Shown piece after piece: positions 1-64,000 of a stretch of DNA of 64,000 bases; position 1 is the stretch's first letter, and each line of letters begins with the position of its first letter. The translations under genes and the position numbers were made by a program. The DNA is from Chitinophagaceae bacterium (GTDB lineage Bacteria > Bacteroidota > Bacteroidia > Chitinophagales > Chitinophagaceae). Location of the stretch: NCBI GenBank assembly GCA_947455215.1, contig CANGNA010000020.1, positions 1-64,000 on the forward strand. Direction: 5' to 3'. The notes under the pieces were generated by a model. The model saw nothing but the letters and a program-made list of their open reading frames with translations. It had not been told where the DNA came from and searched no databases.

Positions 1-1
1 G

Positions 2-103
2 GCTTTGTTGGCAGTGGTGAATAAGTTGCTCAAACAGGCGTTTGCAGTCGCGATCAGTGGAGCAGACTATGACAAAAATTATTCAAAAAATACTTGTTTT
101 TAA
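2..103 (+). mobile_element. IS110-family transposase, C-terminal stub
   Basis: The window opens inside an open frame of 33 codons that ends with TAA at 101-103. The peptide begins ALLAVVNKLLKQAFAV and contains SGADYDKNY. This resembles the extreme C-terminus of IS110/IS116/IS902 transposases, where a conserved basic helix follows the serine-type (Transposase_20) domain. Only the tail is visible, so intactness cannot be judged. The gene-free, repeat-rich DNA that follows fits an insertion hotspot. The family call rests on a short match and is moderate. Confidence 0.5.
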
Positions 104-360
104 ACACAGTTCATGGTGAGCTTGTCGAACCACGACACGGTCACAAGGCACCCAAACCCGGTCCGTCCTGTAAGGACGTGTTATAATAGCGCAGGGTTTC
201 AACCCTGCGGCTCCAGGCGGACGTATTCGTTTTGTGATATTGTGTCCTCGCCGAGTCTCTCGAAGCCTGGCCACAGTGCGCAAGCGAGGACTCGGCGATA
301 ACCACACGAGCACTACAAAAACATGGGAAACTCATCTTTGTATAGCCTTGTGCGTTGGCC

Positions 361-440
361 AAAAGAGGGGACGATGTACGACCAGTCTCGGCTGAGCAGA
401 GACGTGTTGTTCCCGGCTCAGCCGGGATCGGGGGTGATTG
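361..440 (-). repeat. Dispersed two-hairpin repeat, copy 1 (reverse)
   Basis: Read on the minus strand it shares the AATCACCCCCGAT start, the ACAACACG centre and the ATCGTCCCCTCTT end with the copies at 11346-11415 and 61454-61543. This copy is the most diverged; its interior is replaced by a GC-rich palindrome containing CCCGGCTGAGCCGGG. Confidence 0.65.
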
Positions 441-746
441 CTGTATCGGGAAGTGCTCGTTTTAGTATTATTAAAAATCAATGACATACGCAATGTGTCA
501 TTGGCAGCTAAGTTTACCCTGAGCTTGCAGAAGGGGCGAATGGCGACACGGAAATAGGCCAGTTAAACCACCGCCACACACCCTCGCCCCCCCATACTTT
601 TGTGCATATCTTTATTTGGAAACGGCCCTTCCCGCAACGTATCTTTGAACCCACCAAAACCCAAACCATGCTACTTCCCTATCAGAATGCCACCGATATT
701 AAAACACTACACGCTCCGCTCCCGCACTTCGCCACCGCGCAGCGCA

Positions 747-818
747 AACACCCGGTCTCAAACTCATAACTCCTTAAGAATCAATCAACATCACACCCGG
801 TTTGCTTGTTTTTTTAAA
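747..818 (+). repeat. Direct repeat, copy a
   Basis: Begins with AACACCCGGTCTCAAAC and ends in a T-rich run after a second CACCCGGTT motif. It matches 1162-1233 nearly base for base, with a few substitutions. No coding frame is shared. Confidence 0.7.
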
Positions 819-1161
819 ATTGATACTCCAAACGCAACACACCCGCTCTCCGCTCCCCGCACTTCGCTCTCGCGCAGCGTATGCACCCGGTTTCCTTCAT
901 TTTTTTAAATCAATAATTCAACTACACTAACAACAAACTCGGTCTCTGCGAGGTGTTATCCGGAGAGCCCGTAGTCATTCTTCAGGACGGCAACCGCCAC
1001 ATAGTGTCACACTGAGCTTGTCGAAGTGCGACACGGTCATTGGATTTGCTGCATTTTTTAAATCAATACTCCCAATACTTCAATACTGGCCATACTGATT
1101 CAGACAAATACCAATTCTGTAAATTTTAAAATTCTGGCCAATTCTGATTCAGACAACAAAA

Positions 1162-1233
1162 AACACCCGGTCTCAAACCCATAACCCCTTAAAAACCAAT
1201 CAACATCACACCCGGTTCGCTTCATTTTTTATG
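1162..1233 (+). repeat. Direct repeat, copy b
   Basis: Second copy of the 747-818 block in the same orientation. It also contains two CACCCGGT motifs separated by an AATCAACATCA segment. Confidence 0.7.
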
Positions 1234-1380
1234 TTCGGAGCAAAAGAACCAACAAACTGTTTCTCGAATATCACCTCCCTTTAGGGTCGGGGTTTAAGCA
1301 ACCAACCGGGAAACATCCAGTTTGCAATTTTTTTATTCATTATCGTTCATCCACACCCATTTTCACCCTACATTTAAACT

Positions 1381-2808
1381 ATGAAGAGGCGTTTCTTTAT
1401 CAAAACATCAGCACTGGCTGCCGCCGGGATGGTTGCCAGCAGGTATAGCTTTGCAGGCACCGGTTCAGACACTACTTTCCCAAGCGTTCGCGTTGCCACC
1501 GAAAAGCGAAAATTCACCAGCAAGGCAGTAGAAAAACTCATTGCCGAGGTAAGCAAGAACATCGGCAATAAAGAGCTGGCCTGGATGTTTGGCAACTGCT
1601 TCCCCAACACGCTCGATACAACAGTAGATCACACTACCACCAATGGCAGGCCCGACACATATGTGATAACCGGCGATATAGATGCCATGTGGCTCCGCGA
1701 CTCTTCCGCACAGGTGTGGCCATACCTCCCCCTTTGCAAAGAAGACAGGGAGCTGCAGATGCTGATACTCGGCGTCATCAACCGGCAGGTAAAATGCATA
1801 TTAAAAGATCCTTATGCTAATGCTTTTTATAAAGATGAGACAAAAATAAGCGAGTGGAAGAACGACGACACCGCTATGCAACCCGGCATCCATGAGCGCA
1901 AATGGGAGATCGACAGTCTTTGCTACACCATACGCCTCGCACATGCTTACTGGAAAGAGACCGGCGACGCTTCCTTTATGGACGACAACTGGAAAGCAGC
2001 CATGAGCCTGGTGGTGCAAACGTTTAAAACCCAGCAGCGTATGGAGGGTAAGGGGCCATACAGGTTCATGCGCAGCAGCCCGTATGCTACCGATAGCATC
2101 CCCATGAACGGTTACGGCTACCCCGTAAAACCCAACGGACTCATCTGTTCTATGTTCCGCCCCAGCGACGATGCTACCGTTTATGCTTACCTCATCCCTT
2201 CTAATATGTTTGCCGTAGTATCGCTGCAACAAATGGCGGAGATGATGAAGGAGGCCGACGTCACCGCAGATACTTCAGTCATCTACGCCCTGGCAGCCCA
2301 GGTGGAAGAAGCTTTGCTGAAAGCAGCCACCGTAAAAACCGACCGCTATACCAACATATATGCTTACGAGGTGAACGGCTACGGCAGCAGCAACCTGATG
2401 GACGATGCCAACGTACCATCCCTGCTATCCCTGCCCTACCTGCTGGGCGATAGCAAACTACTGGACAAGCCGACATATACCAACACACGCAAATATGTAC
2501 TATCAGAGAACAACCCGTTCTTCTTCAAGGGTACAGCGGGCGAGGGCATCGGCGGGCCGCATGTGGGCATGGATATGATATGGCCCATCAGCATCATTAT
2601 GCGCGGTCTTACGTCCAATGATGATAAAGAAATCAAGATGTGTCTCGACACCTTGCAGCACACACATGCCGGCACAGGGTTCATGCACGAATCTTTTAAT
2701 AAAGACGATGCTTCCAAATATAGCCGCGCATGGTTCGCCTGGGCCAACACCCTCTTTGGCGAATTTATCTGGAAAGTATACCGAGAAAGACCGAAACTGC
2801 TCGATTAA
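1381..2808 (+). CDS. GH125 exo-alpha-1,6-mannosidase, Tat-type signal
   Basis: This 475-residue protein is a metal-independent alpha-mannosidase of glycoside hydrolase family 125 (formerly DUF1237), expected to release alpha-1,6-linked mannose from N-glycan or mannan fragments. The signature TGDIDAMWLRDSSAQVWPY lies at residues 97-115, HERKWEIDSL at 171-180, and GGPHVGMDMIWP with a later GFMHESF motif in the C-terminal third; the last probably carries the catalytic base. The N-terminus MKRRFFIKTS followed by an Ala-rich hydrophobic stretch matches a twin-arginine signal, so export through Tat and action in the periplasm are likely. It is monocistronic, with repeat-rich DNA on both sides. No SusC/D pair or other glycosidase is adjacent, so this is not a full polysaccharide utilisation locus. 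Confidence 0.93.
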   Translation: MKRRFFIKTSALAAAGMVASRYSFAGTGSDTTFPSVRVATEKRKFTSKAVEKLIAEVSKNIGNKELAWMFGNCFPNTLDTTVDHTTTNGRPDTYVITGDIDAMWLRDSSAQVWPYLPLCKEDRELQMLILGVINRQVKCILKDPYANAFYKDETKISEWKNDDTAMQPGIHERKWEIDSLCYTIRLAHAYWKETGDASFMDDNWKAAMSLVVQTFKTQQRMEGKGPYRFMRSSPYATDSIPMNGYGYPVKPNGLICSMFRPSDDATVYAYLIPSNMFAVVSLQQMAEMMKEADVTADTSVIYALAAQVEEALLKAATVKTDRYTNIYAYEVNGYGSSNLMDDANVPSLLSLPYLLGDSKLLDKPTYTNTRKYVLSENNPFFFKGTAGEGIGGPHVGMDMIWPISIIMRGLTSNDDKEIKMCLDTLQHTHAGTGFMHESFNKDDASKYSRAWFAWANTLFGEFIWKVYRERPKLLD

Positions 2809-2849
2809 AAAACACTATATAAATATTCATCGCCATAAATATCATCCTA

Positions 2850-3001
2850 GTATGAAAGACCGGAAGACAATAGCCCGGGACGGTAGTCCCGGGAATATGC
2901 CCGTCTCATATGAGCTCTGAAAGAGCGAAAGATACCCATTCGAAAACGCAGATATTCAAATAAATGACCATGTGCGAATGGGGGCCACCCGTTTGTAGCC
3001 A
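2850..3001 (-). repeat. Solitary reverse copy of the 157-bp repeat
   Basis: Read on the minus strand this block has the same order of landmarks as the 61725-62195 units: ACTACAAAC-like start, GGGTATCTTTCGC, CTTTCAGAGCTC, a CCCGGGAC/GTCCCGGG hairpin, then GGCTATTGTCTT. The loop and last stem pair differ from the tandem units, yet pairing is kept (GAC..GTC here, GA..TC there). It fills most of the gap between the mannosidase and the next gene. Confidence 0.7.
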
Positions 3002-3150
3002 CACTAACACATAAAGAGCTGTTGCCTCGCTGGGGCTACTGGTTTGTTTCAGGTGTGGCCAAACACCTGAAACAACGGGCTGAAAACTTCATTTTTTGTG
3101 ATTTGTTTATTACATTGCAGCTTATAATAATAACCAACAAATTTTTGCAT

Positions 3151-6100
3151 ATGTATTTTAATGGTACAAAATGCCAGCTGTTTATTGCCGGTTGCCTCCT
3201 ATCGGTATCTGCATTTGCCAAAGACCTCAAAACCATGCAGGCAGAAGGTATAAGAAAACCGCTCTGTTTTGTGGAGAATAAAGGCCAGGTACTGGACGAG
3301 AATAACCACTCTCGCATGGACGTACAGTTCAAGCTGAGCGGCAAAGGCGTGGCGCTTTTTGTGGGCGATGGCCAGCTGCATTACCAGTTCAAGGACGTGG
3401 TGGCAGGTGCTAAAACCCCAACCATATCTACCTACCGCATGGATGTAACATTGGTAGGTGCCAATACACATGCAAAGGTTACCTCTGCCGATAGGATAGA
3501 CTACCACGAGAACTATTATATCCCGCAGGTAGGCCCCGAAGGCGTAGTAGCCAACGCTTACAAGAAGATAACGTATACCAACGTTTACCCGAATATCGAC
3601 TGGGTACTGTATGTGAAGGATGGTAAGGTAGAATACGACTTTGTGGTACGTCCCGGCGGCGACCCAAGTCAGATAAAACTGCAATACGGTGGCGCCACAG
3701 CGCTCAGCATTGGTAAAGACGGCAGCATCACTGCCGAAACACCAATGGGCAGCATCACCGAAAAAACACCGGTGGCCTTCGAGACCCGCACCCATAAGCC
3801 GGTAAGCAGCCGCTTTCAGCTGGATGGTAATGTGGTGAGCTTTGCCACAGGCAAATACAATGGCTCATTGACCATCGACCCTTACCTGAACTGGAGCACC
3901 TATTTTGGTGGCACTAACGAGGATGTGGTGATGTCTATTAAGACCAGCACTGGTGGTAATATATATGCAACCGGCTACACCGCAAGCTCCGGACTTGGCA
4001 CTACCGGTACCTTCCAGAATACTTACGGTGGTGGATCATATGATGCTTTTGTCGTTAAGTATCCTGCTGCTGGCAACGTTGTGACATGGGCCACCTATTG
4101 CGGTGGCACCGGAGATGACATGGGCATGAGCATAGCTCTGGATAACGCTTCATCAGGCGTTTATTTTGGAGGCACCACCACCACCACTGGCACTACACTT
4201 GCTGCACCCGTACTTACTGCCTACCAGAATAGCAATAACGGAGGCAAAGACATGTTCCTGATGAAACTGAACAATTTCAGCGGCGGCAGGACATGGGGCA
4301 CTTATATAGGTGGTGCCAATGATGATGAAGGCCTTACAGTGATCTGTGACAGCGTCGCAACAAGCAACGTATTCATAGCCGGCAAAACAAGAAGTGCAGA
4401 TATGGCCTCTACCGACGGTACTTCGCTGAACGGCACACAGGATGGCTATATTGCCAAATTCTCAAGCACAGGTGTAAATACATGGGCCAGTTACCTTGGC
4501 GGCGATGGCGACGACGAAATAGACGCCATTGCAGTGAACAATAACACCTTTATTGCCGCTACAGGCTTTACTAACAGTACCACGGGTATTGCGTTGTCAG
4601 GCTCGCTGAGCGGTGTCGACGATGGCTTCCTGGCATACATAAAAGCAAATGGCACTTCTCCGTTAGTATTGTGGAGTACCTATATTGGCGGTAGCGGCAG
4701 CGATATCGGCAAGGGACTTATGTCTGATGCACTACATAATATTTATCTGGTAGGCACCACATCCAGCTCCGACAATATCTCTTCAGGTGTATCGTACACC
4801 AACAACTTCGCAGGTATTGAAGATGCCTACCTGATGAAATTCAACAGCACGGGTACTAAGATCTGGGGTGCGTACTTTGGTGGCGCAGGAGACGATATGG
4901 GTAATGGTGTATGTACCGACCAGTTTGGCAACATAGCTATTGCAGGCGTTACCGGCAGCACAGGTATCGCATCAACAGGCGCTTATCAAACAGCTTTGAG
5001 CGGCACCACCGATGCATTCATAGCTAAATATAACACCCTGGGACAAAAGATCTACTCTACCTATTTTGGCAAAACAGGTACAGATGGCGCTAACTCAATT
5101 ATCGCTGAATCACCTGTATCAGGAACTGCATCGGCCATTACTATCGGTGGCGTCACCGCGAGCACGGCTTTGTCTACAACTGGCGCTGCTCAAACCACCT
5201 ACGGCGGTGGTACTTCAGATGGATTCGTAGCTAAATTCTACCGCGATACCATCGTTACCATCAAGCAGCCATTTATCGACACACTGCTTTGCCCTGGTAC
5301 TACCTTCACTATCCGCGATACAGTGAACTTTAACTTCGCCACAGGCAACAACTTCCGTGTGCAGCTTTCTGATGCCAGCGGCAACTTCGCAGCACCTGTG
5401 CAGATAGGCACTATAGCATCAACAACCAATGGCCCTATAACCTGCACCATCCCCGTAGGTACCACGCCGGGCAATGGCTACCGTATCCGTATTGTATCCA
5501 CCAACCCTGCTTTTACTTCTGTTGACAACAACATCAACATCAATGTGGTATCATCACTACCTGCTCCGAGCATCAATGCCAACACTCCACTTTGCGTCGG
5601 CATGACACTTAACCTCAGCGCTTCAGCAAGCTATGCTGTTAACAGCTACAGCTGGTCTGGCCCGGGCTCATACAGCAGCACGCAGCAAAATCCATCAATA
5701 CCATCAGTTACAGCTGCTAATGGTGGCGTATACACAGTAAGCGTAACGCACGCTAACAACTGTCCGCCATCTACCAACAGCATCAACGTACTGGTAAATT
5801 CATTTATCCCGCCAACCCCAACCGACAGCAGTAATGCTCCGGTTTGTATGGGTGGCACGCTCAACCTGTTCGGGTACAGCAATTACCCTGGTATCTTCAC
5901 CTACAACTGGAGCGGTCCGGGCGGTTTCAGCTCAGCCCTGCAGAATCCGGTAAGGACAGGCATCACACCTGCCGATACCGGCTACTACTACCTGGTAGAT
6001 ACGCTGGATGGTTGTCCATCTGGTCGAGACACCATACATATTACAGCCTATCCAACGGACACACCAAATATTGTAATATCAGTAGCGCCTAACGATACCG

Positions 6101-6879
6101 TGTGCGTAGGCACAGCGCTTAACTTTACAGCTGCTGTTACCAATGCAGGTTTCGAGCCTACTTACCAGTGGATGAGCAGTCCTACAATGCCTATCGTTGG
6201 CGCTGTAACCAGCACATGGTCTGCACCAACGCTCACCAGCGGCACTACCATATGGTGCCAGCTTACCAGTAGCGTAAGGTGCCCCGATAAGCCGCACGAT
6301 ACCAGCAATGTGATCACCGTTACCGTGCTTAACAACACGCCGGTGGTAGCCATAACCGCCACGCCCGATACCAATGTGGCCCCGGGCGCTACAGTAACAT
6401 TCCATGCGGTAGTTACCGGTCCTGCAATTACCAGCTACACATGGTATCTGAACAATACGCCGGTACCGGGCGTTACTACTAACACCTACATACTGAGCGG
6501 CATTACCCGCAGAGATTCTGTTCGTGTAGAGGTGGCCAGTAATGCAGTATGTGCCAACCTGGGCGTAAGCAATACCATTATCATACACATACCTACCGCA
6601 GTAGCCAACGTATCGCCTGAGTTCGAGAACATAGAACTGTTCCCGAACCCGAACAATGGCAGCTTCACCATCAAAGGCCTGCTGTCCAACATCAGCGAAG
6701 GTAACGTGACCATGGACATAACCAATGCCATTGGCCAGACGGTTTACAGCGGCAACACACAGGTAAGCAACAGTGCTTTGAACCAATCGGTTCAGGTACG
6801 CGACCTGCCAGCCGGCGTATACATGCTGAAGCTGAGCAATGAGGGCAAAGGCAAGGTCTTCAGGTTTGTTGTAGAATAA
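3151..6879 (+). CDS. Giant SBBP-repeat, Ig-like, T9SS-sorted surface protein
   Basis: A secreted protein of about 1242 residues. I chose ATG 3151 over the longer TTG-initiated frame because it directly precedes a signal peptide (KCQLFIAGCLLSVSAFA). Three parts are visible. First is an N-terminal domain of about 250 residues (FVENKGQ, YPNIDWVLY) typical of proteins that carry SBBP repeats. Second are six to eight SBBP beta-propeller repeats with W.TY.GG...D motifs. Third are several Cys-containing Ig/PKD-like modules rich in SWSGPG and NNCP. It ends in a T9SS type A sorting domain (ELFPNPNNGSFTIKG, then LPAGVYMLKLS). Export by the type IX system to the cell surface is expected; an adhesive role is inference. 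A strong terminator follows immediately. Confidence 0.85.
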   Translation: MYFNGTKCQLFIAGCLLSVSAFAKDLKTMQAEGIRKPLCFVENKGQVLDENNHSRMDVQFKLSGKGVALFVGDGQLHYQFKDVVAGAKTPTISTYRMDVTLVGANTHAKVTSADRIDYHENYYIPQVGPEGVVANAYKKITYTNVYPNIDWVLYVKDGKVEYDFVVRPGGDPSQIKLQYGGATALSIGKDGSITAETPMGSITEKTPVAFETRTHKPVSSRFQLDGNVVSFATGKYNGSLTIDPYLNWSTYFGGTNEDVVMSIKTSTGGNIYATGYTASSGLGTTGTFQNTYGGGSYDAFVVKYPAAGNVVTWATYCGGTGDDMGMSIALDNASSGVYFGGTTTTTGTTLAAPVLTAYQNSNNGGKDMFLMKLNNFSGGRTWGTYIGGANDDEGLTVICDSVATSNVFIAGKTRSADMASTDGTSLNGTQDGYIAKFSSTGVNTWASYLGGDGDDEIDAIAVNNNTFIAATGFTNSTTGIALSGSLSGVDDGFLAYIKANGTSPLVLWSTYIGGSGSDIGKGLMSDALHNIYLVGTTSSSDNISSGVSYTNNFAGIEDAYLMKFNSTGTKIWGAYFGGAGDDMGNGVCTDQFGNIAIAGVTGSTGIASTGAYQTALSGTTDAFIAKYNTLGQKIYSTYFGKTGTDGANSIIAESPVSGTASAITIGGVTASTALSTTGAAQTTYGGGTSDGFVAKFYRDTIVTIKQPFIDTLLCPGTTFTIRDTVNFNFATGNNFRVQLSDASGNFAAPVQIGTIASTTNGPITCTIPVGTTPGNGYRIRIVSTNPAFTSVDNNININVVSSLPAPSINANTPLCVGMTLNLSASASYAVNSYSWSGPGSYSSTQQNPSIPSVTAANGGVYTVSVTHANNCPPSTNSINVLVNSFIPPTPTDSSNAPVCMGGTLNLFGYSNYPGIFTYNWSGPGGFSSALQNPVRTGITPADTGYYYLVDTLDGCPSGRDTIHITAYPTDTPNIVISVAPNDTVCVGTALNFTAAVTNAGFEPTYQWMSSPTMPIVGAVTSTWSAPTLTSGTTIWCQLTSSVRCPDKPHDTSNVITVTVLNNTPVVAITATPDTNVAPGATVTFHAVVTGPAITSYTWYLNNTPVPGVTTNTYILSGITRRDSVRVEVASNAVCANLGVSNTIIIHIPTAVANVSPEFENIELFPNPNNGSFTIKGLLSNISEGNVTMDITNAIGQTVYSGNTQVSNSALNQSVQVRDLPAGVYMLKLSNEGKGKVFRFVVE

Positions 6880-6902
6880 GCAGCATCACATTTAGCAATA
6901 GC

Positions 6903-6932
6903 AGCGCCCCGGTATTGCCGGGGCGCTTTTTA
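6903..6932 (+). terminator. Rho-independent terminator of the SBBP gene
   Basis: Ten-bp GC-rich stem AGCGCCCCGG/CCGGGGCGCT with a short loop and a run of six T, 23 bp after the stop codon. Confidence 0.85.
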
Positions 6933-6949
6933 CATACCATAATAACAAT

Positions 6950-7366
6950 CTATTTCAAGATAAGCAGCAATGTACCGCCTATGATGAGCGCCACACCACA
7001 ACATTCCTGCCAGGTAAGCTTCTCATGCAGGAATATGATCGACAGGACGATGGCAATGGCCACGCTCAGCTTATCTATTGGCGCCACCCGCGACACCTGC
7101 CCCAGCTGCAATGCCCGGAAATAGAACAACCACGATAGCCCCGTAGCACAACCCGAAAGAATAAGGAACAGCCAGTTAGTACGGGTAAGGGTGGCCGCCT
7201 GCCCAACTACGCCTTTAGCCAGCGCTATGCCCCACGTAATGACCAATATAAGCGTGGTGCGGATGGCAGTGGCTAGGTCAGAGTCCACACCTTTGATACC
7301 CATTTTGGCAAAGATGGCCACCAGTGCAGCAAACAGCGCAGACAGCAGAGCATAGACGATCCACAT
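6950..7366 (-). CDS. Half-size EamA/DMT transporter
   Basis: A protein of 138 residues with about five hydrophobic helices, formed by a single EamA domain. Motifs such as ALSWLFYFRALQ-like (GLSWLFYFRALQLG) and a C-terminal IIFLHEKLTWQECCGVALIIGG are typical of the family. Usual DMT exporters have two such domains and ten helices; half-size members probably act as dimers. Substrate is unknown. It is convergent with the SBBP gene and divergent from the acyltransferase operon at 7527. Confidence 0.85.
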   Translation of the reverse strand: MWIVYALLSALFAALVAIFAKMGIKGVDSDLATAIRTTLILVITWGIALAKGVVGQAATLTRTNWLFLILSGCATGLSWLFYFRALQLGQVSRVAPIDKLSVAIAIVLSIIFLHEKLTWQECCGVALIIGGTLLLILK

Positions 7367-7495
7367 AACAGTTCATTTGATCATAAAATTAACGCCATTT
7401 CAACAGTAGTAAGTACTTACCTGATCGCCAGGCCACTGCCGCGCTGGCGACAATAAGATAATAGCTAAAACAGGTAAAATTTGCAATTAGATGGA

Positions 7496-7503
7496 TATAT
7501 TTG
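7496..7503 (+). promoter_or_regulatory. -7 box of the acyltransferase/NeuD/DegT operon
   Basis: TATATTTG fits the Bacteroidota -7 consensus TAnnTTTG, 23 bp before the ATG at 7527. A TTTG lies at 7480-7483, closer than the preferred 19-bp spacing, so the -33 element is uncertain. Confidence 0.5.
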
Positions 7504-7526
7504 TAAATTAATAGTCCCGGAAAAAT

Positions 7527-8687
7527 ATGCTTACCTATTTAGCAAACAAATTTCGTAGGATCACCAGCAACGGCGTATATATGGCCGAGATCGACGGAAT
7601 GAGGTTTCTTTCATTATTTCTTGTTACGCTTTTCCACATCAGGGGGTATTTCCTGGAAAAGACCACCATACATTTTGCAGATAGCACGTCAGACTATCCC
7701 TGGTTCAACCGATTCATGGACCAGGCCGACAGGAGCGTACCGCTTTTCTTTGCTATCAGCGGCTTTATCTTATGTATCCCGTTTGCCAACCATTATCTGA
7801 AGGGTGGCAAGCCCATGAATATCAAACAGTATTTCGTACGCAGGCTTACCCGCCTGGAGCCACCTTATTTTATTGTGATGACGGTGATCTTCTGCGCCCA
7901 GCTGGCGCTGCATGTACATCCTTTTAAAGTACTGTTTCCCAGCTTGCTCGCCTCCTTTATTTACTCTCACAACATGATATACCACACCACACCCCTGGTT
8001 ACCGTAGTAGCCTGGACGCTGGAGGTGGAGATACAATATTATATCATGGCACCATTCATGTTCAGGATATTGTCACTGTCAACAGCTATGCGGCGCGGTC
8101 TCATCACGGCGGTTATAGTGGGCTTTGTACTGCTCCAGAATTTCTACCCGCCAACCTTCCTTAGTATTTACGCGCACATCCAACACTTTCTTATAGGCAT
8201 ACTTATAGGCGACCTGTATGTGAGCGGCTGGGCCAAAGATTTCTTCAAACAAAAATGGGTGGCATGGCTGGGCCTCATCACCTTTCTTGTAATGTTCCTG
8301 ATGCCAATGACACATACATATGGTATGGAAGACCTGCCCGAAAAGATAGCCCTGCCGTTTATGATAGGTTTGTTCTACTACATCATCCTGAATAACGAAA
8401 TAGTAAAGGCTGTTTTCAGCTATAAATTCATACCTATCATAGGGGGCATGTGCTATACCATATACCTGCTGCATTACACCATCATATCTATGCTGGGCAA
8501 GTTCACAGTAAATTTGAAATTTACCGATTATTACCTCCCGAACCTGTTCCTGCAGTTTGCTATACTATGCCTTTGCATCATTGGCATTTCGGCAGTATTC
8601 TACCTGTATGTAGAACGTCCGTTCATGGATAAAAAGTGGGTGAATAAATTAATGAGAAAAAAAGCGGAAGACAAAGTTCCGGCATAA
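7527..8687 (+). CDS. Acyltransferase 3 (OafA/YrhL-like) membrane protein
   Basis: A protein of 386 residues with about ten membrane helices and the acyltransferase-3 fold. The family's early motif is present as DGMRFLSLFLVTLFHIRGY; the histidine in LFHIRG is the presumed catalytic residue and R in the same segment is conserved. Such enzymes O-acylate sugars of surface polysaccharides at the inner membrane. No SGNH domain is attached. It heads a three-gene operon with an 8-bp gap to a NeuD-type acetyltransferase and then a DegT aminotransferase. This suggests that the operon both builds and decorates a sugar. Confidence 0.88.
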   Translation: MLTYLANKFRRITSNGVYMAEIDGMRFLSLFLVTLFHIRGYFLEKTTIHFADSTSDYPWFNRFMDQADRSVPLFFAISGFILCIPFANHYLKGGKPMNIKQYFVRRLTRLEPPYFIVMTVIFCAQLALHVHPFKVLFPSLLASFIYSHNMIYHTTPLVTVVAWTLEVEIQYYIMAPFMFRILSLSTAMRRGLITAVIVGFVLLQNFYPPTFLSIYAHIQHFLIGILIGDLYVSGWAKDFFKQKWVAWLGLITFLVMFLMPMTHTYGMEDLPEKIALPFMIGLFYYIILNNEIVKAVFSYKFIPIIGGMCYTIYLLHYTIISMLGKFTVNLKFTDYYLPNLFLQFAILCLCIIGISAVFYLYVERPFMDKKWVNKLMRKKAEDKVPA

Positions 8688-8695
8688 TAACGCGC

Positions 8696-9301
8696 ATGAT
8701 ACTTTACGGAGCCAGCGGACATGGCAAAGTGATACTGGAAATACTGGAGAGCATGAACGATACCGACATACGGGTATGGGACGATGCTGACAAACCCGAC
8801 ATGTGGCAATACCCGGTGGAAAAGCCGGTAGCGCCGGGTGAACCATTGCCCGGTAAAATGGTCATCAGTATAGGCGTGAATGCTACACGCAGAAAGGTTG
8901 CAGAGCGCTTTAAAACAACCGCCGAATTCGGCACCGCCATACATACCGATGCCTACATATCTAAAAGGGCTACCGTGGGCGAAGGTACTGTAGTGATGGC
9001 CGGTGCACGGGTGAACCCAGATGCGCAGATAGGCAGGCACTGCATCATTAACACCTGCGCGTCTATAGACCACGATTGTGTGTTGGAAGACTATGTGCAC
9101 ATATCGCCCAATGCCACGCTGAGCGGCGACGTGCAGGTGGGCGAGGGTACGCACATTGGCACTGGTGCCAGCGTGATACAAGGAATAAGAATAGGCAAGT
9201 GGTGCACCATTGGTGCAGGCGCTGCCGTTATAAAGGATATACCAGACTATGCTACGGCTGTAGGATGCCCGGCAAAAGTGATCAAAACAAAACAACAATA
9301 A
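8696..9301 (+). CDS. NeuD/PglD-family sugar O/N-acetyltransferase
   Basis: A protein of 201 residues. The N-terminus MILYGASGHGKVILEIL is the Rossmann-like nucleotide-sugar binding segment of the NeuD/PglD family. The second half is a left-handed beta-helix of hexapeptide repeats (VGEGTVVMAGARVNPDAQIG, HIGTGASVIQGIRIG) with the catalytic-type histidines in ASIDHDC. PglD acetylates UDP-4-amino-sugars. The aminotransferase gene that would supply such a substrate starts 3 bp downstream. The exact sugar cannot be read from sequence. Confidence 0.88.
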   Translation: MILYGASGHGKVILEILESMNDTDIRVWDDADKPDMWQYPVEKPVAPGEPLPGKMVISIGVNATRRKVAERFKTTAEFGTAIHTDAYISKRATVGEGTVVMAGARVNPDAQIGRHCIINTCASIDHDCVLEDYVHISPNATLSGDVQVGEGTHIGTGASVIQGIRIGKWCTIGAGAAVIKDIPDYATAVGCPAKVIKTKQQ

Positions 9302-9304
9302 GAA

Positions 9305-10435
9305 ATGAACGCTAAGATATGGTTGTCGTCTCCGCATATGGGCGGCACAGAACAGAACTATGTAAAGGAAGCCTTCGACACCAATTGGGTAGCCCCGCTG
9401 GGCCCCAATGTAAATGGCTTTGAGCAAGACCTGTCGCTGTTCCTGGGCGAAGGGCACCACGTAGCCGCGCTTAGTTCGGGCACGGCAGGCCTGCACCTGG
9501 GCCTGGTATTACTGGGTGTACAGCCGGGTGATGAGGTGATCTGCCAGAGCATGACCTTCTCTGCATCGGCCAACCCGATAGCGTATGTAGGCGCCATACC
9601 GGTGTTTGTAGACAGCGAAAAAGAGACCTGGAACATGAGTCCGGCATTGCTGGAAGAAGCCATAAAGGACCGTATGGCCAACGGCAAGAAACCGAAAGCC
9701 ATCATACCGGTGCACCTGTACGGCATGCCGGCAAAAATGCACGAGATCATGGGCATGGCCAACCGCTACAAGATACCCGTACTGGAAGATGCTGCCGAGG
9801 CCCTGGGCTCTTCTATCAACCGCGAGATGTGCGGCACCTTTGGCCAGATAGGCGTACTATCGTTCAACGGCAATAAGATCATCACTACATCGGGCGGCGG
9901 CGCGCTGGTGTCAGACGATGCCGACCTGGTAAGGGAAGCCCGCTTCCTCTCTACACAGGCGCGCGATGAGGCCCCGCACTACCAGCACTCCAAAATAGGC
10001 TACAACTACCGCATCAGTAACCTTTGCGCTGGTGTAGGCCGCGGACAGATGGAGGTATTGGCTACTCGCATAGAACAGCGCAGAGCTATATACCAACAAT
10101 ATGTAACCAAGCTGAAAGGTGTAAAGGGCATATCGTTTGTAGACGAACCGCAAGGCTACTTCAGCAACAGGTGGCTGAGCACCATATTGATAGACCCTGC
10201 AGTAGCGGGCTTTAGCAGGGAAGACCTGCGCCTGACGCTGGAGAAGGACAATATAGAAAGCCGCCCGCTGTGGAAGCCAATGCACCTGCAGCCGGTGTTC
10301 AGCAAGTATCCGTACTATGGCAACGGTACCTGCGATGAGTTGTTTGCCAACGGCCTTTGCCTGCCATCGGGCTCTAACCTCACACAGGCCGATATGGATA
10401 GGATATTTGCCGTGATAGACACGCTGATCAAGTAA
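9305..10435 (+). CDS. DegT/DnrJ/EryC1 aminotransferase (PglE-like)
   Basis: A protein of 376 residues, a PLP-dependent nucleotide-sugar aminotransferase of the DegT/DnrJ/EryC1/StrS family. Visible features are GTAGLHLGL for phosphate binding, EDAAEALGS with the pyridine-contacting Asp at about 162, and FNGNK with the Schiff-base Lys at about 191. The start WLSSPHMGGTEQNYVKEAFDTNWV is characteristic of PglE-type enzymes, which make UDP-4-amino-4,6-dideoxy-GlcNAc. With the upstream NeuD-like gene this forms a PglE/PglD pair. The matching dehydratase and initiating transferase are not in this window. Confidence 0.9.
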   Translation: MNAKIWLSSPHMGGTEQNYVKEAFDTNWVAPLGPNVNGFEQDLSLFLGEGHHVAALSSGTAGLHLGLVLLGVQPGDEVICQSMTFSASANPIAYVGAIPVFVDSEKETWNMSPALLEEAIKDRMANGKKPKAIIPVHLYGMPAKMHEIMGMANRYKIPVLEDAAEALGSSINREMCGTFGQIGVLSFNGNKIITTSGGGALVSDDADLVREARFLSTQARDEAPHYQHSKIGYNYRISNLCAGVGRGQMEVLATRIEQRRAIYQQYVTKLKGVKGISFVDEPQGYFSNRWLSTILIDPAVAGFSREDLRLTLEKDNIESRPLWKPMHLQPVFSKYPYYGNGTCDELFANGLCLPSGSNLTQADMDRIFAVIDTLIK

Positions 10436-10459
10436 TTTTTAACAAACATCAATACTACC

Positions 10460-10493
10460 GGAGGCGCAGGGAGATAAGTATCTTTGCGCCTCC
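10460..10493. promoter_or_regulatory. Inverted repeat overlapping the dapD -7 box
   Basis: Perfect 9-bp arms GGAGGCGCA (10460-10468) and TGCGCCTCC (10485-10493). The -7 box TATCTTTG (10479-10486) runs into the right arm. It could be an operator, or a weak terminator of the upstream operon, since it sits 25 bp after the aminotransferase stop. Confidence 0.5.
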
Positions 10494-10518
10494 AATATTT
10501 TAAAACATACACACTATT

Positions 10519-11334
10519 ATGAGAGAGTGGCAGGAACATATAGAAGCAGCATTTGCCAACCGCGAACTGCTGAAGGACGAAAAATATAAAGATACCGTAC
10601 GCGCCGTTATAGAAGAGGTAGATAAGGGCCGCCTGCGCGTGGCCATACCCCGTATAGAAGGCTGGGAAGTACAAGAGTGGGTAAAGAAGGCCATTCTGCT
10701 ATACTTTGGCATACAGCCTATGCAAACCTGGAACGTAGAGCCTTTTGAGTTTTACGATAAGATGCTGCTGAAGAAAGACTATGCAGGCCTTGGCGTACGG
10801 GCTGTACCGCATGCGGTGGCCCGCTACGGTGCGTATATAGCCCGCAACGTAGTGCTGATGCCAAGCTATGTGAATATAGGCGCGTATGTAGATGAAGGCA
10901 CCATGGTAGATACCTGGGCCACCGTAGGCAGCTGCGCACAGATAGGTAAGCATGTGCACCTGAGTGGTGGTGTAGGTATAGGCGGCGTATTGGAGCCATT
11001 GCAGGCATCGCCGGTGATCATTGAAGACAACTGTTTCATAGGCTCCCGTTGTATAGTGGTAGAAGGCGTGATCGTTGAAAAAGAAGCGGTATTAGGTGCC
11101 AATGTGGTATTGACACAAAGCACCAAGATCATTGATGTAAGTGGCCCTGAGCCGATAGAGTATAAAGGCCGCGTACCTGCGCGCAGCGTAGTGATACCGG
11201 GCAGCTATACCAAGAAATTTGCCGCGGGCGAATACCAGGTAAGCTGTGCGCTGATCATAGGTACCCGCAAGGCGTCGACAGATATGAAGACGAGCCTGAA
11301 CGATGCGCTAAGGGAGTTTAATGTAGCGGTATAG
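10519..11334 (+). CDS. dapD: Tetrahydrodipicolinate N-succinyltransferase
   Basis: A protein of 271 residues, normal for DapD, which transfers succinyl from succinyl-CoA to tetrahydrodipicolinate in the succinylase branch of lysine and diaminopimelate synthesis. It has an N-terminal helical domain (IEEVDKGRLRVAIPRIEGWEVQEWVKKAIL-like region) and a left-handed beta-helix with MPSYVNIGAYVDEGTMVDTW and GVGIGGVLEPLQA. It is a cytosolic trimer in known cases. It has its own -7 box and is not obviously part of the sugar operon. Its cell-wall role is consistent with nearby envelope genes but does not require a link. Confidence 0.96.
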   Translation: MREWQEHIEAAFANRELLKDEKYKDTVRAVIEEVDKGRLRVAIPRIEGWEVQEWVKKAILLYFGIQPMQTWNVEPFEFYDKMLLKKDYAGLGVRAVPHAVARYGAYIARNVVLMPSYVNIGAYVDEGTMVDTWATVGSCAQIGKHVHLSGGVGIGGVLEPLQASPVIIEDNCFIGSRCIVVEGVIVEKEAVLGANVVLTQSTKIIDVSGPEPIEYKGRVPARSVVIPGSYTKKFAAGEYQVSCALIIGTRKASTDMKTSLNDALREFNVAV

Positions 11335-11345
11335 TATTCTGACCT

Positions 11346-11415
11346 ATCACCCCCGATATTCGACAACACGCCTTCGGCTGGTCGAATATCGTCCCCTCTT
11401 TGGCAAGAGGGGAGT
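11346..11415 (+). repeat. Dispersed two-hairpin repeat, copy 2
   Basis: Two consecutive stems: ATATTCGAC/GTCGAATAT (11355-11389 region), then TCCCCTCTT/AAGAGGGGA. Nearly identical to the copy at 61454-61543 through the first hairpin. It lies between dapD and mscS. Confidence 0.8.
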
Positions 11416-11516
11416 GACCGAAAACGAATACGTCCCGTGGCCGTTGGTCAGAAGGCACAACGGCGGCGCACGGGCTTATTTTGCAACGTTATTTTAATTT
11501 TGAACCGTATCGTTCA

Positions 11517-12641
11517 ATGACAATGATGCTTGACATAGACTGGAATGTATTGAACCAAAAGTATGGGAATGAGACCCTGTGGGGGTACGCGTGGTTTGTT
11601 GCCATCGTTGTGCTGACGCTGCTGCTGAAGAAGCCTATAGCCACGTGGCTGACGCGGGTAAGCGGCTGGCTCACATCGCGCTACAGCTACATGAAGCATA
11701 AAGACATGTTGCGCAACATGCTCTTTAAACCATTGGAGCGGCTGCTGCAAACTATACTGTACTTTGTTGCAGCAGAGCAGATAGCGGGCTTCCTGGATTC
11801 TGTGAACCTGCATAGGGCAGCTACCAAGAAGGGCATCAATATCAACCTGGGCACGCTTACCGACCATATCTTCCTGCTGGTGTTCATCATCTTCTTTACC
11901 CAGGTGGTCACCCGCATCATAGACTTCCTGTACTACATCCGCATGGGCAAGGCACAGGAAGAGAGCAACCAGTCGAAAGAGCAGATGCTGCCGCTGATCA
12001 AGGAGATGTCTAAGTTACTGACCTGGACACTGAGCGGCTTCTGGATATTGGGTGCTGTATTTCATGTAAACGTACCGGCCCTTATCACCGGCCTGGGTAT
12101 TGGTGGTGTGGCCATAGCGCTGGCCGGTAAAGAGACCGTGGAAAATTTCTTTGCCGCCTTCACCATCTTATCGGACAAGCCCTTTCTTACAGGCGACACT
12201 ATAAAGCTGGGCGATGTGGAGGCTACTGTAGAGCGTATAGGCTTCCGCAGTACACGCTTGCGCAACAGCGACGGATCGGCCTACATAGTGCCCAACCAGA
12301 ACTTAGTGAGCCAGAACCTTGTTAACCTATCCAACCGCAGTACACGCGGCATAAAGCTGACCGCCAATATAAAATACGGCATCAGCCACGAGGCACTGAA
12401 TAAAATGACCGATGAGATAAAGCAGGCACTACACACCTTCGATGTGGTGAAAGACCCGGTAACGGTATCGCTGGATAATTTTGAGAAAGAGACCTTCCAG
12501 TTAGCGGTGGCCTACCACCTGTCTCACCCGCTGCCAACCGGCTATGTACTGGCCAATCTAAAGCACGACATCAACATCAAAGTATTCGAGATCGTGAACA
12601 AATACGGGCAGATGGGTATAGTGGGTGGAACTAGTGTGTAG
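11517..12641 (+). CDS. MscS-family mechanosensitive channel
   Basis: About 374 residues from ATG 11517; ATG 11523 and 11526 are equally possible, and the TTG 36 bp upstream is less likely. Three to four N-terminal helices precede the pore-lining segment GLGIGGVAIALAGKETVENFFA, the hallmark of the MscS TM3, followed by the beta domain (FLTGDTIKLGDVEATVERIGFRSTRLRNSDGS, PNQNLVSQNLVNLSNRS). It should open under membrane tension during osmotic downshock. The last 11 bp overlap the end of the convergent gene. Confidence 0.9.
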   Translation: MTMMLDIDWNVLNQKYGNETLWGYAWFVAIVVLTLLLKKPIATWLTRVSGWLTSRYSYMKHKDMLRNMLFKPLERLLQTILYFVAAEQIAGFLDSVNLHRAATKKGININLGTLTDHIFLLVFIIFFTQVVTRIIDFLYYIRMGKAQEESNQSKEQMLPLIKEMSKLLTWTLSGFWILGAVFHVNVPALITGLGIGGVAIALAGKETVENFFAAFTILSDKPFLTGDTIKLGDVEATVERIGFRSTRLRNSDGSAYIVPNQNLVSQNLVNLSNRSTRGIKLTANIKYGISHEALNKMTDEIKQALHTFDVVKDPVTVSLDNFEKETFQLAVAYHLSHPLPTGYVLANLKHDINIKVFEIVNKYGQMGIVGGTSV

Positions 12642-13421
12642 GCGTATGGCCCGCCGGATAGTAATACGAACTATCGTGCAGGCGGTTGAGGATGTAGGTT
12701 TTATGCTGCTCGTACGTCTCTTTTACTTCCTTCAATTCAACAGCAGGCTTTGTAAAGCAGCCGAGGTAACCGCGACAGGCTGCATAACGACCGGGCTTAA
12801 GAGAGTCATACAACCTGCTGAAGTGTTGCCGCAGTTGCAGCATCGAATCTATAGATCTTATATTACTGACCAAAGAATGAGCCGACACACTTTGCTGATA
12901 AGCCGGCGCCCAAAGTCTTATGCTTGTGTAGCTGCCATGCGTTGCATACTCCGAGCGGAAAGCAATACCATCAAACCCAGAACTCCAGTCTCTCAAAATA
13001 GAAGAATCAGGAAATATATCGGCCATCCATTTTGCCATCACATGTTTTACTGTAGCAGGATCAATAGTATCCTTTAGCAGACGTGTGACATTAGGATACC
13101 CGTCGTATGATGCATCATCGTCTGTGTCTACATAACTGGTCACCACTCCCAAATATGTATTGCCATCACCACTCCATATATCCACAACAGAACCTCTATC
13201 GTTCCAGAGGCGTAAGTGTATACTGTCTTTGTCTGTGGCCAGGTGATGCAATTGCAATGTATGTTCCCTGTTAAAGCCTATCTGATAATCATACCAGTCC
13301 ACCGCAAACCGCGAGCATCTAACGGAAGGATAGTAATATGCTTGGGAGGTATTATTATGCTGCGTCTTTCTACACAACTACATAAGGCAAGCAGAATACA
13401 TGTGGTAACGAGGTATTTCAT
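12631..13421 (-). pseudogene. Frameshifted lipoprotein of unknown function
   Basis: The main frame (12631-13377, about 248 codons) has only a TTG to start it, with a stop codon directly upstream. In another frame, ATG 13421 starts MKYLVTTCILLALCSC, a good lipoprotein signal with lipobox LCSC, which would then stop after 47 codons. Removing one of two adjacent GT dinucleotides (plus-strand ACAC at 13372-13375) joins the two as ...LALCSCRKTQHNN..., a normal lipoprotein of about 262 residues. I therefore see a 2-bp duplication that disconnects signal and body. The body (WYDYQIGFN, WSGDGNTYLGVVTSY, WSSGFDGIAFRS) matches no family I recognise. A sequencing error is possible. Confidence 0.7.
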
Positions 13422-13447
13422 AGATCAACAAATAAGGTTATCGGAAG

Positions 13448-14029
13448 CTATTCAATATCCTTAAACAGCGTTTCAACATCTACTGTAAATCCTGATAATA
13501 CTGTTGATGCCGCAGCACCATCTACCAACATACGCGAAGGCACGTATTTTCCGTCTATAAGTGTGTGTATCATTATGCCGGGTTCGGTTGGGTAAACTAC
13601 CCAATATTCTTTTACGCCTGCTTCTTCGTATACCTCGTATTTATTCTTAAGTTCCTTCTTGTTATTAGATGGGGATAGTATCTCTATTACAAGATCGGGA
13701 GCGCCGAGACACCCTTTATCATCCAGTTTAGAAAGATCGCAAACAACGCAAATATCTGGCTGCAAAACAGTGAGAATATCCTTATCGTCTTTTGATTTAC
13801 GCGGAATCCTTACATCGAATGGTGCTGAATAGAGTTTGCAATTATGGCCTTGCAGATATATGAATAATGCACCTTGTAAATTGGTAGAAATTTCCTGATG
13901 TACACGACCAGGCGCAGGACTCATTTTAAATATGCGCCCTTTGATAAGTTCTACGCGCTCTTCAAACTTCCATTTGAAATAGTCTGCGTAGGTGTAGGTC
14001 GCATTCATATCCAGATCCGCCAGTTTCAT
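13448..14029 (-). CDS. Uma2-family putative endonuclease (DUF820)
   Basis: A protein of 193 residues with the PD-(D/E)XK-like Uma2 fold. Family landmarks are ELIKGRIFKMSPAPGRVHQ near residue 30, LQPDICVVCD near 110, GAPDLVIEILSPSN near 130, and KYEVYEEAGVKEYWVVYP near 150. Asp and Glu of PDLVIEIL and the following Lys form the predicted catalytic set. No biological role is established for the family, which is abundant in cyanobacteria and Bacteroidota. It stands alone between the broken lipoprotein gene and secDF. Confidence 0.88.
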   Translation of the reverse strand: MKLADLDMNATYTYADYFKWKFEERVELIKGRIFKMSPAPGRVHQEISTNLQGALFIYLQGHNCKLYSAPFDVRIPRKSKDDKDILTVLQPDICVVCDLSKLDDKGCLGAPDLVIEILSPSNNKKELKNKYEVYEEAGVKEYWVVYPTEPGIMIHTLIDGKYVPSRMLVDGAAASTVLSGFTVDVETLFKDIE

Positions 14030-14076
14030 ACACGTGTTTTTACAAAGATAAATATAACTATGCTACAGATAAACAA

Positions 14077-14105
14077 AATAGCCCCTGCTTGCGGCAGGGG
14101 CTATT
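14077..14105 (-). terminator. Terminator of secDF
   Basis: Twelve-bp arms AATAGCCCCTGC/GCAGGGGCTATT and, on the minus strand, a TTTTGTTT tail. It lies 22 bp after the secDF stop. Confidence 0.8.
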
Positions 14106-14126
14106 GAACTATATATTTGTTTGAAA

Positions 14127-17100
14127 TTAAGCCAGTTTCTTCAGCTCTTCTATGCGGGCTTCAGCGTCATTCTCAACTTTCAGTGAATCGCTCTTGTCCA
14201 TGTCAACAAGTACCGGAGCGGCTACGAAGATAGAAGAGTATGTACCTGTTACCACACCGATCATCATAGCGAAGGCGAAACCTTTGGTTGCCTCACCACC
14301 TACGAAGAACAGGATAACGAGCGTAAGGAATACGGTGAGTGACGTCATGATCGTACGGCTCAGCGTATCGTTGATGGCGCGGTTGATGATGCTCACCTTA
14401 CCCTCGTTAGGAGACTTGCGGAAGTACTCACGGATACGGTCGAATACGATAACGGTATCGTTCATAGAGAAACCACACACGGTAAGTACGGCAGCGATGA
14501 AGTGCTGATCTATTTCCAGTGCGAATGGCACCTTACCCTTGAAGAAAGAGAACACAGCCAGTGTTACCGCGATATCGTGCAACAATGAGAGCACGGTACC
14601 CAGTGAATACTGCCACTTGCGGAAACGCAACAGGATGTAGATGAAGATAGCTGCCAGTGACAATACTGTTGCCCATACCGCACCACGCTTCAGGTCGTCT
14701 GATATCGTAGGCAGTACTGTAGTAGACTGCTGCAGATAAGTGCGCTTGAATGTTTCGATAGTGGTACCTGCTGGTAACAGGTTCTCTTTGCTCAAACCTT
14801 CCAGCAGTTTTTCTTCTACCTGCTTGTCTACGTTCTGACCAGATTTTGTGATCAGGTATTCTGTAGTTATTTCCAGCTGCTTGTCGTTACCTACGGTTTT
14901 AACTGTAGGGTATGAACCGAAGTAAGGTTTCAGTTTAGCCCTTACATCTTCTGTGGTATGTGTAGCAGGGAACTTCACCTTGTACGCACGGCCACCGCTG
15001 AATTCAACACCCTTGTCGAAACCGACAAAGAATGTGCTGATACCTGCGATGAATACGATAACAGAGATGATGTACGTGTACTTCCTGGCTTCTACGAACT
15101 TGAAGTGCGCCTTGCGGAAGATGCTCTTAGACAAGCCGGTGAAGTAGTTGAAGTGACGCTCGCGGCTGGTGTAGATGTCTGTAATAAGACGAGATACCAG
15201 GATACCGCAGAACAATGACAGCAGGATACCTATTATCTGTGTGGTAGCGAAGCCTCTTACAGGGCCCAGACCAAAGATGAAGAGGATGATAGCTGTGATA
15301 AGCGTAGTGATGTGACCATCGAGCACCGGAGCATAGGACCTGCGATAGCCTTCTGCTACTGCATCCCTGTATGTCTTACCGGCAGTAAGTTCTTCCTTGA
15401 TACGCTCGAATATGATAACGTTCGTATCCACGGCCATACCAATGGTGAGTACAAGGCCGGCGATACCTGCCATGGTAAGTGTAGCATGCAGCAATGAGAT
15501 AGACAGGATACCGATAGTGAACAGCAAGTTCAGTATCAGGGAAATGTCGGCAACTATACCACCTGTGTTATAGTACACCAGCATCAGTACGAATATTACT
15601 ACGAAAGAGATGACCAGGGAATTGATACCCTTGTCGATATTCTCTTTACCCAGGGTAGGACCTACCACCTGCTCAGCAACGATGTGTGCCGGTGCAGGCA
15701 GCTTACCACTCTTCAGGATGTTGGCAAGGTCACTTGCCTGTTCCGGTGTAAAGTTACCCATGATCTCGGTGCTGCCACCTGCGATCTCACCCTGTACGCG
15801 AGGGCAAGAGTAAACCTTGTCATCCAGTACCACGGCTATAAATTTGCCAACGTTGCGGCCTGTCATTTCCTTCCACAGGTGAGAACCTGTAAGGTTCATA
15901 TCCATGTATACAGCCTGCTTACCGTTCAGCTGGTTAAAGTCTGCACGAGCGTTAGTGATGTTGTCACCTTCCAGCTTGGCAGTACCTCCCGGTGGCACCT
16001 TTACGGCATACACCATCAGTACAGGGCTCTTACCTTCTTCAGCACCAAATATCAGTTTTACGTTCGGTGGCAGTTTAGATTTTACCACGTCGAGTGCCAG
16101 GTATTTGTTCAGCTTGGCAGTATCTTTCTTCTGTACCAGACCAACAACCGGGCCGCTAACAGCCTGTCCGTTCTGAGGATCCACGTAAGGATTCATCAGG
16201 ATGAACAGCGGATTCTTAGCCTTAGCTTCTTCTTCTTTCAGAGAACCAGCTTTGTCGGTTGCTGCGGGAGCCTTATCATTGCCCTTAGCCAGCATATCCT
16301 TCAGGCTGCCTGTATCTTTAGTACCTGCTGCCTTAGCGCTGTCTGCGCCTGCTACAGCCTTGGTAGTATCAGTTGTATCTTTTACACCTGCCAGGTAACG
16401 CGCAAGAGCGTCGTTAGCTGAAGATAAGGACTGTATGATCTCTTCGTTGCTGTACGTTTCGAAGAACTGCAGTTTTGCAGTAGCCTGCAAGTACTGGCGT
16501 ACACGCTCTGGATTAGTAACGCCTGCCAGTTCTACAGAGATGATACCTTTCTTCTCGTCCAGGTTCAGGTTAGGGCTTGATACACCGAACTTATCTATAC
16601 GAGAGCGCAGTACATTGTAAGTACGAGTGATGGCTTCTTTAGCTTCTTCGTTCAGTACTTTCAGCACTTCGTCGTTCTTAGACTCGCGCAGTATCTTCTT
16701 TTCTGTTGGCTTGATGAACAGGCTGGCCAGGTTACCGTTAGGGTTCTGCGACAGGTAAGCCTCGCCAAAGAGCGTAATGAAGTTGGCATCGCTGTTGGCT
16801 TTCTTATCCATAGCCGCGGCTATCGCCTTGTTCAGCGCCACGTCTTTAGGATTGTTAGACATAGAACGAACCATCTCATCGAGGCTCACTTCCAGCGTTA
16901 CGTTCATACCACCCTGCAGGTCAAGACCCAGCTTCAGCTCTTCTTCTTTAGCAGCCTGAAGTGTGTACTTCTTGATACCTGCATTAAAGATCACCTCTGT
17001 CTGCATGCTATCAGAGATAGCCTGCCTGCGGGCGAGCCTCAGCTTTTCAACTGAGTCAGCAGATATGCCGGTAAAGGTTGCAGCATACTTGGTTGCCTGG

Positions 17101-17210
17101 GCGTCAATTTCTTTTTCCTTGTTCCTTACCACGAAGGTTATTGACAGCTGGTAGAGCGCAAAAACGATCAACGCAATGGTAAAAAACTTCACCAAACCTT
17201 TTAATTGCAT
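14127..17210 (-). CDS. secDF: Protein translocase SecD-SecF fusion
   Basis: A protein of 1027 residues that fuses SecD and SecF. This inner-membrane complex uses the proton gradient to pull secreted proteins through SecYEG from the periplasmic side. The SecD part begins with a membrane helix and KLGLDLQGGMNVTLEV near 93. Its transmembrane block carries GMAVDTNVIIFERIKEEL. The SecF part starts near residue 720 and carries the paired motif FSMNDTVIVFDRIRE. Residues about 275-333 form a low-complexity Ala/Lys/Asp/Thr linker inside the first periplasmic domain that most SecDs lack. It is monocistronic with its own -7 box and terminator. It serves the many Sec and T9SS cargo proteins in this genome. 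Confidence 0.97.
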   Translation of the reverse strand: MQLKGLVKFFTIALIVFALYQLSITFVVRNKEKEIDAQATKYAATFTGISADSVEKLRLARRQAISDSMQTEVIFNAGIKKYTLQAAKEEELKLGLDLQGGMNVTLEVSLDEMVRSMSNNPKDVALNKAIAAAMDKKANSDANFITLFGEAYLSQNPNGNLASLFIKPTEKKILRESKNDEVLKVLNEEAKEAITRTYNVLRSRIDKFGVSSPNLNLDEKKGIISVELAGVTNPERVRQYLQATAKLQFFETYSNEEIIQSLSSANDALARYLAGVKDTTDTTKAVAGADSAKAAGTKDTGSLKDMLAKGNDKAPAATDKAGSLKEEEAKAKNPLFILMNPYVDPQNGQAVSGPVVGLVQKKDTAKLNKYLALDVVKSKLPPNVKLIFGAEEGKSPVLMVYAVKVPPGGTAKLEGDNITNARADFNQLNGKQAVYMDMNLTGSHLWKEMTGRNVGKFIAVVLDDKVYSCPRVQGEIAGGSTEIMGNFTPEQASDLANILKSGKLPAPAHIVAEQVVGPTLGKENIDKGINSLVISFVVIFVLMLVYYNTGGIVADISLILNLLFTIGILSISLLHATLTMAGIAGLVLTIGMAVDTNVIIFERIKEELTAGKTYRDAVAEGYRRSYAPVLDGHITTLITAIILFIFGLGPVRGFATTQIIGILLSLFCGILVSRLITDIYTSRERHFNYFTGLSKSIFRKAHFKFVEARKYTYIISVIVFIAGISTFFVGFDKGVEFSGGRAYKVKFPATHTTEDVRAKLKPYFGSYPTVKTVGNDKQLEITTEYLITKSGQNVDKQVEEKLLEGLSKENLLPAGTTIETFKRTYLQQSTTVLPTISDDLKRGAVWATVLSLAAIFIYILLRFRKWQYSLGTVLSLLHDIAVTLAVFSFFKGKVPFALEIDQHFIAAVLTVCGFSMNDTVIVFDRIREYFRKSPNEGKVSIINRAINDTLSRTIMTSLTVFLTLVILFFVGGEATKGFAFAMMIGVVTGTYSSIFVAAPVLVDMDKSDSLKVENDAEARIEELKKLA

Positions 17211-17257
17211 AGGTTTTAATTCAATTAATATTACGTAATATGTTTAAAATAGGTTGG

Positions 17258-17265
17258 CAAAGATA
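17258..17265 (-). promoter_or_regulatory. -7 box of secDF
   Basis: On the minus strand this is TATCTTTG, matching TAnnTTTG, about 50 bp before the secDF ATG. No clear TTTG at the optimal -33 distance; the upstream DNA is T-rich. Confidence 0.5.
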
Positions 17266-17377
17266 GGATTTAAAGTAAAAAAACCTACCGTTAGCCAATA
17301 ATATATATTATTTAAGTGAAAATAGCAAGTCAATTCCACATTCCGGGGTATCGGAAGATATATTTTACAGTGCCATG

Positions 17378-18151
17378 TCAAAAGCGTTCTGCCACACCCA
17401 GCCCGAATAAAGCATAATCATAAACAGCGGGATCTTGCGGGTTCAGCCGGGCCAGCTGCTCCGTAAGCAATTCGGCGTTCTTCCAGTCGGCTTTATCGCT
17501 CTCCAGCAGTCCCAGCCTGTGGGCCACCCTTGCCACATGCACATCAAGCGGGCATACGAGTTGTGCCGGCAGCATCTTTTTCCATATCCCGAAATCTACG
17601 CCCTTATTGTCGGTACGCACCATCCAGCGCAGGTACATATTCAGCCGTTTGCAGGCCGAATTGCGCTCGGGCGTGGCTACATGTTTTCGCGTGCGCTCCG
17701 GGTGCTCTATAGAAAAGAAGTAATGATTAAAGTGGATAAGCGCTTCCCTTACATTGCTACCAGTATATCTTTTCCCTGGGACAAAGGCATTTTCCAGCGT
17801 ATCGCTACGGCCATAATGCCAGGAGAGGAATTCTATAAAATATAACAGATCGGTAGTGTTGAAGGTACGGTGGGCAAAATGTAGGAATCGTTTCAGGTCG
17901 GTATCTGCATGCTGTGTAATGAATTGATAGGGGGCATTGTCCATATACCCCATTATTTTGGTGCAACTATTGATAATAGAGGTGCGATTGCCCCAGGCCA
18001 GCACCGCCGCAAAAAGCCCGGAAATCTCTATATCCTGCTTTTTCACAAACCGATGAGGGATGCACACAGGGTCGTTGTCTATGAAAGCGGGCCGGTTATA
18101 CAGCGCCACCTTTTCCTCCAATAGCTCCTTCAGGTCTGTTATGTCCGTCAT
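17378..18151 (-). CDS. TIGR02757/DUF2400 family protein
   Basis: About 257 residues from ATG 18151; the longer GTG/TTG-type extension reads into the divergent promoter and is unlikely. Conserved stretches are PAFIDNDPVCIPHRF, GLFAAVLAWGNRTSIIN, LVCPLDVHVARVAHRLGLL and NPQDPAVYDYALFGLG. The architecture and the LDVHVARVARxLGL motif resemble HhH-GPD DNA glycosylases, and the family is widespread in Bacteroidota, but no activity is established. The 66-bp gap to the divergent DUF4421 gene must hold both promoters. Confidence 0.85.
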   Translation of the reverse strand: MTDITDLKELLEEKVALYNRPAFIDNDPVCIPHRFVKKQDIEISGLFAAVLAWGNRTSIINSCTKIMGYMDNAPYQFITQHADTDLKRFLHFAHRTFNTTDLLYFIEFLSWHYGRSDTLENAFVPGKRYTGSNVREALIHFNHYFFSIEHPERTRKHVATPERNSACKRLNMYLRWMVRTDNKGVDFGIWKKMLPAQLVCPLDVHVARVAHRLGLLESDKADWKNAELLTEQLARLNPQDPAVYDYALFGLGVAERF

Positions 18152-18217
18152 TGGAATGCAAATGTAACCAAAGCGGACGGCAGAGTTTTTATAAGTATCT
18201 CCCAAACCTTGCAATTC

Positions 18218-19261
18218 ATGTTCAGGCGCAGCATAGTGTGCATATTACTGATGGCCGTGGCCCGACAAGCCCCGGCACAGGTGGTAGTGCTGCACCATAA
18301 TAAGAAGAGCCCCGAATACATCCGCGACCTGTATAAGCAATACCTGGTGGTAAGGGCCTATGAGTCTACCAAATTCAATAATTTCCGGTTTATTGATGGC
18401 GGCAGCAAGGTGGTTTATAAACCCAACGAACATAATAATATAGGATTGGGCGTTACCTATAAATATATCAGCCTGAACCTGGGATTCCACGTGCCGTTTG
18501 CCGACAAGGATAATGACATCTATGGCAAAACCCGGCAGGTAGACCTGCAAACGCACATATACAGCCATAAGTATATTATAGACTTCTTTGGCCAGTTTTA
18601 CCGTGGCTTCTACCTCAACAACCCCGAGGTGCGCACCGGCTATACTGCTGGAGACCCTATAAAACGGCCCGATATGCGCAGCCGCGATGTGAGCCTTTCG
18701 GTACAATATATATTTAATAATAAGCGGTTCTCTTATAATGCACCCACTTATCAAAACGAGATACAGCAAAAAAGCGCCGGCTCCTTTATTGCAGGGGCAG
18801 GCGTATACTATGAAAATATACTTGCCGATGCGCCTATATTACCCCTGGACCTTGCAGACAGGACATTCTTCCGGCAAGACACCTTTAACAAGGCAGCACA
18901 TATTGGTATAGCCGCCAGCTTTGGCTACGGTTATACACTGGTGATCTATAAATACTTCTTTGCTACGGCAATACTTTCGGGCGGGGCGGGCGTGGGCTAT
19001 TCCTCGCTCACGCAGGCCGACGGAGGAACCCATGGCAGCTGGGCACCCAGGGTTGATGCTAACCTGCGGTGCGCTGCGGGCTATAATTACGGCCGCTATT
19101 TTGCCGGCATAACCTACCTCAGACTCCAATCTACCGCCGGCAGTGCCTACCCTGCCGCGTGGCTGCAAACCAACCGCGGCAATTTCCGGGTGATAGTGGC
19201 CAAACGCTTCCGTTACCGGAAAGAGCTGCTGCCAAAGCAGGGAGTGATAAAAACCGATTGA
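18218..19261 (+). CDS. DUF4421 outer-membrane protein
   Basis: About 347 residues from ATG 18218. A signal peptide ([18 protein letters not shown] then Q) is followed by [18 protein letters not shown] and [24 protein letters not shown], characteristic of DUF4421. Alternating hydrophobic strands and the aromatic-rich C-terminal half ([28 protein letters not shown]) suggest a beta-barrel. The function of the family is unknown. Divergent from the TIGR02757 gene. Confidence 0.8.
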
Positions 19262-19331
19262 CCCCAGCAAGTGCCGCGGCTATAGGACATGCCATATAAT
19301 TCACTACTTTTACACGTTTTTTACAGCTTTT

Positions 19332-19748
19332 ATGAATAATGATCAGAAACGCCCGGTAAGGGTGTTGGTAGCTAAAGTGGGCCTCGACGGGCACGACCGT
19401 GGCGCCAAGGTAATTGCCACATCGCTGAGAGATGCCGGAATGGAAGTGATATATACCGGCCTGCGCCAGACACCGGAAATGGTGGTGAGTGCTGCCCTGC
19501 AGGAAGATGTGGACGCCATAGGCATCAGCATACTGAGCGGCGCGCACATGACCGTGTTTCCGCGCGTAATAGGCCTGATGAAAGAAAAAGGTCTGGGCGA
19601 CGTCCTGCTGACCGGTGGCGGCATCATACCGGCAGAAGACATGGAAGAGCTGAACAAACTGGGCGTGGGCAAGCTGTTTGCACCGGGTGCCCACACATCG
19701 GAAGTAGCTACTTATATACAGGAGTGGGTAGCAACACACCGCAGATAA
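19332..19748 (+). CDS. Stand-alone B12-binding domain (acyl-CoA mutase small subunit-like)
   Basis: A protein of 138 residues consisting only of a cobalamin-binding domain. The DxHxxG motif is present as DGHDRG at about residue 21, where the His supplies the lower axial ligand, followed by SILSGAHMT and LLTGGGIIP of the Rossmann fold. It most resembles the C-terminal domain of methylmalonyl- and isobutyryl-CoA mutases. As in split mutases it needs a separate TIM-barrel subunit, which is not in this window. The enoyl-CoA hydratase gene starts 26 bp downstream, supporting a role in acyl-CoA metabolism. Confidence 0.87.
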
Positions 19749-19773
19749 CACTATAATAAAAGCACATTTTTAT

Positions 19774-20553
19774 ATGTATAACACCATACTTACATCGCTG
19801 GAGAACGGCATATTCACCATTACCATCAATCGCCCCGACAAAATGAATGCCCTGAACAAGGACGTGATCAACGAGGTGGGCGCTGCTATGGAAGAAGTGT
19901 ATACCAACCCCGACATCAAATCGGCAATAATAACAGGCTCGGGCGAAAAAGCCTTTGTTGCCGGTGCAGATATATCGGAGTTCACCTCGTTGCGCAAAGA
20001 GGGCGGCTCGGCCCTGGCACAGCGTGGTGCCGACCTTGTGTTCAACAAAATAGAGAACTGCCCTAAGCCGGTGGTAGCTGCTGTTAACGGCTTTTCGCTG
20101 GGTGGCGGTTGCGAACTGGCGATGGCCTGCCATTTCCGTGTAGCATCGGAGAATGCCAAATTTGGCCAGCCCGAGGTGAACCTGGGCCTGATACCCGGCT
20201 ACGGCGGCACACAGCGCCTTACCCAACTGATAGGTAAAGGCAAGTGCATGGAGCTGATGATGACGGCTGACATGATAGGCGCCGAAGAAGCCAAAGCGTT
20301 GGGCCTGGTGAACCACGTGTTCCCTATTGCTGACCTGCTGCCTAAAACAAAAGAGATCCTGAACAAGATACAGACCAAGGCCCCGCTGGCCATTACCCAT
20401 ATCATCAACCTGGTGAACCAGGCCGCTAAGTGCGACCCTAAAGGTTTTGATAACGAAATAGATGCATTTGGCGACTGTTTCGACTCCGAAGACAAGGTGG
20501 AAGGAACAGCAGCGTTCCTGGAAAAAAGAAAACCTGCGTTTAAAGGAAAATAA
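19774..20553 (+). CDS. Enoyl-CoA hydratase/isomerase
   Basis: A crotonase-fold enzyme of 259 residues. The oxyanion-hole segments FVAGADISEF and GGGCELAMACHFRVA are intact. Both catalytic glutamates are present, at about 114 (in CELAMAC) and 134 (in GQPEVNLGLIPGYGG), as in true hydratases. It should hydrate trans-2-enoyl-CoA in beta-oxidation or branched-chain amino acid breakdown. Likely co-transcribed with the B12-binding protein. Confidence 0.92.
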   Translation: MYNTILTSLENGIFTITINRPDKMNALNKDVINEVGAAMEEVYTNPDIKSAIITGSGEKAFVAGADISEFTSLRKEGGSALAQRGADLVFNKIENCPKPVVAAVNGFSLGGGCELAMACHFRVASENAKFGQPEVNLGLIPGYGGTQRLTQLIGKGKCMELMMTADMIGAEEAKALGLVNHVFPIADLLPKTKEILNKIQTKAPLAITHIINLVNQAAKCDPKGFDNEIDAFGDCFDSEDKVEGTAAFLEKRKPAFKGK

Positions 20554-20585
20554 TTTATTATCTTCAACCTTCAAAATAATTATAC

Positions 20586-21542
20586 ATGCGGGCAGGATAT
20601 ATCCGTAGTCTTATAATAGGGGCCATGGCCGGTATCTTCGCTACTGCGGCATACGCCCAGGATGCGTCGAGGATATACATCGAACCAGATGGGTGGTCGA
20701 TAGGTATGAACCTTGGCACTACCGACATGTGGGGCGATGTAGGCACCAAAACGATCCCCGATCACTACTCCAACAGCAAATATCTTGATAAGGTGTTTGC
20801 TATGGGTGGCATGTTTGGCCGCTATTCTATTCACCCTTGCCTGGCAGTAAGGTTTGGCCTTAACTATGGTACAATATACGCCAGTGACGAGTGGAACTAC
20901 GATAAGGCACAATACGCTACTACACAAGGGGCAGATGCCTATCAGCGCTATGCCCGCCAGCAGAAGTCGAAATCCAGCATTTTCGAAAGTTATGTGATGA
21001 TGGAGTTCTCTCCGTTACGCTACAACCCGGAATCTGTAAGGGCTAACCGGAAGGGACAGGTGATCTTCGGGCTGGGCCTGGGGTATTTCCACTTCACACC
21101 AAAGAGCACTGTAGGCCTGGGCACAAAATATGTGAACATTTACGACCTGCATATTGAAGGTGATGGCTTTGGCAGCGGCTTCCCGCCAACATATTCGCTC
21201 TGGCAGTTTTGTATCCCTATGAGCATTGGCTACCGCTGGGATCTTGGCAAACACATTAACCTGGGCTTCGAATTCATGTACCGCAAAACATTTACAGACT
21301 ACCTGGATGGCGTGAGCGGCAAGTATATCGACAAGGCAGAATATGCCAAGCACCTGTCGCCATCAGAAGCGGCTGATGCGGCGTTGATACAGGATAAGGC
21401 ATACTACAACAACCTGGCACAGCCCAATGTGGCGGGTAACATCCGCGGCAACTCTGCCGATAAGGATGGATACTCTTCCATCAACATTACCTTATATTAT
21501 AAAGTGCTGAGCCGCGTAGGTAAGTGGTGGCAGAAGTATTAA
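20586..21542 (+). CDS. Predicted outer-membrane beta-barrel protein
   Basis: A protein of 318 residues with a signal peptide (SLIIGAMAGIFATAAYAQ) and no recognised family beyond a general barrel character: repeated amphipathic strands with Gly/Tyr/Phe, for example VIFGLGLGYFHFTPKS, SIGYRWDLGKHINLGFEFMYRKTF and a C-terminal SSINITLYYKV. It starts with INIGTTDMWGDVGT-like residues (SIGMNLGTTDMWGDVGT) seen in many Bacteroidota PorT-like barrels. A terminator follows. Confidence 0.7.
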   Translation: MRAGYIRSLIIGAMAGIFATAAYAQDASRIYIEPDGWSIGMNLGTTDMWGDVGTKTIPDHYSNSKYLDKVFAMGGMFGRYSIHPCLAVRFGLNYGTIYASDEWNYDKAQYATTQGADAYQRYARQQKSKSSIFESYVMMEFSPLRYNPESVRANRKGQVIFGLGLGYFHFTPKSTVGLGTKYVNIYDLHIEGDGFGSGFPPTYSLWQFCIPMSIGYRWDLGKHINLGFEFMYRKTFTDYLDGVSGKYIDKAEYAKHLSPSEAADAALIQDKAYYNNLAQPNVAGNIRGNSADKDGYSSINITLYYKVLSRVGKWWQKY

Positions 21543-21561
21543 TAAACAACATTTCATAATA

Positions 21562-21589
21562 AAAGCTGTGGCAGTTGCCGCAGCTTTTT
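21562..21589 (+). terminator. Terminator after the barrel-protein gene
   Basis: Arms AAAGCTGTGGCA/TGCCGCAGCTTT (one G-T pair), tight loop, then a T-run; 20 bp after the stop. Confidence 0.85.
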
Positions 21590-21619
21590 ACATTGTACTC
21601 ATTTCAAATCAACATTTTC

Positions 21620-22342
21620 ATGAAATTATCAGGCAATAAAATATTGATCACCGGTGGCGCAAGTGGCATAGGGCTGGGACTTACAGAACGTTTTATAGCA
21701 GATGGTAATACCGTTATCATCTGCGGCAGGCGTGCCGATGTATTGCAGGCTGTTGCAGAAAAAGATCCTTCCATTATCACCCGCGTGTGCGACCTGGCCA
21801 ACGAGAGCCACCGAACAGCACTGTATCAGTGGGTTGCCGAGCAGCACCCCGACCTTAACGTGCTGGTAAACAATGCAGGTATACAAAACTGGATGGGCGT
21901 AGACGATGCCGACTTTTACCAGAAAGCGGAGGCCGAGGTAACCACTAATGTATTGGCCCCGGTTCACCTGTCTACGCTTTTTGCACAGCTACCATCGCTA
22001 ACCACCATTATGAACGTAACGTCGGGCCTGGCATTTGTGCAGCTGGCAAAGGTGCCGGTATACTGTGCGACCAAAGCATTCTTCCATTCGTACACCTTAT
22101 CGCTCCGCCACCTGCTGCAACCTAAAGGCATAGAGGTAGTAGAGATCATCCCCCCGGCACTGAACACAGACCTTGGCGGTAAGGGCATTCACGATTCTGC
22201 TCCGCCGGTAAGTGCATTCATAGCTGCCATATTCGAACAATTGAAGGATGGCAAAAATGAACTGACGTTCGGCATGAGCGAAGCTATGTCTAAAGCCGGA
22301 CCGGAGGAGATAAAACAGGTGTTTGCACGTATGAACGGGTAA
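21620..22342 (+). CDS. SDR-family oxidoreductase (DltE-like)
   Basis: About 240 residues from ATG 21620; the upstream extension overlaps the terminator. A classical short-chain dehydrogenase: cofactor motif TGGASGIGLGL near residue 9, NNAG in the fourth strand, and catalytic YxxxK as YCATK. The segment after this (HLLQPKGIEVVEIIPPALNTDLGG) and overall length match DltE-like SDRs. Substrate not predictable. Confidence 0.88.
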   Translation: MKLSGNKILITGGASGIGLGLTERFIADGNTVIICGRRADVLQAVAEKDPSIITRVCDLANESHRTALYQWVAEQHPDLNVLVNNAGIQNWMGVDDADFYQKAEAEVTTNVLAPVHLSTLFAQLPSLTTIMNVTSGLAFVQLAKVPVYCATKAFFHSYTLSLRHLLQPKGIEVVEIIPPALNTDLGGKGIHDSAPPVSAFIAAIFEQLKDGKNELTFGMSEAMSKAGPEEIKQVFARMNG

Positions 22343-22351
22343 TAATTGAGA

Positions 22352-22534
22352 TCAGTCTGCTATCTCGGCAAAACTGTCTCCACACCCGGCTATGTCCTCG
22401 TTGCTTTCCGACTGCTTATCATCGGGATCTATGCCCCCATGCGCTTCGTTGTTACAGTTGCTTATTGTTTCCATAGCTTTTTCCGGTGCATATAAAAACA
22501 ATATACCAACCACAAAGGAACCGATGAATACCAT
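22352..22534 (-). CDS. Small single-span membrane protein, uncertain
   Basis: About 60 residues from ATG 22534 (a TTG adds nine more). One hydrophobic helix at the start (MVFIGSFVVGILFLYAPEKA) is followed by a short acidic, Cys-containing tail (CNNEAHGGIDPDDKQSESNED). No homologue recognised. It is convergent with the SDR and fills an otherwise empty gap. It may be spurious. Confidence 0.35.
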   Translation of the reverse strand: MVFIGSFVVGILFLYAPEKAMETISNCNNEAHGGIDPDDKQSESNEDIAGCGDSFAEIAD

Positions 22535-22795
22535 CCTTAGCAAAGAGTGTGCTGCGTTCAAGATATTAATTAAATATCACCTGGTTTTCAGAACCTTTGA
22601 TACTACCTCATCTTTAGTATATTTGTCACAAAAATTCTGTTAACTTGCCTATAGGCAACGATGCAATATTTCTTTCAATTACAGCCCGGCATATTGTACG
22701 GAACTTATTGTTGATGAATTAGTGTACAATCAAAAGTTAGGCATAAATACAAAGCACCTCCATTATATATCGTTATATCATACGAACGCAGATAA

Positions 22796-23479
22796 ATGAA
22801 AAAGATAGCCATACTACAGTCTAATTATATACCCTGGAAAGGATATTTTGATATAATCAGATCAGTAGATGAGTTTATCATATACGATGACGTTCAATAT
22901 ACCCGGAGTGACTGGAGAAACAGAAATAAAATAAAAACACCTAAAGGGTCGGCGTGGCTAAGTATATCGGTGGGTAAGCATTATCACAATATAAATGAGA
23001 CAAAGGTCTCTGACCCTGGTTGGGGTAAAAGCCACTGGGCAACGCTAAAACAGGTATATGGGAAAGCACCATGCTTCAAAGAAATGATGGAGCCATTTGA
23101 GCAGTTCTATCTTACCACAACAGAGGAATATTTAAGCCAGATCAACTACCAGCTTATCAATATCATCAATAATGCGCTGGGTATCACTACAAAGTTGAGT
23201 TGGTCGACAGATTATAATCTTATTGAAGGCAAAACAGCACGGCTTGTTGATCTTGTTAAACAGGCAGGTGGTAATGAATACCTATCGGGGCCGGCTGCTA
23301 AAGACTACCTGGAAGTAGACCTGTTTACTAACGAGAATATAAAGGTGAGTTGGATGGATTATTCCGGCTATCCGGAATATCATCAGTTATTTCCTCCTTT
23401 TGAACATGGAGTAACGGTTCTGGACCTTCTTTTTAACGAAGGCGGGAATGCGATCAACTACATGAAAAAAATAAATTAA
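22796..23479 (+). CDS. WbqC-like protein
   Basis: A protein of 227 residues of the WbqC-like family (PF08889). It opens with the diagnostic KIAILQSNYIPWKGYFD, followed by DDVQYTRSDWRNRN and later SGPAAKDYLEVDLF and WMDYSGYPEYHQLFPPFEHG. WbqC proteins occur in O-antigen and other surface-glycan loci; their reaction is not settled, and an amino-acid or acyl transfer to amino-sugars has been suggested. It leads a four-gene operon with a GT2, a NeuD-type acetyltransferase and a WecE-like aminotransferase. DNA upstream is notably AT-rich. Confidence 0.88.
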   Translation: MKKIAILQSNYIPWKGYFDIIRSVDEFIIYDDVQYTRSDWRNRNKIKTPKGSAWLSISVGKHYHNINETKVSDPGWGKSHWATLKQVYGKAPCFKEMMEPFEQFYLTTTEEYLSQINYQLINIINNALGITTKLSWSTDYNLIEGKTARLVDLVKQAGGNEYLSGPAAKDYLEVDLFTNENIKVSWMDYSGYPEYHQLFPPFEHGVTVLDLLFNEGGNAINYMKKIN

Positions 23480-23484
23480 TCAGG

Positions 23485-24414
23485 ATGCCACAGATAAGTA
23501 TTGTTACGGCTTTGTATAGATCCTCGGGGTTCCTTGAGGAATTTCTCGAAAAGTGCTACAATGCTGCGGCGCTCATCAACTGTACTGATTTTGAGATCGT
23601 GATGGTCAATGATGGCTCTCCGGATGACTCCCTTAAAAAGGCATTGGAGCTGAAAAAAGCGAAATATAGCAAGGTAAAAGTAGTAGACCTGTCGCGCAAT
23701 TTTGGCCATCATTATGCTTTATTAGCCGGTATTAACTCTGCCAAAGGCGATCATATTTTTTTAATTGACTGCGATCTGGAGATCAGCCCCGAAGTATTGG
23801 TTACCTTTTACGAAAAGATAAAAGCAACTGATTGCGATGTGGTATACGGTTACCAGGAAGAACGGAAGGGGAAATTTGTAGAGAAAAGGCTGGGAGGGAT
23901 GTTCTGGAAGATCTTCAACGCCCTGAGTGACACCAGGGTGCCGGCGAGCATTCTTACCGAACGATTGATGAACAGGAAGTACGTTGATGCTTTGGTGCAG
24001 TTAGGCGATAAAAGCCTTTTCCTGGCCGGGATGTTTCATTGGGCAGGCTTTATACAGGTGGGCATACCGGTTACAAAGCTTTTAAGAAAGGGGCAGTCTA
24101 CGTACACGCTGAAAAAGAGGATAAAACTAGTTATGGAAGCCATTACCACTTTTTCCGGCTTTCCTTTAAAGATCCTGTTCAATTTAGGTTTGGTCATCAC
24201 GTTCTTCAGCTTTATGTTGGGTTGCTTTTTGATCATACGGAAGATCCTGTATCCGTCTAACATTTTGACCGGCTTTACATCACTATCGGTAATGCTGTTG
24301 TTCTCTACAGGTTTAATTATTTTTGCTTTAGGCATTATAGGCGTATATATAGACAAAATTTATACCCAAACAAAAAACCGCCCCACGTACATTATTAAAG
24401 ATATTTACCTGTGA
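23485..24414 (+). CDS. GT2 glycosyltransferase, ArnC/DPM-like with two C-terminal helices
   Basis: A protein of 309 residues. The GT-A domain shows ISIVTALYRSSGFLEEFL, VMVNDGSPDDSL and the metal-binding DCDLE near residue 93. Two membrane helices (LFNLGLVITFFSFMLGCFLI and a second near 275) close the protein, as in ArnC, GtrB and Dpm1-type polyprenyl-phosphate sugar transferases. The expected product is a polyprenyl-phosphate-linked sugar at the inner membrane. It follows wbqC by 5 bp and overlaps the start region of the next gene. Confidence 0.9.
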   Translation: MPQISIVTALYRSSGFLEEFLEKCYNAAALINCTDFEIVMVNDGSPDDSLKKALELKKAKYSKVKVVDLSRNFGHHYALLAGINSAKGDHIFLIDCDLEISPEVLVTFYEKIKATDCDVVYGYQEERKGKFVEKRLGGMFWKIFNALSDTRVPASILTERLMNRKYVDALVQLGDKSLFLAGMFHWAGFIQVGIPVTKLLRKGQSTYTLKKRIKLVMEAITTFSGFPLKILFNLGLVITFFSFMLGCFLIIRKILYPSNILTGFTSLSVMLLFSTGLIIFALGIIGVYIDKIYTQTKNRPTYIIKDIYL

Positions 24415-24416
24415 TC

Positions 24417-25049
24417 ATGAAACGCCTGGCAATTATTGGTTCCGGAGACCTTGGCCAACTGATCGCATATTATGCGCAGTCGGATGGACATTATATAGTA
24501 GCCGGCTTTTTTGATGATTATAAGGAGAAGGGGGGAAATGCAGGCGGCTTTCCGATATTAGGCAAGATCGCCGACATTGAAAATGACTATAGCTCGGGAG
24601 TGTTCGACTGCGTTATAATAGCCATAGGATACAAGCACCTGGCATTTAAAATGCAGCTGTATAATAACCTAAAGGGCAAAGTACCTTTAGGCACAATAGT
24701 GCATAGCAGTTGTTTTGTAGCACCATCCTGTACCATAGGCAATGGCGTGGTAGTGTTACCGCGCTGTACCTTTGATAATAACGTTGTGCTGGAAGACAAC
24801 ATATTCCTTAATATTGGTGTGAACGTGGCACACGACAGCATGATCAAAACCAACTCGTTCATATCCCCGGCGGTATCTATAGCTGGCTTTGCAGTGGTTG
24901 GCGAAAGTTGTAATATCGGTATACATACCACCATAATAGATAATGTTGTTATTTGCAACAATGTTCAAACCGGGGGTGGTGCTGTAGTTGTAAAAAATAT
25001 AGAAATTCCGGGGCTGTACGTTGGCGTTCCGGCAAAAAAGATAAAATAA
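24417..25049 (+). CDS. NeuD-family acetyltransferase (second locus)
   Basis: About 210 residues from ATG 24417; a GTG at 24411 that overlaps the upstream stop is an alternative. The N-terminus KRLAIIGSGDLGQLIAYYAQ is the NeuD/PglD nucleotide-binding segment. The C-terminal half is a hexapeptide left-handed beta-helix (APSCTIGNGVVVLPRCTFDN, NVAHDSM with the catalytic-type His). Paired with the WecE-like aminotransferase, it probably acylates the amino-sugar made there. It is only distantly similar to the paralogue at 8696. Confidence 0.87.
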   Translation: MKRLAIIGSGDLGQLIAYYAQSDGHYIVAGFFDDYKEKGGNAGGFPILGKIADIENDYSSGVFDCVIIAIGYKHLAFKMQLYNNLKGKVPLGTIVHSSCFVAPSCTIGNGVVVLPRCTFDNNVVLEDNIFLNIGVNVAHDSMIKTNSFISPAVSIAGFAVVGESCNIGIHTTIIDNVVICNNVQTGGGAVVVKNIEIPGLYVGVPAKKIK

Positions 25050-25053
25050 CAAT

Positions 25054-26202
25054 ATGAATAGTATCCCATTTAACAAACCATACCTTACGGGCAAGGAAGG
25101 CCACTATATATACCAGGCAGTATTGTCGGGCAAAATATCTGGCGATGGCGTATTCACGAAAAAGTGCCACACGTTTTTCGAGCAGAAGTATGGCTTCAAA
25201 AAAAGCCTGCTTACCACATCGTGCACCGATGCGCTGGAGATGGCCGCTATCCTTATCAACATACAGCCGGGCGATGAAGTGATCATGCCGTCTTACACCT
25301 TTGTGTCTACGTCCAACGCGTTTGTACTACGCGGTGCGCATATTGTATTCTGCGATAGCCGCACAGATCATCCGGGCATGGATGAAGATGCCATAGAAGC
25401 GTTGATCACCCCACGCACAAAGGCGATCGTTCCGGTACATTATGCCGGTATTGCCTGCGATATGGACAAGATCATGGATATTGCCCAAAGACATAACCTA
25501 TTTGTGGTGGAAGATGCGGCACAGGCCATTGATGCTTATTACCTGGGCAAAGATGGCTCTAAAAGGCCCTTGGGCTCTATCGGGCACCTGGCGGCTTTCT
25601 CGTTCCACGAGACAAAGAACATCATGTCTGGGGAGGGCGGTATGCTGGCGATCAACGATGACCGGTTTGTTGATCGCGCAGAGATCATCCGCGAAAAAGG
25701 CACCAACAGAAGCAAGTTCTTCCGCGGAGAAGTAGACAAGTACGGCTGGGTGGATATCGGCAGTTCTTTCCTGCCGTCAGACATCATTGCTGCATTCCTT
25801 TATGCGCAACTCGAAAACCTGGACGACATCCAACGCAAGCGCATGCAGATATGGACCAGCTATTACAATGGGTTAAAAGAACTGCAAGACAATGGGTTCC
25901 TGAAGCTGCCCCCTGCCACGCCATATTCTACCAACAACGCGCACATGTTCTACATCATACTGAATGATGCGGATACAAGAGCAAAACTGATAGACCACCT
26001 TAAGGCAAACGGCATTTATTCTGTATTTCATTACCTGAGCCTGCATAAGAGCCCATTCTATGCCAGCAAGCATACGGGCGGCGAGCTACCTAATTCTGAC
26101 CACTACATGGATTGCCTGCTGAGGCTACCTATGTTTTACGAACTGGAGCCTGCCGATATGGACAGAATAACAGGCACCATCAAGAGCTTTTTTATCAAAT
26201 AA
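25054..26202 (+). CDS. wecE: dTDP-4-amino-4,6-dideoxygalactose transaminase (WecE/RffA-like)
   Basis: A protein of 382 residues. It matches WecE/RffA closely: IPFNKPYLTGKE at the start, SCTDALEMAA, PSYTFVSTSNAFVLRGA, VEDAAQAIDAYYLG with the pyridine Asp near 154, and AFSFHETKN with the Schiff-base Lys near 188. These enzymes convert dTDP-4-keto-6-deoxyglucose to dTDP-Fuc4N using glutamate. The gene closes the WbqC operon and is followed by a strong terminator. Together with the NeuD-like gene the locus could make an N-acylated Fuc4N residue. Confidence 0.92.
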   Translation: MNSIPFNKPYLTGKEGHYIYQAVLSGKISGDGVFTKKCHTFFEQKYGFKKSLLTTSCTDALEMAAILINIQPGDEVIMPSYTFVSTSNAFVLRGAHIVFCDSRTDHPGMDEDAIEALITPRTKAIVPVHYAGIACDMDKIMDIAQRHNLFVVEDAAQAIDAYYLGKDGSKRPLGSIGHLAAFSFHETKNIMSGEGGMLAINDDRFVDRAEIIREKGTNRSKFFRGEVDKYGWVDIGSSFLPSDIIAAFLYAQLENLDDIQRKRMQIWTSYYNGLKELQDNGFLKLPPATPYSTNNAHMFYIILNDADTRAKLIDHLKANGIYSVFHYLSLHKSPFYASKHTGGELPNSDHYMDCLLRLPMFYELEPADMDRITGTIKSFFIK

Positions 26203-26235
26203 CTTTAGCATCGCTAAAGACACACACTAAATACA

Positions 26236-26268
26236 AGGGGCTGCTTTTAAAAAGCAGCCCCTCTTTTT
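26236..26268 (+). terminator. Terminator of the WbqC-WecE operon
   Basis: Long stem AGGGGCTGCTTT/AAAGCAGCCCCT followed by CTTTTTT. Confidence 0.9.
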
Positions 26269-26361
26269 TCCGGTTTGCCCGACAGACCTCTTTCTCCGAT
26301 CCATATACCTCGTACTCTTCCGCCTCCATACAATAACCCTTCACACACTATCGGGTCAAAC

Positions 26362-26667
26362 CTATCGGCCCTGGTATTGCTCTATCAACTGTTTCAGATG
26401 GTGTGCAGGCACCACACCCGACTGACGCCACAGTACATTGCCCTGCTTAAAGATGATAAGCGTGGGCACACCCGATATACTATAAGCCGATGCTGCGCCG
26501 GGGTTACGATCTACATCTATCTTAATGATAGTTGCCTTATCTCCTACACTTCTTTTGAGCTCTTCCAATACAGGTGCCATCATCTTACATGGTCCGCACC
26601 ACTCTGCCGAGAAGTCGACCAGCACGGGCTTTTCATCATTTATTATTTCTGCAAATGTCTTCTGCAT
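26362..26667 (-). CDS. trxA: Thioredoxin
   Basis: A protein of 101 residues without signal peptide. The active site WCGPC is at residues 23-27 ([11 protein letters not shown]) and the cis-Pro motif is GVPTLIIF. A cytosolic disulfide reductase. It is the last gene of a four-gene operon with two rhodaneses and a DUF2892 protein, only 7 bp after the latter. It may therefore reduce sulfur-carrying rhodanese persulfides rather than be the housekeeping thioredoxin. Confidence 0.92.
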
Positions 26668-26674
26668 CTTATTG

Positions 26675-26923
26675 CTATTTTACTTCTTCATAGTCTACAT
26701 CTTCCACACCGGCGCTTCTTGTGGGGCGACGGGTTGGGGCGCAAGCCTGTGTGCCGCAACAACCTGTACCCGTTATGGCCTGGTACAAGAAGAATACACT
26801 TACCAATGCCGGGAATATCTGCATACTGCTTACAGCCTCTGCTCCTATCCACAGGCCTACGGCCAGGCGCAGTATGCGCATCACATCCCACTGGGTACTA
26901 AGCATTTGTTTCAATGTCCTCAT
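26675..26923 (-). CDS. DUF2892/YgaP-like membrane protein
   Basis: A protein of 82 residues with two hydrophobic segments ([36 protein letters not shown]) typical of the DUF2892 domain that forms the membrane half of the rhodanese YgaP. Here the rhodanese is a separate gene upstream, overlapping by 4 bp. A CC pair ([10 protein letters not shown]) sits at the end of the second helix and could carry sulfane sulfur. The tail is Arg/Pro then acidic. Confidence 0.82.
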
Positions 26924-27234
26924 TTTTCGTAGCGTTTCAGGTTGAACCAGCTGCCTGCATTGTGCACTTCGCTATACCCTGCCGACAACAACTGGGAGCG
27001 GGCAGCACCACTGCGCATGCCCGACGCGCAACAGGTGATCACCGGCTTGTCTTTCTTTATCTTACCCATCTGGCTACCAAGCGTGTTCAGTGGTATATTT
27101 ATAGAACCCCTGATGTGGCCGCCGGCATATTCGCCGGGTGTGCGTACATCTACAATAGTGGCACCATTGGCAATGAGCGCACCCAGATCGGCCCTGGGGC
27201 CGCGGTTAAACAATTTCTTAAGTATCTGTAACAT
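26920..27234 (-). CDS. Single-domain rhodanese with N-terminal extension
   Basis: A protein of 104 residues. Domain landmarks are IVDVRTPGEYAGGHIRGSINIP and the active-site loop CCASGMRSG (CxxGxR type), whose Cys would carry persulfide. A short hydrophobic/basic N-terminus (MLQILKKLFNRG) precedes it. It overlaps the DUF2892 gene by 4 bp, implying translational coupling and probably a two-polypeptide version of YgaP. Confidence 0.9.
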   Translation of the reverse strand: MLQILKKLFNRGPRADLGALIANGATIVDVRTPGEYAGGHIRGSINIPLNTLGSQMGKIKKDKPVITCCASGMRSGAARSQLLSAGYSEVHNAGSWFNLKRYEK

Positions 27235-27257
27235 AAATTTTTTGCTTTATTGAGTGA

Positions 27258-27536
27258 TCAGTTATTACAATGATAGTTTACATCCAGCCACGATCCGCCG
27301 TTCACACAGGCGATCCCATTCTGCTGCAGGAACATGGCAGCACTACCGCTACGGCCACCGGAGGCACAACACAGTACAATGTTCTGCTTACCTTTTATTT
27401 CATCTATATGCTGCGGTAGTTCATTCAGGGGGATGTTAACACTACCAGCCACATGGCCGCCTGCAAATTCCCCGGGGGTTCTTACATCTATCACGGTTGC
27501 TGTGCCGTTGCGCAGTGCTTCAATTGTTGCATTCAT
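27258..27536 (-). CDS. Single-domain rhodanese
   Basis: A protein of 92 residues that is a bare rhodanese domain: TVIDVRTPGEFAGGHVAGSVNIP and active loop CCASGGRSG. It is clearly paralogous to the neighbour at 26920 (shared VDVRTPGE, AGGH, SxNIPLN). First gene of the sulfur/redox operon, 21 bp from the next. Its 5' region carries a -7 box and a probable Crp/Fnr site. Confidence 0.9.
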   Translation of the reverse strand: MNATIEALRNGTATVIDVRTPGEFAGGHVAGSVNIPLNELPQHIDEIKGKQNIVLCCASGGRSGSAAMFLQQNGIACVNGGSWLDVNYHCNN

Positions 27537-27562
27537 TGTTTATTGTTTTATCAATTACTATG

Positions 27563-27570
27563 CAAACATA
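27563..27570 (-). promoter_or_regulatory. -7 box of the rhodanese/thioredoxin operon
   Basis: TATGTTTG on the minus strand, 26 bp before the first ATG. It sits within a small inverted repeat, CTATG/CATAG with 4-bp spacer (27559-27572 region). No TTTG at -33, as expected for an activator-dependent promoter. Confidence 0.55.
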
Positions 27571-27592
27571 GCATGCAACCAAAAGCTGTTTG

Positions 27593-27606
27593 GTGACAAT
27601 AGTTAC
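27593..27606. promoter_or_regulatory. Putative Crp/Fnr operator
   Basis: Near-palindrome GTGAC-4-GTTAC, resembling the GTGA/TCAC half-sites of the Crp family with one mismatch. Its centre lies about 40 bp upstream of the predicted start site of the rhodanese operon, the class II activation position. The Crp/Fnr gene itself ends 23 bp further upstream. Confidence 0.45.
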
Positions 27607-27628
27607 AGAACCCCAAAAAAATAACAGG

Positions 27629-28234
27629 TTACAACAGTTCGATGGTATTACGGCCCAGGCGCACGATGTCCTTCTCCGCCATAGTATTGAGCAGGCGGCT
27701 GATGACCTCGCGGCGGGTATGGAGCTCATCGGCTATTTGCTGGTGGGTAATGAAAAGGGCCGAGGTGTTAGAAGCCTTTGCGCGCTGCCGCAGGTAGTGC
27801 AGCAGCTGCTCGTCCATACGGCTGAAGGCTACCAGGTCTATCACCTCTACCAGCTCTGCAAAGCGTTGGCTGTAGGTGCTGTTAATGAACGTCTTCCATT
27901 CCGGGTAGCGGAACCATTCATCTACCATACGCACCGGTATCAGCAGCACTTCGGTATCATCTTCGGCAATGGCCTTTACCATACTGCGCTTGCCGGCCTG
28001 GCAACAATTGATGGCCATAGCGCAACTCTGGCCGGGATAGAGGTGGTACAGGAACACTTCATTCCCCTCATCATTCTCGCGCACTATGCGCAGCACACCT
28101 TTTTGTACTATGGGCACAAATACTATCTCGGCCCCGGGCGTCATCAGCACATCGTCTTTATCAATGTGTTTGGTGCGTGCGTAGCGGCTGATCTCGTCGA
28201 GTAATTTAGGATCGCTGAAGATGAGTTTGTTCAT
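27629..28234 (-). CDS. Crp/Fnr-family transcriptional regulator
   Basis: A protein of 201 residues: an N-terminal cyclic-nucleotide-binding-like beta-roll (residues about 20-110) and a C-terminal winged helix with THQQIADELHTRREVISRLLNTM as the recognition region. In the sensor domain a cluster SCAMAINCC replaces the cAMP-contacting residues, so cAMP binding is unlikely and thiol or persulfide sensing is plausible. Family members of this kind often adjoin rhodanese/sulfur genes in Bacteroidota. It lies 92 bp upstream of such an operon, in the same orientation. Confidence 0.88.
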   Translation of the reverse strand: MNKLIFSDPKLLDEISRYARTKHIDKDDVLMTPGAEIVFVPIVQKGVLRIVRENDEGNEVFLYHLYPGQSCAMAINCCQAGKRSMVKAIAEDDTEVLLIPVRMVDEWFRYPEWKTFINSTYSQRFAELVEVIDLVAFSRMDEQLLHYLRQRAKASNTSALFITHQQIADELHTRREVISRLLNTMAEKDIVRLGRNTIELL

Positions 28235-28327
28235 GTACTTATATGTGCTGCAATATGCTACAGCAGTATAAAAATACGAAAACGGAAGGTATACCTCTGT
28301 TTAATACCAACCAGCTACATTGTTCAT

Positions 28328-29626
28328 CTATAATTCAACCGGAATAATTCTATAGCTGAGTGCACTGTGTATAGCATAATAGGAGTACAGCGTAACCATT
28401 CCGATGATGGATCCGATAATGACGCGTAGCAAAAGCGATCTGTTCACCTTTATGCCTGATGCTATGTACAGCAGAAAGAATGGATATGCCTGCATTACAT
28501 ATTTGCTGGTAAAATGGGCAGCACTCTTTATCGTTGTGAAAGCAATGAGCCCCGCTATTGCCAGCATAAAGAAATCCCAGGTAGTTTTCTTGTTCTTTAT
28601 CATATCGAAATATAACGACACGATAAAAAGATAACTGCAGCCAACGGTAAATGACTGAAAAAGGTAGGGGTATATTTCCGAGATAAAAGAAGGTATTCTT
28701 TTAGACGTTAACACACCATTCATAGGTGTATATTTTACCTTGAAAAAAACAGCATTCAACACCACAAAAACAATGATCAGGCCTATTGCAATGTAATAAT
28801 GGCGTTTGTTTAAGATAAAAAACTGAGGGTAAACAATGATCGTAGAAAAAGCAAAATAAGTGATACACAACAACAGATACCAAAGATTATAACCAGACTG
28901 GATGCCCTGTACATTGGGTGGCACTAACCCGCCCCATGCCGAAAAAACAATAAAAGGGAATACGGACGCAGCCAGCATGAACAACAATACAGCCAGCCGT
29001 TTGCCAGGGAGGATAAACAATAACATTGCTGCCGGTATGAGCATCAGGAAAGGACTTCTACCAATAATACCCACACCGGCAGAAAAACCAGCCAGTAAAG
29101 AAAGTATAGCGGCCGTTCCTGCCTTGGTGGTATTGAGCGCCTTTTTAAGTAATAAAATAGAAAGCAGGCAGAACAGCAGAGATGGCAACTCTGTAAAAGC
29201 CATTCCGGAAATGGTCCAGGTCATCGGGATCCCCAATATCAACAGGGAAATGATGACGATGTTTTTTCTGGCATCTGCTTTGGCCAACAGACCTATCAGC
29301 GCCATGTCGATCAGGAGGAAAAAGAAGTTTACGATCCTGATGATGAACGGTGTAAGCGGTATGGCCTTACCGATAGGGTAATAAATGAACTGGTATAATG
29401 GCCCGGGAGATTGCCCCACTATGCCTCTCAGAAAATCTCGAGAGAGGCCATATTGCCCCAAAACCTTTAGGTTGGGTATAAAGTCGCGCTCGTCTGAGAT
29501 AAACTTAGCGGGAGCTATTTTTATAAGCACCAGCAAAGTGAGTAATGCCAATATGAAGTATATACATATTGACTTGTATGCAATACGGTCGTCGGGGCTA
29601 TTTTTAATGGTATCGCTCTGAAGCAT
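28328..29626 (-). CDS. Polytopic membrane protein, possible GT-C glycosyltransferase
   Basis: A protein of 432 residues with about 11 predicted helices. After the first helix comes FISDERDFIPNLKVLGQYGLSRD, resembling the first periplasmic loop of GT-C enzymes such as ArnT/PMT, where an acidic pair is catalytic. The remainder is hydrophobic with few conserved residues. I do not recognise a specific family. If it is GT-C it would use a polyprenyl-phosphate sugar, for example that made by the GT2 at 23485. Second half is relatively AT-rich. Confidence 0.6.
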   Translation of the reverse strand: MLQSDTIKNSPDDRIAYKSICIYFILALLTLLVLIKIAPAKFISDERDFIPNLKVLGQYGLSRDFLRGIVGQSPGPLYQFIYYPIGKAIPLTPFIIRIVNFFFLLIDMALIGLLAKADARKNIVIISLLILGIPMTWTISGMAFTELPSLLFCLLSILLLKKALNTTKAGTAAILSLLAGFSAGVGIIGRSPFLMLIPAAMLLFILPGKRLAVLLFMLAASVFPFIVFSAWGGLVPPNVQGIQSGYNLWYLLLCITYFAFSTIIVYPQFFILNKRHYYIAIGLIIVFVVLNAVFFKVKYTPMNGVLTSKRIPSFISEIYPYLFQSFTVGCSYLFIVSLYFDMIKNKKTTWDFFMLAIAGLIAFTTIKSAAHFTSKYVMQAYPFFLLYIASGIKVNRSLLLRVIIGSIIGMVTLYSYYAIHSALSYRIIPVEL

Positions 29627-29911
29627 TTATAGAAGATTATGGGTAAAAGTAAATAACAGCCTTCGAATTCGATCGAAAAATACGACTATTTTTATATTTA
29701 CTTTTTGTGACGCGTCCTTTTATGAAAGCGACGAGCTACCATGCACATAATAGCACGATCGTGCGTCTTACTACGTTACTCACCGGTCGATCGCGCCCCT
29801 GATGATGCGACCTAAAGGGCTGGGCATGTATAGGATGAAGGAATTCGTGGGAACAGTTTTAGGGATGTAGGGGAAGTAGAAATGCTCCGGTAGGCGAGGA
29901 GAAGTAAGTGA
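29627..29911. other. Intergenic, nothing coding
   Basis: No supported gene between the membrane protein and the tRNA terminator. It contains a 12-bp perfect palindrome GCACGATCGTGC (29753-29764). The promoter of the minus-strand gene at 28328-29626 must lie in its left part. Confidence 0.6.
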
Positions 29912-29950
29912 AAAAGAAAAGGTTTCGGTAAAACCGAAACCTTTTCTTTT
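29912..29950 (-). terminator. Terminator of the CAU tRNA
   Basis: An 18-bp perfect stem, A-rich outside with GGTTTCGGT/ACCGAAACC inside and a 3-base loop, directly 3' of the tRNA on the minus strand, with a T-run in that direction. Confidence 0.85.
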
Positions 29951-29951
29951 G

Positions 29952-30025
29952 TGGGCCCACCAGGGCATGATCCTGGGACCCCCTGATTATGAGTCAGGTG
30001 CTCTAACCAACTGAGCTATAGGCCC
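29952..30025 (-). tRNA. tRNA with CAU anticodon (probably tRNA-Ile2, else Met)
   Basis: A 74-nt cloverleaf. The acceptor stem GGGCCTA/TGGGCCC has one G-T pair. The D arm TAGCTCAGTTGGTTAGAGC is standard, the anticodon loop is CTCATAA, and the T stem CCAGG/CCTGG carries an unusual ATCATGC loop in place of TTCRANN. The discriminator is A and CCA is not encoded. CAU may be elongator Met or, if C34 is modified to lysidine by TilS, Ile. C4-G69 and C5-G68 in the acceptor stem match Ile2 identity as known from E. coli and differ from E. coli elongator Met. Confidence 0.9.
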
Positions 30026-30076
30026 TACTGGCTTGCGCCAAATGGAGTGCAAATGTAATGCATTTTTCGATTTGCC

Positions 30077-30118
30077 AAAAATGAAAGGGCACTTTTTTTA
30101 AAGCGCCCTTTCATTTTT
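30077..30118 (-). terminator. Terminator of the T9SS cargo gene at 30139
   Basis: Fourteen-bp stem AAAAATGAAAGGGC/GCCCTTTCATTTTT around a 14-nt loop, 20 bp past the stop; T-run on the minus strand. Confidence 0.85.
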
Positions 30119-30138
30119 ATTATCTTAATGAGAACTAC

Positions 30139-31110
30139 TTATCGTACCACGGTTATCTTGCCGCGCTTCAGGATCGTACCGCTGTCTGTAAGGCTGTAGA
30201 AGTACAGGCCTGCAGGCAGCGTAGAGATGTCCATCTTGCCGTTGCCGCTTATGGCTTTGGTAGCCACTACAGCTCCATTTACGGCATACAGGTTGGCAGT
30301 AAGCGCCGCTGTTGCTTTGTTGTCTATATACAGTACATCGCTGGCCGGGTTAGGGTACACGCTGATATTGGCATTTGCATAAACGTTATTCACGCTTATT
30401 GGCTGTGCTACACCTACTGCGGTCACATCATCTACCCACAGGGTGCTGCCCACTGCTGCGGTATCGGCACTGCTGGCAAAGCTAATGCGCAGGGTATCCA
30501 TGATCAGGGTAGTATCAGGGTAGGTCATGTTGACCGTTACCTGTACGAATGATGACGATGCGCCCACCTTCAGGAAGCCAAAGCCTATCAGCGAATCGGC
30601 AACGCCATTTACATTGCCATGTGCTTCTATGTTGATCGCAGCGCTATCTACCGGTGAAGCGGGTGAATATTTAACCCACGCGCTTACTGTTTTAGTGCGC
30701 AGTGTTGTGCCCAGGCCGCCTGTTTGGCTGAAGCCGCCAATGCCGGTAAGTGATATGGCTACATGTGTTTCTGCATTAGACAGTATGCCGGGGAATATGC
30801 CCAGGGTGTCCTGGTTTTTAGTAACCAGCTTGGCAGAGTAAGTGCCACCGTGCGCGTTGATACCGGAGTCTTTATATATCTGCTGCTGCCAAACAGTATC
30901 GGAGATACCCAGCAGTGTACCAAAAGACTGACCAATGCCTATGATCAAAGAATCGGCACCGTACCAGTTGATGGGGCAACGTACTATCTTAGGGTTGGTA
31001 GAACCAGCCGAGTTAACGCGCCAGGTTTCCATGCCACCGTTAGGTATTGTTTGGGCGTTTGCTGCAAAAGCAAATACTAACAGGCTTAGTGCCAAGTAAA
31101 TTTTCTTCAT
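30139..31110 (-). CDS. T9SS-sorted secreted protein, carbohydrate-binding-like
   Basis: A protein of 323 residues with signal peptide (YLALSLLVFAFAANA). The body starts IPNGGMETWRVNSAGST and continues with TVSAWVKYSP and TLWVDDVTAVG, the layout of the PCMD/galactose-binding-like secreted proteins of Bacteroidota (a jelly-roll fold that often binds glycans). It ends in a type A sorting domain (VYPNPASDVLYIDN, ISTLPAGLYFYSL, RGKITVVR). Surface or extracellular location is likely; ligand unknown. Confidence 0.8.
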   Translation of the reverse strand: MKKIYLALSLLVFAFAANAQTIPNGGMETWRVNSAGSTNPKIVRCPINWYGADSLIIGIGQSFGTLLGISDTVWQQQIYKDSGINAHGGTYSAKLVTKNQDTLGIFPGILSNAETHVAISLTGIGGFSQTGGLGTTLRTKTVSAWVKYSPASPVDSAAINIEAHGNVNGVADSLIGFGFLKVGASSSFVQVTVNMTYPDTTLIMDTLRISFASSADTAAVGSTLWVDDVTAVGVAQPISVNNVYANANISVYPNPASDVLYIDNKATAALTANLYAVNGAVVATKAISGNGKMDISTLPAGLYFYSLTDSGTILKRGKITVVR

Positions 31111-31194
31111 GACTTGTATGTTATATTTTTTGCAAATTTATGAATTAATTCTTGTTGGTGTAACCAACAAGTGGTCAACAGACGTGCGCACCGC

Positions 31195-31668
31195 TTAGCC
31201 GTTCAGCTTAGCCAGGCATTCTTTTATGGCATCAAAGTTGGGCACTTCGCCGGCGTTCTCCAGCACTTCAGCATATTGTACCACACCATCTTTGTCTATA
31301 ACAAAGGCAGAGCGCTTAGATACACCTTCCATTTCTACTACAAACTTGTCGTAAATAGCATCAAAGGCACGCGATGCTTTTTTATTGAAATCGCTCAGCA
31401 GCGGGAAATTGAGGTTCTGCTCCTGTTTGAACTTGCCCAGGGTAGCAAAAGAATCGACAGAGATACCATATACCTGCGCGTTAAAGCTGTTGTATGCAGC
31501 AATATTATCGCGCACGGAGCATAGTTCTTTTGTGCACACACCTGTAAAGGCAAGCGGAAAGAATAACAGCAATACATTCTTGCCTTTTTGTTCGCTAAGG
31601 GTCACTGCATTTTTGTCGCTATCGTAGAGCGTGAAATCGGGTGCCTGCTGGCCTACCTGTATACTCAT
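31195..31668 (-). CDS. Peroxiredoxin (AhpE/BCP-like)
   Basis: A protein of 157 residues with no signal. Peroxidatic Cys is C45 in PLAFTGVCTKELC (PxxxTxxC motif); C50 could resolve it as in atypical 2-Cys enzymes. GISVDSFATLGKFKQEQNLNFPLLSDFN is the typical Prx segment. It reduces H2O2 or organic peroxides with a thiol donor such as thioredoxin. Monocistronic between two T9SS cargo genes. Confidence 0.92.
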   Translation of the reverse strand: MSIQVGQQAPDFTLYDSDKNAVTLSEQKGKNVLLLFFPLAFTGVCTKELCSVRDNIAAYNSFNAQVYGISVDSFATLGKFKQEQNLNFPLLSDFNKKASRAFDAIYDKFVVEMEGVSKRSAFVIDKDGVVQYAEVLENAGEVPNFDAIKECLAKLNG

Positions 31669-31731
31669 AAGTTTAAAAGATATTTAGAGTGCGAAAATAC
31701 TATTAATTAAATATCGGAGCAGCATAAAACA

Positions 31732-31758
31732 ACAACGACCGGCGCTGCCGGTCGTTGT
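31732..31758 (-). terminator. Terminator of the Ig-like cargo gene
   Basis: Twelve-bp arms ACAACGACCGGC/GCCGGTCGTTGT with a 3-base loop, then TTGTTTT on the minus strand, 16 bp past the stop. Confidence 0.85.
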
Positions 31759-31773
31759 GCAATTTTGTCCCTA

Positions 31774-33441
31774 TTATCTGTGTTCCAGTATCACTTTGTA
31801 AGTGTTGTACTTACCATCGCTGCCTCTCAGCTCCAGGTAGTAGTTGCCATTGGGCAGTGCCGACAGATCCACATCGTGGTGAGATGTATTGCTCACCGTG
31901 TTCTGTATCAGTTTCTGGCCCATAACATTATACACATTCACCGTCATATTGCCCGGTGCTGTCTGCCAGTCCATACTTACGATGCCCGATGTTGGGTTAG
32001 GGTAAATATTTACTGCACTCCTGGTGGCAACATTATTCACTTCCAGCAATGATATGTAAATAATATTTGACTGAGGTGAAGGACAGTTACCATTGTTGGC
32101 AACCGCAAAATAATACCCCAACTCTACCGGATGGTAGAAGGTATCTGTAGCGCCCGGTATCAGCGTAGCGCTTACATAGCTGTTCACCGTATTGCGGTAC
32201 CATGTAAAGTGGCCGCTCTCGTAAGAGATCAGCGTATCGCCATGCAGGTGCACAACCGGTGCAAATGGTATGGTATCACGGATCAGGATAACCGGTGCTA
32301 CGTCTATAGTGTCATTCACGTAGCATTGCCCATCGGTTTGGTGTACCGTGAAACTGATGACATCCAGGTTGGCAAACGTGCCCGACAAGGTATTGGAACC
32401 CACATTGGTAAGCACACCGTTTACGTACCAGGCTATATAAGGTGCAGTACCAAAGGTATCGTAGCGCCCGGTAAATGTAGTAGATGCCCCTATACAGCCC
32501 GGGTTATCGCCGGTGGTGAGGTCTATCTGTGCATGTGTGCCATATACATGTTTTACAAACACATATACCACGTTAGATTGTATAACAGGATTGAGTACGC
32601 AAGAGTCAGTAGTTGTAAGCACTGCATATACACTATCGCCCTGCCTCAGAGAGTCGGTGATATACTGTGTACTGATAGCACCCGCTACCGGGTTGCTGTT
32701 CACATACCACTGGTAGGTAGCACCCTCGCCGTAGTTAGCGGCAAATGCATTAAGCGTGTCATGACCACCACCACATATAGTATCGTAAACACTGGTAATG
32801 AACAATGATGCAGTAAGGCGGATATGGATGATAGGAATAGGAATAGAGTAAGCTGTATCGGAATATGGCGCTACACATGGCGAGTTAGATACCATGCGGC
32901 AAATGATAGTATCTGAACCGCCGAACACGCCGGAGAATGTTGTACTGTCGGCACCCTCTATGAGAGTACTGTTCACAAACCACTGGTACTGCGGGGTGAT
33001 ACCTCCATTTACAGGGTAGGCAGAGAATGTAAGCGGATGACCGGCACAATCGGGGTTGCTACCCGATATGAGCGATGTAATAACACGAGGCGGTATAGAC
33101 GCCAGGTGGTGTATAGTAATGGCGTTAGACCGTGAGCTATCCAGCACGCCAAAGCTGTTGGTGAACACCAGCCATGTGTATACGCTATCTCCGTCGTTAA
33201 GTGCGGTAGTATAGAAAGTATCGAGGCTTACACCGCTGTAGACACCATTTACATACCACTTATACGTCATACCGGTAAAAGTGTCGCTGGTAGGCACACC
33301 ATAAAACAGCTGCTGAGTACCTACACAAGTAGTATCGGTATAGGGCGGTATATGGATGGTTACGGAATCCCTTACCTGGGCCGTAGCCGACACAAAAGAA
33401 CCGATGAATAATAAAATGACAAGTGTAAGCTTACGTATCAT
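31774..33441 (-). CDS. T9SS-sorted Ig-like-repeat surface protein
   Basis: A protein of 555 residues with signal peptide (TLVILLFIGSFVSATAQ). Four or five Ig/PKD-like modules follow, each with a paired Cys, a QWFVN or YQWYVN core and a GDSV element (about residues 30-110, 115-205, 210-300, 305-385). A further module and a type A sorting domain follow (NIYPNPTSGIVSMDWQTA, LSALPNGNYYLELRG). Such arrays are typical of adhesin-like cargo. The modules resemble those in the giant protein at 3151, so the two may share binding partners. Confidence 0.8.
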   Translation of the reverse strand: MIRKLTLVILLFIGSFVSATAQVRDSVTIHIPPYTDTTCVGTQQLFYGVPTSDTFTGMTYKWYVNGVYSGVSLDTFYTTALNDGDSVYTWLVFTNSFGVLDSSRSNAITIHHLASIPPRVITSLISGSNPDCAGHPLTFSAYPVNGGITPQYQWFVNSTLIEGADSTTFSGVFGGSDTIICRMVSNSPCVAPYSDTAYSIPIPIIHIRLTASLFITSVYDTICGGGHDTLNAFAANYGEGATYQWYVNSNPVAGAISTQYITDSLRQGDSVYAVLTTTDSCVLNPVIQSNVVYVFVKHVYGTHAQIDLTTGDNPGCIGASTTFTGRYDTFGTAPYIAWYVNGVLTNVGSNTLSGTFANLDVISFTVHQTDGQCYVNDTIDVAPVILIRDTIPFAPVVHLHGDTLISYESGHFTWYRNTVNSYVSATLIPGATDTFYHPVELGYYFAVANNGNCPSPQSNIIYISLLEVNNVATRSAVNIYPNPTSGIVSMDWQTAPGNMTVNVYNVMGQKLIQNTVSNTSHHDVDLSALPNGNYYLELRGSDGKYNTYKVILEHR

Positions 33442-33694
33442 ATTAAAGTAAATTTAAGGTCGTACCCAATGGGCACAACACACTATGTTTGGGTAAAAAT
33501 AATAAAATGTCTGAAATAATAGGCTACTATTTTGGCCAATGCTTTTTTGGACAGCTCAGCAAACAGGTGAGGCCATACTATTTGGCTGGGCGCACACTGA
33601 TCTGTTTGTTTTGTATGTTTGTGCTGCACATTCCTTCCTTTCTGCAGGAAATAAATATTTTCTGTAAAAATTTTTCTGTTTACATATTATCCTT
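33442..33694. other. Divergent intergenic region
   Basis: About 250 bp between the cargo gene and the rpmH promoter. No supported gene; it becomes T-rich toward rpmH. Confidence 0.6.
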
Positions 33695-33702
33695 TACCTT
33701 TG
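33695..33702 (+). promoter_or_regulatory. -7 box of rpmH
   Basis: TACCTTTG (TAnnTTTG) with a T-rich segment near -33, 58 bp before the rpmH ATG. Confidence 0.6.
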
Positions 33703-33760
33703 CACTCCGTTTTAAGGAAGAGAATTAATCCCTTTTAATAATAAGCACAAAAAATAGAGT

Positions 33761-33916
33761 ATGAAACGTACATATCAACCGCACCGCCGCCGCCGCAAAT
33801 CAGTACATGGTTTCCGCCAGCGCATGCAAACGGCTAACGGACGTAAAGTATTGGCTTCCCGTCGTAAGAAAGGCCGTCATAAACTGACAGTATCAAGCGA
33901 AAGCCGTCTTAAGTAA
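33761..33916 (+). CDS. rpmH: 50S ribosomal protein L34
   Basis: Fifty-one codons: [18 protein letters not shown] at the start, then [20 protein letters not shown], the universally conserved L34 signature, with a short C-terminal tail ([11 protein letters not shown]). It is the shortest gene here and lies at the head of the classical rpmH-rnpA-yidD order. No dnaA or origin is seen next to it, as is usual in Bacteroidota. Confidence 0.97.
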
Positions 33917-33936
33917 TATTTTAATTTCTTTTAGCC

Positions 33937-34344
33937 ATTCGTAATACCTTTAAAGTATATGAGCGGCTCAAACGAGAACAGCATATTAATACGCTTTTCC
34001 TAACCGGAAAAGCGTTTTCTGTTTTTCCGTTAAGAGCCATCTATTTACTCGTTCCCAGGCCGGCCCCAAATGCCAGTCCTGTGATGACGGGGTTCTCTAT
34101 ACCTAAAAAAAAGTTCCGGCATTCGGTAGACAGGCACCGGATACGCCGACTGATGGTAGAATCGTGGCGGCTGAACAAGCAACTGTTGTATCCTGATGTG
34201 CCGGAAAGTAAGCAGCTACATGTATTTTATGTATTTACCGACAAGGTAATGCCCGAATATACAGCTGTTCACGCGGCTATGCTTGGCTGCATCTCCCGCC
34301 TCAAGACCATCGTTACGGCCGCTAATACGGAAGTGACAGAATAG
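33937..34344 (+). CDS. rnpA: Ribonuclease P protein component, apparent AUU start
   Basis: The protein subunit of RNase P, which matures tRNA 5' ends. The only ATG/GTG starts (34081, 34084) would give 86-87 residues and lose the N-terminal third. The same frame is open back to 33925 and encodes recognisable RnpA sequence: [14 protein letters not shown], then [14 protein letters not shown]. The only plausible initiation codon in that segment is ATT at 33937, giving 135 residues, the usual length. The RNA-binding RNR motif reads RHRIRR here, with His for Asn. The gene lies 20 bp after rpmH and 23 bp before yidD. A sequencing error changing ATG to ATT is the alternative. Confidence 0.85.
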
Positions 34345-34367
34345 TTATACCTTTATCTTATACCATT

Positions 34368-34589
34368 GTGAATAAGATATTATCTTCATTTTTCATTACA
34401 CTCATTAAGTTTTACCAGGGCGCTATCTCACCCTTCTTTGGCGCCAAGTGCCGCTTTACGCCTACTTGCAGTGCCTACGGAGTGGAGGCTATACGCAGGC
34501 ATGGCCCGGTAAAAGGGGGTATGCTCACCATTAAGCGTTTCCTGCGTTGCCACCCCTGGGGCAGCCATGGCTACGATCCTGTTCCTTAA
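34368..34589 (+). CDS. yidD: Membrane protein insertion efficiency factor YidD
   Basis: Seventy-three residues from a GTG start. It has an amphipathic N-terminal helix ([18 protein letters not shown]) and the conserved [19 protein letters not shown] and [15 protein letters not shown] segments with three Cys. It assists YidC-dependent membrane insertion. Downstream of rnpA in the standard order; yidC itself does not follow. Confidence 0.95.
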
Positions 34590-34601
34590 ATAATACTGAT
34601 C

Positions 34602-35201
34602 ATGTTCTATTCTTTCAAAGGTTTTATTCCCGTAGTTCATCCATCATCGTTCGTACATCCGCAGGCCGCTGTTACCGGCAATGTGATCATTGGCAAAAAT
34701 GTATATGTTGGCCCGGGTGCCGCTATCCGTGGCGACTGGGGTGGTATAATAATAGAAGACGGCTGCAATGTGCAGGAGAATTGTACCATACATATGTTCC
34801 CCGGCACTACCCTTACACTTAAGGAAGGCGCCCATATAGGGCATGGGGCGATAATACATGGCGCTAATATTGGCCGCAATGTATTGGTAGGCATGAACTC
34901 TGTAATAATGGACGATGCCGAAATTGGCGATGAGTGCATCATTGGCGCTATGGCTTTTATCAACGCCAACACTAAGATACCTCCACGTTCGCTGGTAGTA
35001 GGCAACCCTGGCAAAATAATAAAAGAAGTGAGCGACGATATGATAGCCTGGAAGACAAAGGGCACACAGCTGTACCAGGCGCTACCCAAAGATTGCTACG
35101 ACAGCCTGGTAGCCTGCGAACCACTTGCAGAACTACCTGCCGACAGGCCCGCGCAGGAATCGCTGTACAGCACCTGGGAAGCTATAAAGAAGAGTAAATA
35201 A
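34602..35201 (+). CDS. Gamma-carbonic-anhydrase-like hexapeptide protein (PaaY/CaiE type)
   Basis: A protein of 199 residues forming a left-handed beta-helix. It carries the zinc-type histidines of the gamma-CA/PaaY family in NCTIHMFPG and GAHIGHGAIIHG and the NSVIMDDAEIG turn. PaaY is a thioesterase and CaiE has a related role; the activity here is not predictable. The helical tail is short. A 14-bp tandem duplication (about 35186-35213) spans its stop codon. Confidence 0.85.
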   Translation: MFYSFKGFIPVVHPSSFVHPQAAVTGNVIIGKNVYVGPGAAIRGDWGGIIIEDGCNVQENCTIHMFPGTTLTLKEGAHIGHGAIIHGANIGRNVLVGMNSVIMDDAEIGDECIIGAMAFINANTKIPPRSLVVGNPGKIIKEVSDDMIAWKTKGTQLYQALPKDCYDSLVACEPLAELPADRPAQESLYSTWEAIKKSK

Positions 35202-35224
35202 AGAAGAGTAAATAAACTGGCAGA

Positions 35225-35262
35225 AAATAAAAATGGTCCCACATGTGGGACCATTTTTATTT
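35225..35262. terminator. Bidirectional terminator between PaaY-like gene and arsR
   Basis: A 38-bp perfect palindrome centred on ACATGT, GC-rich in the middle (GGTCCCACA) and A/T-tailed on both sides. It serves the two convergent genes. Confidence 0.88.
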
Positions 35263-35281
35263 CTACGTTGTTCTGATATGA

Positions 35282-35650
35282 TTAGTTAGCAGAATCGTCT
35301 GAATGAACCAGTTCGTTAACGAACTTAGCTACTGAAGCAATGCGGGCGTGGTTCAGAGCATAGTGGATGAATTTACCATCACGCTCAGTGATCACGATGT
35401 TCGCACGGCGCAGGATAGCCAGGTGCTGAGAAGCTACTGACTGCTCTAAACGTAATTTTACGTAGATGTCGGTAACATTCATGCGCTTGTTCTCTTCAAG
35501 CAGCTTCACTATCTGCTGACGCAGTTTGTGATTGATCGCCCTCAGAGTCATAGCTGCGTTCTTAACAGCCACATAATCCAACTTAATGTGTTCACTTGAT
35601 CCTTCGTTTTTGCGAATAACCAGAGTGTTTGCGGATACCGTCGTTTCCAT
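35282..35650 (-). CDS. ArsR-family winged-helix regulator
   Basis: A protein of 122 residues. The ArsR winged helix spans about 30-110: LRAINHKLRQQIVKLLEE, DIYVKLRLEQSVASQHLAILRRANIV as the recognition helix, and GKFIHYALN in the wing. No metal-binding Cys cluster (ELCVCDL type) is present, so it probably does not sense metals through alpha-3. It is monocistronic with a long AT-rich 5' region holding a -7 box TATGTTTG (35733-35740, minus strand). Confidence 0.88.
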   Translation of the reverse strand: METTVSANTLVIRKNEGSSEHIKLDYVAVKNAAMTLRAINHKLRQQIVKLLEENKRMNVTDIYVKLRLEQSVASQHLAILRRANIVITERDGKFIHYALNHARIASVAKFVNELVHSDDSAN

Positions 35651-35847
35651 TAAAATAAAATTTACGATGTTATTGAAAAAAATTTTACTACTAATTCACT
35701 ACCATTAGATATTCAGAAAATCGAATATTTTGCAAACATACGCAATTCCAAAGATATGAGCACGTTTATGAAACTCTAAAGATGTGTTAATGTACAAAAA
35801 TGTGTGGAAAAAATGTACACTAATATTTATAAAATATTGAAATACAG

Positions 35848-36516
35848 CTATTTATGCGTGTAAACTTGTTTAAGATAAAATGGCTCAGCTGTGGATAAAT
35901 TGACAATATTATTACATTTATATTCGTCAGATGAAAAGAATAACCACTCGTTTATATTAATACTTACCTCCTTATCAATCACAAATGAATGTACATAATC
36001 CTTCATGTCATTGTCCGATAAACAATCTGTTATAATATAGTATTTAGCGTCACTTTGTAAATAATCGTTTAATTCTGACGCATTTATATGTTTTGCCGGA
36101 ACAATATTAGTTAAAGTATTATCAAAAACACTTATGAAATATTCCTGTTCGCGGGCTTGTAACACCACCATGAATCTATCGTATTCTGCCTTATGCAACA
36201 CATACTTCTGGTTAGCCAAAAGGGTGAGTTTATTATCCATGATGAGCGGGATATTCAAAGCGTAACAAATACCCTTGGCGGTAGAAAGCCCTATCCTAAG
36301 TCCGGTATAGGAACCGGGCCCTGCGCATACTACCACACCGGCCAACTGTTGCATAGTAACACCCGCCGCGGCCAGCACATCCTCTATCATCAGATTGATA
36401 GTGGACGCATGATTACGTGTTTCTGTACTTTCCTTAACAGCGAGCAGTTGTCCCTCGGCACCCAGGGCAACATGGCTTACATCGCCGGAAGTATCTATGT
36501 GTAAAAGGTATTTCAT
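35848..36516 (-). CDS. tsaB: tRNA threonylcarbamoyladenosine biosynthesis protein TsaB
   Basis: A protein of 222 residues with the ASKHA fold. HIDTSGDVSHVALG opens it, and VVVCAGPGSYTGLRIGLSTAKGICYAL (about 62-88) is the diagnostic TsaB motif. TsaB is the scaffold partner of TsaD in forming t6A37 on ANN-decoding tRNAs. The N-terminal half has ordinary base composition, but the C-terminal half is strikingly AT-rich and poorly conserved (NDYLQSDAKYYIITD onwards). Divergent from ridA across 42 bp. Confidence 0.92.
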   Translation of the reverse strand: MKYLLHIDTSGDVSHVALGAEGQLLAVKESTETRNHASTINLMIEDVLAAAGVTMQQLAGVVVCAGPGSYTGLRIGLSTAKGICYALNIPLIMDNKLTLLANQKYVLHKAEYDRFMVVLQAREQEYFISVFDNTLTNIVPAKHINASELNDYLQSDAKYYIITDCLSDNDMKDYVHSFVIDKEVSININEWLFFSSDEYKCNNIVNLSTAEPFYLKQVYTHK

Positions 36517-36527
36517 TTTTTGCGCTG

Positions 36528-36535
36528 CAAATGTA
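36528..36535 (-). promoter_or_regulatory. -7 box of tsaB
   Basis: TACATTTG on the minus strand, 12 bp before the tsaB ATG, implying a leaderless or near-leaderless mRNA. Confidence 0.55.
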
Positions 36536-36545
36536 CGGATGCATT

Positions 36546-36553
36546 TACTTTTG
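36546..36553 (+). promoter_or_regulatory. -7 box of ridA
   Basis: TACTTTTG (TAnnTTTG), ending 5 bp before the ATG at 36559. The transcript would be leaderless. The two divergent -7 boxes of tsaB and ridA are only 10 bp apart. Confidence 0.5.
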
Positions 36554-36558
36554 TAACT

Positions 36559-36939
36559 ATGGAAAAGAAAATAATCAATACCAACAACGCACCGGCACCA
36601 ATAGGGCCTTATAACCAGGCAGTAAGCTTTGGCAACATGCTATTCATATCTGGCCAGATAGCCCTGGATCCCGCAAGCGGCGACCTGGTGAAAGGAGACA
36701 TCAAAGCAGAAACAACCCAGGTAATGAAGAACCTGCAGGCCATACTGGAGGAAGCAGGCATGGACTTTTCCAACATCATCAAAACATCCATTTTCCTGAT
36801 GGATATGGGACAATTCGGTGCCGTAAACGAAGTATACGCACAATACTTCTCTACAGATGCCCCTGCCCGCGAAACAGTTCAAGTAGCCGGACTGCCTAAA
36901 GGAGTGAACGTGGAAATAAGCATGATAGCTGGAAAATAA
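36559..36939 (+). CDS. ridA: RidA-family enamine/imine deaminase
   Basis: About 126 residues from ATG 36559, the family's normal length. It contains APAPIGPYNQAVSFGNMLFISGQIALDP, the active-site Arg in PARETVQVAGLPKG (about residue 104) and the C-terminal VEISMIA. RidA hydrolyses reactive 2-aminoacrylate and related enamines formed by PLP enzymes. The in-frame upstream TTG-type extension was discarded because it would overlap the promoter. Confidence 0.95.
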   Translation: MEKKIINTNNAPAPIGPYNQAVSFGNMLFISGQIALDPASGDLVKGDIKAETTQVMKNLQAILEEAGMDFSNIIKTSIFLMDMGQFGAVNEVYAQYFSTDAPARETVQVAGLPKGVNVEISMIAGK

Positions 36940-36940
36940 A

Positions 36941-36971
36941 TTTCATAATCCGGACAAATGACCTAACTTTG
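36941..36971 (+). promoter_or_regulatory. Promoter of the ParS-RES operon
   Basis: TTTC (36941-36944), exactly 19 bp, then TAACTTTG (36964-36971). It differs from TTTG-N19-TAnnTTTG by one base. The start site would fall about 10-16 bp before the antitoxin ATG. Confidence 0.7.
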
Positions 36972-36984
36972 GGGACAAATGACC
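36952..36984 (+). promoter_or_regulatory. 12-bp direct-repeat operator of the ParS-RES operon
   Basis: GGACAAATGACC occurs at 36952-36963 and 36973-36984, 21 bp apart (two helical turns), one copy on each side of the -7 box. Binding here would block the promoter. Antitoxin autoregulation is the natural interpretation. Confidence 0.7.
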
Positions 36985-36989
36985 GGAAA

Positions 36990-37511
36990 ATGAAAAAGAA
37001 AACAACACATACCGGATATACCAGCGAAACCAGCACCAGTGAAGTGAACGAACCCGCTATGGCATACATTGTGAACACTCCTACATCGCGCACAATAGGC
37101 ATGATGGGCATGGCAGGCAAAAAGGAATTTGAATCCATAGCAAGTGATTCAGATTTTATCAACCTGATAAGAAACGGTATACCCAAGCAGGCAATGACCA
37201 ACCTGATGGATATCGCGGATCTGTCGCTGGTGGAAATGGCCACAATAACGCATACCTCAGATCGCACGCTGCGCAGATACAAGCCACAGCAGAAGCTGCC
37301 GCAGGAGCAGAGTGAACGTATGATAGAACTGGCCAGGTTGTATAGCCGCGGTGAAGAAGTATTTGGAACAATGGCTGCGTTCCGGCAATGGATGGATGCC
37401 ACACTGCTGTCTTTGGGCAATAAAAAGCCCAAAGAATTCCTGGATACTTCTATAGGCATTAACATGCTGCTTGATGAAATTGGCAGGATAGAACACGGAA
37501 TATTTGCCTGA
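36990..37511 (+). CDS. Xre/ParS-type antitoxin (DUF2384)
   Basis: About 173 residues from ATG 36990; a TTG 21 bp upstream lies inside the operator and was rejected. A Thr/Ser-rich N-terminus is followed by an Xre-like helix-turn-helix (LIRNGIPKQAMTNLMDIADLSLVEMATITHTSDRTLRRYK, about 70-110). The ParS/MbcA toxin-binding domain closes it, with GEEVFGTMAAFRQWM and GNKKPKEFLDTSIGINMLLDEIGRIEHG. It neutralises the RES toxin encoded next, whose ATG overlaps this stop by one base. Confidence 0.93.
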   Translation: MKKKTTHTGYTSETSTSEVNEPAMAYIVNTPTSRTIGMMGMAGKKEFESIASDSDFINLIRNGIPKQAMTNLMDIADLSLVEMATITHTSDRTLRRYKPQQKLPQEQSERMIELARLYSRGEEVFGTMAAFRQWMDATLLSLGNKKPKEFLDTSIGINMLLDEIGRIEHGIFA

Positions 37512-37975
37512 TGGTAGTGTACAGGATAAGCAATTGCCAGTATGTAGCAGACCTGTCGGGCAAAGGTGCAGCCTTATATGGCGGCCGCTGGAACAGCAAA
37601 GACACTTACATGGTATATGCCGCAGAAAGCGCTGCGCTGGCCTTGCTGGAAACAGTAGTACATATAGGCCATATACCGGAGAAAGGATTTTGCATGATAG
37701 CCCTGGAATTGCCTGCCAATAGCATAGAGCACCTGCCGGAAAGTAAGCTACCCGACGGCTGGAGAAAAAGCCCGGCGCCAGATGTACTGAAGAAAATAGG
37801 TGATGCATTTATAACCACAGGTAAGAAACTGGCACTAAGCGTACCATCGGTAGTAATGCCGGAAGAACACAACCTGCTGATCAACCCCCATCATGCAGAT
37901 TTTAAAAAGATAAAGGTGGTAAGGCAACGAACCATCCCGATAGACGAGAGGCTCCTCTTTGCCACCGGCAAATAG
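37511..37975 (+). CDS. RES-domain toxin (ParT/MbcT-like)
   Basis: A protein of 154 residues containing the Arg-Glu-Ser fold that degrades or ADP-ribosylates via NAD+. The three name residues are visible: R in GGRWNSKDTYMVYAAES, E in LALLETVVHIGH, and S in ALSVPSVVMPEEHNLLINP. All appear intact, so it should be active. It is translationally coupled to its antitoxin. Its last codons form one arm of the operon's terminator hairpin. Confidence 0.93.
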   Translation: MVVYRISNCQYVADLSGKGAALYGGRWNSKDTYMVYAAESAALALLETVVHIGHIPEKGFCMIALELPANSIEHLPESKLPDGWRKSPAPDVLKKIGDAFITTGKKLALSVPSVVMPEEHNLLINPHHADFKKIKVVRQRTIPIDERLLFATGK

Positions 37976-37986
37976 AGGAGCCTCTC
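37946..37986 (+). terminator. Hairpin overlapping the 3' end of the RES gene
   Basis: Thirteen-bp perfect arms GAGAGGCTCCTCT/AGAGGAGCCTCTC. The loop itself contains a TTGCC/GGCAA stem. The stop codon (37973-37975) is inside the hairpin. The tail TTGTTG is a weak T-run. It also faces the end of convergent glnS. Confidence 0.75.
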
Positions 37987-38009
37987 TTGTTGTATCAATA
38001 TGGCTGTTC

Positions 38010-39671
38010 TTAGCCTTTCTTTACTTCTTTTGCCCAGGTATCCTTGAGTGTTACGGTGCGATTAAAGATGAGCTTACTTTCTGTGCTATCACTATCCAAA
38101 CAGTAATAACCCTTACGCATGAACTGGAAGGTATCGCCCGGCTTAGCCTTAGCCAGAGACGGTTCTACATACACATGCTGTATCACCTGCAGGGCATCCG
38201 GATTTACGTAGTCTTTAAAATCACCTTCTTCGTTAGACGGATCTTCCACCTTGAAGAGACGATCGTAGTTGCGTACCTCCACAGTGTGTGCATGCTGCAC
38301 ACTTACCCAATGTATAGTACCTTTTACGGTAAGGCCGCTGGTATCGTTACCGCTCTTGCTTTCCGGTAAGTACTCACAATGCACCTCGGTAACATTACCG
38401 TCAGCATCTTTTATGCAACCGGTACACTTAACTATGTAAGCACCCTTCAGTCGCACCATGTTACCAGGCGCCAGGCGGAAGAACTTTTTAGGAGCATCTT
38501 CCATAAAATCTTCGCGCTCTATCCACAATTCACGGGTAAATGGAACAGGCCTTGTTCCGTTTGGTGTTTCAGGATTGCTTTCTATTTCAAATATGTCACC
38601 ATCGCCCTCATAATTGGTCACCACCAGTTTCACAGGATCCAGGACAGCCATTACACGGTCTGTAACCTTGTTCAGGTGCTCGCGCACACAAAACTCCAGC
38701 AGGCCAAGGTCTATCATATTCTCGCGCTTAGCCACACCTACTGTTTCACACAGGCTACGGATAGCTTCGGGCGGATAGCCACGGCGGCGCATCCCACTAA
38801 GCGTAGGCATACGCGGATCATCCCAGCCGCTTACATATTTCTCGTTCACCAGCTTCAGCAGTTTGCGCTTGCTCATTACCGTATAGGTAAGATTCAGGCG
38901 GGCAAACTCGTACTGTTTAGACGGGAATATCTCCAGCTTTTCTATGAACCAGTTATACAGTGGACGGTGGTGAATAAACTCCAGCGTGCAGATAGAATGG
39001 GTTATCTGCTCCAGGCTATCGCTCTGCCCATGTGCAAAGTCATACATCGGGTACAGGCACCATTTATCGCCGGTGCGATGATGGTGCGCATGCTTGATCC
39101 GATAGATCACCGGATCGCGCAGCAATAGGTTGGGGTGAGCCATATCCACTTTTGCACGCAGCACTTTCGCACCGTCTTCGTACTTACCATCGCGCATCTC
39201 GCTGAAGAGCTGCAGGTTTTCCTCTATGCTCCTGTCGCGATACGGGCTGTTCTTACCGGGCTCAATAGTAGACCCTTTTGTAGCAGCTATTTCTTCTGCA
39301 GTGCTGTCATCCACATAGGCCAGGCCTTTCTGTATCAGCGCTACGGCAAAATTGTATATCTGTTCGAAATAATCAGAAGCATAAAACTCGTTATTCCACT
39401 GGAAGCCGAGCCATTGTATATCTTTTTTGATGCTCTCTACATACTCTGTTTCCTCGGTAGTAGGGTTAGTGTCGTCAAAACGCAGGTTGCATTGGCCATT
39501 GTATTTCTTTGCCAATCCAAAATTGAGGCATATAGACTTTGCATGGCCTATATGCAGGTAGCCATTAGGTTCCGGGGGAAAGCGCGTATGCACGCGGCCA
39601 TTGTTTACCCCGGCGGCTATGTCTTTTTCAATAATTTCCTCAATAAAATTGAGGGACTTTTCTTCAGCCAT
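38010..39671 (-). CDS. glnS: Glutamine-tRNA ligase
   Basis: A protein of 553 residues, class I synthetase. HIGH is at 40-43 (PEPNGYLHIGHAKS), KMSKS-type MSKRK near 270, and a two-barrel anticodon-binding domain follows (GTRPVPFTRELWIEREDF, GNMVRLKGAYIVKC, TIHWVSVQHAHTVEVRNYDRLF). It charges tRNA-Gln directly. Bacteroidota generally use this route rather than GatCAB for Gln. Monocistronic. Confidence 0.97.
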   Translation of the reverse strand: MAEEKSLNFIEEIIEKDIAAGVNNGRVHTRFPPEPNGYLHIGHAKSICLNFGLAKKYNGQCNLRFDDTNPTTEETEYVESIKKDIQWLGFQWNNEFYASDYFEQIYNFAVALIQKGLAYVDDSTAEEIAATKGSTIEPGKNSPYRDRSIEENLQLFSEMRDGKYEDGAKVLRAKVDMAHPNLLLRDPVIYRIKHAHHHRTGDKWCLYPMYDFAHGQSDSLEQITHSICTLEFIHHRPLYNWFIEKLEIFPSKQYEFARLNLTYTVMSKRKLLKLVNEKYVSGWDDPRMPTLSGMRRRGYPPEAIRSLCETVGVAKRENMIDLGLLEFCVREHLNKVTDRVMAVLDPVKLVVTNYEGDGDIFEIESNPETPNGTRPVPFTRELWIEREDFMEDAPKKFFRLAPGNMVRLKGAYIVKCTGCIKDADGNVTEVHCEYLPESKSGNDTSGLTVKGTIHWVSVQHAHTVEVRNYDRLFKVEDPSNEEGDFKDYVNPDALQVIQHVYVEPSLAKAKPGDTFQFMRKGYYCLDSDSTESKLIFNRTVTLKDTWAKEVKKG

Positions 39672-39693
39672 TTTTATTAATTAATAATGCGTG

Positions 39694-39701
39694 CAAATAT
39701 A
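39694..39701 (-). promoter_or_regulatory. -7 box of glnS
   Basis: TATATTTG on the minus strand within a GCGTATATTTGCACGC near-palindrome, about 23 bp before the ATG. Confidence 0.55.
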
Positions 39702-39790
39702 CGCTGCATAATCCATGGTTGGCTATGTAACGGCAGATGAACAGCAATACAGCGCATTGTTTTATAACAATCTATTAAATATGCTTCCAG

Positions 39791-39821
39791 TTTGAGGTTA
39801 GGCGGCATAAACGTATTTTTG
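39791..39821 (+). promoter_or_regulatory. Promoter of the LysM glucosaminidase gene
   Basis: TTTG (39791-39794), exactly 19 bp, TATTTTTG (39814-39821): a perfect match to the Bacteroidota housekeeping promoter. The ATG is at 39869, so a 5' UTR of about 40 nt is expected. Confidence 0.75.
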
Positions 39822-39868
39822 CAGCATTCCCATAATAAATAATTTACTTTCAATATAAATAGTGTCCG

Positions 39869-41896
39869 ATGAATAAAGTTTTACTATTCTGTGCATCCGT
39901 TTTTTTACTGTGTTCATCAGTAAAAGCAAGTGCCCAGGACAGCTTCAGCGTGAGGGCCCAACGATATATTGACAAATATTACTCCCTTGCCATAGATGAG
40001 CAGATGCGCTCCGGCATACCGGCCGCTGTAACACTGGCCCAGGGAGTATTGGAAACTGAGGCCGGAAAAAGCGAGCTGGCCTGCTCTGCCAACAACCATT
40101 TTGGCATCAAATGCAAGGCAGACTATGCCGGGGAAAAATTCTTCCACGATGATGACGCACCCAAAGAGTGCTTCAAAATGTACCGCTGTGCCGAAGACTC
40201 TTACAAAGACCATTCCGACTACCTGAAGCGCAACCCGCGCTATGCGCCATTGTTCACGCTGTCTCAAACCGACTATGCATCGTGGGCAGTATGCCTGAAG
40301 AAATGTGGCTATGCTACCAACCCGCAATATGCGCAGCGCCTGATAAAACTGATAGAAGACTTTAAGCTGCAGCAGTATACTTATGCGGCCATGGATTCTT
40401 CTCTGCTGCCTGTAAAGCCGGGACTGAAGCCTGTAGCCCCCCCTGCAAAAGAGAACAAACAATCTGCTACCACAACAACAAGTACAGCAGCATCAACCGA
40501 TCAGATACTCATTACCACTCCTTTCCCATCCGGCAAGGGTGGCACTCCGCCGCCGCCAAAGCCTGCTTATACCGCTGAAGTAGCTGTACCTGCACCACAA
40601 AAAGCAGTAGAATCAGTCAAAGAAGCGACGCCAATAGTAACTACCCCACCAGTAGCTGCTACTCCCGCACCTGTTACCGTAACCAAAGAGCCGGTAAAGG
40701 ATATACCGGTAGCACAGGCACCCAAAACAGAAAGCAAACACAACATTATAGTTACCGATGGGCCATTGCCACTACAGGCAAAGCCGGGAGCAGAAGCAGT
40801 TGATTCGCCAGAGACAAAAGTAACCCCGCAGGCTGTACAACAGGTAGCACAACCATCGCTGGACACCAAGTATGACAGTGGCAAGATCATTATTGTAAAT
40901 GGCCTAAAAGCATTTTACGCCTACAAGGGAGATGTATTGCTGCAATATGCAGTGAAATACAATATCCGGTATCCGCACCTGCTGGAAATAAACGACCTGC
41001 CAGACGGGCCATTGGAGGCCAATATGCCAATATACCTGGAGAAGAAACTGACATCAGGCACTCATGCACGCCATACTGTACGCGAAGGCGAGAGCATGTA
41101 TATGATATCGCAGATGGAAGGCATGCAGCTGAAACGCCTGCTGGCCCTGAACATGATGGATATTGGTGATGAGCCCGCAGTTGGCGTAATACTGGAGTTA
41201 CAGAGCGGCGTATTTAAGAAGCCAGCCCTTCGTGCCGCGGCAGCTGTACCAGCTGGCAGCAATATGACGGTGATGCTGGGTAAGAGCACACCACCCTCAG
41301 ACATGGTGGTCATCAACCACACTAAGCCTGCACCGGAAAAACGTGTAGATACTGTAACTGCTGAAAAACCTAAGCCTTATGTAGAGACCGTACAGGCACC
41401 TGCAGAAAAGGTAGCCACAGCTACTCCGTTCGAAAAAGTGACTCCAACCACCGAAGTAACAACAACCACTACGGCAACAACTCCTCCAAACAACCCGGCG
41501 GCCAGGGACACAGCACGCCTGCAAGAGGTAGCTAAAGAGCAAAAAGTAGATACCGCTGACGAGCTGGCCGCACTTAAAGCCGAGCTGGACAAGGTAGTAT
41601 ATACGGATGACACCAAACTGGCAGCCACACAGCCTGCGAAAACCGTAAAGCCTGCTGCTATTACTCCACCGCAGCACACAACGGTAAAGCCTAAGAAGAA
41701 AAAAGCCAGTGATGACGAAGAGGAGGAGGACGATGAAGATGACAAAAAGAAAGGGCCTAATTATTATACAATAAAAGAAGGCGAAACACTTGGCGGCATT
41801 GCCAACAGGCACAATACCACAGTTAAAAAATTAATGCAGTTGAACCACATAAAGGCTACCCAGATAAGGGCAGGCAAAAAACTGCGCATAAAATAG
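39869..41896 (+). CDS. Secreted N-acetylglucosaminidase with LysM domains
   Basis: A protein of 675 residues. A signal peptide (LLFCASVFLLCSSVKASAQ) is followed by a GH73-type glucosaminidase domain (about 28-170: AAVTLAQGVLETEAGKSELA with the candidate catalytic Glu, NNHFGIKC). A Pro/Thr/Ala-rich linker of about 170 residues follows. Then come two LysM-like modules near 345-395 and 400-445 (HTVREGESMYMISQMEG), another long Thr/Pro linker with a D/E/K run, and a canonical C-terminal LysM (NYYTIKEGETLGGIANRHN). It should bind and cleave peptidoglycan glycan strands. It sits 4 bp from hpt, probably in one transcript. Confidence 0.9.
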   Translation: MNKVLLFCASVFLLCSSVKASAQDSFSVRAQRYIDKYYSLAIDEQMRSGIPAAVTLAQGVLETEAGKSELACSANNHFGIKCKADYAGEKFFHDDDAPKECFKMYRCAEDSYKDHSDYLKRNPRYAPLFTLSQTDYASWAVCLKKCGYATNPQYAQRLIKLIEDFKLQQYTYAAMDSSLLPVKPGLKPVAPPAKENKQSATTTTSTAASTDQILITTPFPSGKGGTPPPPKPAYTAEVAVPAPQKAVESVKEATPIVTTPPVAATPAPVTVTKEPVKDIPVAQAPKTESKHNIIVTDGPLPLQAKPGAEAVDSPETKVTPQAVQQVAQPSLDTKYDSGKIIIVNGLKAFYAYKGDVLLQYAVKYNIRYPHLLEINDLPDGPLEANMPIYLEKKLTSGTHARHTVREGESMYMISQMEGMQLKRLLALNMMDIGDEPAVGVILELQSGVFKKPALRAAAAVPAGSNMTVMLGKSTPPSDMVVINHTKPAPEKRVDTVTAEKPKPYVETVQAPAEKVATATPFEKVTPTTEVTTTTTATTPPNNPAARDTARLQEVAKEQKVDTADELAALKAELDKVVYTDDTKLAATQPAKTVKPAAITPPQHTTVKPKKKKASDDEEEEDDEDDKKKGPNYYTIKEGETLGGIANRHNTTVKKLMQLNHIKATQIRAGKKLRIK

Positions 41897-41900
41897 CAAC

Positions 41901-42437
41901 ATGGATATACACGTAATAGACAAAACGTTTACCCCTTTCATTACTGCTGATAAGATAGATGAGCGCGTGGGCGAAATGGCGGCTACCATAAACGCCGACT
42001 ATGCAGGCAAGCGCCCGCTGGTGATAGGTGTGCTCAACGGCTCTTTCATGTTTGCTGCCGACCTCTTCCGTAAGCTGACGATAGAAGCTGAGATATCTTT
42101 CATAAAGCTGGCATCTTATAAAGGCACCACCTCTACCGGCAATGTAGTGACCGCTATTGGTATGGAGGAAAACCTGAATGGCAGGCACGTGATCATAGTT
42201 GAAGACATTATTGATACCGGTAAAACCCTGCATGCCTTTATGCCGGAGATATACAACCGCCAGCCCGCATCAGTAAAAATAGCTACGTTCCTCTCTAAGC
42301 CAAGTGCGCTGAAATATGATGTGAAAGCTGACTATTGCGCGTTTGAAATAGAGAACAAATTTGTGCTGGGCTACGGCATGGATTACGATGGCCTGGGCCG
42401 TAACATACCCGAGCTGTATGTGCTGAAGGAAAATTAA
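41901..42437 (+). CDS. hpt: Hypoxanthine phosphoribosyltransferase
   Basis: A protein of 178 residues. The PRPP loop VIIVEDIIDTGKTLHAF is diagnostic, with IGVLNGSFMFAADLFR and FVLGYGMDYDGLGRNIPELYVL completing the HGPRT family pattern. It salvages hypoxanthine and guanine to IMP and GMP. The gap to the upstream glucosaminidase is 4 bp, an unusual pairing of cell-wall turnover and purine salvage. Confidence 0.95.
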   Translation: MDIHVIDKTFTPFITADKIDERVGEMAATINADYAGKRPLVIGVLNGSFMFAADLFRKLTIEAEISFIKLASYKGTTSTGNVVTAIGMEENLNGRHVIIVEDIIDTGKTLHAFMPEIYNRQPASVKIATFLSKPSALKYDVKADYCAFEIENKFVLGYGMDYDGLGRNIPELYVLKEN

Positions 42438-42495
42438 AATGGCATATTGATGCCCGTTTAGTTTTATTTGCTAACGCTGCTGTGCACGATGTGAT

Positions 42496-44238
42496 ATGAA
42501 AAACCGCTTGCTTATTGTATTGCTATGTTGCTGCGCCTTTGTGCCCCGTGCCCATGCGCAGTATTGGCAATGGGCGCATAGCGGCACCTGCAGCTCCTAC
42601 CTTGGTGGCAGCGAAGGATGGCTTACCACAAGCGACCTGTCGGACAACCTGTTCATGGCCGGCTTTTACTATGGCGACAGTATCTGCATAGGCAGCACCA
42701 CCTTTACCAACCCGATAAACCCGGCCAACAACGTGCAGCTGGTAGTGGCCAAGTACGACAGCGCAGGCAACCTGCTGTGGACACGCGCGGGACGACACGG
42801 CAGCTCTCGCCCCATATCCATCACCACAGACCATAAGGGCAACCTGTATGTGTTTGGCTACTTTGTTACAGACAGTATACGGTTCGAAGACCAGGTGTTG
42901 ATAAACCCCTACTACAGTGCGGCCAACCTGCCGGGTAATGCCTGCTACTTCCTGCTTAAGTACAGCGACATAGGCGACCTGCTTTGGGCGGTAAGTAACG
43001 ACGATAATTTTCACCCCGATGGCGACTACCTGAAGCCCGGCGGCATAGCAGCCGACGAGGCCGGCGATGTATATGTGGCAGCCACCTTCAACAAGGATAC
43101 GTTCCATGTTGGGAGCCACACACTCATCAACGCTGCCACAGATAGCACCAACGATATCTTTGTAGCTAAGTACAATACTGCCGGCAGCCTGCTTTGGGCC
43201 AAATCTTATGGAGGACTAAAAGACGACTATGTGCTGGATGTTGCAGGAAATGGCACAAGGATGTTCCTTACCGGGTATTTCAAGTCAGGCTTTATCAATT
43301 TCGATAGTTACAGGTTGTTCAACGGCACTCAAAAAGGCTATGTGGCCTGCTTCGATGCATCGGGCAATATCCAATGGGCTAACAGCACCGGCGGTAAGGG
43401 CACCGCCAAGTGTGCTGCCCCGGATCGAAAGGGCAACGTATACATCGGCGGAGGCTTCAAAGATTCTTTGTCTTTCGACACCTACAATATCTACAACGCC
43501 AATGGCGGCTTTTTTGTAACAAAGTTCGATTCTACTGGTACTATGCATACCCCACACATCATGTATCCGCAACAGCCTATGACGCATTGCTGCGCAGTGG
43601 CCAGCCTGGCTACAGACCCGTGCAACAACGTATGGGTATGTGTGAACATGGAGGTAGCTAAGGGCATAAAGTTAGATGCAGCCACAACTGTATATCCACC
43701 TGCCGGCAGCGTAGAGCCGGTAATGCTGGCAGGATTCAATGCCAACGATAGCCTGTTCGATCATGTTGAACTGATATCTTCAGGAGGTTACAATACAGGC
43801 CTGGCCAATAGCGGCCTGGCAACCGACACCAGGGGTGCACTGATAACCGTATCAGACTTCCGCGCTACAGACCCGTTTGTAATAGGGCCCGATACACTGC
43901 ACCTGTACGACGACCAGCAGAACAATATGTTTATTGCCAAATACAGGCCCAGAACATCGTGCGTAGAAGGTCCGCCCCCTGTTTATCCTGATGTGCCGCA
44001 GATCATTATCTACCCCGACCCTGCACGTTACGACTGCATACTGAGCTATACCGGCGATCTGCGTGCCGGCGGCAATATGGCCCTGCACGACATTGCCGGC
44101 AAGCTGGTGCGCAATTACCCGCTTACACAGCAGCTAACGCCGTTTTCTGTTGCCGACCTGCCCGCAGGTGTTTATATGTGCATGATCAGCGTACCGGGCC
44201 ACGAGATGTACACGCTGCGCCTGGTGGTGGTACATTAA
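42496..44238 (+). CDS. T9SS-sorted SBBP/beta-propeller-like secreted protein
   Basis: A protein of 580 residues with signal peptide (LLIVLLCCCAFVPRAHA). The body carries seven or so blade-like repeats of the form DI/AGNLLWTRAG...GN.YVFGYF...F....L (for example at 80, 140, 225, 290), akin to SBBP propellers. The end has a divergent sorting domain (IIIYPDPARYDCILSY, VADLPAGVYMCMISV). Surface export is likely; no enzyme motif is seen. It resembles the propeller part of the giant protein at 3151. Confidence 0.8.
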   Translation: MKNRLLIVLLCCCAFVPRAHAQYWQWAHSGTCSSYLGGSEGWLTTSDLSDNLFMAGFYYGDSICIGSTTFTNPINPANNVQLVVAKYDSAGNLLWTRAGRHGSSRPISITTDHKGNLYVFGYFVTDSIRFEDQVLINPYYSAANLPGNACYFLLKYSDIGDLLWAVSNDDNFHPDGDYLKPGGIAADEAGDVYVAATFNKDTFHVGSHTLINAATDSTNDIFVAKYNTAGSLLWAKSYGGLKDDYVLDVAGNGTRMFLTGYFKSGFINFDSYRLFNGTQKGYVACFDASGNIQWANSTGGKGTAKCAAPDRKGNVYIGGGFKDSLSFDTYNIYNANGGFFVTKFDSTGTMHTPHIMYPQQPMTHCCAVASLATDPCNNVWVCVNMEVAKGIKLDAATTVYPPAGSVEPVMLAGFNANDSLFDHVELISSGGYNTGLANSGLATDTRGALITVSDFRATDPFVIGPDTLHLYDDQQNNMFIAKYRPRTSCVEGPPPVYPDVPQIIIYPDPARYDCILSYTGDLRAGGNMALHDIAGKLVRNYPLTQQLTPFSVADLPAGVYMCMISVPGHEMYTLRLVVVH

Positions 44239-44240
44239 AA

Positions 44241-44268
44241 AAGCGATACCCATCGGAGAGCATCGCTT
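44241..44268. terminator. Bidirectional terminator
   Basis: AAGCGAT/ATCGCTT stem between convergent genes; six-T run on the minus strand. The stem is short, so strength is uncertain. Confidence 0.55.
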
Positions 44269-44290
44269 CTTCAACAATTATTTAAAGGTG

Positions 44291-45271
44291 CTAATAAATG
44301 TCTGCCCTCAGGGTCACACCTATACGTAACATGCTATGATTAGCATTAACCCCCGTCCTGTTGTTGGATGTAGTGAACTTATTGACCGGCATACCTGAAT
44401 ATTCTACAAAGAACAACCCATGATCTTTTAGCAGTACAGATGTTTTAGCACCATAACATAGCCCAAACACAGATCCGCCTTTCAGAGAGATGTTATCATC
44501 GCTGCTGTTGTATATCGGGTCTGGCGTGTATACGTATTTAGTACCTACCATAGGGCCTGCTATCCAGGCTACCTTTTTGTGGTTGAGTATGGTAGCCATT
44601 ACACAGGCTTCTATATCCTGTGTTACGCCAAAGCCTGCAGCCGATACTAGCGATGCGCCCCTGTTATAGGCACGCATCCACCAGCTCATGTTCTGCCCGA
44701 AAACAAAATCTGTGTTAGAAGCAAAATCCAGTACCAGGCGCTTATCTGCAATAGGATATCCTAAGCCAAAATTGATGCCGGCACCAGTATTGTAAGGACG
44801 ATCGTTACCGCCCGCGGGCAGTGAATAGGTCCCCCCGATACAAAAATAGTGTGTCAGCAGGTCGTGCTTCTTCCGCACCTTTTTTGTTTGTGCAGCATTA
44901 CCGTACACCTCGCGTGCCACCCGCTCTTCGTTAGCGGCCTTCTGGGCCTGTAGTTTGCCATCGCTCAGCTCTGCAACGCGCTTACGTACAGAGTCGTTCT
45001 TGGGTTGCAGTTCCAGGTATTTGTTATAGTAGTACAATGCCTGCTCGTAATTCGACTTACAGTCGTGCGCATTGGCCATGTTCATAAAGTAAGGGGCCGT
45101 TGTCTTACCATCGGCCGATACATTGCTAAGGAAATGCAACGCGTCATCGCAGCTTTTTACCACGTGTATGGCATTCCATGCATGTTCCAGTTCGTCCTTA
45201 TCGGTCTGGGCTTGTGTAGTGCCCGCAGCCAATAATGCGACGCTGAGCAAAAGGGTGTTAAGTACTTTCAT
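44291..45271 (-). CDS. TPR plus beta-barrel envelope protein
   Basis: A protein of 326 residues. A signal peptide (TLLLSVALLAAGTTQAQ) is followed by TPR-like helices (about 25-125: YFMNMANAHDCKSNYEQALYYYNKYLELQPKN is a clear repeat) and a C-terminal half of amphipathic strands typical of an outer-membrane barrel (GTYSLPAG, INFGLGYPI, HSMLRIGVTLRADIY). No named family. Followed upstream on the same strand by another secreted protein, 35 bp away, so the two may form an operon. Confidence 0.7.
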   Translation of the reverse strand: MKVLNTLLLSVALLAAGTTQAQTDKDELEHAWNAIHVVKSCDDALHFLSNVSADGKTTAPYFMNMANAHDCKSNYEQALYYYNKYLELQPKNDSVRKRVAELSDGKLQAQKAANEERVAREVYGNAAQTKKVRKKHDLLTHYFCIGGTYSLPAGGNDRPYNTGAGINFGLGYPIADKRLVLDFASNTDFVFGQNMSWWMRAYNRGASLVSAAGFGVTQDIEACVMATILNHKKVAWIAGPMVGTKYVYTPDPIYNSSDDNISLKGGSVFGLCYGAKTSVLLKDHGLFFVEYSGMPVNKFTTSNNRTGVNANHSMLRIGVTLRADIY

Positions 45272-45306
45272 TTGCTTTGTATGAATGTGAATGTAAAAGT
45301 GTGGCT

Positions 45307-46905
45307 CTATTCAAATGTTATCCAGGCCATACGCACCTGGCGTTCGTGGCCATCGCGCTCTATCAGCAGCGTGGCATAGGTATTGTTCGCCGGCATGTAG
45401 TCCGATGCATCTATATAGCAGGTGTTAGACTGGTCTTTCTCTTCTGTTGCGCCAAACAGGTAGAACTTGTTCACCTCGTTACCCTTTAGCTGATAGCAAA
45501 CGGTATTGAGCTTATTCGGATTGTTCACAAGCGCACGCCTGCGGTCGTCCTCATCTTTACCGAAGTTCTTTGTGTTGTCGTTGAAAATGATGTACCTGTT
45601 ATTGTCTGTGCCAATGTAGTCGTAAGAGATATAGCTGTTGTAATCGCTGTACCCTATCAAAGACATCCATTTTCCTTTCTTCCTCGATGACATGTACAGC
45701 GGGTTGATGATGCCACCTGCAAGCTGGTTCTTCATCAGCACATAGCCACTTCTTTCCGTGCCATCCTCGTTCAGTTCAGATATGCCTATACCACCCAGCA
45801 CTGTACTGGCCGATATTACAGCACCGTACTGGTTCACGGTGGTCTGCTGTATCATTTCTTCCGATAGTACTGTAGTACTATTGTCTTTGTTCACTATCAT
45901 GTTCTGCGGCATGCCCTGGTAGTTCTTATCCAGCTGCAGCACATTGTGCACGTATTCGTTCGTCTTTTCGCCAGATAGCAGTTTTACACTCTTTAATCCC
46001 ATCGACTCTGGATCTATATAGCTCATGAACGACAGGTAGTAACCGGCGCCACCCCTGCTCTTGGTATAAGCCAGCGCCAGCAGCTGTATGGTATTGCTTT
46101 TGCGATTGTAGTACATTACCGACTTGGTATCCCTGAAGTCTTCTGTAAAATCGAGCGGCTTGCTGAAAAAAGTGGAGTCTGTGCTGTTCAGCCTGGAGAT
46201 GAACACATGGCCGTTCTCGCCTTTCAGGTTAGATGCCGCATAAGTGCTGATGAATACGCGCTTATCGCCGTCTACCACGGCACCTATATAATTCAGGTAG
46301 TTCAGTGTCTCATCGGCCAGCTCGTAGTAACCTACATTGATGGCTTTGTGTGCACCATTATAGTGCACCACTTTTATCCTGTCCTCTGTGCCACGCCCAT
46401 ACGCGTTAAAGTAGATAACCACATAGCAATCAGAATTAGGGTCCTTCTCTATATAGAACTTATCAGCAGATGCCACATCAAACGCCTTTATCTTAGGCAT
46501 TGTACCTATCTGCTCCTCCTTTACCATATTGCCTGTAAATGGATCGAAACGCAGGCGGTAGAGCGTTGGTTCGCGGCCATCGAACTGTGCCAGGAACAAT
46601 ACAGGCTCGCCATTGATCTCGTACAGTCCTTCCACTACCGACGAGATAAGCCTCTTTGGGTTCCACAGCTCGCTGGTCACGGTCTGGTTGGCGATCATCT
46701 TCCTGCTACGGTCGAATATCTTTACTTCAATACCATCTTTCTTGGTAAAGTGGAAGTAGGCTGTGTTACCGTTCTTGAGCAGTAACACTTTGCTCCAGCC
46801 CATGGCCGGCACTTCAAAGCTTTCACTCTTTTCAATTTTGGGAGCTCCCGCATACGCGCAGGCAAAGCACATAAAGGCTAATAGTAATAGGCCCAGTCTT
46901 TTCAT
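45307..46905 (-). CDS. Secreted protein of unknown function
   Basis: A protein of 532 residues with signal peptide (LGLLLLAFMCFACAYA). The body has many short beta-strand motifs (AYFHFTKKDGIEVKIFDRSR, YLNYIGAVVDGDKRVFISTY, SVMYYNRKSNTIQLLALAYTK) suggestive of a beta-propeller. It ends without a T9SS sorting domain, so a periplasmic or lipid-anchored location is likely. Not recognised. Probably first gene of a two-gene operon with the TPR-barrel protein. Confidence 0.65.
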   Translation of the reverse strand: MKRLGLLLLAFMCFACAYAGAPKIEKSESFEVPAMGWSKVLLLKNGNTAYFHFTKKDGIEVKIFDRSRKMIANQTVTSELWNPKRLISSVVEGLYEINGEPVLFLAQFDGREPTLYRLRFDPFTGNMVKEEQIGTMPKIKAFDVASADKFYIEKDPNSDCYVVIYFNAYGRGTEDRIKVVHYNGAHKAINVGYYELADETLNYLNYIGAVVDGDKRVFISTYAASNLKGENGHVFISRLNSTDSTFFSKPLDFTEDFRDTKSVMYYNRKSNTIQLLALAYTKSRGGAGYYLSFMSYIDPESMGLKSVKLLSGEKTNEYVHNVLQLDKNYQGMPQNMIVNKDNSTTVLSEEMIQQTTVNQYGAVISASTVLGGIGISELNEDGTERSGYVLMKNQLAGGIINPLYMSSRKKGKWMSLIGYSDYNSYISYDYIGTDNNRYIIFNDNTKNFGKDEDDRRRALVNNPNKLNTVCYQLKGNEVNKFYLFGATEEKDQSNTCYIDASDYMPANNTYATLLIERDGHERQVRMAWITFE

Positions 46906-46981
46906 TTATTGAGATTTGGCTGCAAAAATAAGCGTATTGAATTATTTAACATAATCTAATACTTGCAGGGCAAAACTACTA

Positions 46982-47812
46982 TCAGTAAAATACCGATGCC
47001 GGCAACTCACCTTTTATCAGTCCCGCAGCCTTAGCCTTGTCGAACAAAGTAGTGATGGCATTGCGGCCCACCTCACCCAGATCGTCAGAATAATGGTTCA
47101 CATACAGGTTGATGTGTTGGCGCATCACGTCCTCTTCCATCTCCTGCGCGTTGTCTTTCACAAACTGCGCAAGTTCAGGGTAGTTGCGCCACGAATAGGC
47201 TATACTTTCTTTGATGACTTTATCAATAGTAGCGGCCAGCTTTGTATCAAACTTACGGCGCACCACTATACCACCCAGCGGAATAGCCGCCCTGGTGGTT
47301 TGCTCCCACCAGTCGCCCATATCCATCAGCTTGGTCAGCCCCTTGGCCTGGTAAGTAAAGCGGCCCTCATGTATGATCAGGCCGGCATCAAACCTGCCGT
47401 CCAGCACTGCCTGTTCTATATCGCTGAACAGCATTTCCGTTTTGTTGGTAGCCTGTGGGTATGCCAGCGTCAGCAGCAGGTTGGCAGTAGTATTAAAGCC
47501 GGGTATGGCTATTTTGAAGTTATTGATATTGTCCAGGCTCAGTGGCTTTGCCGATACCAGCAGCGGCCCTACGCCCTCGCCCAGCGCACTGCCGCTATGC
47601 AGCAGGGCATATTCGTTCACCGTATGCAGAAAGGTGCTGTAGCTCAGTTTGGTGATGTCCAGCTTGCCCTGCGCTGCCCACGCATTCAGCGTGCCCACGT
47701 CTTCCATCACATACTTAAAGGTGAGTCCGTGAGTATCTATCTTGCCATTCACCATGGCATCGAAGATAAAAGTATCGTTGGGGCAGGGGCTAAAGCCTAA
47801 TGTAAGTTCCAT
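46982..47812 (-). CDS. mqnD: 1,4-dihydroxy-6-naphthoate synthase
   Basis: A protein of 276 residues of the MqnD family (formerly DUF178), periplasmic-binding-protein fold. LGFSPCPNDTFIFDAM at the start, TKLSYSTFLH near 55 and HEGRFTYQ near 145 are family hallmarks. It converts cyclic de-hypoxanthine futalosine to 1,4-dihydroxy-6-naphthoate in the futalosine pathway to menaquinone. The pathway's hydrolase MqnB is encoded at 48580 on the same strand, separated by one gene on the opposite strand. Confidence 0.94.
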   Translation of the reverse strand: MELTLGFSPCPNDTFIFDAMVNGKIDTHGLTFKYVMEDVGTLNAWAAQGKLDITKLSYSTFLHTVNEYALLHSGSALGEGVGPLLVSAKPLSLDNINNFKIAIPGFNTTANLLLTLAYPQATNKTEMLFSDIEQAVLDGRFDAGLIIHEGRFTYQAKGLTKLMDMGDWWEQTTRAAIPLGGIVVRRKFDTKLAATIDKVIKESIAYSWRNYPELAQFVKDNAQEMEEDVMRQHINLYVNHYSDDLGEVGRNAITTLFDKAKAAGLIKGELPASVFY

Positions 47813-47883
47813 AAAGCGGTAAAATTAAGCAAACCGCATCTTTTATCATTTATGTGTTCATTTGGTAAATTTATACCCTGAAC

Positions 47884-48567
47884 ATGCTTGTAACCTCCCG
47901 TTTATATATCATTCTCTTACTTAGTGCCCTGGCCGGATCTCCTGCTTTTGCACAGCCCGACACGTCTTATCACAAACAACTTTCCATCAGGTTGTCACCC
48001 TGTGCATTGATAGATATCAATGACGGACCGTCGCTAAGGGCAGGCCTGGAGTATAAGCTCACAGATCGGATCGCATTGTTTATAGATGGTAAAGAGTATC
48101 TCCATTTTTCGTCCAATTCAAAATGGTTGGCTAAAACTTCGGTTGTTGGCCATGCGGTCATTCCGGGTATCAAATGGTTTATAACAAGGCATCCGGAAAT
48201 ATCTGATATAAAGGCGAGATACTTTCAGTTCTGGTATGCTTATAAAGATCAGGCTTACACGTTTACCGACAGTATTGCAGTCAACAGCAGTCATGTATTC
48301 CGGCCGTTTCGCATGCACCAATACAGCAACTCATTTTCTATCAGTTATGGAGAACAAACACCAATAGGCAAAACGCATTTGTTGCTTGATTGGTACACGG
48401 GAGTGGGGATAAGGGTCTTCAATTCATCATCAGATCTTGGCGGAGGTGAGCAAGCCTATGACTATCATGACTGGACCGGAGATCTCACATTCTACCCCAA
48501 CACAGCCACTGGCCATAGGGTTTATCCATCATTATTACTGGGCCTTATTATTGCATACCGCTTTTAG
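47884..48567 (+). CDS. Predicted outer-membrane protein, unknown family
   Basis: A protein of 227 residues with signal peptide (LYIILLLSALAGSPAFAQ). Strand-like segments LSIRLSPCALIDIND, LRAGLEYKLTDRIALFIDGKEY and YPSLLLGLIIAYRF suggest a small barrel of the DUF3575/OMP type. It is inserted between mqnD and mqnB on the opposite strand. Confidence 0.65.
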   Translation: MLVTSRLYIILLLSALAGSPAFAQPDTSYHKQLSIRLSPCALIDINDGPSLRAGLEYKLTDRIALFIDGKEYLHFSSNSKWLAKTSVVGHAVIPGIKWFITRHPEISDIKARYFQFWYAYKDQAYTFTDSIAVNSSHVFRPFRMHQYSNSFSISYGEQTPIGKTHLLLDWYTGVGIRVFNSSSDLGGGEQAYDYHDWTGDLTFYPNTATGHRVYPSLLLGLIIAYRF

Positions 48568-48579
48568 TAACGGGCTATC

Positions 48580-49224
48580 TTATTCTGACAGGAAAGATAT
48601 CAGCCAATTGTTCAGGTTTATAATAGCCTCCTTCATCTGCCATTGGCTTTTATCGCGGGGTATCACGTAGTTCGATATGGCTCTTACCTGCACAAAAGGC
48701 ACACCCAGCTGCAGGCACGTGTAGTGCAGTGCGGCGCCCTCCATACTTTCCACCTGGCAACCATATTGCCGCATGCGCATGGCTATGGTGCGTTCGCTGC
48801 CACTCACAGTGCTCACCGTAAGTCCCGTAGCCGCAGGCAGGGTTATCTTATCTGCCCATGCCGATGCCGGTGCTACCAGCCATCCGCCACTGTGCGGATG
48901 CTCATCGGCAGCTATCAACCCCATGCCGAAGATGTCTAAATAGTCATCATGATCCTCTGCACCCAGGTCTCCGTATCGCTCTGCACTTATTCTCACCAGG
49001 CTGCCCAGCGGTATGCTTTTATCGAAACTGCCCCCTACACCGGCCTGCAATAGAAGGTCGTACTGATTGGCGCTTAGCTCTTTGGTAAGCGCGAAGGCGG
49101 TGGCTATAGGGCCTACCCCTGTGGTCAGCATATGCACCTCGCATACCGTTGGGCCACCATCGGCAATGTACTTCCTAACAATAGACACCTCGCCATCTGT
49201 AGCCGATACTAAAAGCAGTTTCAT
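48580..49224 (-). CDS. mqnB: Futalosine hydrolase
   Basis: A protein of 214 residues of the PNP/UDP phosphorylase fold, MqnB type. LTTGVGPIATAFAL, LLQAGVGGSFDKSIPLGS and VESMEGAALHYTC with the substrate-binding Glu are clear, as is VRAISNYVIPRDKSQW. It cleaves futalosine to hypoxanthine and dehypoxanthine futalosine. Released hypoxanthine can be salvaged by Hpt (41901). Menaquinone is the likely sole quinone of this organism. Confidence 0.93.
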   Translation of the reverse strand: MKLLLVSATDGEVSIVRKYIADGGPTVCEVHMLTTGVGPIATAFALTKELSANQYDLLLQAGVGGSFDKSIPLGSLVRISAERYGDLGAEDHDDYLDIFGMGLIAADEHPHSGGWLVAPASAWADKITLPAATGLTVSTVSGSERTIAMRMRQYGCQVESMEGAALHYTCLQLGVPFVQVRAISNYVIPRDKSQWQMKEAIINLNNWLISFLSE

Positions 49225-49249
49225 ACTGCAAAGAACCTCATTTTTCCTG

Positions 49250-49400
49250 TATCGTAAAAACCCTTTCCGCCCTCTGCGTGAAACTGCCCGATGCGTGGAA
49301 CCACCCCACCATACTCTAAAGTCCCTCCCTTTGCGCCCTCTGCCTGCTCACAACCACCTTTGCGGCCCTTTGCGAAACTTCTTTGCGCTCTTTACGTGAA
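49250..49400 (+). repeat. Degenerate CTTTGCG-type repeat cluster
   Basis: Four imperfect, roughly 20-30-bp units built on CTTTGCGCCCTCTGCGTGAAA-like sequence occur between mqnB and the pterin genes, at about 49260, 49328, 49360 and 49380. They are not coding. Confidence 0.6.
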
Positions 49401-49432
49401 AATGCGTGCAACCCACCTGACCAACCTCATTT

Positions 49433-49463
49433 TTTGCTAAACCATATTGTAAGCATAACTTTG
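49433..49463 (+). promoter_or_regulatory. Promoter of the PTPS-folE pair
   Basis: TTTG (49433-49436), exactly 19 bp, TAACTTTG (49456-49463): a perfect Bacteroidota promoter, 16 bp upstream of the ATG. Confidence 0.75.
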
Positions 49464-49478
49464 CACCAAATTAAAGAA

Positions 49479-49895
49479 ATGATATATCTGACGCGTGTAG
49501 AGCATTTTAATGCAGCCCACAAATTGTATAACGAGAATTGGAGCGCAGAGAAGAACAAAGAAGTTTTTGGCAAATGCGCCAATGCCAACTGGCATGGCCA
49601 CAACTACGAATTGCATGTTACCCTGAAGGGTGAACCACACCCCGAGACCGGCTTTGTATATAACGCTAAAACACTGGGCGATGTGATCAAAAATGTGATC
49701 ATAGAAAAGGTAGACCACTGCAACCTGAACATGGATGTAGATTTTATGAAAGCTAAGTTTACCAGCGCCGAAAACCTGACCATAGGTATATGGAACGAAC
49801 TGGCACCACACATAGAAAGCGACACTGTGAAACTGCACTGCGTAAAACTGATAGAGACCAGGAGCATATACGTAGAATATTACGGTGGCAAGTAG
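49479..49895 (+). CDS. 6-pyruvoyl-tetrahydropterin synthase, PTPS/QueD superfamily
   Basis: About 138 residues from ATG 49479. Zinc ligands are in HFNAAHKL and WHGHNY. The catalytic Cys motif is C-x5-HGH (CANANWHGH), the spacing of eukaryotic PTPS and PTPS-II, whereas E. coli QueD has C-x3-HGH. DHCNLNMDVDF and LIETRSIYVEYYG also track animal PTPS. It would act on dihydroneopterin triphosphate, the product of FolE encoded 54 bp downstream. Tetrahydrobiopterin-like pterin synthesis is therefore more likely than queuosine, though the superfamily is promiscuous. Confidence 0.88.
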   Translation: MIYLTRVEHFNAAHKLYNENWSAEKNKEVFGKCANANWHGHNYELHVTLKGEPHPETGFVYNAKTLGDVIKNVIIEKVDHCNLNMDVDFMKAKFTSAENLTIGIWNELAPHIESDTVKLHCVKLIETRSIYVEYYGGK

Positions 49896-49949
49896 GCTGT
49901 ACCACATACCACACTTTTTGGTTCTCACTTTTGACTTTTGACTTATTAC

Positions 49950-50546
49950 ATGAGCTACAAAAAAATTGAAGAGTATAACCCGCAGGTAATGGAGCAGCTG
50001 AAAGGCAGCTACCGCGGCATAATAGAAGCCATAGGTGAAGACCCTGCGCGCGACGGCCTGCTGAAGACCCCCGAGCGTATGGCCAAGGCCATGCAGTTCC
50101 TTACACAGGGCTATAAGCTGGATGCCCGGGAGATACTCAACTCTGCCAAGTTCGAAGAGTCGTATAGCGAGATGGTGCTGGTGAAGAACATAGAGCTGTA
50201 CTCTATGTGCGAGCATCACCTGCTGCCCTTCTTCGGCAAGGCGCATATTGCCTACATACCCAACGGACACATAACCGGCCTCAGCAAGCTGGCCCGCGTG
50301 GTAGATGTGTTTGCCCGCCGCCTGCAGGTGCAGGAGCGCATGACGCACGAGATACTGGATGCCATACAAGACACCCTGCAGCCCCTGGGCGTAGGCGTGG
50401 TGATAGAGGCCCAGCACCTGTGCATGATGATGCGCGGCGTGCAGAAGCAGAACAGCGCCACCACCACATCAGCCTTCAGCGGCCAGTTCCTTAAAAATGA
50501 GACCCGCTCAGAGTTTTTAAGGCTGATCGCAGCAGACTTGTCTTAA
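49950..50546 (+). CDS. folE: GTP cyclohydrolase I
   Basis: About 198 residues from ATG 49950. Diagnostic segments: [45 protein letters not shown] with the zinc Cys and His, [22 protein letters not shown] and [14 protein letters not shown] with the second zinc Cys. It makes dihydroneopterin triphosphate for folate and, with the preceding gene, possibly for biopterin. The separating 54 bp include short ACTTTTGACTT direct repeats. Confidence 0.96.
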
Positions 50547-50649
50547 GATAGTCGTAAGTCATAAGTAGTAAGTCGTAAGTAGAGACTTGCTTACAGTGTT
50601 GTTGCACAGCTAAAACTGAATTATATTTGCAGCCCTCAAATACCGGATT

Positions 50650-50723
50650 CGGGAAGTAGCGCAGCCCGGTAGCGCACATGGCTGGGGGTCATGGGGTCGC
50701 AGGTTCGAATCCTGTCTTCCCGA
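50650..50723 (+). tRNA. tRNA-Pro(GGG)
   Basis: A 74-nt cloverleaf: acceptor CGGGAAG/CTTCCCG, D arm TAGCGCAGCCCGGTAGCGC, anticodon loop CTGGGGG with anticodon GGG, variable loop GGGTC, T arm CGCAGGTTCGAATCCTGTC-like with standard TTCGAAT loop, discriminator A, no encoded CCA. Confidence 0.96.
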
Positions 50724-50724
50724 C

Positions 50725-50766
50725 AAAAAGAAAAACGGATGCCTTTTCGGCTCCGTTTTTCTTTTT
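50725..50766 (+). terminator. Terminator of tRNA-Pro
   Basis: Fifteen-bp A/T-rich stem closed by CGGA/TCCG with T-run, beginning two bases after the tRNA. Confidence 0.85.
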
Positions 50767-50891
50767 CCCTCCGCTCACACTGGCTCTAAACTTGCCAGTT
50801 GTTGCTAGTTGTTCCCGCTTTCGTCCTTGCCGCGTCGTTCCGCCCAGCCCGGCGCACCGCCGAGGAACCAGTAATAAAAACATGAACAACA

Positions 50892-51233
50892 TCACTTCTT
50901 CTTTTTGGCCGCCTTGGCTGTCTTATTATAGGCCACACATAGGTCTATCCAATGGTCAAAGTCTTTCTTGGTTTTCATGCCATCCGCGCTCACGTATACA
51001 TAGCCTTTCATTGGCTTACCGGTAAACACCATTTCCCGGCAGCCCGTGCGGTGTAGTGCTTCCTCGTAAGCGTCGGGTCCAATGCGGCACATCATCTCGT
51101 CCTGCACTACCCCTACACACATCTTACCATTCAGCATGTAGCATATACCACCAAACATGTACTTCTCCTCCAGGTTCGGCAGGGCCGCCATCGCTTCCCT
51201 TATCCTGTCGCTTAATTGTTCATCGTACGCCAT
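50892..51233 (-). CDS. TfoX/Sxy N-terminal-domain protein
   Basis: About 113 residues from ATG 51233; the longer frame overlaps the neighbouring gene and lacks conservation. MAYDEQLSDRIREAM, then KYMFGGICYMLNGKMCVGVVQDEMMCRIGPD, is the TfoX N-terminal domain. Only this domain is present; the C-terminal half of competence regulators is missing. The tail is Lys-rich (TAKAAKKKK). Role outside gamma-proteobacterial competence is unknown. Confidence 0.88.
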   Translation of the reverse strand: MAYDEQLSDRIREAMAALPNLEEKYMFGGICYMLNGKMCVGVVQDEMMCRIGPDAYEEALHRTGCREMVFTGKPMKGYVYVSADGMKTKKDFDHWIDLCVAYNKTAKAAKKKK

Positions 51234-51288
51234 ACGCTTTTGTTTATTGCTGCCAACGATATAATGTAGTGCCTCTCTATGCAGCAGC

Positions 51289-51654
51289 TTACCATTGCTG
51301 AATAATAACACACACGTCCGATTCATCTTTTAACGCAAATTCACGGGCACCCCATGGCCGTAGCGTAACCTTGTTCAGGTTAGGGTGTAAGTATTGCGGA
51401 TGCGTTGCTGCCACCTTCCGGTATACTTCATCAATATCGTTGGTCAGCAGCCGCAGTTCTGGTCTGTCCTTCGCAGCAAACTCAGCATCCTGGAACAGCA
51501 ATAGGCCCAACCCATCTTTATCCAGAGCACAAAATGGCTGTGCGGCAGTTAGCTCATCATGCCCTATTTTAAACTCCAGGCAGTCAACAAAGAGCCTTAG
51601 CCCCATATTAATGTCCGCATAAAAAATATTCGGCACCAGCTTAGTGAACTTCAT
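51289..51654 (-). CDS. VOC-family (glyoxalase/bleomycin-resistance-like) protein
   Basis: A protein of 121 residues with one or two VOC beta-alpha-beta units (KLVPNIFYADINMGLRLFVDCLEFK, RLLTNDIDEVYRKVAAT, WGAREFALKDESDVCVIIQQW). The metal-ligand pattern is incomplete, so it is probably not glyoxalase I. 55 bp upstream of the TfoX-like gene on the same strand. Confidence 0.8.
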   Translation of the reverse strand: MKFTKLVPNIFYADINMGLRLFVDCLEFKIGHDELTAAQPFCALDKDGLGLLLFQDAEFAAKDRPELRLLTNDIDEVYRKVAATHPQYLHPNLNKVTLRPWGAREFALKDESDVCVIIQQW

Positions 51655-51864
51655 TTCATGGTAAGTTTAGGCAACAAAGATAAGCAGTGTAAGCATCACC
51701 CTTCTTATACCAATCAAACTTCACAACACTGCATCACATGTCATTGCGCCGTAGGCGCAAAATGTCTGTAGCACACGTAAACCCTTTTTGGACAGTGTGC
51801 CATAGGTACACCACAATTATAACCGTGCCTGATTTTGATGTTTAAATGATATGCTGTCTGCGCA

Positions 51865-52530
51865 CTATATAACATCAATGTTTATCTCCCGCTCTATTGG
51901 GGTCTCACTTAGCGTTTTCATTCTAAAACCGCCTCCTTCACTATATTCAGCTACTTGCTCTCTTTTTACACCTTTCATTTTTATGGTTTTGTTATCTATC
52001 CAACCCACAATGATCTCATCATTGCCCAACAACTCTATCTCGTTTAGCTCTTTGAGGGGTAACAGAAGCGGTTCCGAAAAATTGAATAACTTTAAAACTG
52101 TAGGGCGGGCCCAATAACAGCCAAGCACTGCAAGCGTGTTACCATCCGGAGACAACTTAAAATCTGTCCAGATAAAACCATTTTCAGCAGGGGAATAGCT
52201 TTCCATTATCTTATTTGTAAGGTTTATCATTGTCTGCCCTCCTGATACATCCTCTGCACATACTAAAAACTCTTTACTGTCCTTCTCTAGCCACTCATAA
52301 AAACAATGGTCATTTACGAGAAAACTGAACATTGCAACTTCAGTTTTTAGTTCACTAATAACAACAGTGCTGTAGTGTAGGTTCTTGTGTGTGGATGAGA
52401 ATACGTATTGAGTTATATCAACGCAAAAATTACCTGATGGAGAGTGAGAACGCTCACTGTCTATTCTCTTAAAATCCAGCGTTGCAAATTCCTGGCTAAT
52501 GCGTTTCCTATACTCTATAATATGATTCAT
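51865..52530 (-). CDS. Unknown protein with a WD/propeller-like segment
   Basis: A protein of 221 residues, no signal or membrane helix. DFKLSPDGNTLAVLGCYWA followed by LKLFNFSEPLLLPL resembles a single propeller blade. No family recognised. Relatively AT-rich and with a different amino-acid bias (Lys/Asn/Ile) from its neighbours, so recent acquisition is possible. Possibly co-transcribed with 52564-53187, 33 bp upstream. Confidence 0.6.
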   Translation of the reverse strand: MNHIIEYRKRISQEFATLDFKRIDSERSHSPSGNFCVDITQYVFSSTHKNLHYSTVVISELKTEVAMFSFLVNDHCFYEWLEKDSKEFLVCAEDVSGGQTMINLTNKIMESYSPAENGFIWTDFKLSPDGNTLAVLGCYWARPTVLKLFNFSEPLLLPLKELNEIELLGNDEIIVGWIDNKTIKMKGVKREQVAEYSEGGGFRMKTLSETPIEREINIDVI

Positions 52531-52563
52531 ATTTTTTAGTTAGTCTGTAGCAAATACCTCCCA

Positions 52564-53187
52564 TCACTCATACGCATCAAAATGCCTGGTAGATAACTTT
52601 CTGCCGATACCCGATGTATACCCATTGCTCTTGGTCTCTTCTACCAGCGCAGTAATAGCGGGCTTTATGTCTGTGGTCAGTTGCTTACTCCATTTTGTAA
52701 GCGGAAATGTTACCCCTTGCAGGTATATCTTTTTAGAATTCTCTTTGGCAAGCGGTGTAAGATCAAGGCAAAGCTCTGGCGGTGCCGATCTGGATGCACC
52801 CTCATATCTTATGGTAAACGGCAAATCAGCTATCGTTCCCTTCATGCAAATAGTAGTATGGAAAAAATAGTTTTTAGCATGGTAGGGTTCAATGGTATAA
52901 CCCGGACCTATAAGCGACATAATAGATAGTTCAGACTCATCGCTGGCCAGCCTTTTGATCACCTTAAAAGCATTAAGCGAGGGTATAATGGAGACAACGA
53001 AATACAGCAGGCAGTAAAGTAACAAGAACGACATAAAAAGCGACCACGAAAAGCCATCGTCATTCACCTGCCCGCCACTGCGGGCCACTACTGTCACAAT
53101 AGCACCGATGATGCACACCCTTACCAGCACCTTGTACTTATTTAACGACCAGAAATTAAGGGCTATGCCATTTGTTAGTTCTTCCAT
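52564..53187 (-). CDS. Unknown membrane protein
   Basis: About 207 residues from ATG 53187. Two N-terminal helices (VRVCIIGAIVTVVAR, SLFMSFLLLYCLLYFVVSII) are followed by a soluble domain of about 130 residues (YTIEPYHAKNYFFHTTICMKGTIADLPFTIRYEG). The layout of two helices then a compact domain occurs in many orphan Bacteroidota proteins. Divergent from the 53283 gene. Confidence 0.6.
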   Translation of the reverse strand: MEELTNGIALNFWSLNKYKVLVRVCIIGAIVTVVARSGGQVNDDGFSWSLFMSFLLLYCLLYFVVSIIPSLNAFKVIKRLASDESELSIMSLIGPGYTIEPYHAKNYFFHTTICMKGTIADLPFTIRYEGASRSAPPELCLDLTPLAKENSKKIYLQGVTFPLTKWSKQLTTDIKPAITALVEETKSNGYTSGIGRKLSTRHFDAYE

Positions 53188-53282
53188 AATAGGGATAAAT
53201 TGTATTATCGAAAATAACATTATTCCGTGGCTCACAGCTCCTTTTATTTATACGATAGCCTAACTTTATACGAACACACCTC

Positions 53283-54128
53283 ATGGGCACTATAACTTTA
53301 GATGAAGCCATAAAGAAAGGCAGGATGCAATTACACATCATTCCCGTTGTAATGATGATGGCCTGCATTATACTGGTAGGGCTTAGCGTCACCCTGATGC
53401 CCAACGGATCGGAATGGTTGAATGTATTGGGTTTCGGCGGCCTTATTCTGAGCATTGTTATTCCACTTGCCTATAGCATGTTCATGCTGCCGCGCTGGCG
53501 TATATGGGCCTTCACTCATGTAGCCAACGTGCACGAGCTAAAACGTACTGCTATACTCGCACGCGTCTACCCTAAAGACGACAGCTTCCTGTGGCGGATA
53601 GAAATAAAGTCGGCACGGCAGAAACAACAACTACAGGAGCTGGAACAACGCTTCCTGGAACCAGAGGTATTTGAAGATGATCTGTCTATAGCAGACCATA
53701 CAGAATACTGCTATCCCAAGGCCGACAAATGGGCATTCCTCTTATGCTCACTCGCCGGCCTGGCAGGAGGATTGATAATGATAGACAGGCAACGGTTATA
53801 CCCCTGCATCATCATGTTCTTGTGTTCGGCATTGTTTGGCGCCATGGCGATAAAGCGCTTCCGGTCCACCGAGCCACAGCTCACGCTCAGCAACGAGGGC
53901 ATCTATAGCAAGAAGCATGGCTTCCATCCATGGGTAGATATCGAGAATGAAAAGATATACTGGGTGAGCGCAGGTAAATCATCGTACTACGGCCTGTCTT
54001 ACGATGTTCTGGGCAAGCACATCGATATGTCCCTGAGAGACATTGCGGGCTTGGGGTCTTACAAGATAGACCATGTAATGCGCACCTACAGGGGGCGATA
54101 TATGATACAACAATACATCAACCAATGA
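53283..54128 (+). CDS. Unknown four-helix membrane protein with PH-like tail
   Basis: A protein of 281 residues: two helices near 20-65 (VVMMMACIILVGLSVTLM, LILSIVIPLAYSMFML), a soluble stretch of about 80 residues rich in Gln/Glu, two helices near 155-190, then a C-terminal domain QLTLSNEGIYSKKHGFHPWVDIENEKIYWV. The last resembles STM3941/bacterial PH-like domains. Its stop overlaps the next ATG by 4 bp (ATGA), so it heads an operon that may run into the four-cysteine/TonB array. Confidence 0.65.
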   Translation: MGTITLDEAIKKGRMQLHIIPVVMMMACIILVGLSVTLMPNGSEWLNVLGFGGLILSIVIPLAYSMFMLPRWRIWAFTHVANVHELKRTAILARVYPKDDSFLWRIEIKSARQKQQLQELEQRFLEPEVFEDDLSIADHTEYCYPKADKWAFLLCSLAGLAGGLIMIDRQRLYPCIIMFLCSALFGAMAIKRFRSTEPQLTLSNEGIYSKKHGFHPWVDIENEKIYWVSAGKSSYYGLSYDVLGKHIDMSLRDIAGLGSYKIDHVMRTYRGRYMIQQYINQ

Positions 54129-54601
54129 GATCAATATTCTATTGCTGCCTTGCAGCACTGCTCATCGTAGCCACATACAGCACTTATGGCCAGGCAAAGC
54201 ACACATCGTCGTCTGCAATAAAAAAGGCAGAACAGCTGTATACCCGCGCCATCAGCGAGTATATAGATGCCATGTACAAGCCGGGCGTTACACGGCCGGA
54301 CACATTGTTCATTGGCCGCAATGTAGATATGCCCCGCATACAGTTACCCCGAACTATCAATGGCCTCAATATCCTGATGCTCACCAGCGAGGAAGGAGAA
54401 CGTAAACTGAGCTATCGCAAAACACTCATATACCTGAATGTAGTAGGCTGGATAGACCCGCAAAAGTCCGAGTTCATTATTGTGGCCTTCAATGCTTTTA
54501 AGCCGCAACACAATTGCAATATGCATTTCAGCCATACCCCGGTGGGCGATAACATCAAACTGGATAGCCTTTCTTTCCAGTATCCCTATACTGTAAAGTA
54601 A
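54125..54601 (+). CDS. Small secreted protein of unknown function
   Basis: A protein of 158 residues with signal peptide (FYCCLAALLIVATYSTYG then Q). The mature part (YTRAISEYIDAM, TLFIGRNVDMPRIQLPRTINGLNI, EFIIVAFNAFKPQHNCNM) matches no family I can name. It is translationally coupled to the preceding membrane protein and lies 86 bp before the first four-cysteine gene. Confidence 0.65.
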   Translation: MRSIFYCCLAALLIVATYSTYGQAKHTSSSAIKKAEQLYTRAISEYIDAMYKPGVTRPDTLFIGRNVDMPRIQLPRTINGLNILMLTSEEGERKLSYRKTLIYLNVVGWIDPQKSEFIIVAFNAFKPQHNCNMHFSHTPVGDNIKLDSLSFQYPYTVK

Positions 54602-54687
54602 CAACCGGCAACAGCCCAGATATTTTTTTTGTGCATTGCCCAAGCCACGGCAATACTATTTCGTCTTTAATACATAAGCATTTATGT

Positions 54688-55518
54688 ATGCGAGACCCTT
54701 CTACATATATACAACTCAACAGCCCTTGCCACGAGGATCTTGCCTCGATGAGCCCTACAGAACGCGGCAGGTACTGCACATCGTGCCAGGTAGATGTCAT
54801 AGACTTTTCCCGGCTGTCTGATGCCGAGGTACTAAACATACTGGGCACACTAAAGGGCCAGCCTATGTGCGGCATGTTCACGCCACAGCAGCTGAACAGG
54901 CCGCTGGTGCAGCCTGCAGCGCATCAGTCGCTCATTTTATTATCGCGGAAGAAGATAGCAGCAGCATTACTATTATTCCAGTCGCTGGTCACTGCTGCTA
55001 CAGCACAGGTAAAGACGGCTACCAAAACAGAACAAACAGCTACACCGGTCTCCCCAATCGATAGCACTATAGTGGTAAAAGGGCGCGTGCTCGATGGCTA
55101 TTCACAGGAACCGGTGGCCGGTGTAAAATTAGGGATAAGCTACATATCGCCAGATACTGTGACCGATGCTCATGGCTACTTCGAATTTCATGTAAAACCC
55201 ACGCTACGTAGCAGTTACATAGTGATATCGCATACTGGCATCAGTAATCAAGACCCATTTATAATAGAAGACAAGAACGTACTTGTAGATAGTGCACAAA
55301 AAGAGGAGGTAATACTCTATCGTTACATGGGCGGCACTATCGAGCATACGATAAAGACCTATAAGAAGCCGCTGGTTGACTCTTATGGAGGATTCACTAC
55401 TGTTGTTACCGGACAGGGCGCACTTTATTCCTCACACCCCACGGTCATCAACATGTGGAAGGTGTGGGACCTCTTTGCCAAACCCTTTAAAAGAAAAAAG
55501 CATCATGATAAGAAATAG
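54688..55518 (+). CDS. Four-cysteine membrane protein A with periplasmic carboxypeptidase-regulatory-like domain
   Basis: About 276 residues from ATG 54688. N-terminal domain of 75 residues: C14 (NSPCHEDLASM), C30 and C33 (GRYCTSCQVDVIDF) and C61 (MCGMFTPQQLNR), a zinc-ribbon-like pattern. A single helix follows at about 88-107 (IAAALLLFQSLVTAATAQ). The rest is a CarboxypepD_reg-like beta-sandwich (VVKGRVLDGYSQEPVAGVKLGI, TDAHGYFEF) with a basic tail. Predicted topology is cytosolic ribbon and periplasmic sandwich. Paralogous to the genes at 55974 and 56804. It overlaps the next gene by 14 bp. The domain is common in Bacteroidota but has no known function. Confidence 0.82.
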   Translation: MRDPSTYIQLNSPCHEDLASMSPTERGRYCTSCQVDVIDFSRLSDAEVLNILGTLKGQPMCGMFTPQQLNRPLVQPAAHQSLILLSRKKIAAALLLFQSLVTAATAQVKTATKTEQTATPVSPIDSTIVVKGRVLDGYSQEPVAGVKLGISYISPDTVTDAHGYFEFHVKPTLRSSYIVISHTGISNQDPFIIEDKNVLVDSAQKEEVILYRYMGGTIEHTIKTYKKPLVDSYGGFTTVVTGQGALYSSHPTVINMWKVWDLFAKPFKRKKHHDKK

Positions 55519-55921
55519 CCTGTTACTACTATTTGCCTTGCTGCTTGCCTCTGTAGCTCATGCACAGCATAAGAAGCCGGTCAAGCCGCACGCACCCGTG
55601 CGGCCAGACCCAAAGTATGCCGTATACTGCCCCGCCGAATTCCCCGGCGGCAAAGCTGCCCTCAAGCGCTTCATAGACACAACGTTTAACTACCCCGAGG
55701 CAGCTAAAGAGGCCAACATACAAGGCCGTGTTGTTACCCGGTTCGATATTGATGAAAATGGCAAAGTTGCCGGCATGAAGATACTACGCAGCATTGGCGG
55801 CGGCTGCGAAGAAGAAGCCAAACGGGTTGTTGACCGCATACCGTTATGGCAACCGGCTACTTATAACAATATGCCTGTAACCAGCAAATACACACTGGTG
55901 GTCACCTTCAAACTGGAATAA
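55505..55921 (+). CDS. Secreted TonB C-terminal-domain protein 1, no membrane anchor
   Basis: About 138 residues from ATG 55505. A cleavable signal peptide (SLLLLFALLLASVAHAQ) is followed by a short Lys/Pro linker and a TonB C-terminal domain: FPGGKAALKRFIDTTFNYPE, GRVVTRFDIDENGKV, PLWQPATYNNMPV, YTLVVTF. If the signal is cleaved the domain is free in the periplasm and has no N-terminal helix to contact ExbB/ExbD, unlike true TonB. The start overlaps gene A by 14 bp, implying coupled synthesis. Confidence 0.87.
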   Translation: MIRNSLLLLFALLLASVAHAQHKKPVKPHAPVRPDPKYAVYCPAEFPGGKAALKRFIDTTFNYPEAAKEANIQGRVVTRFDIDENGKVAGMKILRSIGGGCEEEAKRVVDRIPLWQPATYNNMPVTSKYTLVVTFKLE

Positions 55922-55973
55922 GACATGTTTAACAGATATAGGTGTACATTTGAATAAGTACCTTTTTGAGCCG

Positions 55974-56807
55974 ATGGCACAAGCGAGACAGATAACGATA
56001 CCTAACCCATGTAATGAGCCATGGGATGGGATGCGCCCCTCAGGGCAGGGCAGGCATTGTACTGCGTGCCAGCAAACCGTTATCGACTTTACTGCCATGA
56101 CCGACGAGCAGGTGCTCAATGTATATCGCCAGGCTAAGGGGCATACCCCGTGCGGACGGTTCCTGTCCACTCAGCTCAACAGGGAACTGATACCTGCACG
56201 TAAGCCATCTTGGTGGGCAAGAGTGGCCGGCAGGGCCGCTGCGCTGGTACTGCTGTTGCAGTCTGCCTCAGCTTCAGTCCATGCACAGGCAGCGCGAACC
56301 AAAACAGCAACAATACAGCACAGCAACGATAAAGAAGACCATCCAGTAATGACCAGCATCAACGGCCGCGTTGTTGACGGACCTAACGAAACACCCTTAC
56401 CCAACTACCAGGTAAGTATAGCAGGCTATAAGGCAACTACCGATAGCATGGGCTGCTTTACGCTATACATCCCGGCATCGATGGACAACACTAACGCTAC
56501 TATGTTATGCCATCCGGTGGATACATTAGCGCCTGGATATACCTGCAATGTGATAAACGTTAATACTGCTGAATATGCCGGCAACAAAAAAGAGTTCAAG
56601 CATATATTTTCCCATATCATAGCGCTTACCGTTACAACAGACAATGTGTATCACTTCGACCCCAACCAAAGATATATTGTCCAGGGTGTACCACCACAAA
56701 ACCCTGTTTCCATATACGCATTCGATACAAGTAAGCTATATGTAAAGCTGAGCTACTACAAGGTAAAGAAGCACGTAAAACGTATATACAAACCCAAGAA
56801 GAAGTGA
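55974..56807 (+). CDS. Four-cysteine membrane protein B with periplasmic beta-sandwich
   Basis: About 277 residues from ATG 55974. Same architecture as A: C13 (PNPCNEPWDGM), C29/C32 (GRHCTACQQTVIDF), C60 (PCGRFLSTQLNREL), a helix near 86-105 ending in a VHAQ-like site, then a Carboxypeptidase-regulatory-like domain (INGRVVDGPNETPLPNYQVSIAG, DSMGCFTLYI) and a very basic tail (YYKVKKHVKRIYKPKKK). The sandwich is much diverged from that of A and C, whereas the N-terminal 75 residues are conserved, so the cysteine domain is the constrained part. Its last codon overlaps the GTG of gene C by 4 bp. Confidence 0.82.
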   Translation: MAQARQITIPNPCNEPWDGMRPSGQGRHCTACQQTVIDFTAMTDEQVLNVYRQAKGHTPCGRFLSTQLNRELIPARKPSWWARVAGRAAALVLLLQSASASVHAQAARTKTATIQHSNDKEDHPVMTSINGRVVDGPNETPLPNYQVSIAGYKATTDSMGCFTLYIPASMDNTNATMLCHPVDTLAPGYTCNVINVNTAEYAGNKKEFKHIFSHIIALTVTTDNVYHFDPNQRYIVQGVPPQNPVSIYAFDTSKLYVKLSYYKVKKHVKRIYKPKKK

Positions 56808-57589
56808 AGCACCCCATAGCCATAACACTACCCAACCCCTGCGAAGAAAGCTGGGATGCAATGACACCTGCACAAGGTGGCAGGCACTGTGCCATGTGCA
56901 GCAAAACGGTTGTGGATTTCACGTTGATGAGTGATAGCGAGATAATAGACATCTTCCGCAAAGCGAAGAACGACACCCCTTGCGGCCACTTCCGTGCGTC
57001 GCAGCTGAACAGGGAATTGGTAGACACACGAAGGCGACCATCGCTTATTTCTGTGGCAGTAAAGAGGGTCGCCGCAATGTTGCTGTTAGTGCAATCTGCA
57101 ACAAATGCAGTAGCACAACAAAAGAAACCCGTTAACACTCACGTTCAAGGAACTAAGCAAAAGGCTAAGCCGGCTGGCAAGCGCATAGTAGGGTGCCTCA
57201 TCAACTACGGCAGTAATACGCCGGTGGCAGGTGCCCGTATCTGGATCAGAGAGCTGGGTATAGATACGTTCACCAACATAGAAGGCTCTTTTGTTTTTAC
57301 ATTGCCCGACAGCTTTAGCAAAGCTACTGTGCTCGTTGAAAGCTCCGGGCAGCCCTCAGACAGGTACACTGTTATAGAGGAGATCATAACACTTGCTGAT
57401 ATCGTTGCAGGTAAAGAGTTCACCCTTTATCAGTATCCTGTTACCCGTTTGCCCGAACATATTATAGTGCGGGATGCGCTGAGAGACAGAACATACACAG
57501 GGATAGCCCCCATGCAGTATATGGATGTAGCACCCAAACCCACTTTCTGGCAACGCCTCTTTAAACCATTCAAAAAGAGGAAGGGATGA
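56804..57589 (+). CDS. Four-cysteine membrane protein C with periplasmic beta-sandwich
   Basis: A protein of 261 residues from a GTG start. C13 (PNPCEESWDAM), C29/C32 (GRHCAMCSKTVVDF), C60 (PCGHFRASQLNREL), helix near 85-103 (VKRVAAMLLLVQSATNAVAQ), then a sandwich (VGCLINYGSNTPVAGARIWI, TNIEGSFVFTLPDSF) and a basic tail (FKPFKKRKG). The GTG overlaps gene B's stop, and its own stop overlaps the next ATG by 4 bp. Coupling on both sides argues that B, C and the second TonB-domain protein are made in fixed ratio. Confidence 0.82.
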   Translation: MKHPIAITLPNPCEESWDAMTPAQGGRHCAMCSKTVVDFTLMSDSEIIDIFRKAKNDTPCGHFRASQLNRELVDTRRRPSLISVAVKRVAAMLLLVQSATNAVAQQKKPVNTHVQGTKQKAKPAGKRIVGCLINYGSNTPVAGARIWIRELGIDTFTNIEGSFVFTLPDSFSKATVLVESSGQPSDRYTVIEEIITLADIVAGKEFTLYQYPVTRLPEHIIVRDALRDRTYTGIAPMQYMDVAPKPTFWQRLFKPFKKRKG

Positions 57590-58029
57590 ACATTGTCCGT
57601 GCTATAATTTGTGCTTCCTCATTGCTATTGGCCATGCCTGCAACCGCCCAACAGAAGCATACCAAACCACGCCCCCGCAGCAAGGGTGTTATTGCTATAT
57701 CTGCACCGCCGGAAGTATACACCTATGTGGAACAGCAACCGGAATACGCAGGTGGCACTGCTGCACTCAACAAGTTTCTCGATGAGCATTTATACTATCC
57801 TGATGTAGCACGAGAAAATGAGGTAACAGGGAAAGTATTAGTGCGCTTTTTAGTTGACGAAGAAGGAACAGTAACACATGTAAAAGTGGTAAAAGGCATA
57901 GGCTATGGCTGCGATGAAGAGGCACTACGGGTAGTAAAGGCCATGCCCCGCTGGCACCCCGGCAAGGTGAATGGCAAGCCGGTAAGAACTATGTACCTGC
58001 TGCCTATTGTGTTCCGCATCAATAACTGA
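57586..58029 (+). CDS. Secreted TonB C-terminal-domain protein 2, no membrane anchor
   Basis: A protein of 147 residues. Signal peptide (IICASSLLLAMPATAQ), a basic Pro-rich linker, then a TonB C-terminal domain: EYAGGTAALNKFLDEHLYYPD, TGKVLVRFLVDEEGTV, PRWHPGKVNGKPV and a final strand. Paralogue of the protein at 55505 (shared GG-AAL-F, YP-A, V-RF-D, CEEEA/CDEEA and the W-P motif). As with that protein no membrane anchor remains after cleavage. Last gene of the array; a hairpin follows. Confidence 0.87.
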   Translation: MNIVRAIICASSLLLAMPATAQQKHTKPRPRSKGVIAISAPPEVYTYVEQQPEYAGGTAALNKFLDEHLYYPDVARENEVTGKVLVRFLVDEEGTVTHVKVVKGIGYGCDEEALRVVKAMPRWHPGKVNGKPVRTMYLLPIVFRINN

Positions 58030-58062
58030 TATGGGCCACACCTGTAAGATGTAGCCCATATC
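58028..58062. terminator. Hairpin between the TonB array and comA
   Basis: Perfect 9-bp arms GATATGGGC/GCCCATATC. The left arm starts at the stop codon. No T-run on either side, so termination strength is doubtful. Confidence 0.5.
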
Positions 58063-58081
58063 AATATCGATCGCCTTTTAT

Positions 58082-58843
58082 TTACTTGTTCAGGAACAGG
58101 TGGAAGGTATCGCCACGCAGGCCTACGCGGGTGGCCTCCAGTGGTATCACCTCGTTGGGGGCTATGTTGCCGAGGTTCACGTTGGCGCCCAGCAGCTCCA
58201 GGAAGTATACCTGCTGTGCTTTCTGGGGTGCTTCCCACATGATCTTTTCAGATGGTATCTGGGTGAGTATCTCCTGCACCAGGCCTTCGCGCACCTCGCC
58301 GCTGCCGCGGTATATGCCTACGTTACCGGCTTCGCGGGCTTCTGCTATCACGTAAGATGCTCCTGCTTCCAGCTCGGCACGCATCAGCTCTATCCATTTA
58401 TATGGTGCCATGATGTGCGTAGCGTCCTTGCTGCCCACTTCCGACCACACTGTTACATGCTTGGCCAGCTTCTCTATATAGCCACACTTTTCTATGTGCG
58501 GTATGATGATGGAACCATCCGATACTTCGGCGTGCGTCAGGCCCAGGTCTTTGATCACCTCCAAATAGTCATCAAACTGGTTGCGCACCAGGAAGGCTTC
58601 GAACAGCGTACCACCCAGGTACACAGGTATGTTGTGTTCGCGGTATATGGCTATCTTCTCCTTCAGGTTAGCGGTAACAACACTGGTACCAAAGCCCAGC
58701 TTCACTACATCTACATACGGAGCGGCTACCGACAGGAAGTCGCGCACACCTACCAGGCCCATGCCCTTATCCATTACCATGGTCATACCATTGGTACGTG
58801 GCTTTGCCGTACGCTCGGGTATATTGTTCAGCTTAAAATTCAT
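58082..58843 (-). CDS. comA: Phosphosulfolactate synthase
   Basis: A protein of 253 residues of the ComA family, a TIM barrel that adds sulfite to phosphoenolpyruvate to give (2R)-phosphosulfolactate. Family segments are TNGMTMVMDKGMGL, DVVKLGFGTS, VYLGGTLFEAF, AEVSDGSIIIP and YVIAEAREAGN. In methanogens this starts coenzyme M synthesis. Bacteria of this phylum lack coenzyme M but some make sulfonolipids and other sulfonates, a possible use here. Its neighbour upstream on the same strand is a cysteine/methionine PLP enzyme. Confidence 0.93.
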   Translation of the reverse strand: MNFKLNNIPERTAKPRTNGMTMVMDKGMGLVGVRDFLSVAAPYVDVVKLGFGTSVVTANLKEKIAIYREHNIPVYLGGTLFEAFLVRNQFDDYLEVIKDLGLTHAEVSDGSIIIPHIEKCGYIEKLAKHVTVWSEVGSKDATHIMAPYKWIELMRAELEAGASYVIAEAREAGNVGIYRGSGEVREGLVQEILTQIPSEKIMWEAPQKAQQVYFLELLGANVNLGNIAPNEVIPLEATRVGLRGDTFHLFLNK

Positions 58844-58900
58844 GTATTGTGGTTTTTAAGTTTATCATAAACGGATGCGGCCGGCAGCGGCCATATCCCA

Positions 58901-60055
58901 TTATCCTATGGCCTGATCCAGGTCGGCGATCAGATCTTCTACAGCTTCTATACCTACGCTCAGGCGAATAAGAGAATCGGCCAGGCCGTTGGCTATACGC
59001 TGCTCGCGCGGAATAGAGCCGTGCGTCATGGTAGCCGGGTGACCGATCAGTGATTCCACACCACCGAGCGACTCGGCCAGGGAGAACAGCTTTGTTTTGC
59101 TCAGTACAGCCATTGCCGCATCTATATTGTCATCCTTCAGCGTGAACGATATCATACCGCCATAACCGCGCATCTGCTTCTTAGCTATGTGGTGGTTCGG
59201 ATGATCTTCGAAACCTACCCACAGCACTTTGCCCACCTTAGGATGGTTGCGCAGGTATTGCGCTACGGCTGCACCATTCTCGCAATGGCGCTGCATGCGC
59301 ACGTGCAGTGTTTTGATACCGCGGAGCACCAGCCAGCAATCGTGCGGGCCGGGTACTGCACCACAGCTGTTCTGTATAAAACGCAGCTTCTCGTCGAGCG
59401 CTGCATCTTTCACTATCAGTGCACCATGCACCACATCGCTATGGCCACCCAGGTATTTGGTAGCAGAGTGTAATACGATATCAGCACCCAGGTCGAGCGG
59501 TGTCTGCAGGTATGGCGATGCAAATGTATTGTCGGCTACCAGCAGCAGATTATGTGCCTTGGCTATCTGTGCGCAGGCTTCTATATCAATTACATTCAGC
59601 AGCGGATTGGTAGGCGTTTCTATCCAGATCATCTTAGTAGCCGGTGTCACGAACTTTGTAATGTTCTGTACATCATGCATATCTATGAACTGGAACTTGA
59701 TGCCGTAATTGGCAAACACCTTGGTCATGATACGGTAAGTACCACCATACAGGTCGTTAGATACGATCACCTCATCGCCGGGTGCCAGCAGCTTCATTAC
59801 CGCATCGGTGGCGGCCATACCGCTGCCGAACGACAAGCCGTGGGTACCATTCTCTATAGCAGCCAGTGCGTTCTGCAATACCGTACGTGTTGGGTTCTGA
59901 GTACGGGCGTACTCGTAGCCTTTGTGATCGCCGGGGGCAGCCTGCACGTAGGTAGATGTCTGGTATATCGGGGTCATGATAGCGCCTGTAGTAGGATCGG
60001 GTTCTACGCCGGCGTGTATCAGTTTAGTGTCTAATTTGTAATTTCCGTGTGCCAT
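58901..60055 (-). CDS. Cystathionine gamma-synthase/gamma-lyase (Cys/Met metabolism PLP enzyme)
   Basis: A protein of 384 residues. PIYQTSTYVQ, FGSGMAATDAVM for phosphate binding, DNTFASPYLQTPLDLGAD and the PLP Lys at about 200 (HSATKYLGGHSD) are all present, as is the C-terminal SLGGVESLIGHPATMTH. Synthase and lyase activities cannot be separated reliably from sequence. It lies 57 bp upstream of comA on the same strand; a shared transcript linking sulfur amino acids and sulfonates is conceivable. Confidence 0.93.
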   Translation of the reverse strand: MAHGNYKLDTKLIHAGVEPDPTTGAIMTPIYQTSTYVQAAPGDHKGYEYARTQNPTRTVLQNALAAIENGTHGLSFGSGMAATDAVMKLLAPGDEVIVSNDLYGGTYRIMTKVFANYGIKFQFIDMHDVQNITKFVTPATKMIWIETPTNPLLNVIDIEACAQIAKAHNLLLVADNTFASPYLQTPLDLGADIVLHSATKYLGGHSDVVHGALIVKDAALDEKLRFIQNSCGAVPGPHDCWLVLRGIKTLHVRMQRHCENGAAVAQYLRNHPKVGKVLWVGFEDHPNHHIAKKQMRGYGGMISFTLKDDNIDAAMAVLSKTKLFSLAESLGGVESLIGHPATMTHGSIPREQRIANGLADSLIRLSVGIEAVEDLIADLDQAIG

Positions 60056-60228
60056 AAGTGTGTGTTATTGCGTGAGCAAAGGTATTGGTTTGCCATTTAT
60101 TAACTAAACGGCGGCTGTTATCGGTTTGGTAAAATACCGCGGGCAACAAATTAAGTATATTTTTGGTTGGGTGTATATGCTTTACGTCAGTGCAGGACAC
60201 AGGCAGCGTATAAACTGTTGAAAAGAAA

Positions 60229-61425
60229 ATGCCGCTACATAACCGCATATGGTGGGGAGCACCCCGCAAATTCTCTACCAGCCTTGCCGAGCGCAAGATC
60301 AGCTGGCTGGAGCTGTTTTACGACCTGGTGTATGTGATCGTGATATCGCGGACCACACAGCGGCTGGTACAGCACCCCACGTTTACCGGCCTTAGCGAAT
60401 ATATATACCTTTTTGCGCTAATATTCTGGGGCTGGCTGAACGGCAGCCAATATTATGACCTGCACGGATCGCCCGGAATACGAACACGGTTCATGACACT
60501 GTGGCAGATGATAGCGGTGGCTGCGCTGGCCGTGGCGCTGGATAGCCCGCCCGACAAATTCCTGTTCCGCACTACGGTAAGCATCGCCTTTCTGCAGTTG
60601 TTCATCACCTACCTGTGGTGGAGCGTGGGCATATACGACAAGGAGCACCGGCGGCTGAATTTGCCCTATTCTGTTTGCTACCTGGCAGCGCTGGGCTGCA
60701 TAGTGGGGTCTTTATTTTTGCCTGCAGGTTTTACCACGTTGCTGTTCTGGGCGGCACTGGTGTTCAATTTTCTTCCTCCGTTCCTTACGGCCGTGCGCCT
60801 GCGCGATAGTGTGGGTTCGCTTACCCTGTCATTGAGCATGACGGAGCGGCTGGGGTTGATGGTGATCATTGTATTTGGCGAGGCCATACTGGGCGTCATC
60901 AATGGCATGAGCAATATTGGCGATATTATGGCCGGGCAGTGGGTATGCTTCGGGCTGGGCATACTTATTTTATTTTGTATGTGGTGGGTGTTCTTTGGCC
61001 TGATAGCCGACCGGGAATGCAGGCAGGGCCTGGCAGCGGGCATCACCATGTCGTCTTTATATATACCGGCCATTGCCGCATTGGGCATGACGGGCGCATC
61101 GTTCCCCTTACTGATGAAGGGTGGCGGTAATGCCTGGTGGCCAAGGGCGCTATATGGATCGGGGATAGTTGTTTTCCTGTTGTGTATCATATTGATCAGT
61201 GGTTTTTTAAAATACCCGCAGCGGTACCTGCGGCATAAAAGGCCCATGCAGCTGATGATATTTGCAGCGGCTGTGGCGATAAGCATCATGACAGTCATTA
61301 TGATGCCCGCTACGGCGCTGACCTACCTGGCGGCCTGCTTTGTGGCGCTGGCTATATTGGTGGCTGCCAGCACTGCGCTTTGGGCCAAAATTGAAGGACC
61401 TTATATTGGTGAGGATGCGGTATAA
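60229..61425 (+). CDS. Low-temperature-requirement A (LtrA) family membrane protein
   Basis: A protein of 398 residues with about 11-12 helices. ISWLELFYDLVYVIVISR near residue 24 and TERLGLMVIIVFGEAILGV near 204 are the two LtrA signatures. LtrA was named for cold growth in Listeria; its biochemical role is unknown. Monocistronic, divergent from the cystathionine gene. Confidence 0.9.
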   Translation: MPLHNRIWWGAPRKFSTSLAERKISWLELFYDLVYVIVISRTTQRLVQHPTFTGLSEYIYLFALIFWGWLNGSQYYDLHGSPGIRTRFMTLWQMIAVAALAVALDSPPDKFLFRTTVSIAFLQLFITYLWWSVGIYDKEHRRLNLPYSVCYLAALGCIVGSLFLPAGFTTLLFWAALVFNFLPPFLTAVRLRDSVGSLTLSLSMTERLGLMVIIVFGEAILGVINGMSNIGDIMAGQWVCFGLGILILFCMWWVFFGLIADRECRQGLAAGITMSSLYIPAIAALGMTGASFPLLMKGGGNAWWPRALYGSGIVVFLLCIILISGFLKYPQRYLRHKRPMQLMIFAAAVAISIMTVIMMPATALTYLAACFVALAILVAASTALWAKIEGPYIGEDAV

Positions 61426-61453
61426 AGCCTTTTAAAGGAGGGTGCTTAGCGCC

Positions 61454-61543
61454 AATCACCCCCGACATTCGACAACACGCCTGCGGCTGGTCGAATATCG
61501 TCCCCTCTTTAGGCTGCGCGCAAAGGCCCTACAAGAGGGGAGT
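61454..61543 (+). repeat. Dispersed two-hairpin repeat, copy 3
   Basis: Starts AATCACCCCCGACATTCGAC and contains GTCGAATATCGTCCCCTCTT, as copy 2 at 11346-11415. Here the second hairpin has a longer loop (about 28 nt) before AAGAGGGGAGT. It lies 28 bp after the LtrA stop. Confidence 0.8.
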
Positions 61544-61724
61544 TGCACACTGCATTTCTGCCGATGAAAATTTTTTGAACATTGGCGGCAGTTTTTGCTT
61601 TAGCTGCCGGGGGTTAATTGATTGGTTTGTAAGCCGGTGAATTATATATGGATTTGTAGTATTTCTGCCGGTTGCGCAAAAGTGGCATTTTTTTCTGCCG
61701 GTGTGTTGCGTACCTACGGCAGGC

Positions 61725-62195
61725 TGTGCAGTGGGTGTTGGGGCTTAACTACAAACCTGTTGGCACCTACGGGGCAATGACATTATACGTAGTGTATCTT
61801 TCGCACTTTCAGCGCTCTTACTGGTTTGTTGGTTACCCGGGACTGCATCCCGGGCTATTGTCTTTCGCGCTTTCAGCGCTTTGTGCGGTGGGTGCTGGGG
61901 CTTAACTACAAACCTGTTGCCACCTGCGGGGCAATGACATTATACGTAGGGTATCTTTCGCACTTTCAGCGCTCTTACTGGTTTGTTGGTTACCCGGGAC
62001 TGCATCCCGGGCTATCGTCTTTCGCGCTTTCAGCGCTTTGTGCGGTGGGTGTTGGGGCCTAACTACAAACCTGTTGCCACCTGCGGGACATTGACGTTAA
62101 ACGTAAGATATCTTTCGCACTTACAGAGCTCTTACCGGTTTGTTGGTTACCCGGGACTGCATCCCGGGCTATCGTCTTTCGCGCTTTCAGCGCTT
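61725..62195 (+). repeat. Tandem array of three 157-bp units
   Basis: Unit starts at 61725, 61882 and 62039 (spacing exactly 157 bp). Each unit contains GGGGCTTAACTACAAACCTG, a GGTATCTTTCGCACTTTCAG segment, the hairpin CCCGGGA-5-TCCCGGG, and CTTTCGCGCTTTCAGCGCTT. Units one and two are nearly identical; the third has more substitutions. Because 157 is not a multiple of three and the apparent overlapping frames simply restart, the array is not coding. Confidence 0.9.
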
Positions 62196-62774
62196 TGATT
62201 TTGGGTCTCAATAGTATTGCGCTTACAGTAAGCATATTCATGCGCAGGGCGGATGCGTATAGGACAAACGATTGTAAATAGTTCTGTGGTATAGTAAGAT
62301 AGGTAATGCGCAATGCCGATGTGTACAAGCCGATGACCTGTGTTTCTGTTTTCATATGTAGGGTTGCATTGTTTTGGCAATGCGGGTGCAAATTGGTATT
62401 TAATCTGCTAACGGGCAAAAACGCCACGCATCATTAACAGAATTTTTGAGTGATAATGTGGATAACGGAACGTAAATGATTGACCTGGTGGGAGATGCCT
62501 TTTTGTGTGATTTTAAAAAAGTTTTGGGGCACCCGGGCGGGTTGTCGCCAACATATGTGATGGTATTACAAATGCCGCCGGACTGGGAAATAGGTAATCT
62601 AAAATGAGGTGAGATATACAGCGAATCAGGAGATTCGTTTACTTGAGTGGTCACGAGAGCGCTGCGCTGAAATCTCGCGATAAAAAAGGCGAAATATTCT
62701 ATTCATCTATACTAGTGCGATGCCTGACACTTGCAACATATATTATAAAGTAGCGCCTTAAAAACAATAAATTC
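62196..62774. other. Gene-free stretch after the tandem repeat
   Basis: No supported gene. It becomes AT-rich toward 62.75 kb. With the repeats, the gene gap from LtrA to the kelch protein is about 1.39 kb. Confidence 0.6.
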
Positions 62775-62782
62775 TATATTTG
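62775..62782 (+). promoter_or_regulatory. -7 box of the kelch-protein gene
   Basis: TATATTTG, matching TAnnTTTG, 29 bp before the ATG at 62812. No TTTG at the ideal distance. Confidence 0.5.
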
Positions 62783-62811
62783 TGTTTACATCACTACTTT
62801 AACACATTGCT

Positions 62812-64000
62812 ATGACACACTCCAAACATGTAATCCTGTTATCATTTATTCTCGTTATTCAAACCATTTTTTTTCCTTTCAGCCAAATGTATGCGCAAAC
62901 TCCCGGGCAGTGGGCATGGGAAAAGGGCAGCGACACTTCGAATTATATCGGAAATTTTGGGACACAAGGTGTGGCAGATGCTGCGAACCAACCGCCAGGT
63001 CTTTACGAGGCCTGCGAATGGACAGATCTCGATGGCAATTTCTGGTTGTATGGTGGAAATCGTATAAATGCATTCAGTGATGACTTGTGGAAATATGATC
63101 CGGTAACGGCTACCTGGACCTGGGTGCGGGGACACAATTCCCCCAATAACAGGGCAGTGTATGGCATCCAGGGTATTCCTTCTCCTGTCAATTCACCGGG
63201 GTTAAGAACGACAAGTTATTCGTGGGTTGACCATAATGGAGATCTTTGGTTATATGGTGGGTTAGGCTATTACGACATGAACTCCGCTATTCCATATTCA
63301 GACCTCTGGCGCTATAATATTGCCACTAATATGTGGACATGGATGAAAGGAGATTCAGGCAATAGCATTGCCGCCCCCCATTATGGTTCAAAGGGTGTGG
63401 AGGCCCCCTCCAACAGGCCTGGTGCAATTGATGAAATGGGGATTGCCTGGACATCGGGGAACAATGACCTATGGTTGCTTGATTACAATGGCTGCCTGTG
63501 GAAGTACAGGATTGCCACAAACTCCTGGACCTGGATGAAAGGAGATACAATTTTGTATCCTGCACCGATATATGGGACAAAAGGAGTAGCAGCCCCAAAT
63601 AACACCCCAGGTTATAACTATTTTTCATACACCCGTTGGAAAGATCACGACAATAACCTTTGGTACCTTGAAGGTGGCAGAATGATATTATGGAAGTACA
63701 GCATCGCAAGCAATATGTGGACATGGGTAAATGGAGATACTACAGACCTAATACCCTACTATGGCCCCATGCCGTGCGATCACGAAGATGATACGCTGAG
63801 ACCGCAAGGCAGAGCAGAAACAAGAGCCTGCTGGTTGGATGGCTGCGACAATTTATGGCTAATGGGAGGTCATGGCCCTTATACAAGCCTCAACGACCTG
63901 TTATACTATGATATGTCGCATGACGAGTGGGTGTGGGTAGACAATGATACAACATTGCGTGATACCAGTATTTACGGAACACTGGGTTCTCCGGGAGTAT
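62812..64000 (+). CDS. Secreted kelch-repeat protein, 3' end beyond the window
   Basis: Open from ATG 62812 to the last base, at least 396 codons. A signal peptide (VILLSFILVIQTIFFPFSQMYAQ) is followed by kelch-like blades of about 50-65 residues with the pattern D-G-N-LWLYGG...DLW-YD--T--W-W--G. Examples are FWLYGGNRINAFSDDLWKYD, LWLYGGLGYY, NLWYLEGG and NLWLMGGHGPY. A beta-propeller is expected. By analogy to similar Bacteroidota proteins the missing part probably ends in a T9SS sorting domain, but this cannot be seen. Confidence 0.85.
   Translation, partial: MTHSKHVILLSFILVIQTIFFPFSQMYAQTPGQWAWEKGSDTSNYIGNFGTQGVADAANQPPGLYEACEWTDLDGNFWLYGGNRINAFSDDLWKYDPVTATWTWVRGHNSPNNRAVYGIQGIPSPVNSPGLRTTSYSWVDHNGDLWLYGGLGYYDMNSAIPYSDLWRYNIATNMWTWMKGDSGNSIAAPHYGSKGVEAPSNRPGAIDEMGIAWTSGNNDLWLLDYNGCLWKYRIATNSWTWMKGDTILYPAPIYGTKGVAAPNNTPGYNYFSYTRWKDHDNNLWYLEGGRMILWKYSIASNMWTWVNGDTTDLIPYYGPMPCDHEDDTLRPQGRAETRACWLDGCDNLWLMGGHGPYTSLNDLLYYDMSHDEWVWVDNDTTLRDTSIYGTLGSPGV

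Follow-up and report, generated by a model that had tools for sequence, protein, structure and literature searches.

Our best reading of a five-gene array in a Chitinophagaceae bacterium is that a metal-binding, export-linked pro-domain would bring soluble modules of TonB-like and receptor-like kinds into the periplasm. The array lies in the window, a 64,000-nucleotide stretch of contig CANGNA010000020.1. Three of its products, A, B and C, would be Sec-exported precursors composed of a cytosolic four-cysteine domain of about 70 residues, a cleavable signal peptide and a small periplasmic domain. Judged from comparative sequence, it is very likely that the four-cysteine domain folds in the cytosol and that the helix behind it is cleaved, releasing the passenger.

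Five genes in two coupled cassettes and a shared four-cysteine domain

The five open reading frames follow each other on the + strand in the order A, TonB1, B, C, TonB2, as originally predicted. Protein A (54688..55518, 276 aa) has a putative four-cysteine pro-domain (54688..54909; C14, C30, C33 and C61, assigned from the sequence and family alignments) that is predicted to be cytosolic, a hydrophobic signal core (54946..55005) ending in VTAATA/Q, a predicted signal peptidase I (SPase I) site, and a sandwich-like passenger. Proteins B (55974..56807, 277 aa) and C (56804..57589, 261 aa, GTG start) have the same layout, with predicted cytosolic four-cysteine domains at 55974..56192 and 56804..57022 (C13, C29, C32 and C60 in both) and signal cores at 56223..56285 and 57062..57115 that end in SVHA/Q and NAVA/Q, respectively. 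TonB1 (55505..55921, 138 aa) and TonB2 (57586..58029, 147 aa) each consist of a signal peptide and a TonB_C domain (55688-55915 and 57787-58020). The predicted overlaps of 14 bp (A/TonB1), 4 bp (B/C) and 4 bp (C/TonB2) were all found; in addition, 52 bp lie between TonB1 and B, and thus the array comprises two coupled cassettes, A-TonB1 and B-C-TonB2. A search of the + strand gave no match to a Bacteroidota-type promoter within the array, which has 6 sigma-70-like sites (8.3 in shuffles) and 8 terminator-like sites (5.3 in shuffles), counts that carry no information on operon structure.

A, B and C indeed share the N-terminal pattern C-x15-CxxC-x27-CG...QLNR (BLASTP E values of 6e-28 for A/B and 8e-40 for B/C), and the claim that this part is better conserved than the passenger was borne out by mean pairwise identities of 40% and 17%, respectively, among 60 relatives drawn at random from a set of 121. 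All four cysteines are present in 119 of the 121, and they are the only invariant positions across the 118 rows kept in alignment A3, from which six short pieces, a truncated row, a frame-split row and one near-duplicate row were left out. The strict conservation of the cysteines and the CxxC spacing suggest that they bind a metal, probably zinc. AlphaFold2 predicted the domain of C to fold into strands plus one helix (pLDDT 86). A net positive charge precedes the hydrophobic core in 104 of the 121 proteins of this first set and in 97 of the 112 proteins of a second, named set, and therefore the N-terminus is predicted to face the cytosol.

No Pfam family matched the domain in A to C, in 29 domains or in the 121 and 112 proteins, and NCBIfam had no family for it in the window proteins. 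A sequence search of the PDB gave no relative but weak HMG-box matches (best E, 0.37). Since the domain is very small, the structural comparisons, which bear on whether it has a known zinc-ribbon fold, have to be read with this in mind: the best Foldseek match to a solved structure had an E value of 4.3, and none of 19 chains realigned to the domain reached Z ≥2. A literature search by title and start of abstract, with subscription journals mostly outside its coverage, found no paper on the domain. In a sample of 395 genomes from the window's phylum, at least 54 have the domain; a search of genome contigs with protein C as the single query returned no relative. The genes had been said to occur singly, which is true of 81 of 97 loci, but the other 16 have runs of two to four.

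Passengers and neighboring TonB_C domains

The passengers had been described as carboxypeptidase-regulatory-like sandwiches. In the window, this assignment is weak, with scores against CarbopepD_reg_2 (PF13715; cut-off, 32.2 bits) of 29.6 bits for A (E = 7.3e-7), 18.8 bits for B (E = 0.0017) and 22.6 bits for C (E = 1.1e-4), all under the cut-off, but relatives exceed it (e.g., 67.1 bits), and PF13715 was matched in 62 of 121 and 65 of 112 relatives at an E value of 0.001. Type IX sorting tails (PF18962) were found on 46 of the 112 named proteins and on 2 of the 121 others. Our own tail profile identified 49 tailed proteins among the 233, 43 of which also have a cleavage motif at the end of the helix. 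Passengers with such tails must leave the inner membrane.

TonB1 and TonB2 matched TonB_C (PF03544; cut-off, 24.6 bits) with 67.5 and 78.2 bits and in this resemble TonB energy transducers, in which an N-terminal membrane anchor couples to ExbB/ExbD. In place of the anchor, however, they have N-terminal signals that end in AHA/Q and ATA/Q; by eye, there is no uncleaved N-terminal anchor or other membrane segment, in agreement with the original prediction. In line with the original proposal, the neighborhood is not random: 10 of 81 TonB_C matches in the window's genus directly adjoin a four-cysteine gene, in 9 of 11 genomes, and the two genes overlap at six of seven junctions measured. In other lineages, the four-cysteine domain and TonB_C are fused (17 of 121 and 5 of 112 proteins by Pfam). 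An adjacent soluble TonB_C protein is not general, since a same-strand TonB_C-only gene lies within 250 bp at only 4 of 80 named loci, two of which (L179 and L185) belong to genus genomes already counted. The link to TonB is real but clade limited.

In SusC, the N-terminal extension (NTE) is a PF13715 domain followed by the Ton box DEVVVTG (PMC7782687). The passengers are similar in that the sandwich is sometimes followed by an EVVVTG-like sequence, but most lack a plug (Pfam Plug matches in 4 of 121 and 13 of 112 relatives), no barrel follows in the sequences read, and they are predicted to be free, lipid anchored or type IX tailed. A Ton-box-like pattern occurred in 15 of 121 passengers (shuffle mean, 2.1; maximum, 6) and in 20 of 112 (mean, 3.0; maximum, 8). 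This excess, together with the Plug matches and the order of elements in SusC, would fit passengers that act as decoys, in which the Ton-box-like strand behind the NTE-like sandwich pairs with TonB C-terminal domains and tunes the real receptors. We consider such a role unlikely: the pattern is confined to a minority of passengers, cannot be made out clearly in A, B or C and may have been inherited with the NTE fold. Also, no docking of the linker or Ton-box-like strand on TonB_C was seen within one chain of a natural domain-lipobox-TonB_C fusion, for which the AlphaFold2 model was poor (mean pLDDT, 54.5; most of residues 109-211 under 50). Decoy function is compatible with the pro-domain explanation.

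The hydrophobic helix and the fate of the domain

The helices of A, B and C, which had earned these proteins the label of membrane proteins, end in what look like cleavable signals. By one fixed rule, an SPase I-type (A/Q) or lipobox site is present at the end of the helix in 103 of 121 relatives (64 AxAQ, 34 lipobox and 5 AQ), three pairs of which are at least 90% identical. The same rule found the motif in 131 of 176 ordinary N-terminal signals. Among internal controls, it was present in only 8 of the 117 best hydrophobic segments and in 2 of the 49 single segments of neighboring genes; these controls had been picked by a crude hydropathy rule and include stretches buried in soluble proteins. 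The motif is present in 99 of the 112 named proteins, or in 97 of 109 after removal of three proteins repeated from the first set. Both counts leave out proteins under 110 aa, the second also those whose first 70 residues occur in the first set, and both cover mutually related proteins and thus are not independent events. Some of the motif-less proteins resemble lipoboxes missed by the pattern; others have no visible site. Lineages differ in whether this position carries an SPase I-type site or a lipobox. Of the 34 lipobox proteins, 21 belong to one LFSC type, in which L-F-S-C is invariant across 18 aligned TonB_C fusions, whereas other TonB_C fusions (L152 and Aureibacter) have A/Q instead. 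A hydrophobic core with an SPase I- or II-type site at signal-like frequency, as in a cleavable Sec signal peptide, is therefore present in the sequence.

The signal and passenger also occur without the four-cysteine domain. At locus L086, a neighboring paralogue that lacks the domain retains the signal, lipobox and passenger, and in the window's genus, a domain-less passenger is 76% identical over 204 residues to one that stands behind a half-domain (L026/L028). Since the helix behaves as a cleavable signal, many passengers have type IX tails and domain-less relatives keep signal and passenger, the N-terminal 70 or so residues are probably a cytosolic pro-domain. On the same three grounds, we rejected the reading of the helix as a membrane anchor, which is probably wrong; the proposal that B and C anchor the TonB domains is not supported.

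The four-cysteine domain might instead report on export: a membrane-bound remnant, or a fragment freed by intramembrane proteolysis, would act on a cytosolic target such as a neighboring ECF sigma factor and signal how much passenger has been exported. The far better conservation of the domain than of the passengers would fit this idea, as would a stand-alone relative, without a visible signal, in the cyanobacterium Calothrix, which also favors the pro-domain explanation. Moreover, a divergent ECF-type sigma gene, followed by a protein of one BLAST cluster, was found at 24 of 178 loci, 11 of which have a scored TonB_C domain. However, these 24 are largely one conserved chromosomal locus (L156 and L080 are the same place), the sigma factor was confirmed by Pfam in L157 only, no ECF sigma gene was seen directly beside the window array and an intramembrane cleavage site is not known, which makes reporting of this kind quite unlikely.

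Partial processing, in which a fraction of the product of one gene would be cleaved and set free in the periplasm while the rest stayed tethered in a sensor-like form, is more doubtful still. In its favor, signals do not usually have a long folded N-region, and the site is absent by rule in 18 of 121 and 13 of 112 relatives, but no sequence evidence points to retained forms, and passengers that are lipidated or type IX tailed have to be released. That such an N-region could slow or prevent cleavage is also a point against the pro-domain explanation. The originally predicted split TonB-like device, in which anchored A, B and C and soluble TonB domains would sense metal or redox state in the cytosol and pass force or a signal to the outer membrane, fits the conserved adjacency, the overlapping genes and the conserved, predicted-folded domain but is highly improbable given the signal-peptidase-type sites, the type IX tails, the domain-less relatives and the lack, by eye, of an uncleaved anchor in TonB1 and TonB2.

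A candidate pro-domain for protein export

Zinc-binding anti-sigma factors of the zf-HC2/ZAS type have a cytosolic cysteine domain, which is a helical bundle, one hydrophobic helix and a periplasmic domain. A, B and C have the same order of parts, but their four-cysteine domain is predicted to consist of strands and one helix, the hydrophobic helix carries cleavage-type sites, and no zf-HC2/ZAS match was found by Pfam in A to C, in the 29 domains or in the 121 or 112 proteins. The four-cysteine prefix also resembles the extended signal peptide region (ESPR; PF13018) in being a conserved N-terminal extension that precedes a Sec signal peptide of otherwise normal form. The ESPR has 25 residues and is specific to type 5 secretion, and the C-terminal part of such signals alone is usually enough for export (PMC8151025). 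In contrast, the four-cysteine prefix has about 70 residues, is predicted to be folded, contains four conserved cysteines and precedes unrelated passengers; PF13018 was absent among the Pfam matches of the 121 and 112 proteins at an E value of 0.001. A Riemerella carboxypeptidase-domain protein (PMC8459023) was considered for comparison and set aside.

We propose that the passengers of A, B and C are released by signal peptidase I, a step for which the comparative evidence is strong, and that the four-cysteine domain would be left behind together with the signal, facing the cytosol. More tentatively, and with somewhat less than even confidence, the domain may act ahead of export or while it proceeds, as a module for targeting, timing or holding that suits a variety of passengers. 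With a similar reserve, the SusC-NTE-like sandwiches of A, B and C and the TonB C-terminal domains of TonB1 and TonB2, which bear signals, may be soluble modules of the periplasm that cooperate, either among themselves or with TonB-dependent receptors, and that are made in a fixed ratio via the overlapping genes. A far-reaching version, in which throughout the phylum one gene yields a membrane-bound cytosolic four-cysteine metal domain that reports export or metal status and a released envelope module that is soluble, lipidated or type IX secreted, with TonB-like and receptor-like modules as the main cargo, appears improbable as a whole.

Signal peptides are usually regarded as short tags. If the proposal is true, a conserved, predicted-folded four-cysteine domain ahead of the signals would add a new level to the control of export, acting on signals that are predicted to feed three exits, the periplasm, lipoprotein sorting and type IX secretion.

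The array and its TonB_C genes

The five reading frames originally predicted for the array, A, TonB1, B, C and TonB2, were borne out, as were the overlaps of 14 bp between A and TonB1 and of 4 bp each at the B/C and C/TonB2 junctions. Between TonB1 and B lie 52 bp, and thus the array consists of two coupled cassettes. The homology of A, B and C begins at the N-terminus and reaches into the passenger, the C-terminal module, whose sandwich scored below the Pfam threshold in all three. TonB1 and TonB2 are both clear TonB_C matches (Pfam) and share 36% identity across 148 aligned positions. The same array is also present in Flavipsychrobacter stenotrophus RB1R16. Two further four-Cys genes of the window genome (4.2 Mb) lie on contig C27, and no TonB_C match was found in the 13 kb around them. 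The window also holds a 157-bp unit in three tandem copies with 94% matches (61725-62197), and the pattern TTTG-N17-23-TANNTTTG was matched eight times in the whole window versus 1.6 expected, in line with Bacteroidota-type promoters.

The linkage of four-Cys and TonB_C genes suspected from the array proved, by computation, to be non-random. In the window's genus, 10 of 81 TonB_C matches, spread over 9 of 11 genomes, directly adjoin a four-Cys gene, versus a chance expectation that we estimate at ~0.1, assuming random placement and ~3,800 genes per genome; the ten pairs share ancestry. One of these pairs has the TonB_C gene first, and one has a frame-split four-Cys gene. With the TonB_C gene downstream, the two genes overlap at six of the seven genus junctions measured; A/TonB1, which is outside these seven, overlaps as well. 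Fusions of four-Cys domain, signal and TonB_C were found by Pfam in 17/121 relatives of the first set and in 5/112 of the second, named-genome set, and on an Aureibacter plasmid the gene for a TonB_C protein with a signal precedes two fusion genes, under the annotation "energy transducer TonB". The generality of the linkage is limited: a TonB_C-only gene on the same strand within 250 bp was present at only 4 of 80 named loci.

Conservation, fold and spread of the four-Cys domain

Conservation of the cysteines among relatives, a further part of the original prediction, was confirmed: 119 of 121 proteins retain all four, and the exceptions are one truncated and one frame-split copy. In the named set, 110/112 align at all four; one of the others has a gap at a single position and the other at three. 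No known family was found for the domain in Pfam, NCBIfam (searched with the window proteins only) or PDB. AlphaFold2 predicted the domain of C as a short hairpin, strand, helix and strand (pLDDT 86), for which no fold match was found in PDB. Some copies are interrupted: at L236 (G007:C374, 1913-3173) a four-Cys gene in two frames adjoins a TonB_C gene, and at L095 (4991-5512) and L077 (5160-5912) a stop between the domain and the subsequent signal or passenger may be a genuine split, decay or a sequencing error.

The domain was present in all 11 genomes of the genus (41 matches, including two pieces of one frame-split gene), in 43/98 genomes of a family sample and in at least 54/395 of a phylum sample, the last a lower bound because no more than 14 of each genome's first-look candidates were scored. 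Among named genomes, a scan gave 390 relatives. The best 80 were kept, and by title these are Bacteroidota; the exceptions are a single "uncultured bacterium" and two entries of a MAG with the label Williamsia, which we attribute to a labelling or binning error. A plasmid of the cyanobacterium Calothrix brevissima encodes a stand-alone relative of 107 residues (L241, 2447-2770) that is 40% identical to the one at L151; neither a signal nor a passenger is visible in it, and it matched nothing in Pfam.

The helix and the passengers

The helix of A, B and C had been read as a membrane anchor but is probably a signal; it ends in VTAATA|Q in A, SVHA|Q in B and NAVA|Q in C. By one fixed rule, 103/121 relatives have a site of the SPase I or SPase II type at the helix end. 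The same rule detected sites in 131/176 ordinary N-terminal signals, 8/117 best internal segments and 2/49 single internal segments of neighbouring genes. In the named set, drawn from clades overlapping those of the first, 99/112 had such a site (97/109 once three first-set repeats were removed). Among 34 lipobox (SPase II-type) proteins, 21 are of one LFSC type, so lineages weigh unequally; L-F-S-C is invariant in 18 aligned fusions of this type. A type IX sorting domain, matched in 46/112 named and 2/121 first-set proteins, makes sense for a released passenger. The net charge before the hydrophobic core is positive in 104/121 and 97/112 proteins, and therefore the four-Cys domain should be in the cytosol.

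The four-Cys domain can be missing. At L086, a neighbouring paralogue lacks it and keeps signal, lipobox and passenger; aligned neighbours at L084, L090, L099 and L106 likewise lack it and are more diverged. In the window's genus, the passenger at L028 is retained after half a four-Cys domain, and that at L026, where no four-Cys domain was found, is 76% identical to it over 204 residues.

The carboxypeptidase-regulatory-like PF13715 was matched in 62/121 and 65/112 proteins, and Plug in 4/121 and 13/112. According to PMC7782687, the N-terminal extension (NTE) of SusC is of the PF13715 family and precedes the Ton box DEVVVTG, and growth of an NTE-less strain on levan was undetectable at 24 h. 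A Ton-box-like pattern was enriched in passengers (15/121 and 20/112 versus shuffle means of 2.1 and 3.0), as was the short motif [ML]G[EGDK][VIMP] (34/121 and 32/112 versus 5.8 and 9.4); neither was clear in A, B or C. Tiny passengers of about 38-85 residues without a sandwich (L040, L110, L115, L117, L124 and L151) bear a motif of the MG type, for example MGE or MGK, with LGE at L117.

Divergent ECF-sigma loci and the predicted role

At 24/178 loci, the four-Cys gene and an ECF-type sigma gene are divergently oriented, and the gene after the sigma gene encodes a member of a single BLAST cluster; TonB_C was scored at 11 of these 24. Four cluster proteins were compared with Pfam: TonB_C was above the cut-off in two, at 24.5 versus 24.6 in one and absent from one, and a regulatory-like sandwich exceeded a cut-off in three. 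In this recurrent locus (L157, L163, L192, L232 and others), the membrane protein after the sigma gene often has the sandwich and TonB_C, and its cytosolic start looks anti-sigma-like by eye, with no Pfam match there. A XerD-like gene is present at 18/24.

A bolder alternative is that the four-Cys domain acts as a reporter. We favour a role during export, because the domain fits many unrelated passengers and because it can vanish while signal and passenger stay. The domain may bind metal, and four-Cys precursors are probably cleaved at the signal-type site, which would free soluble modules.
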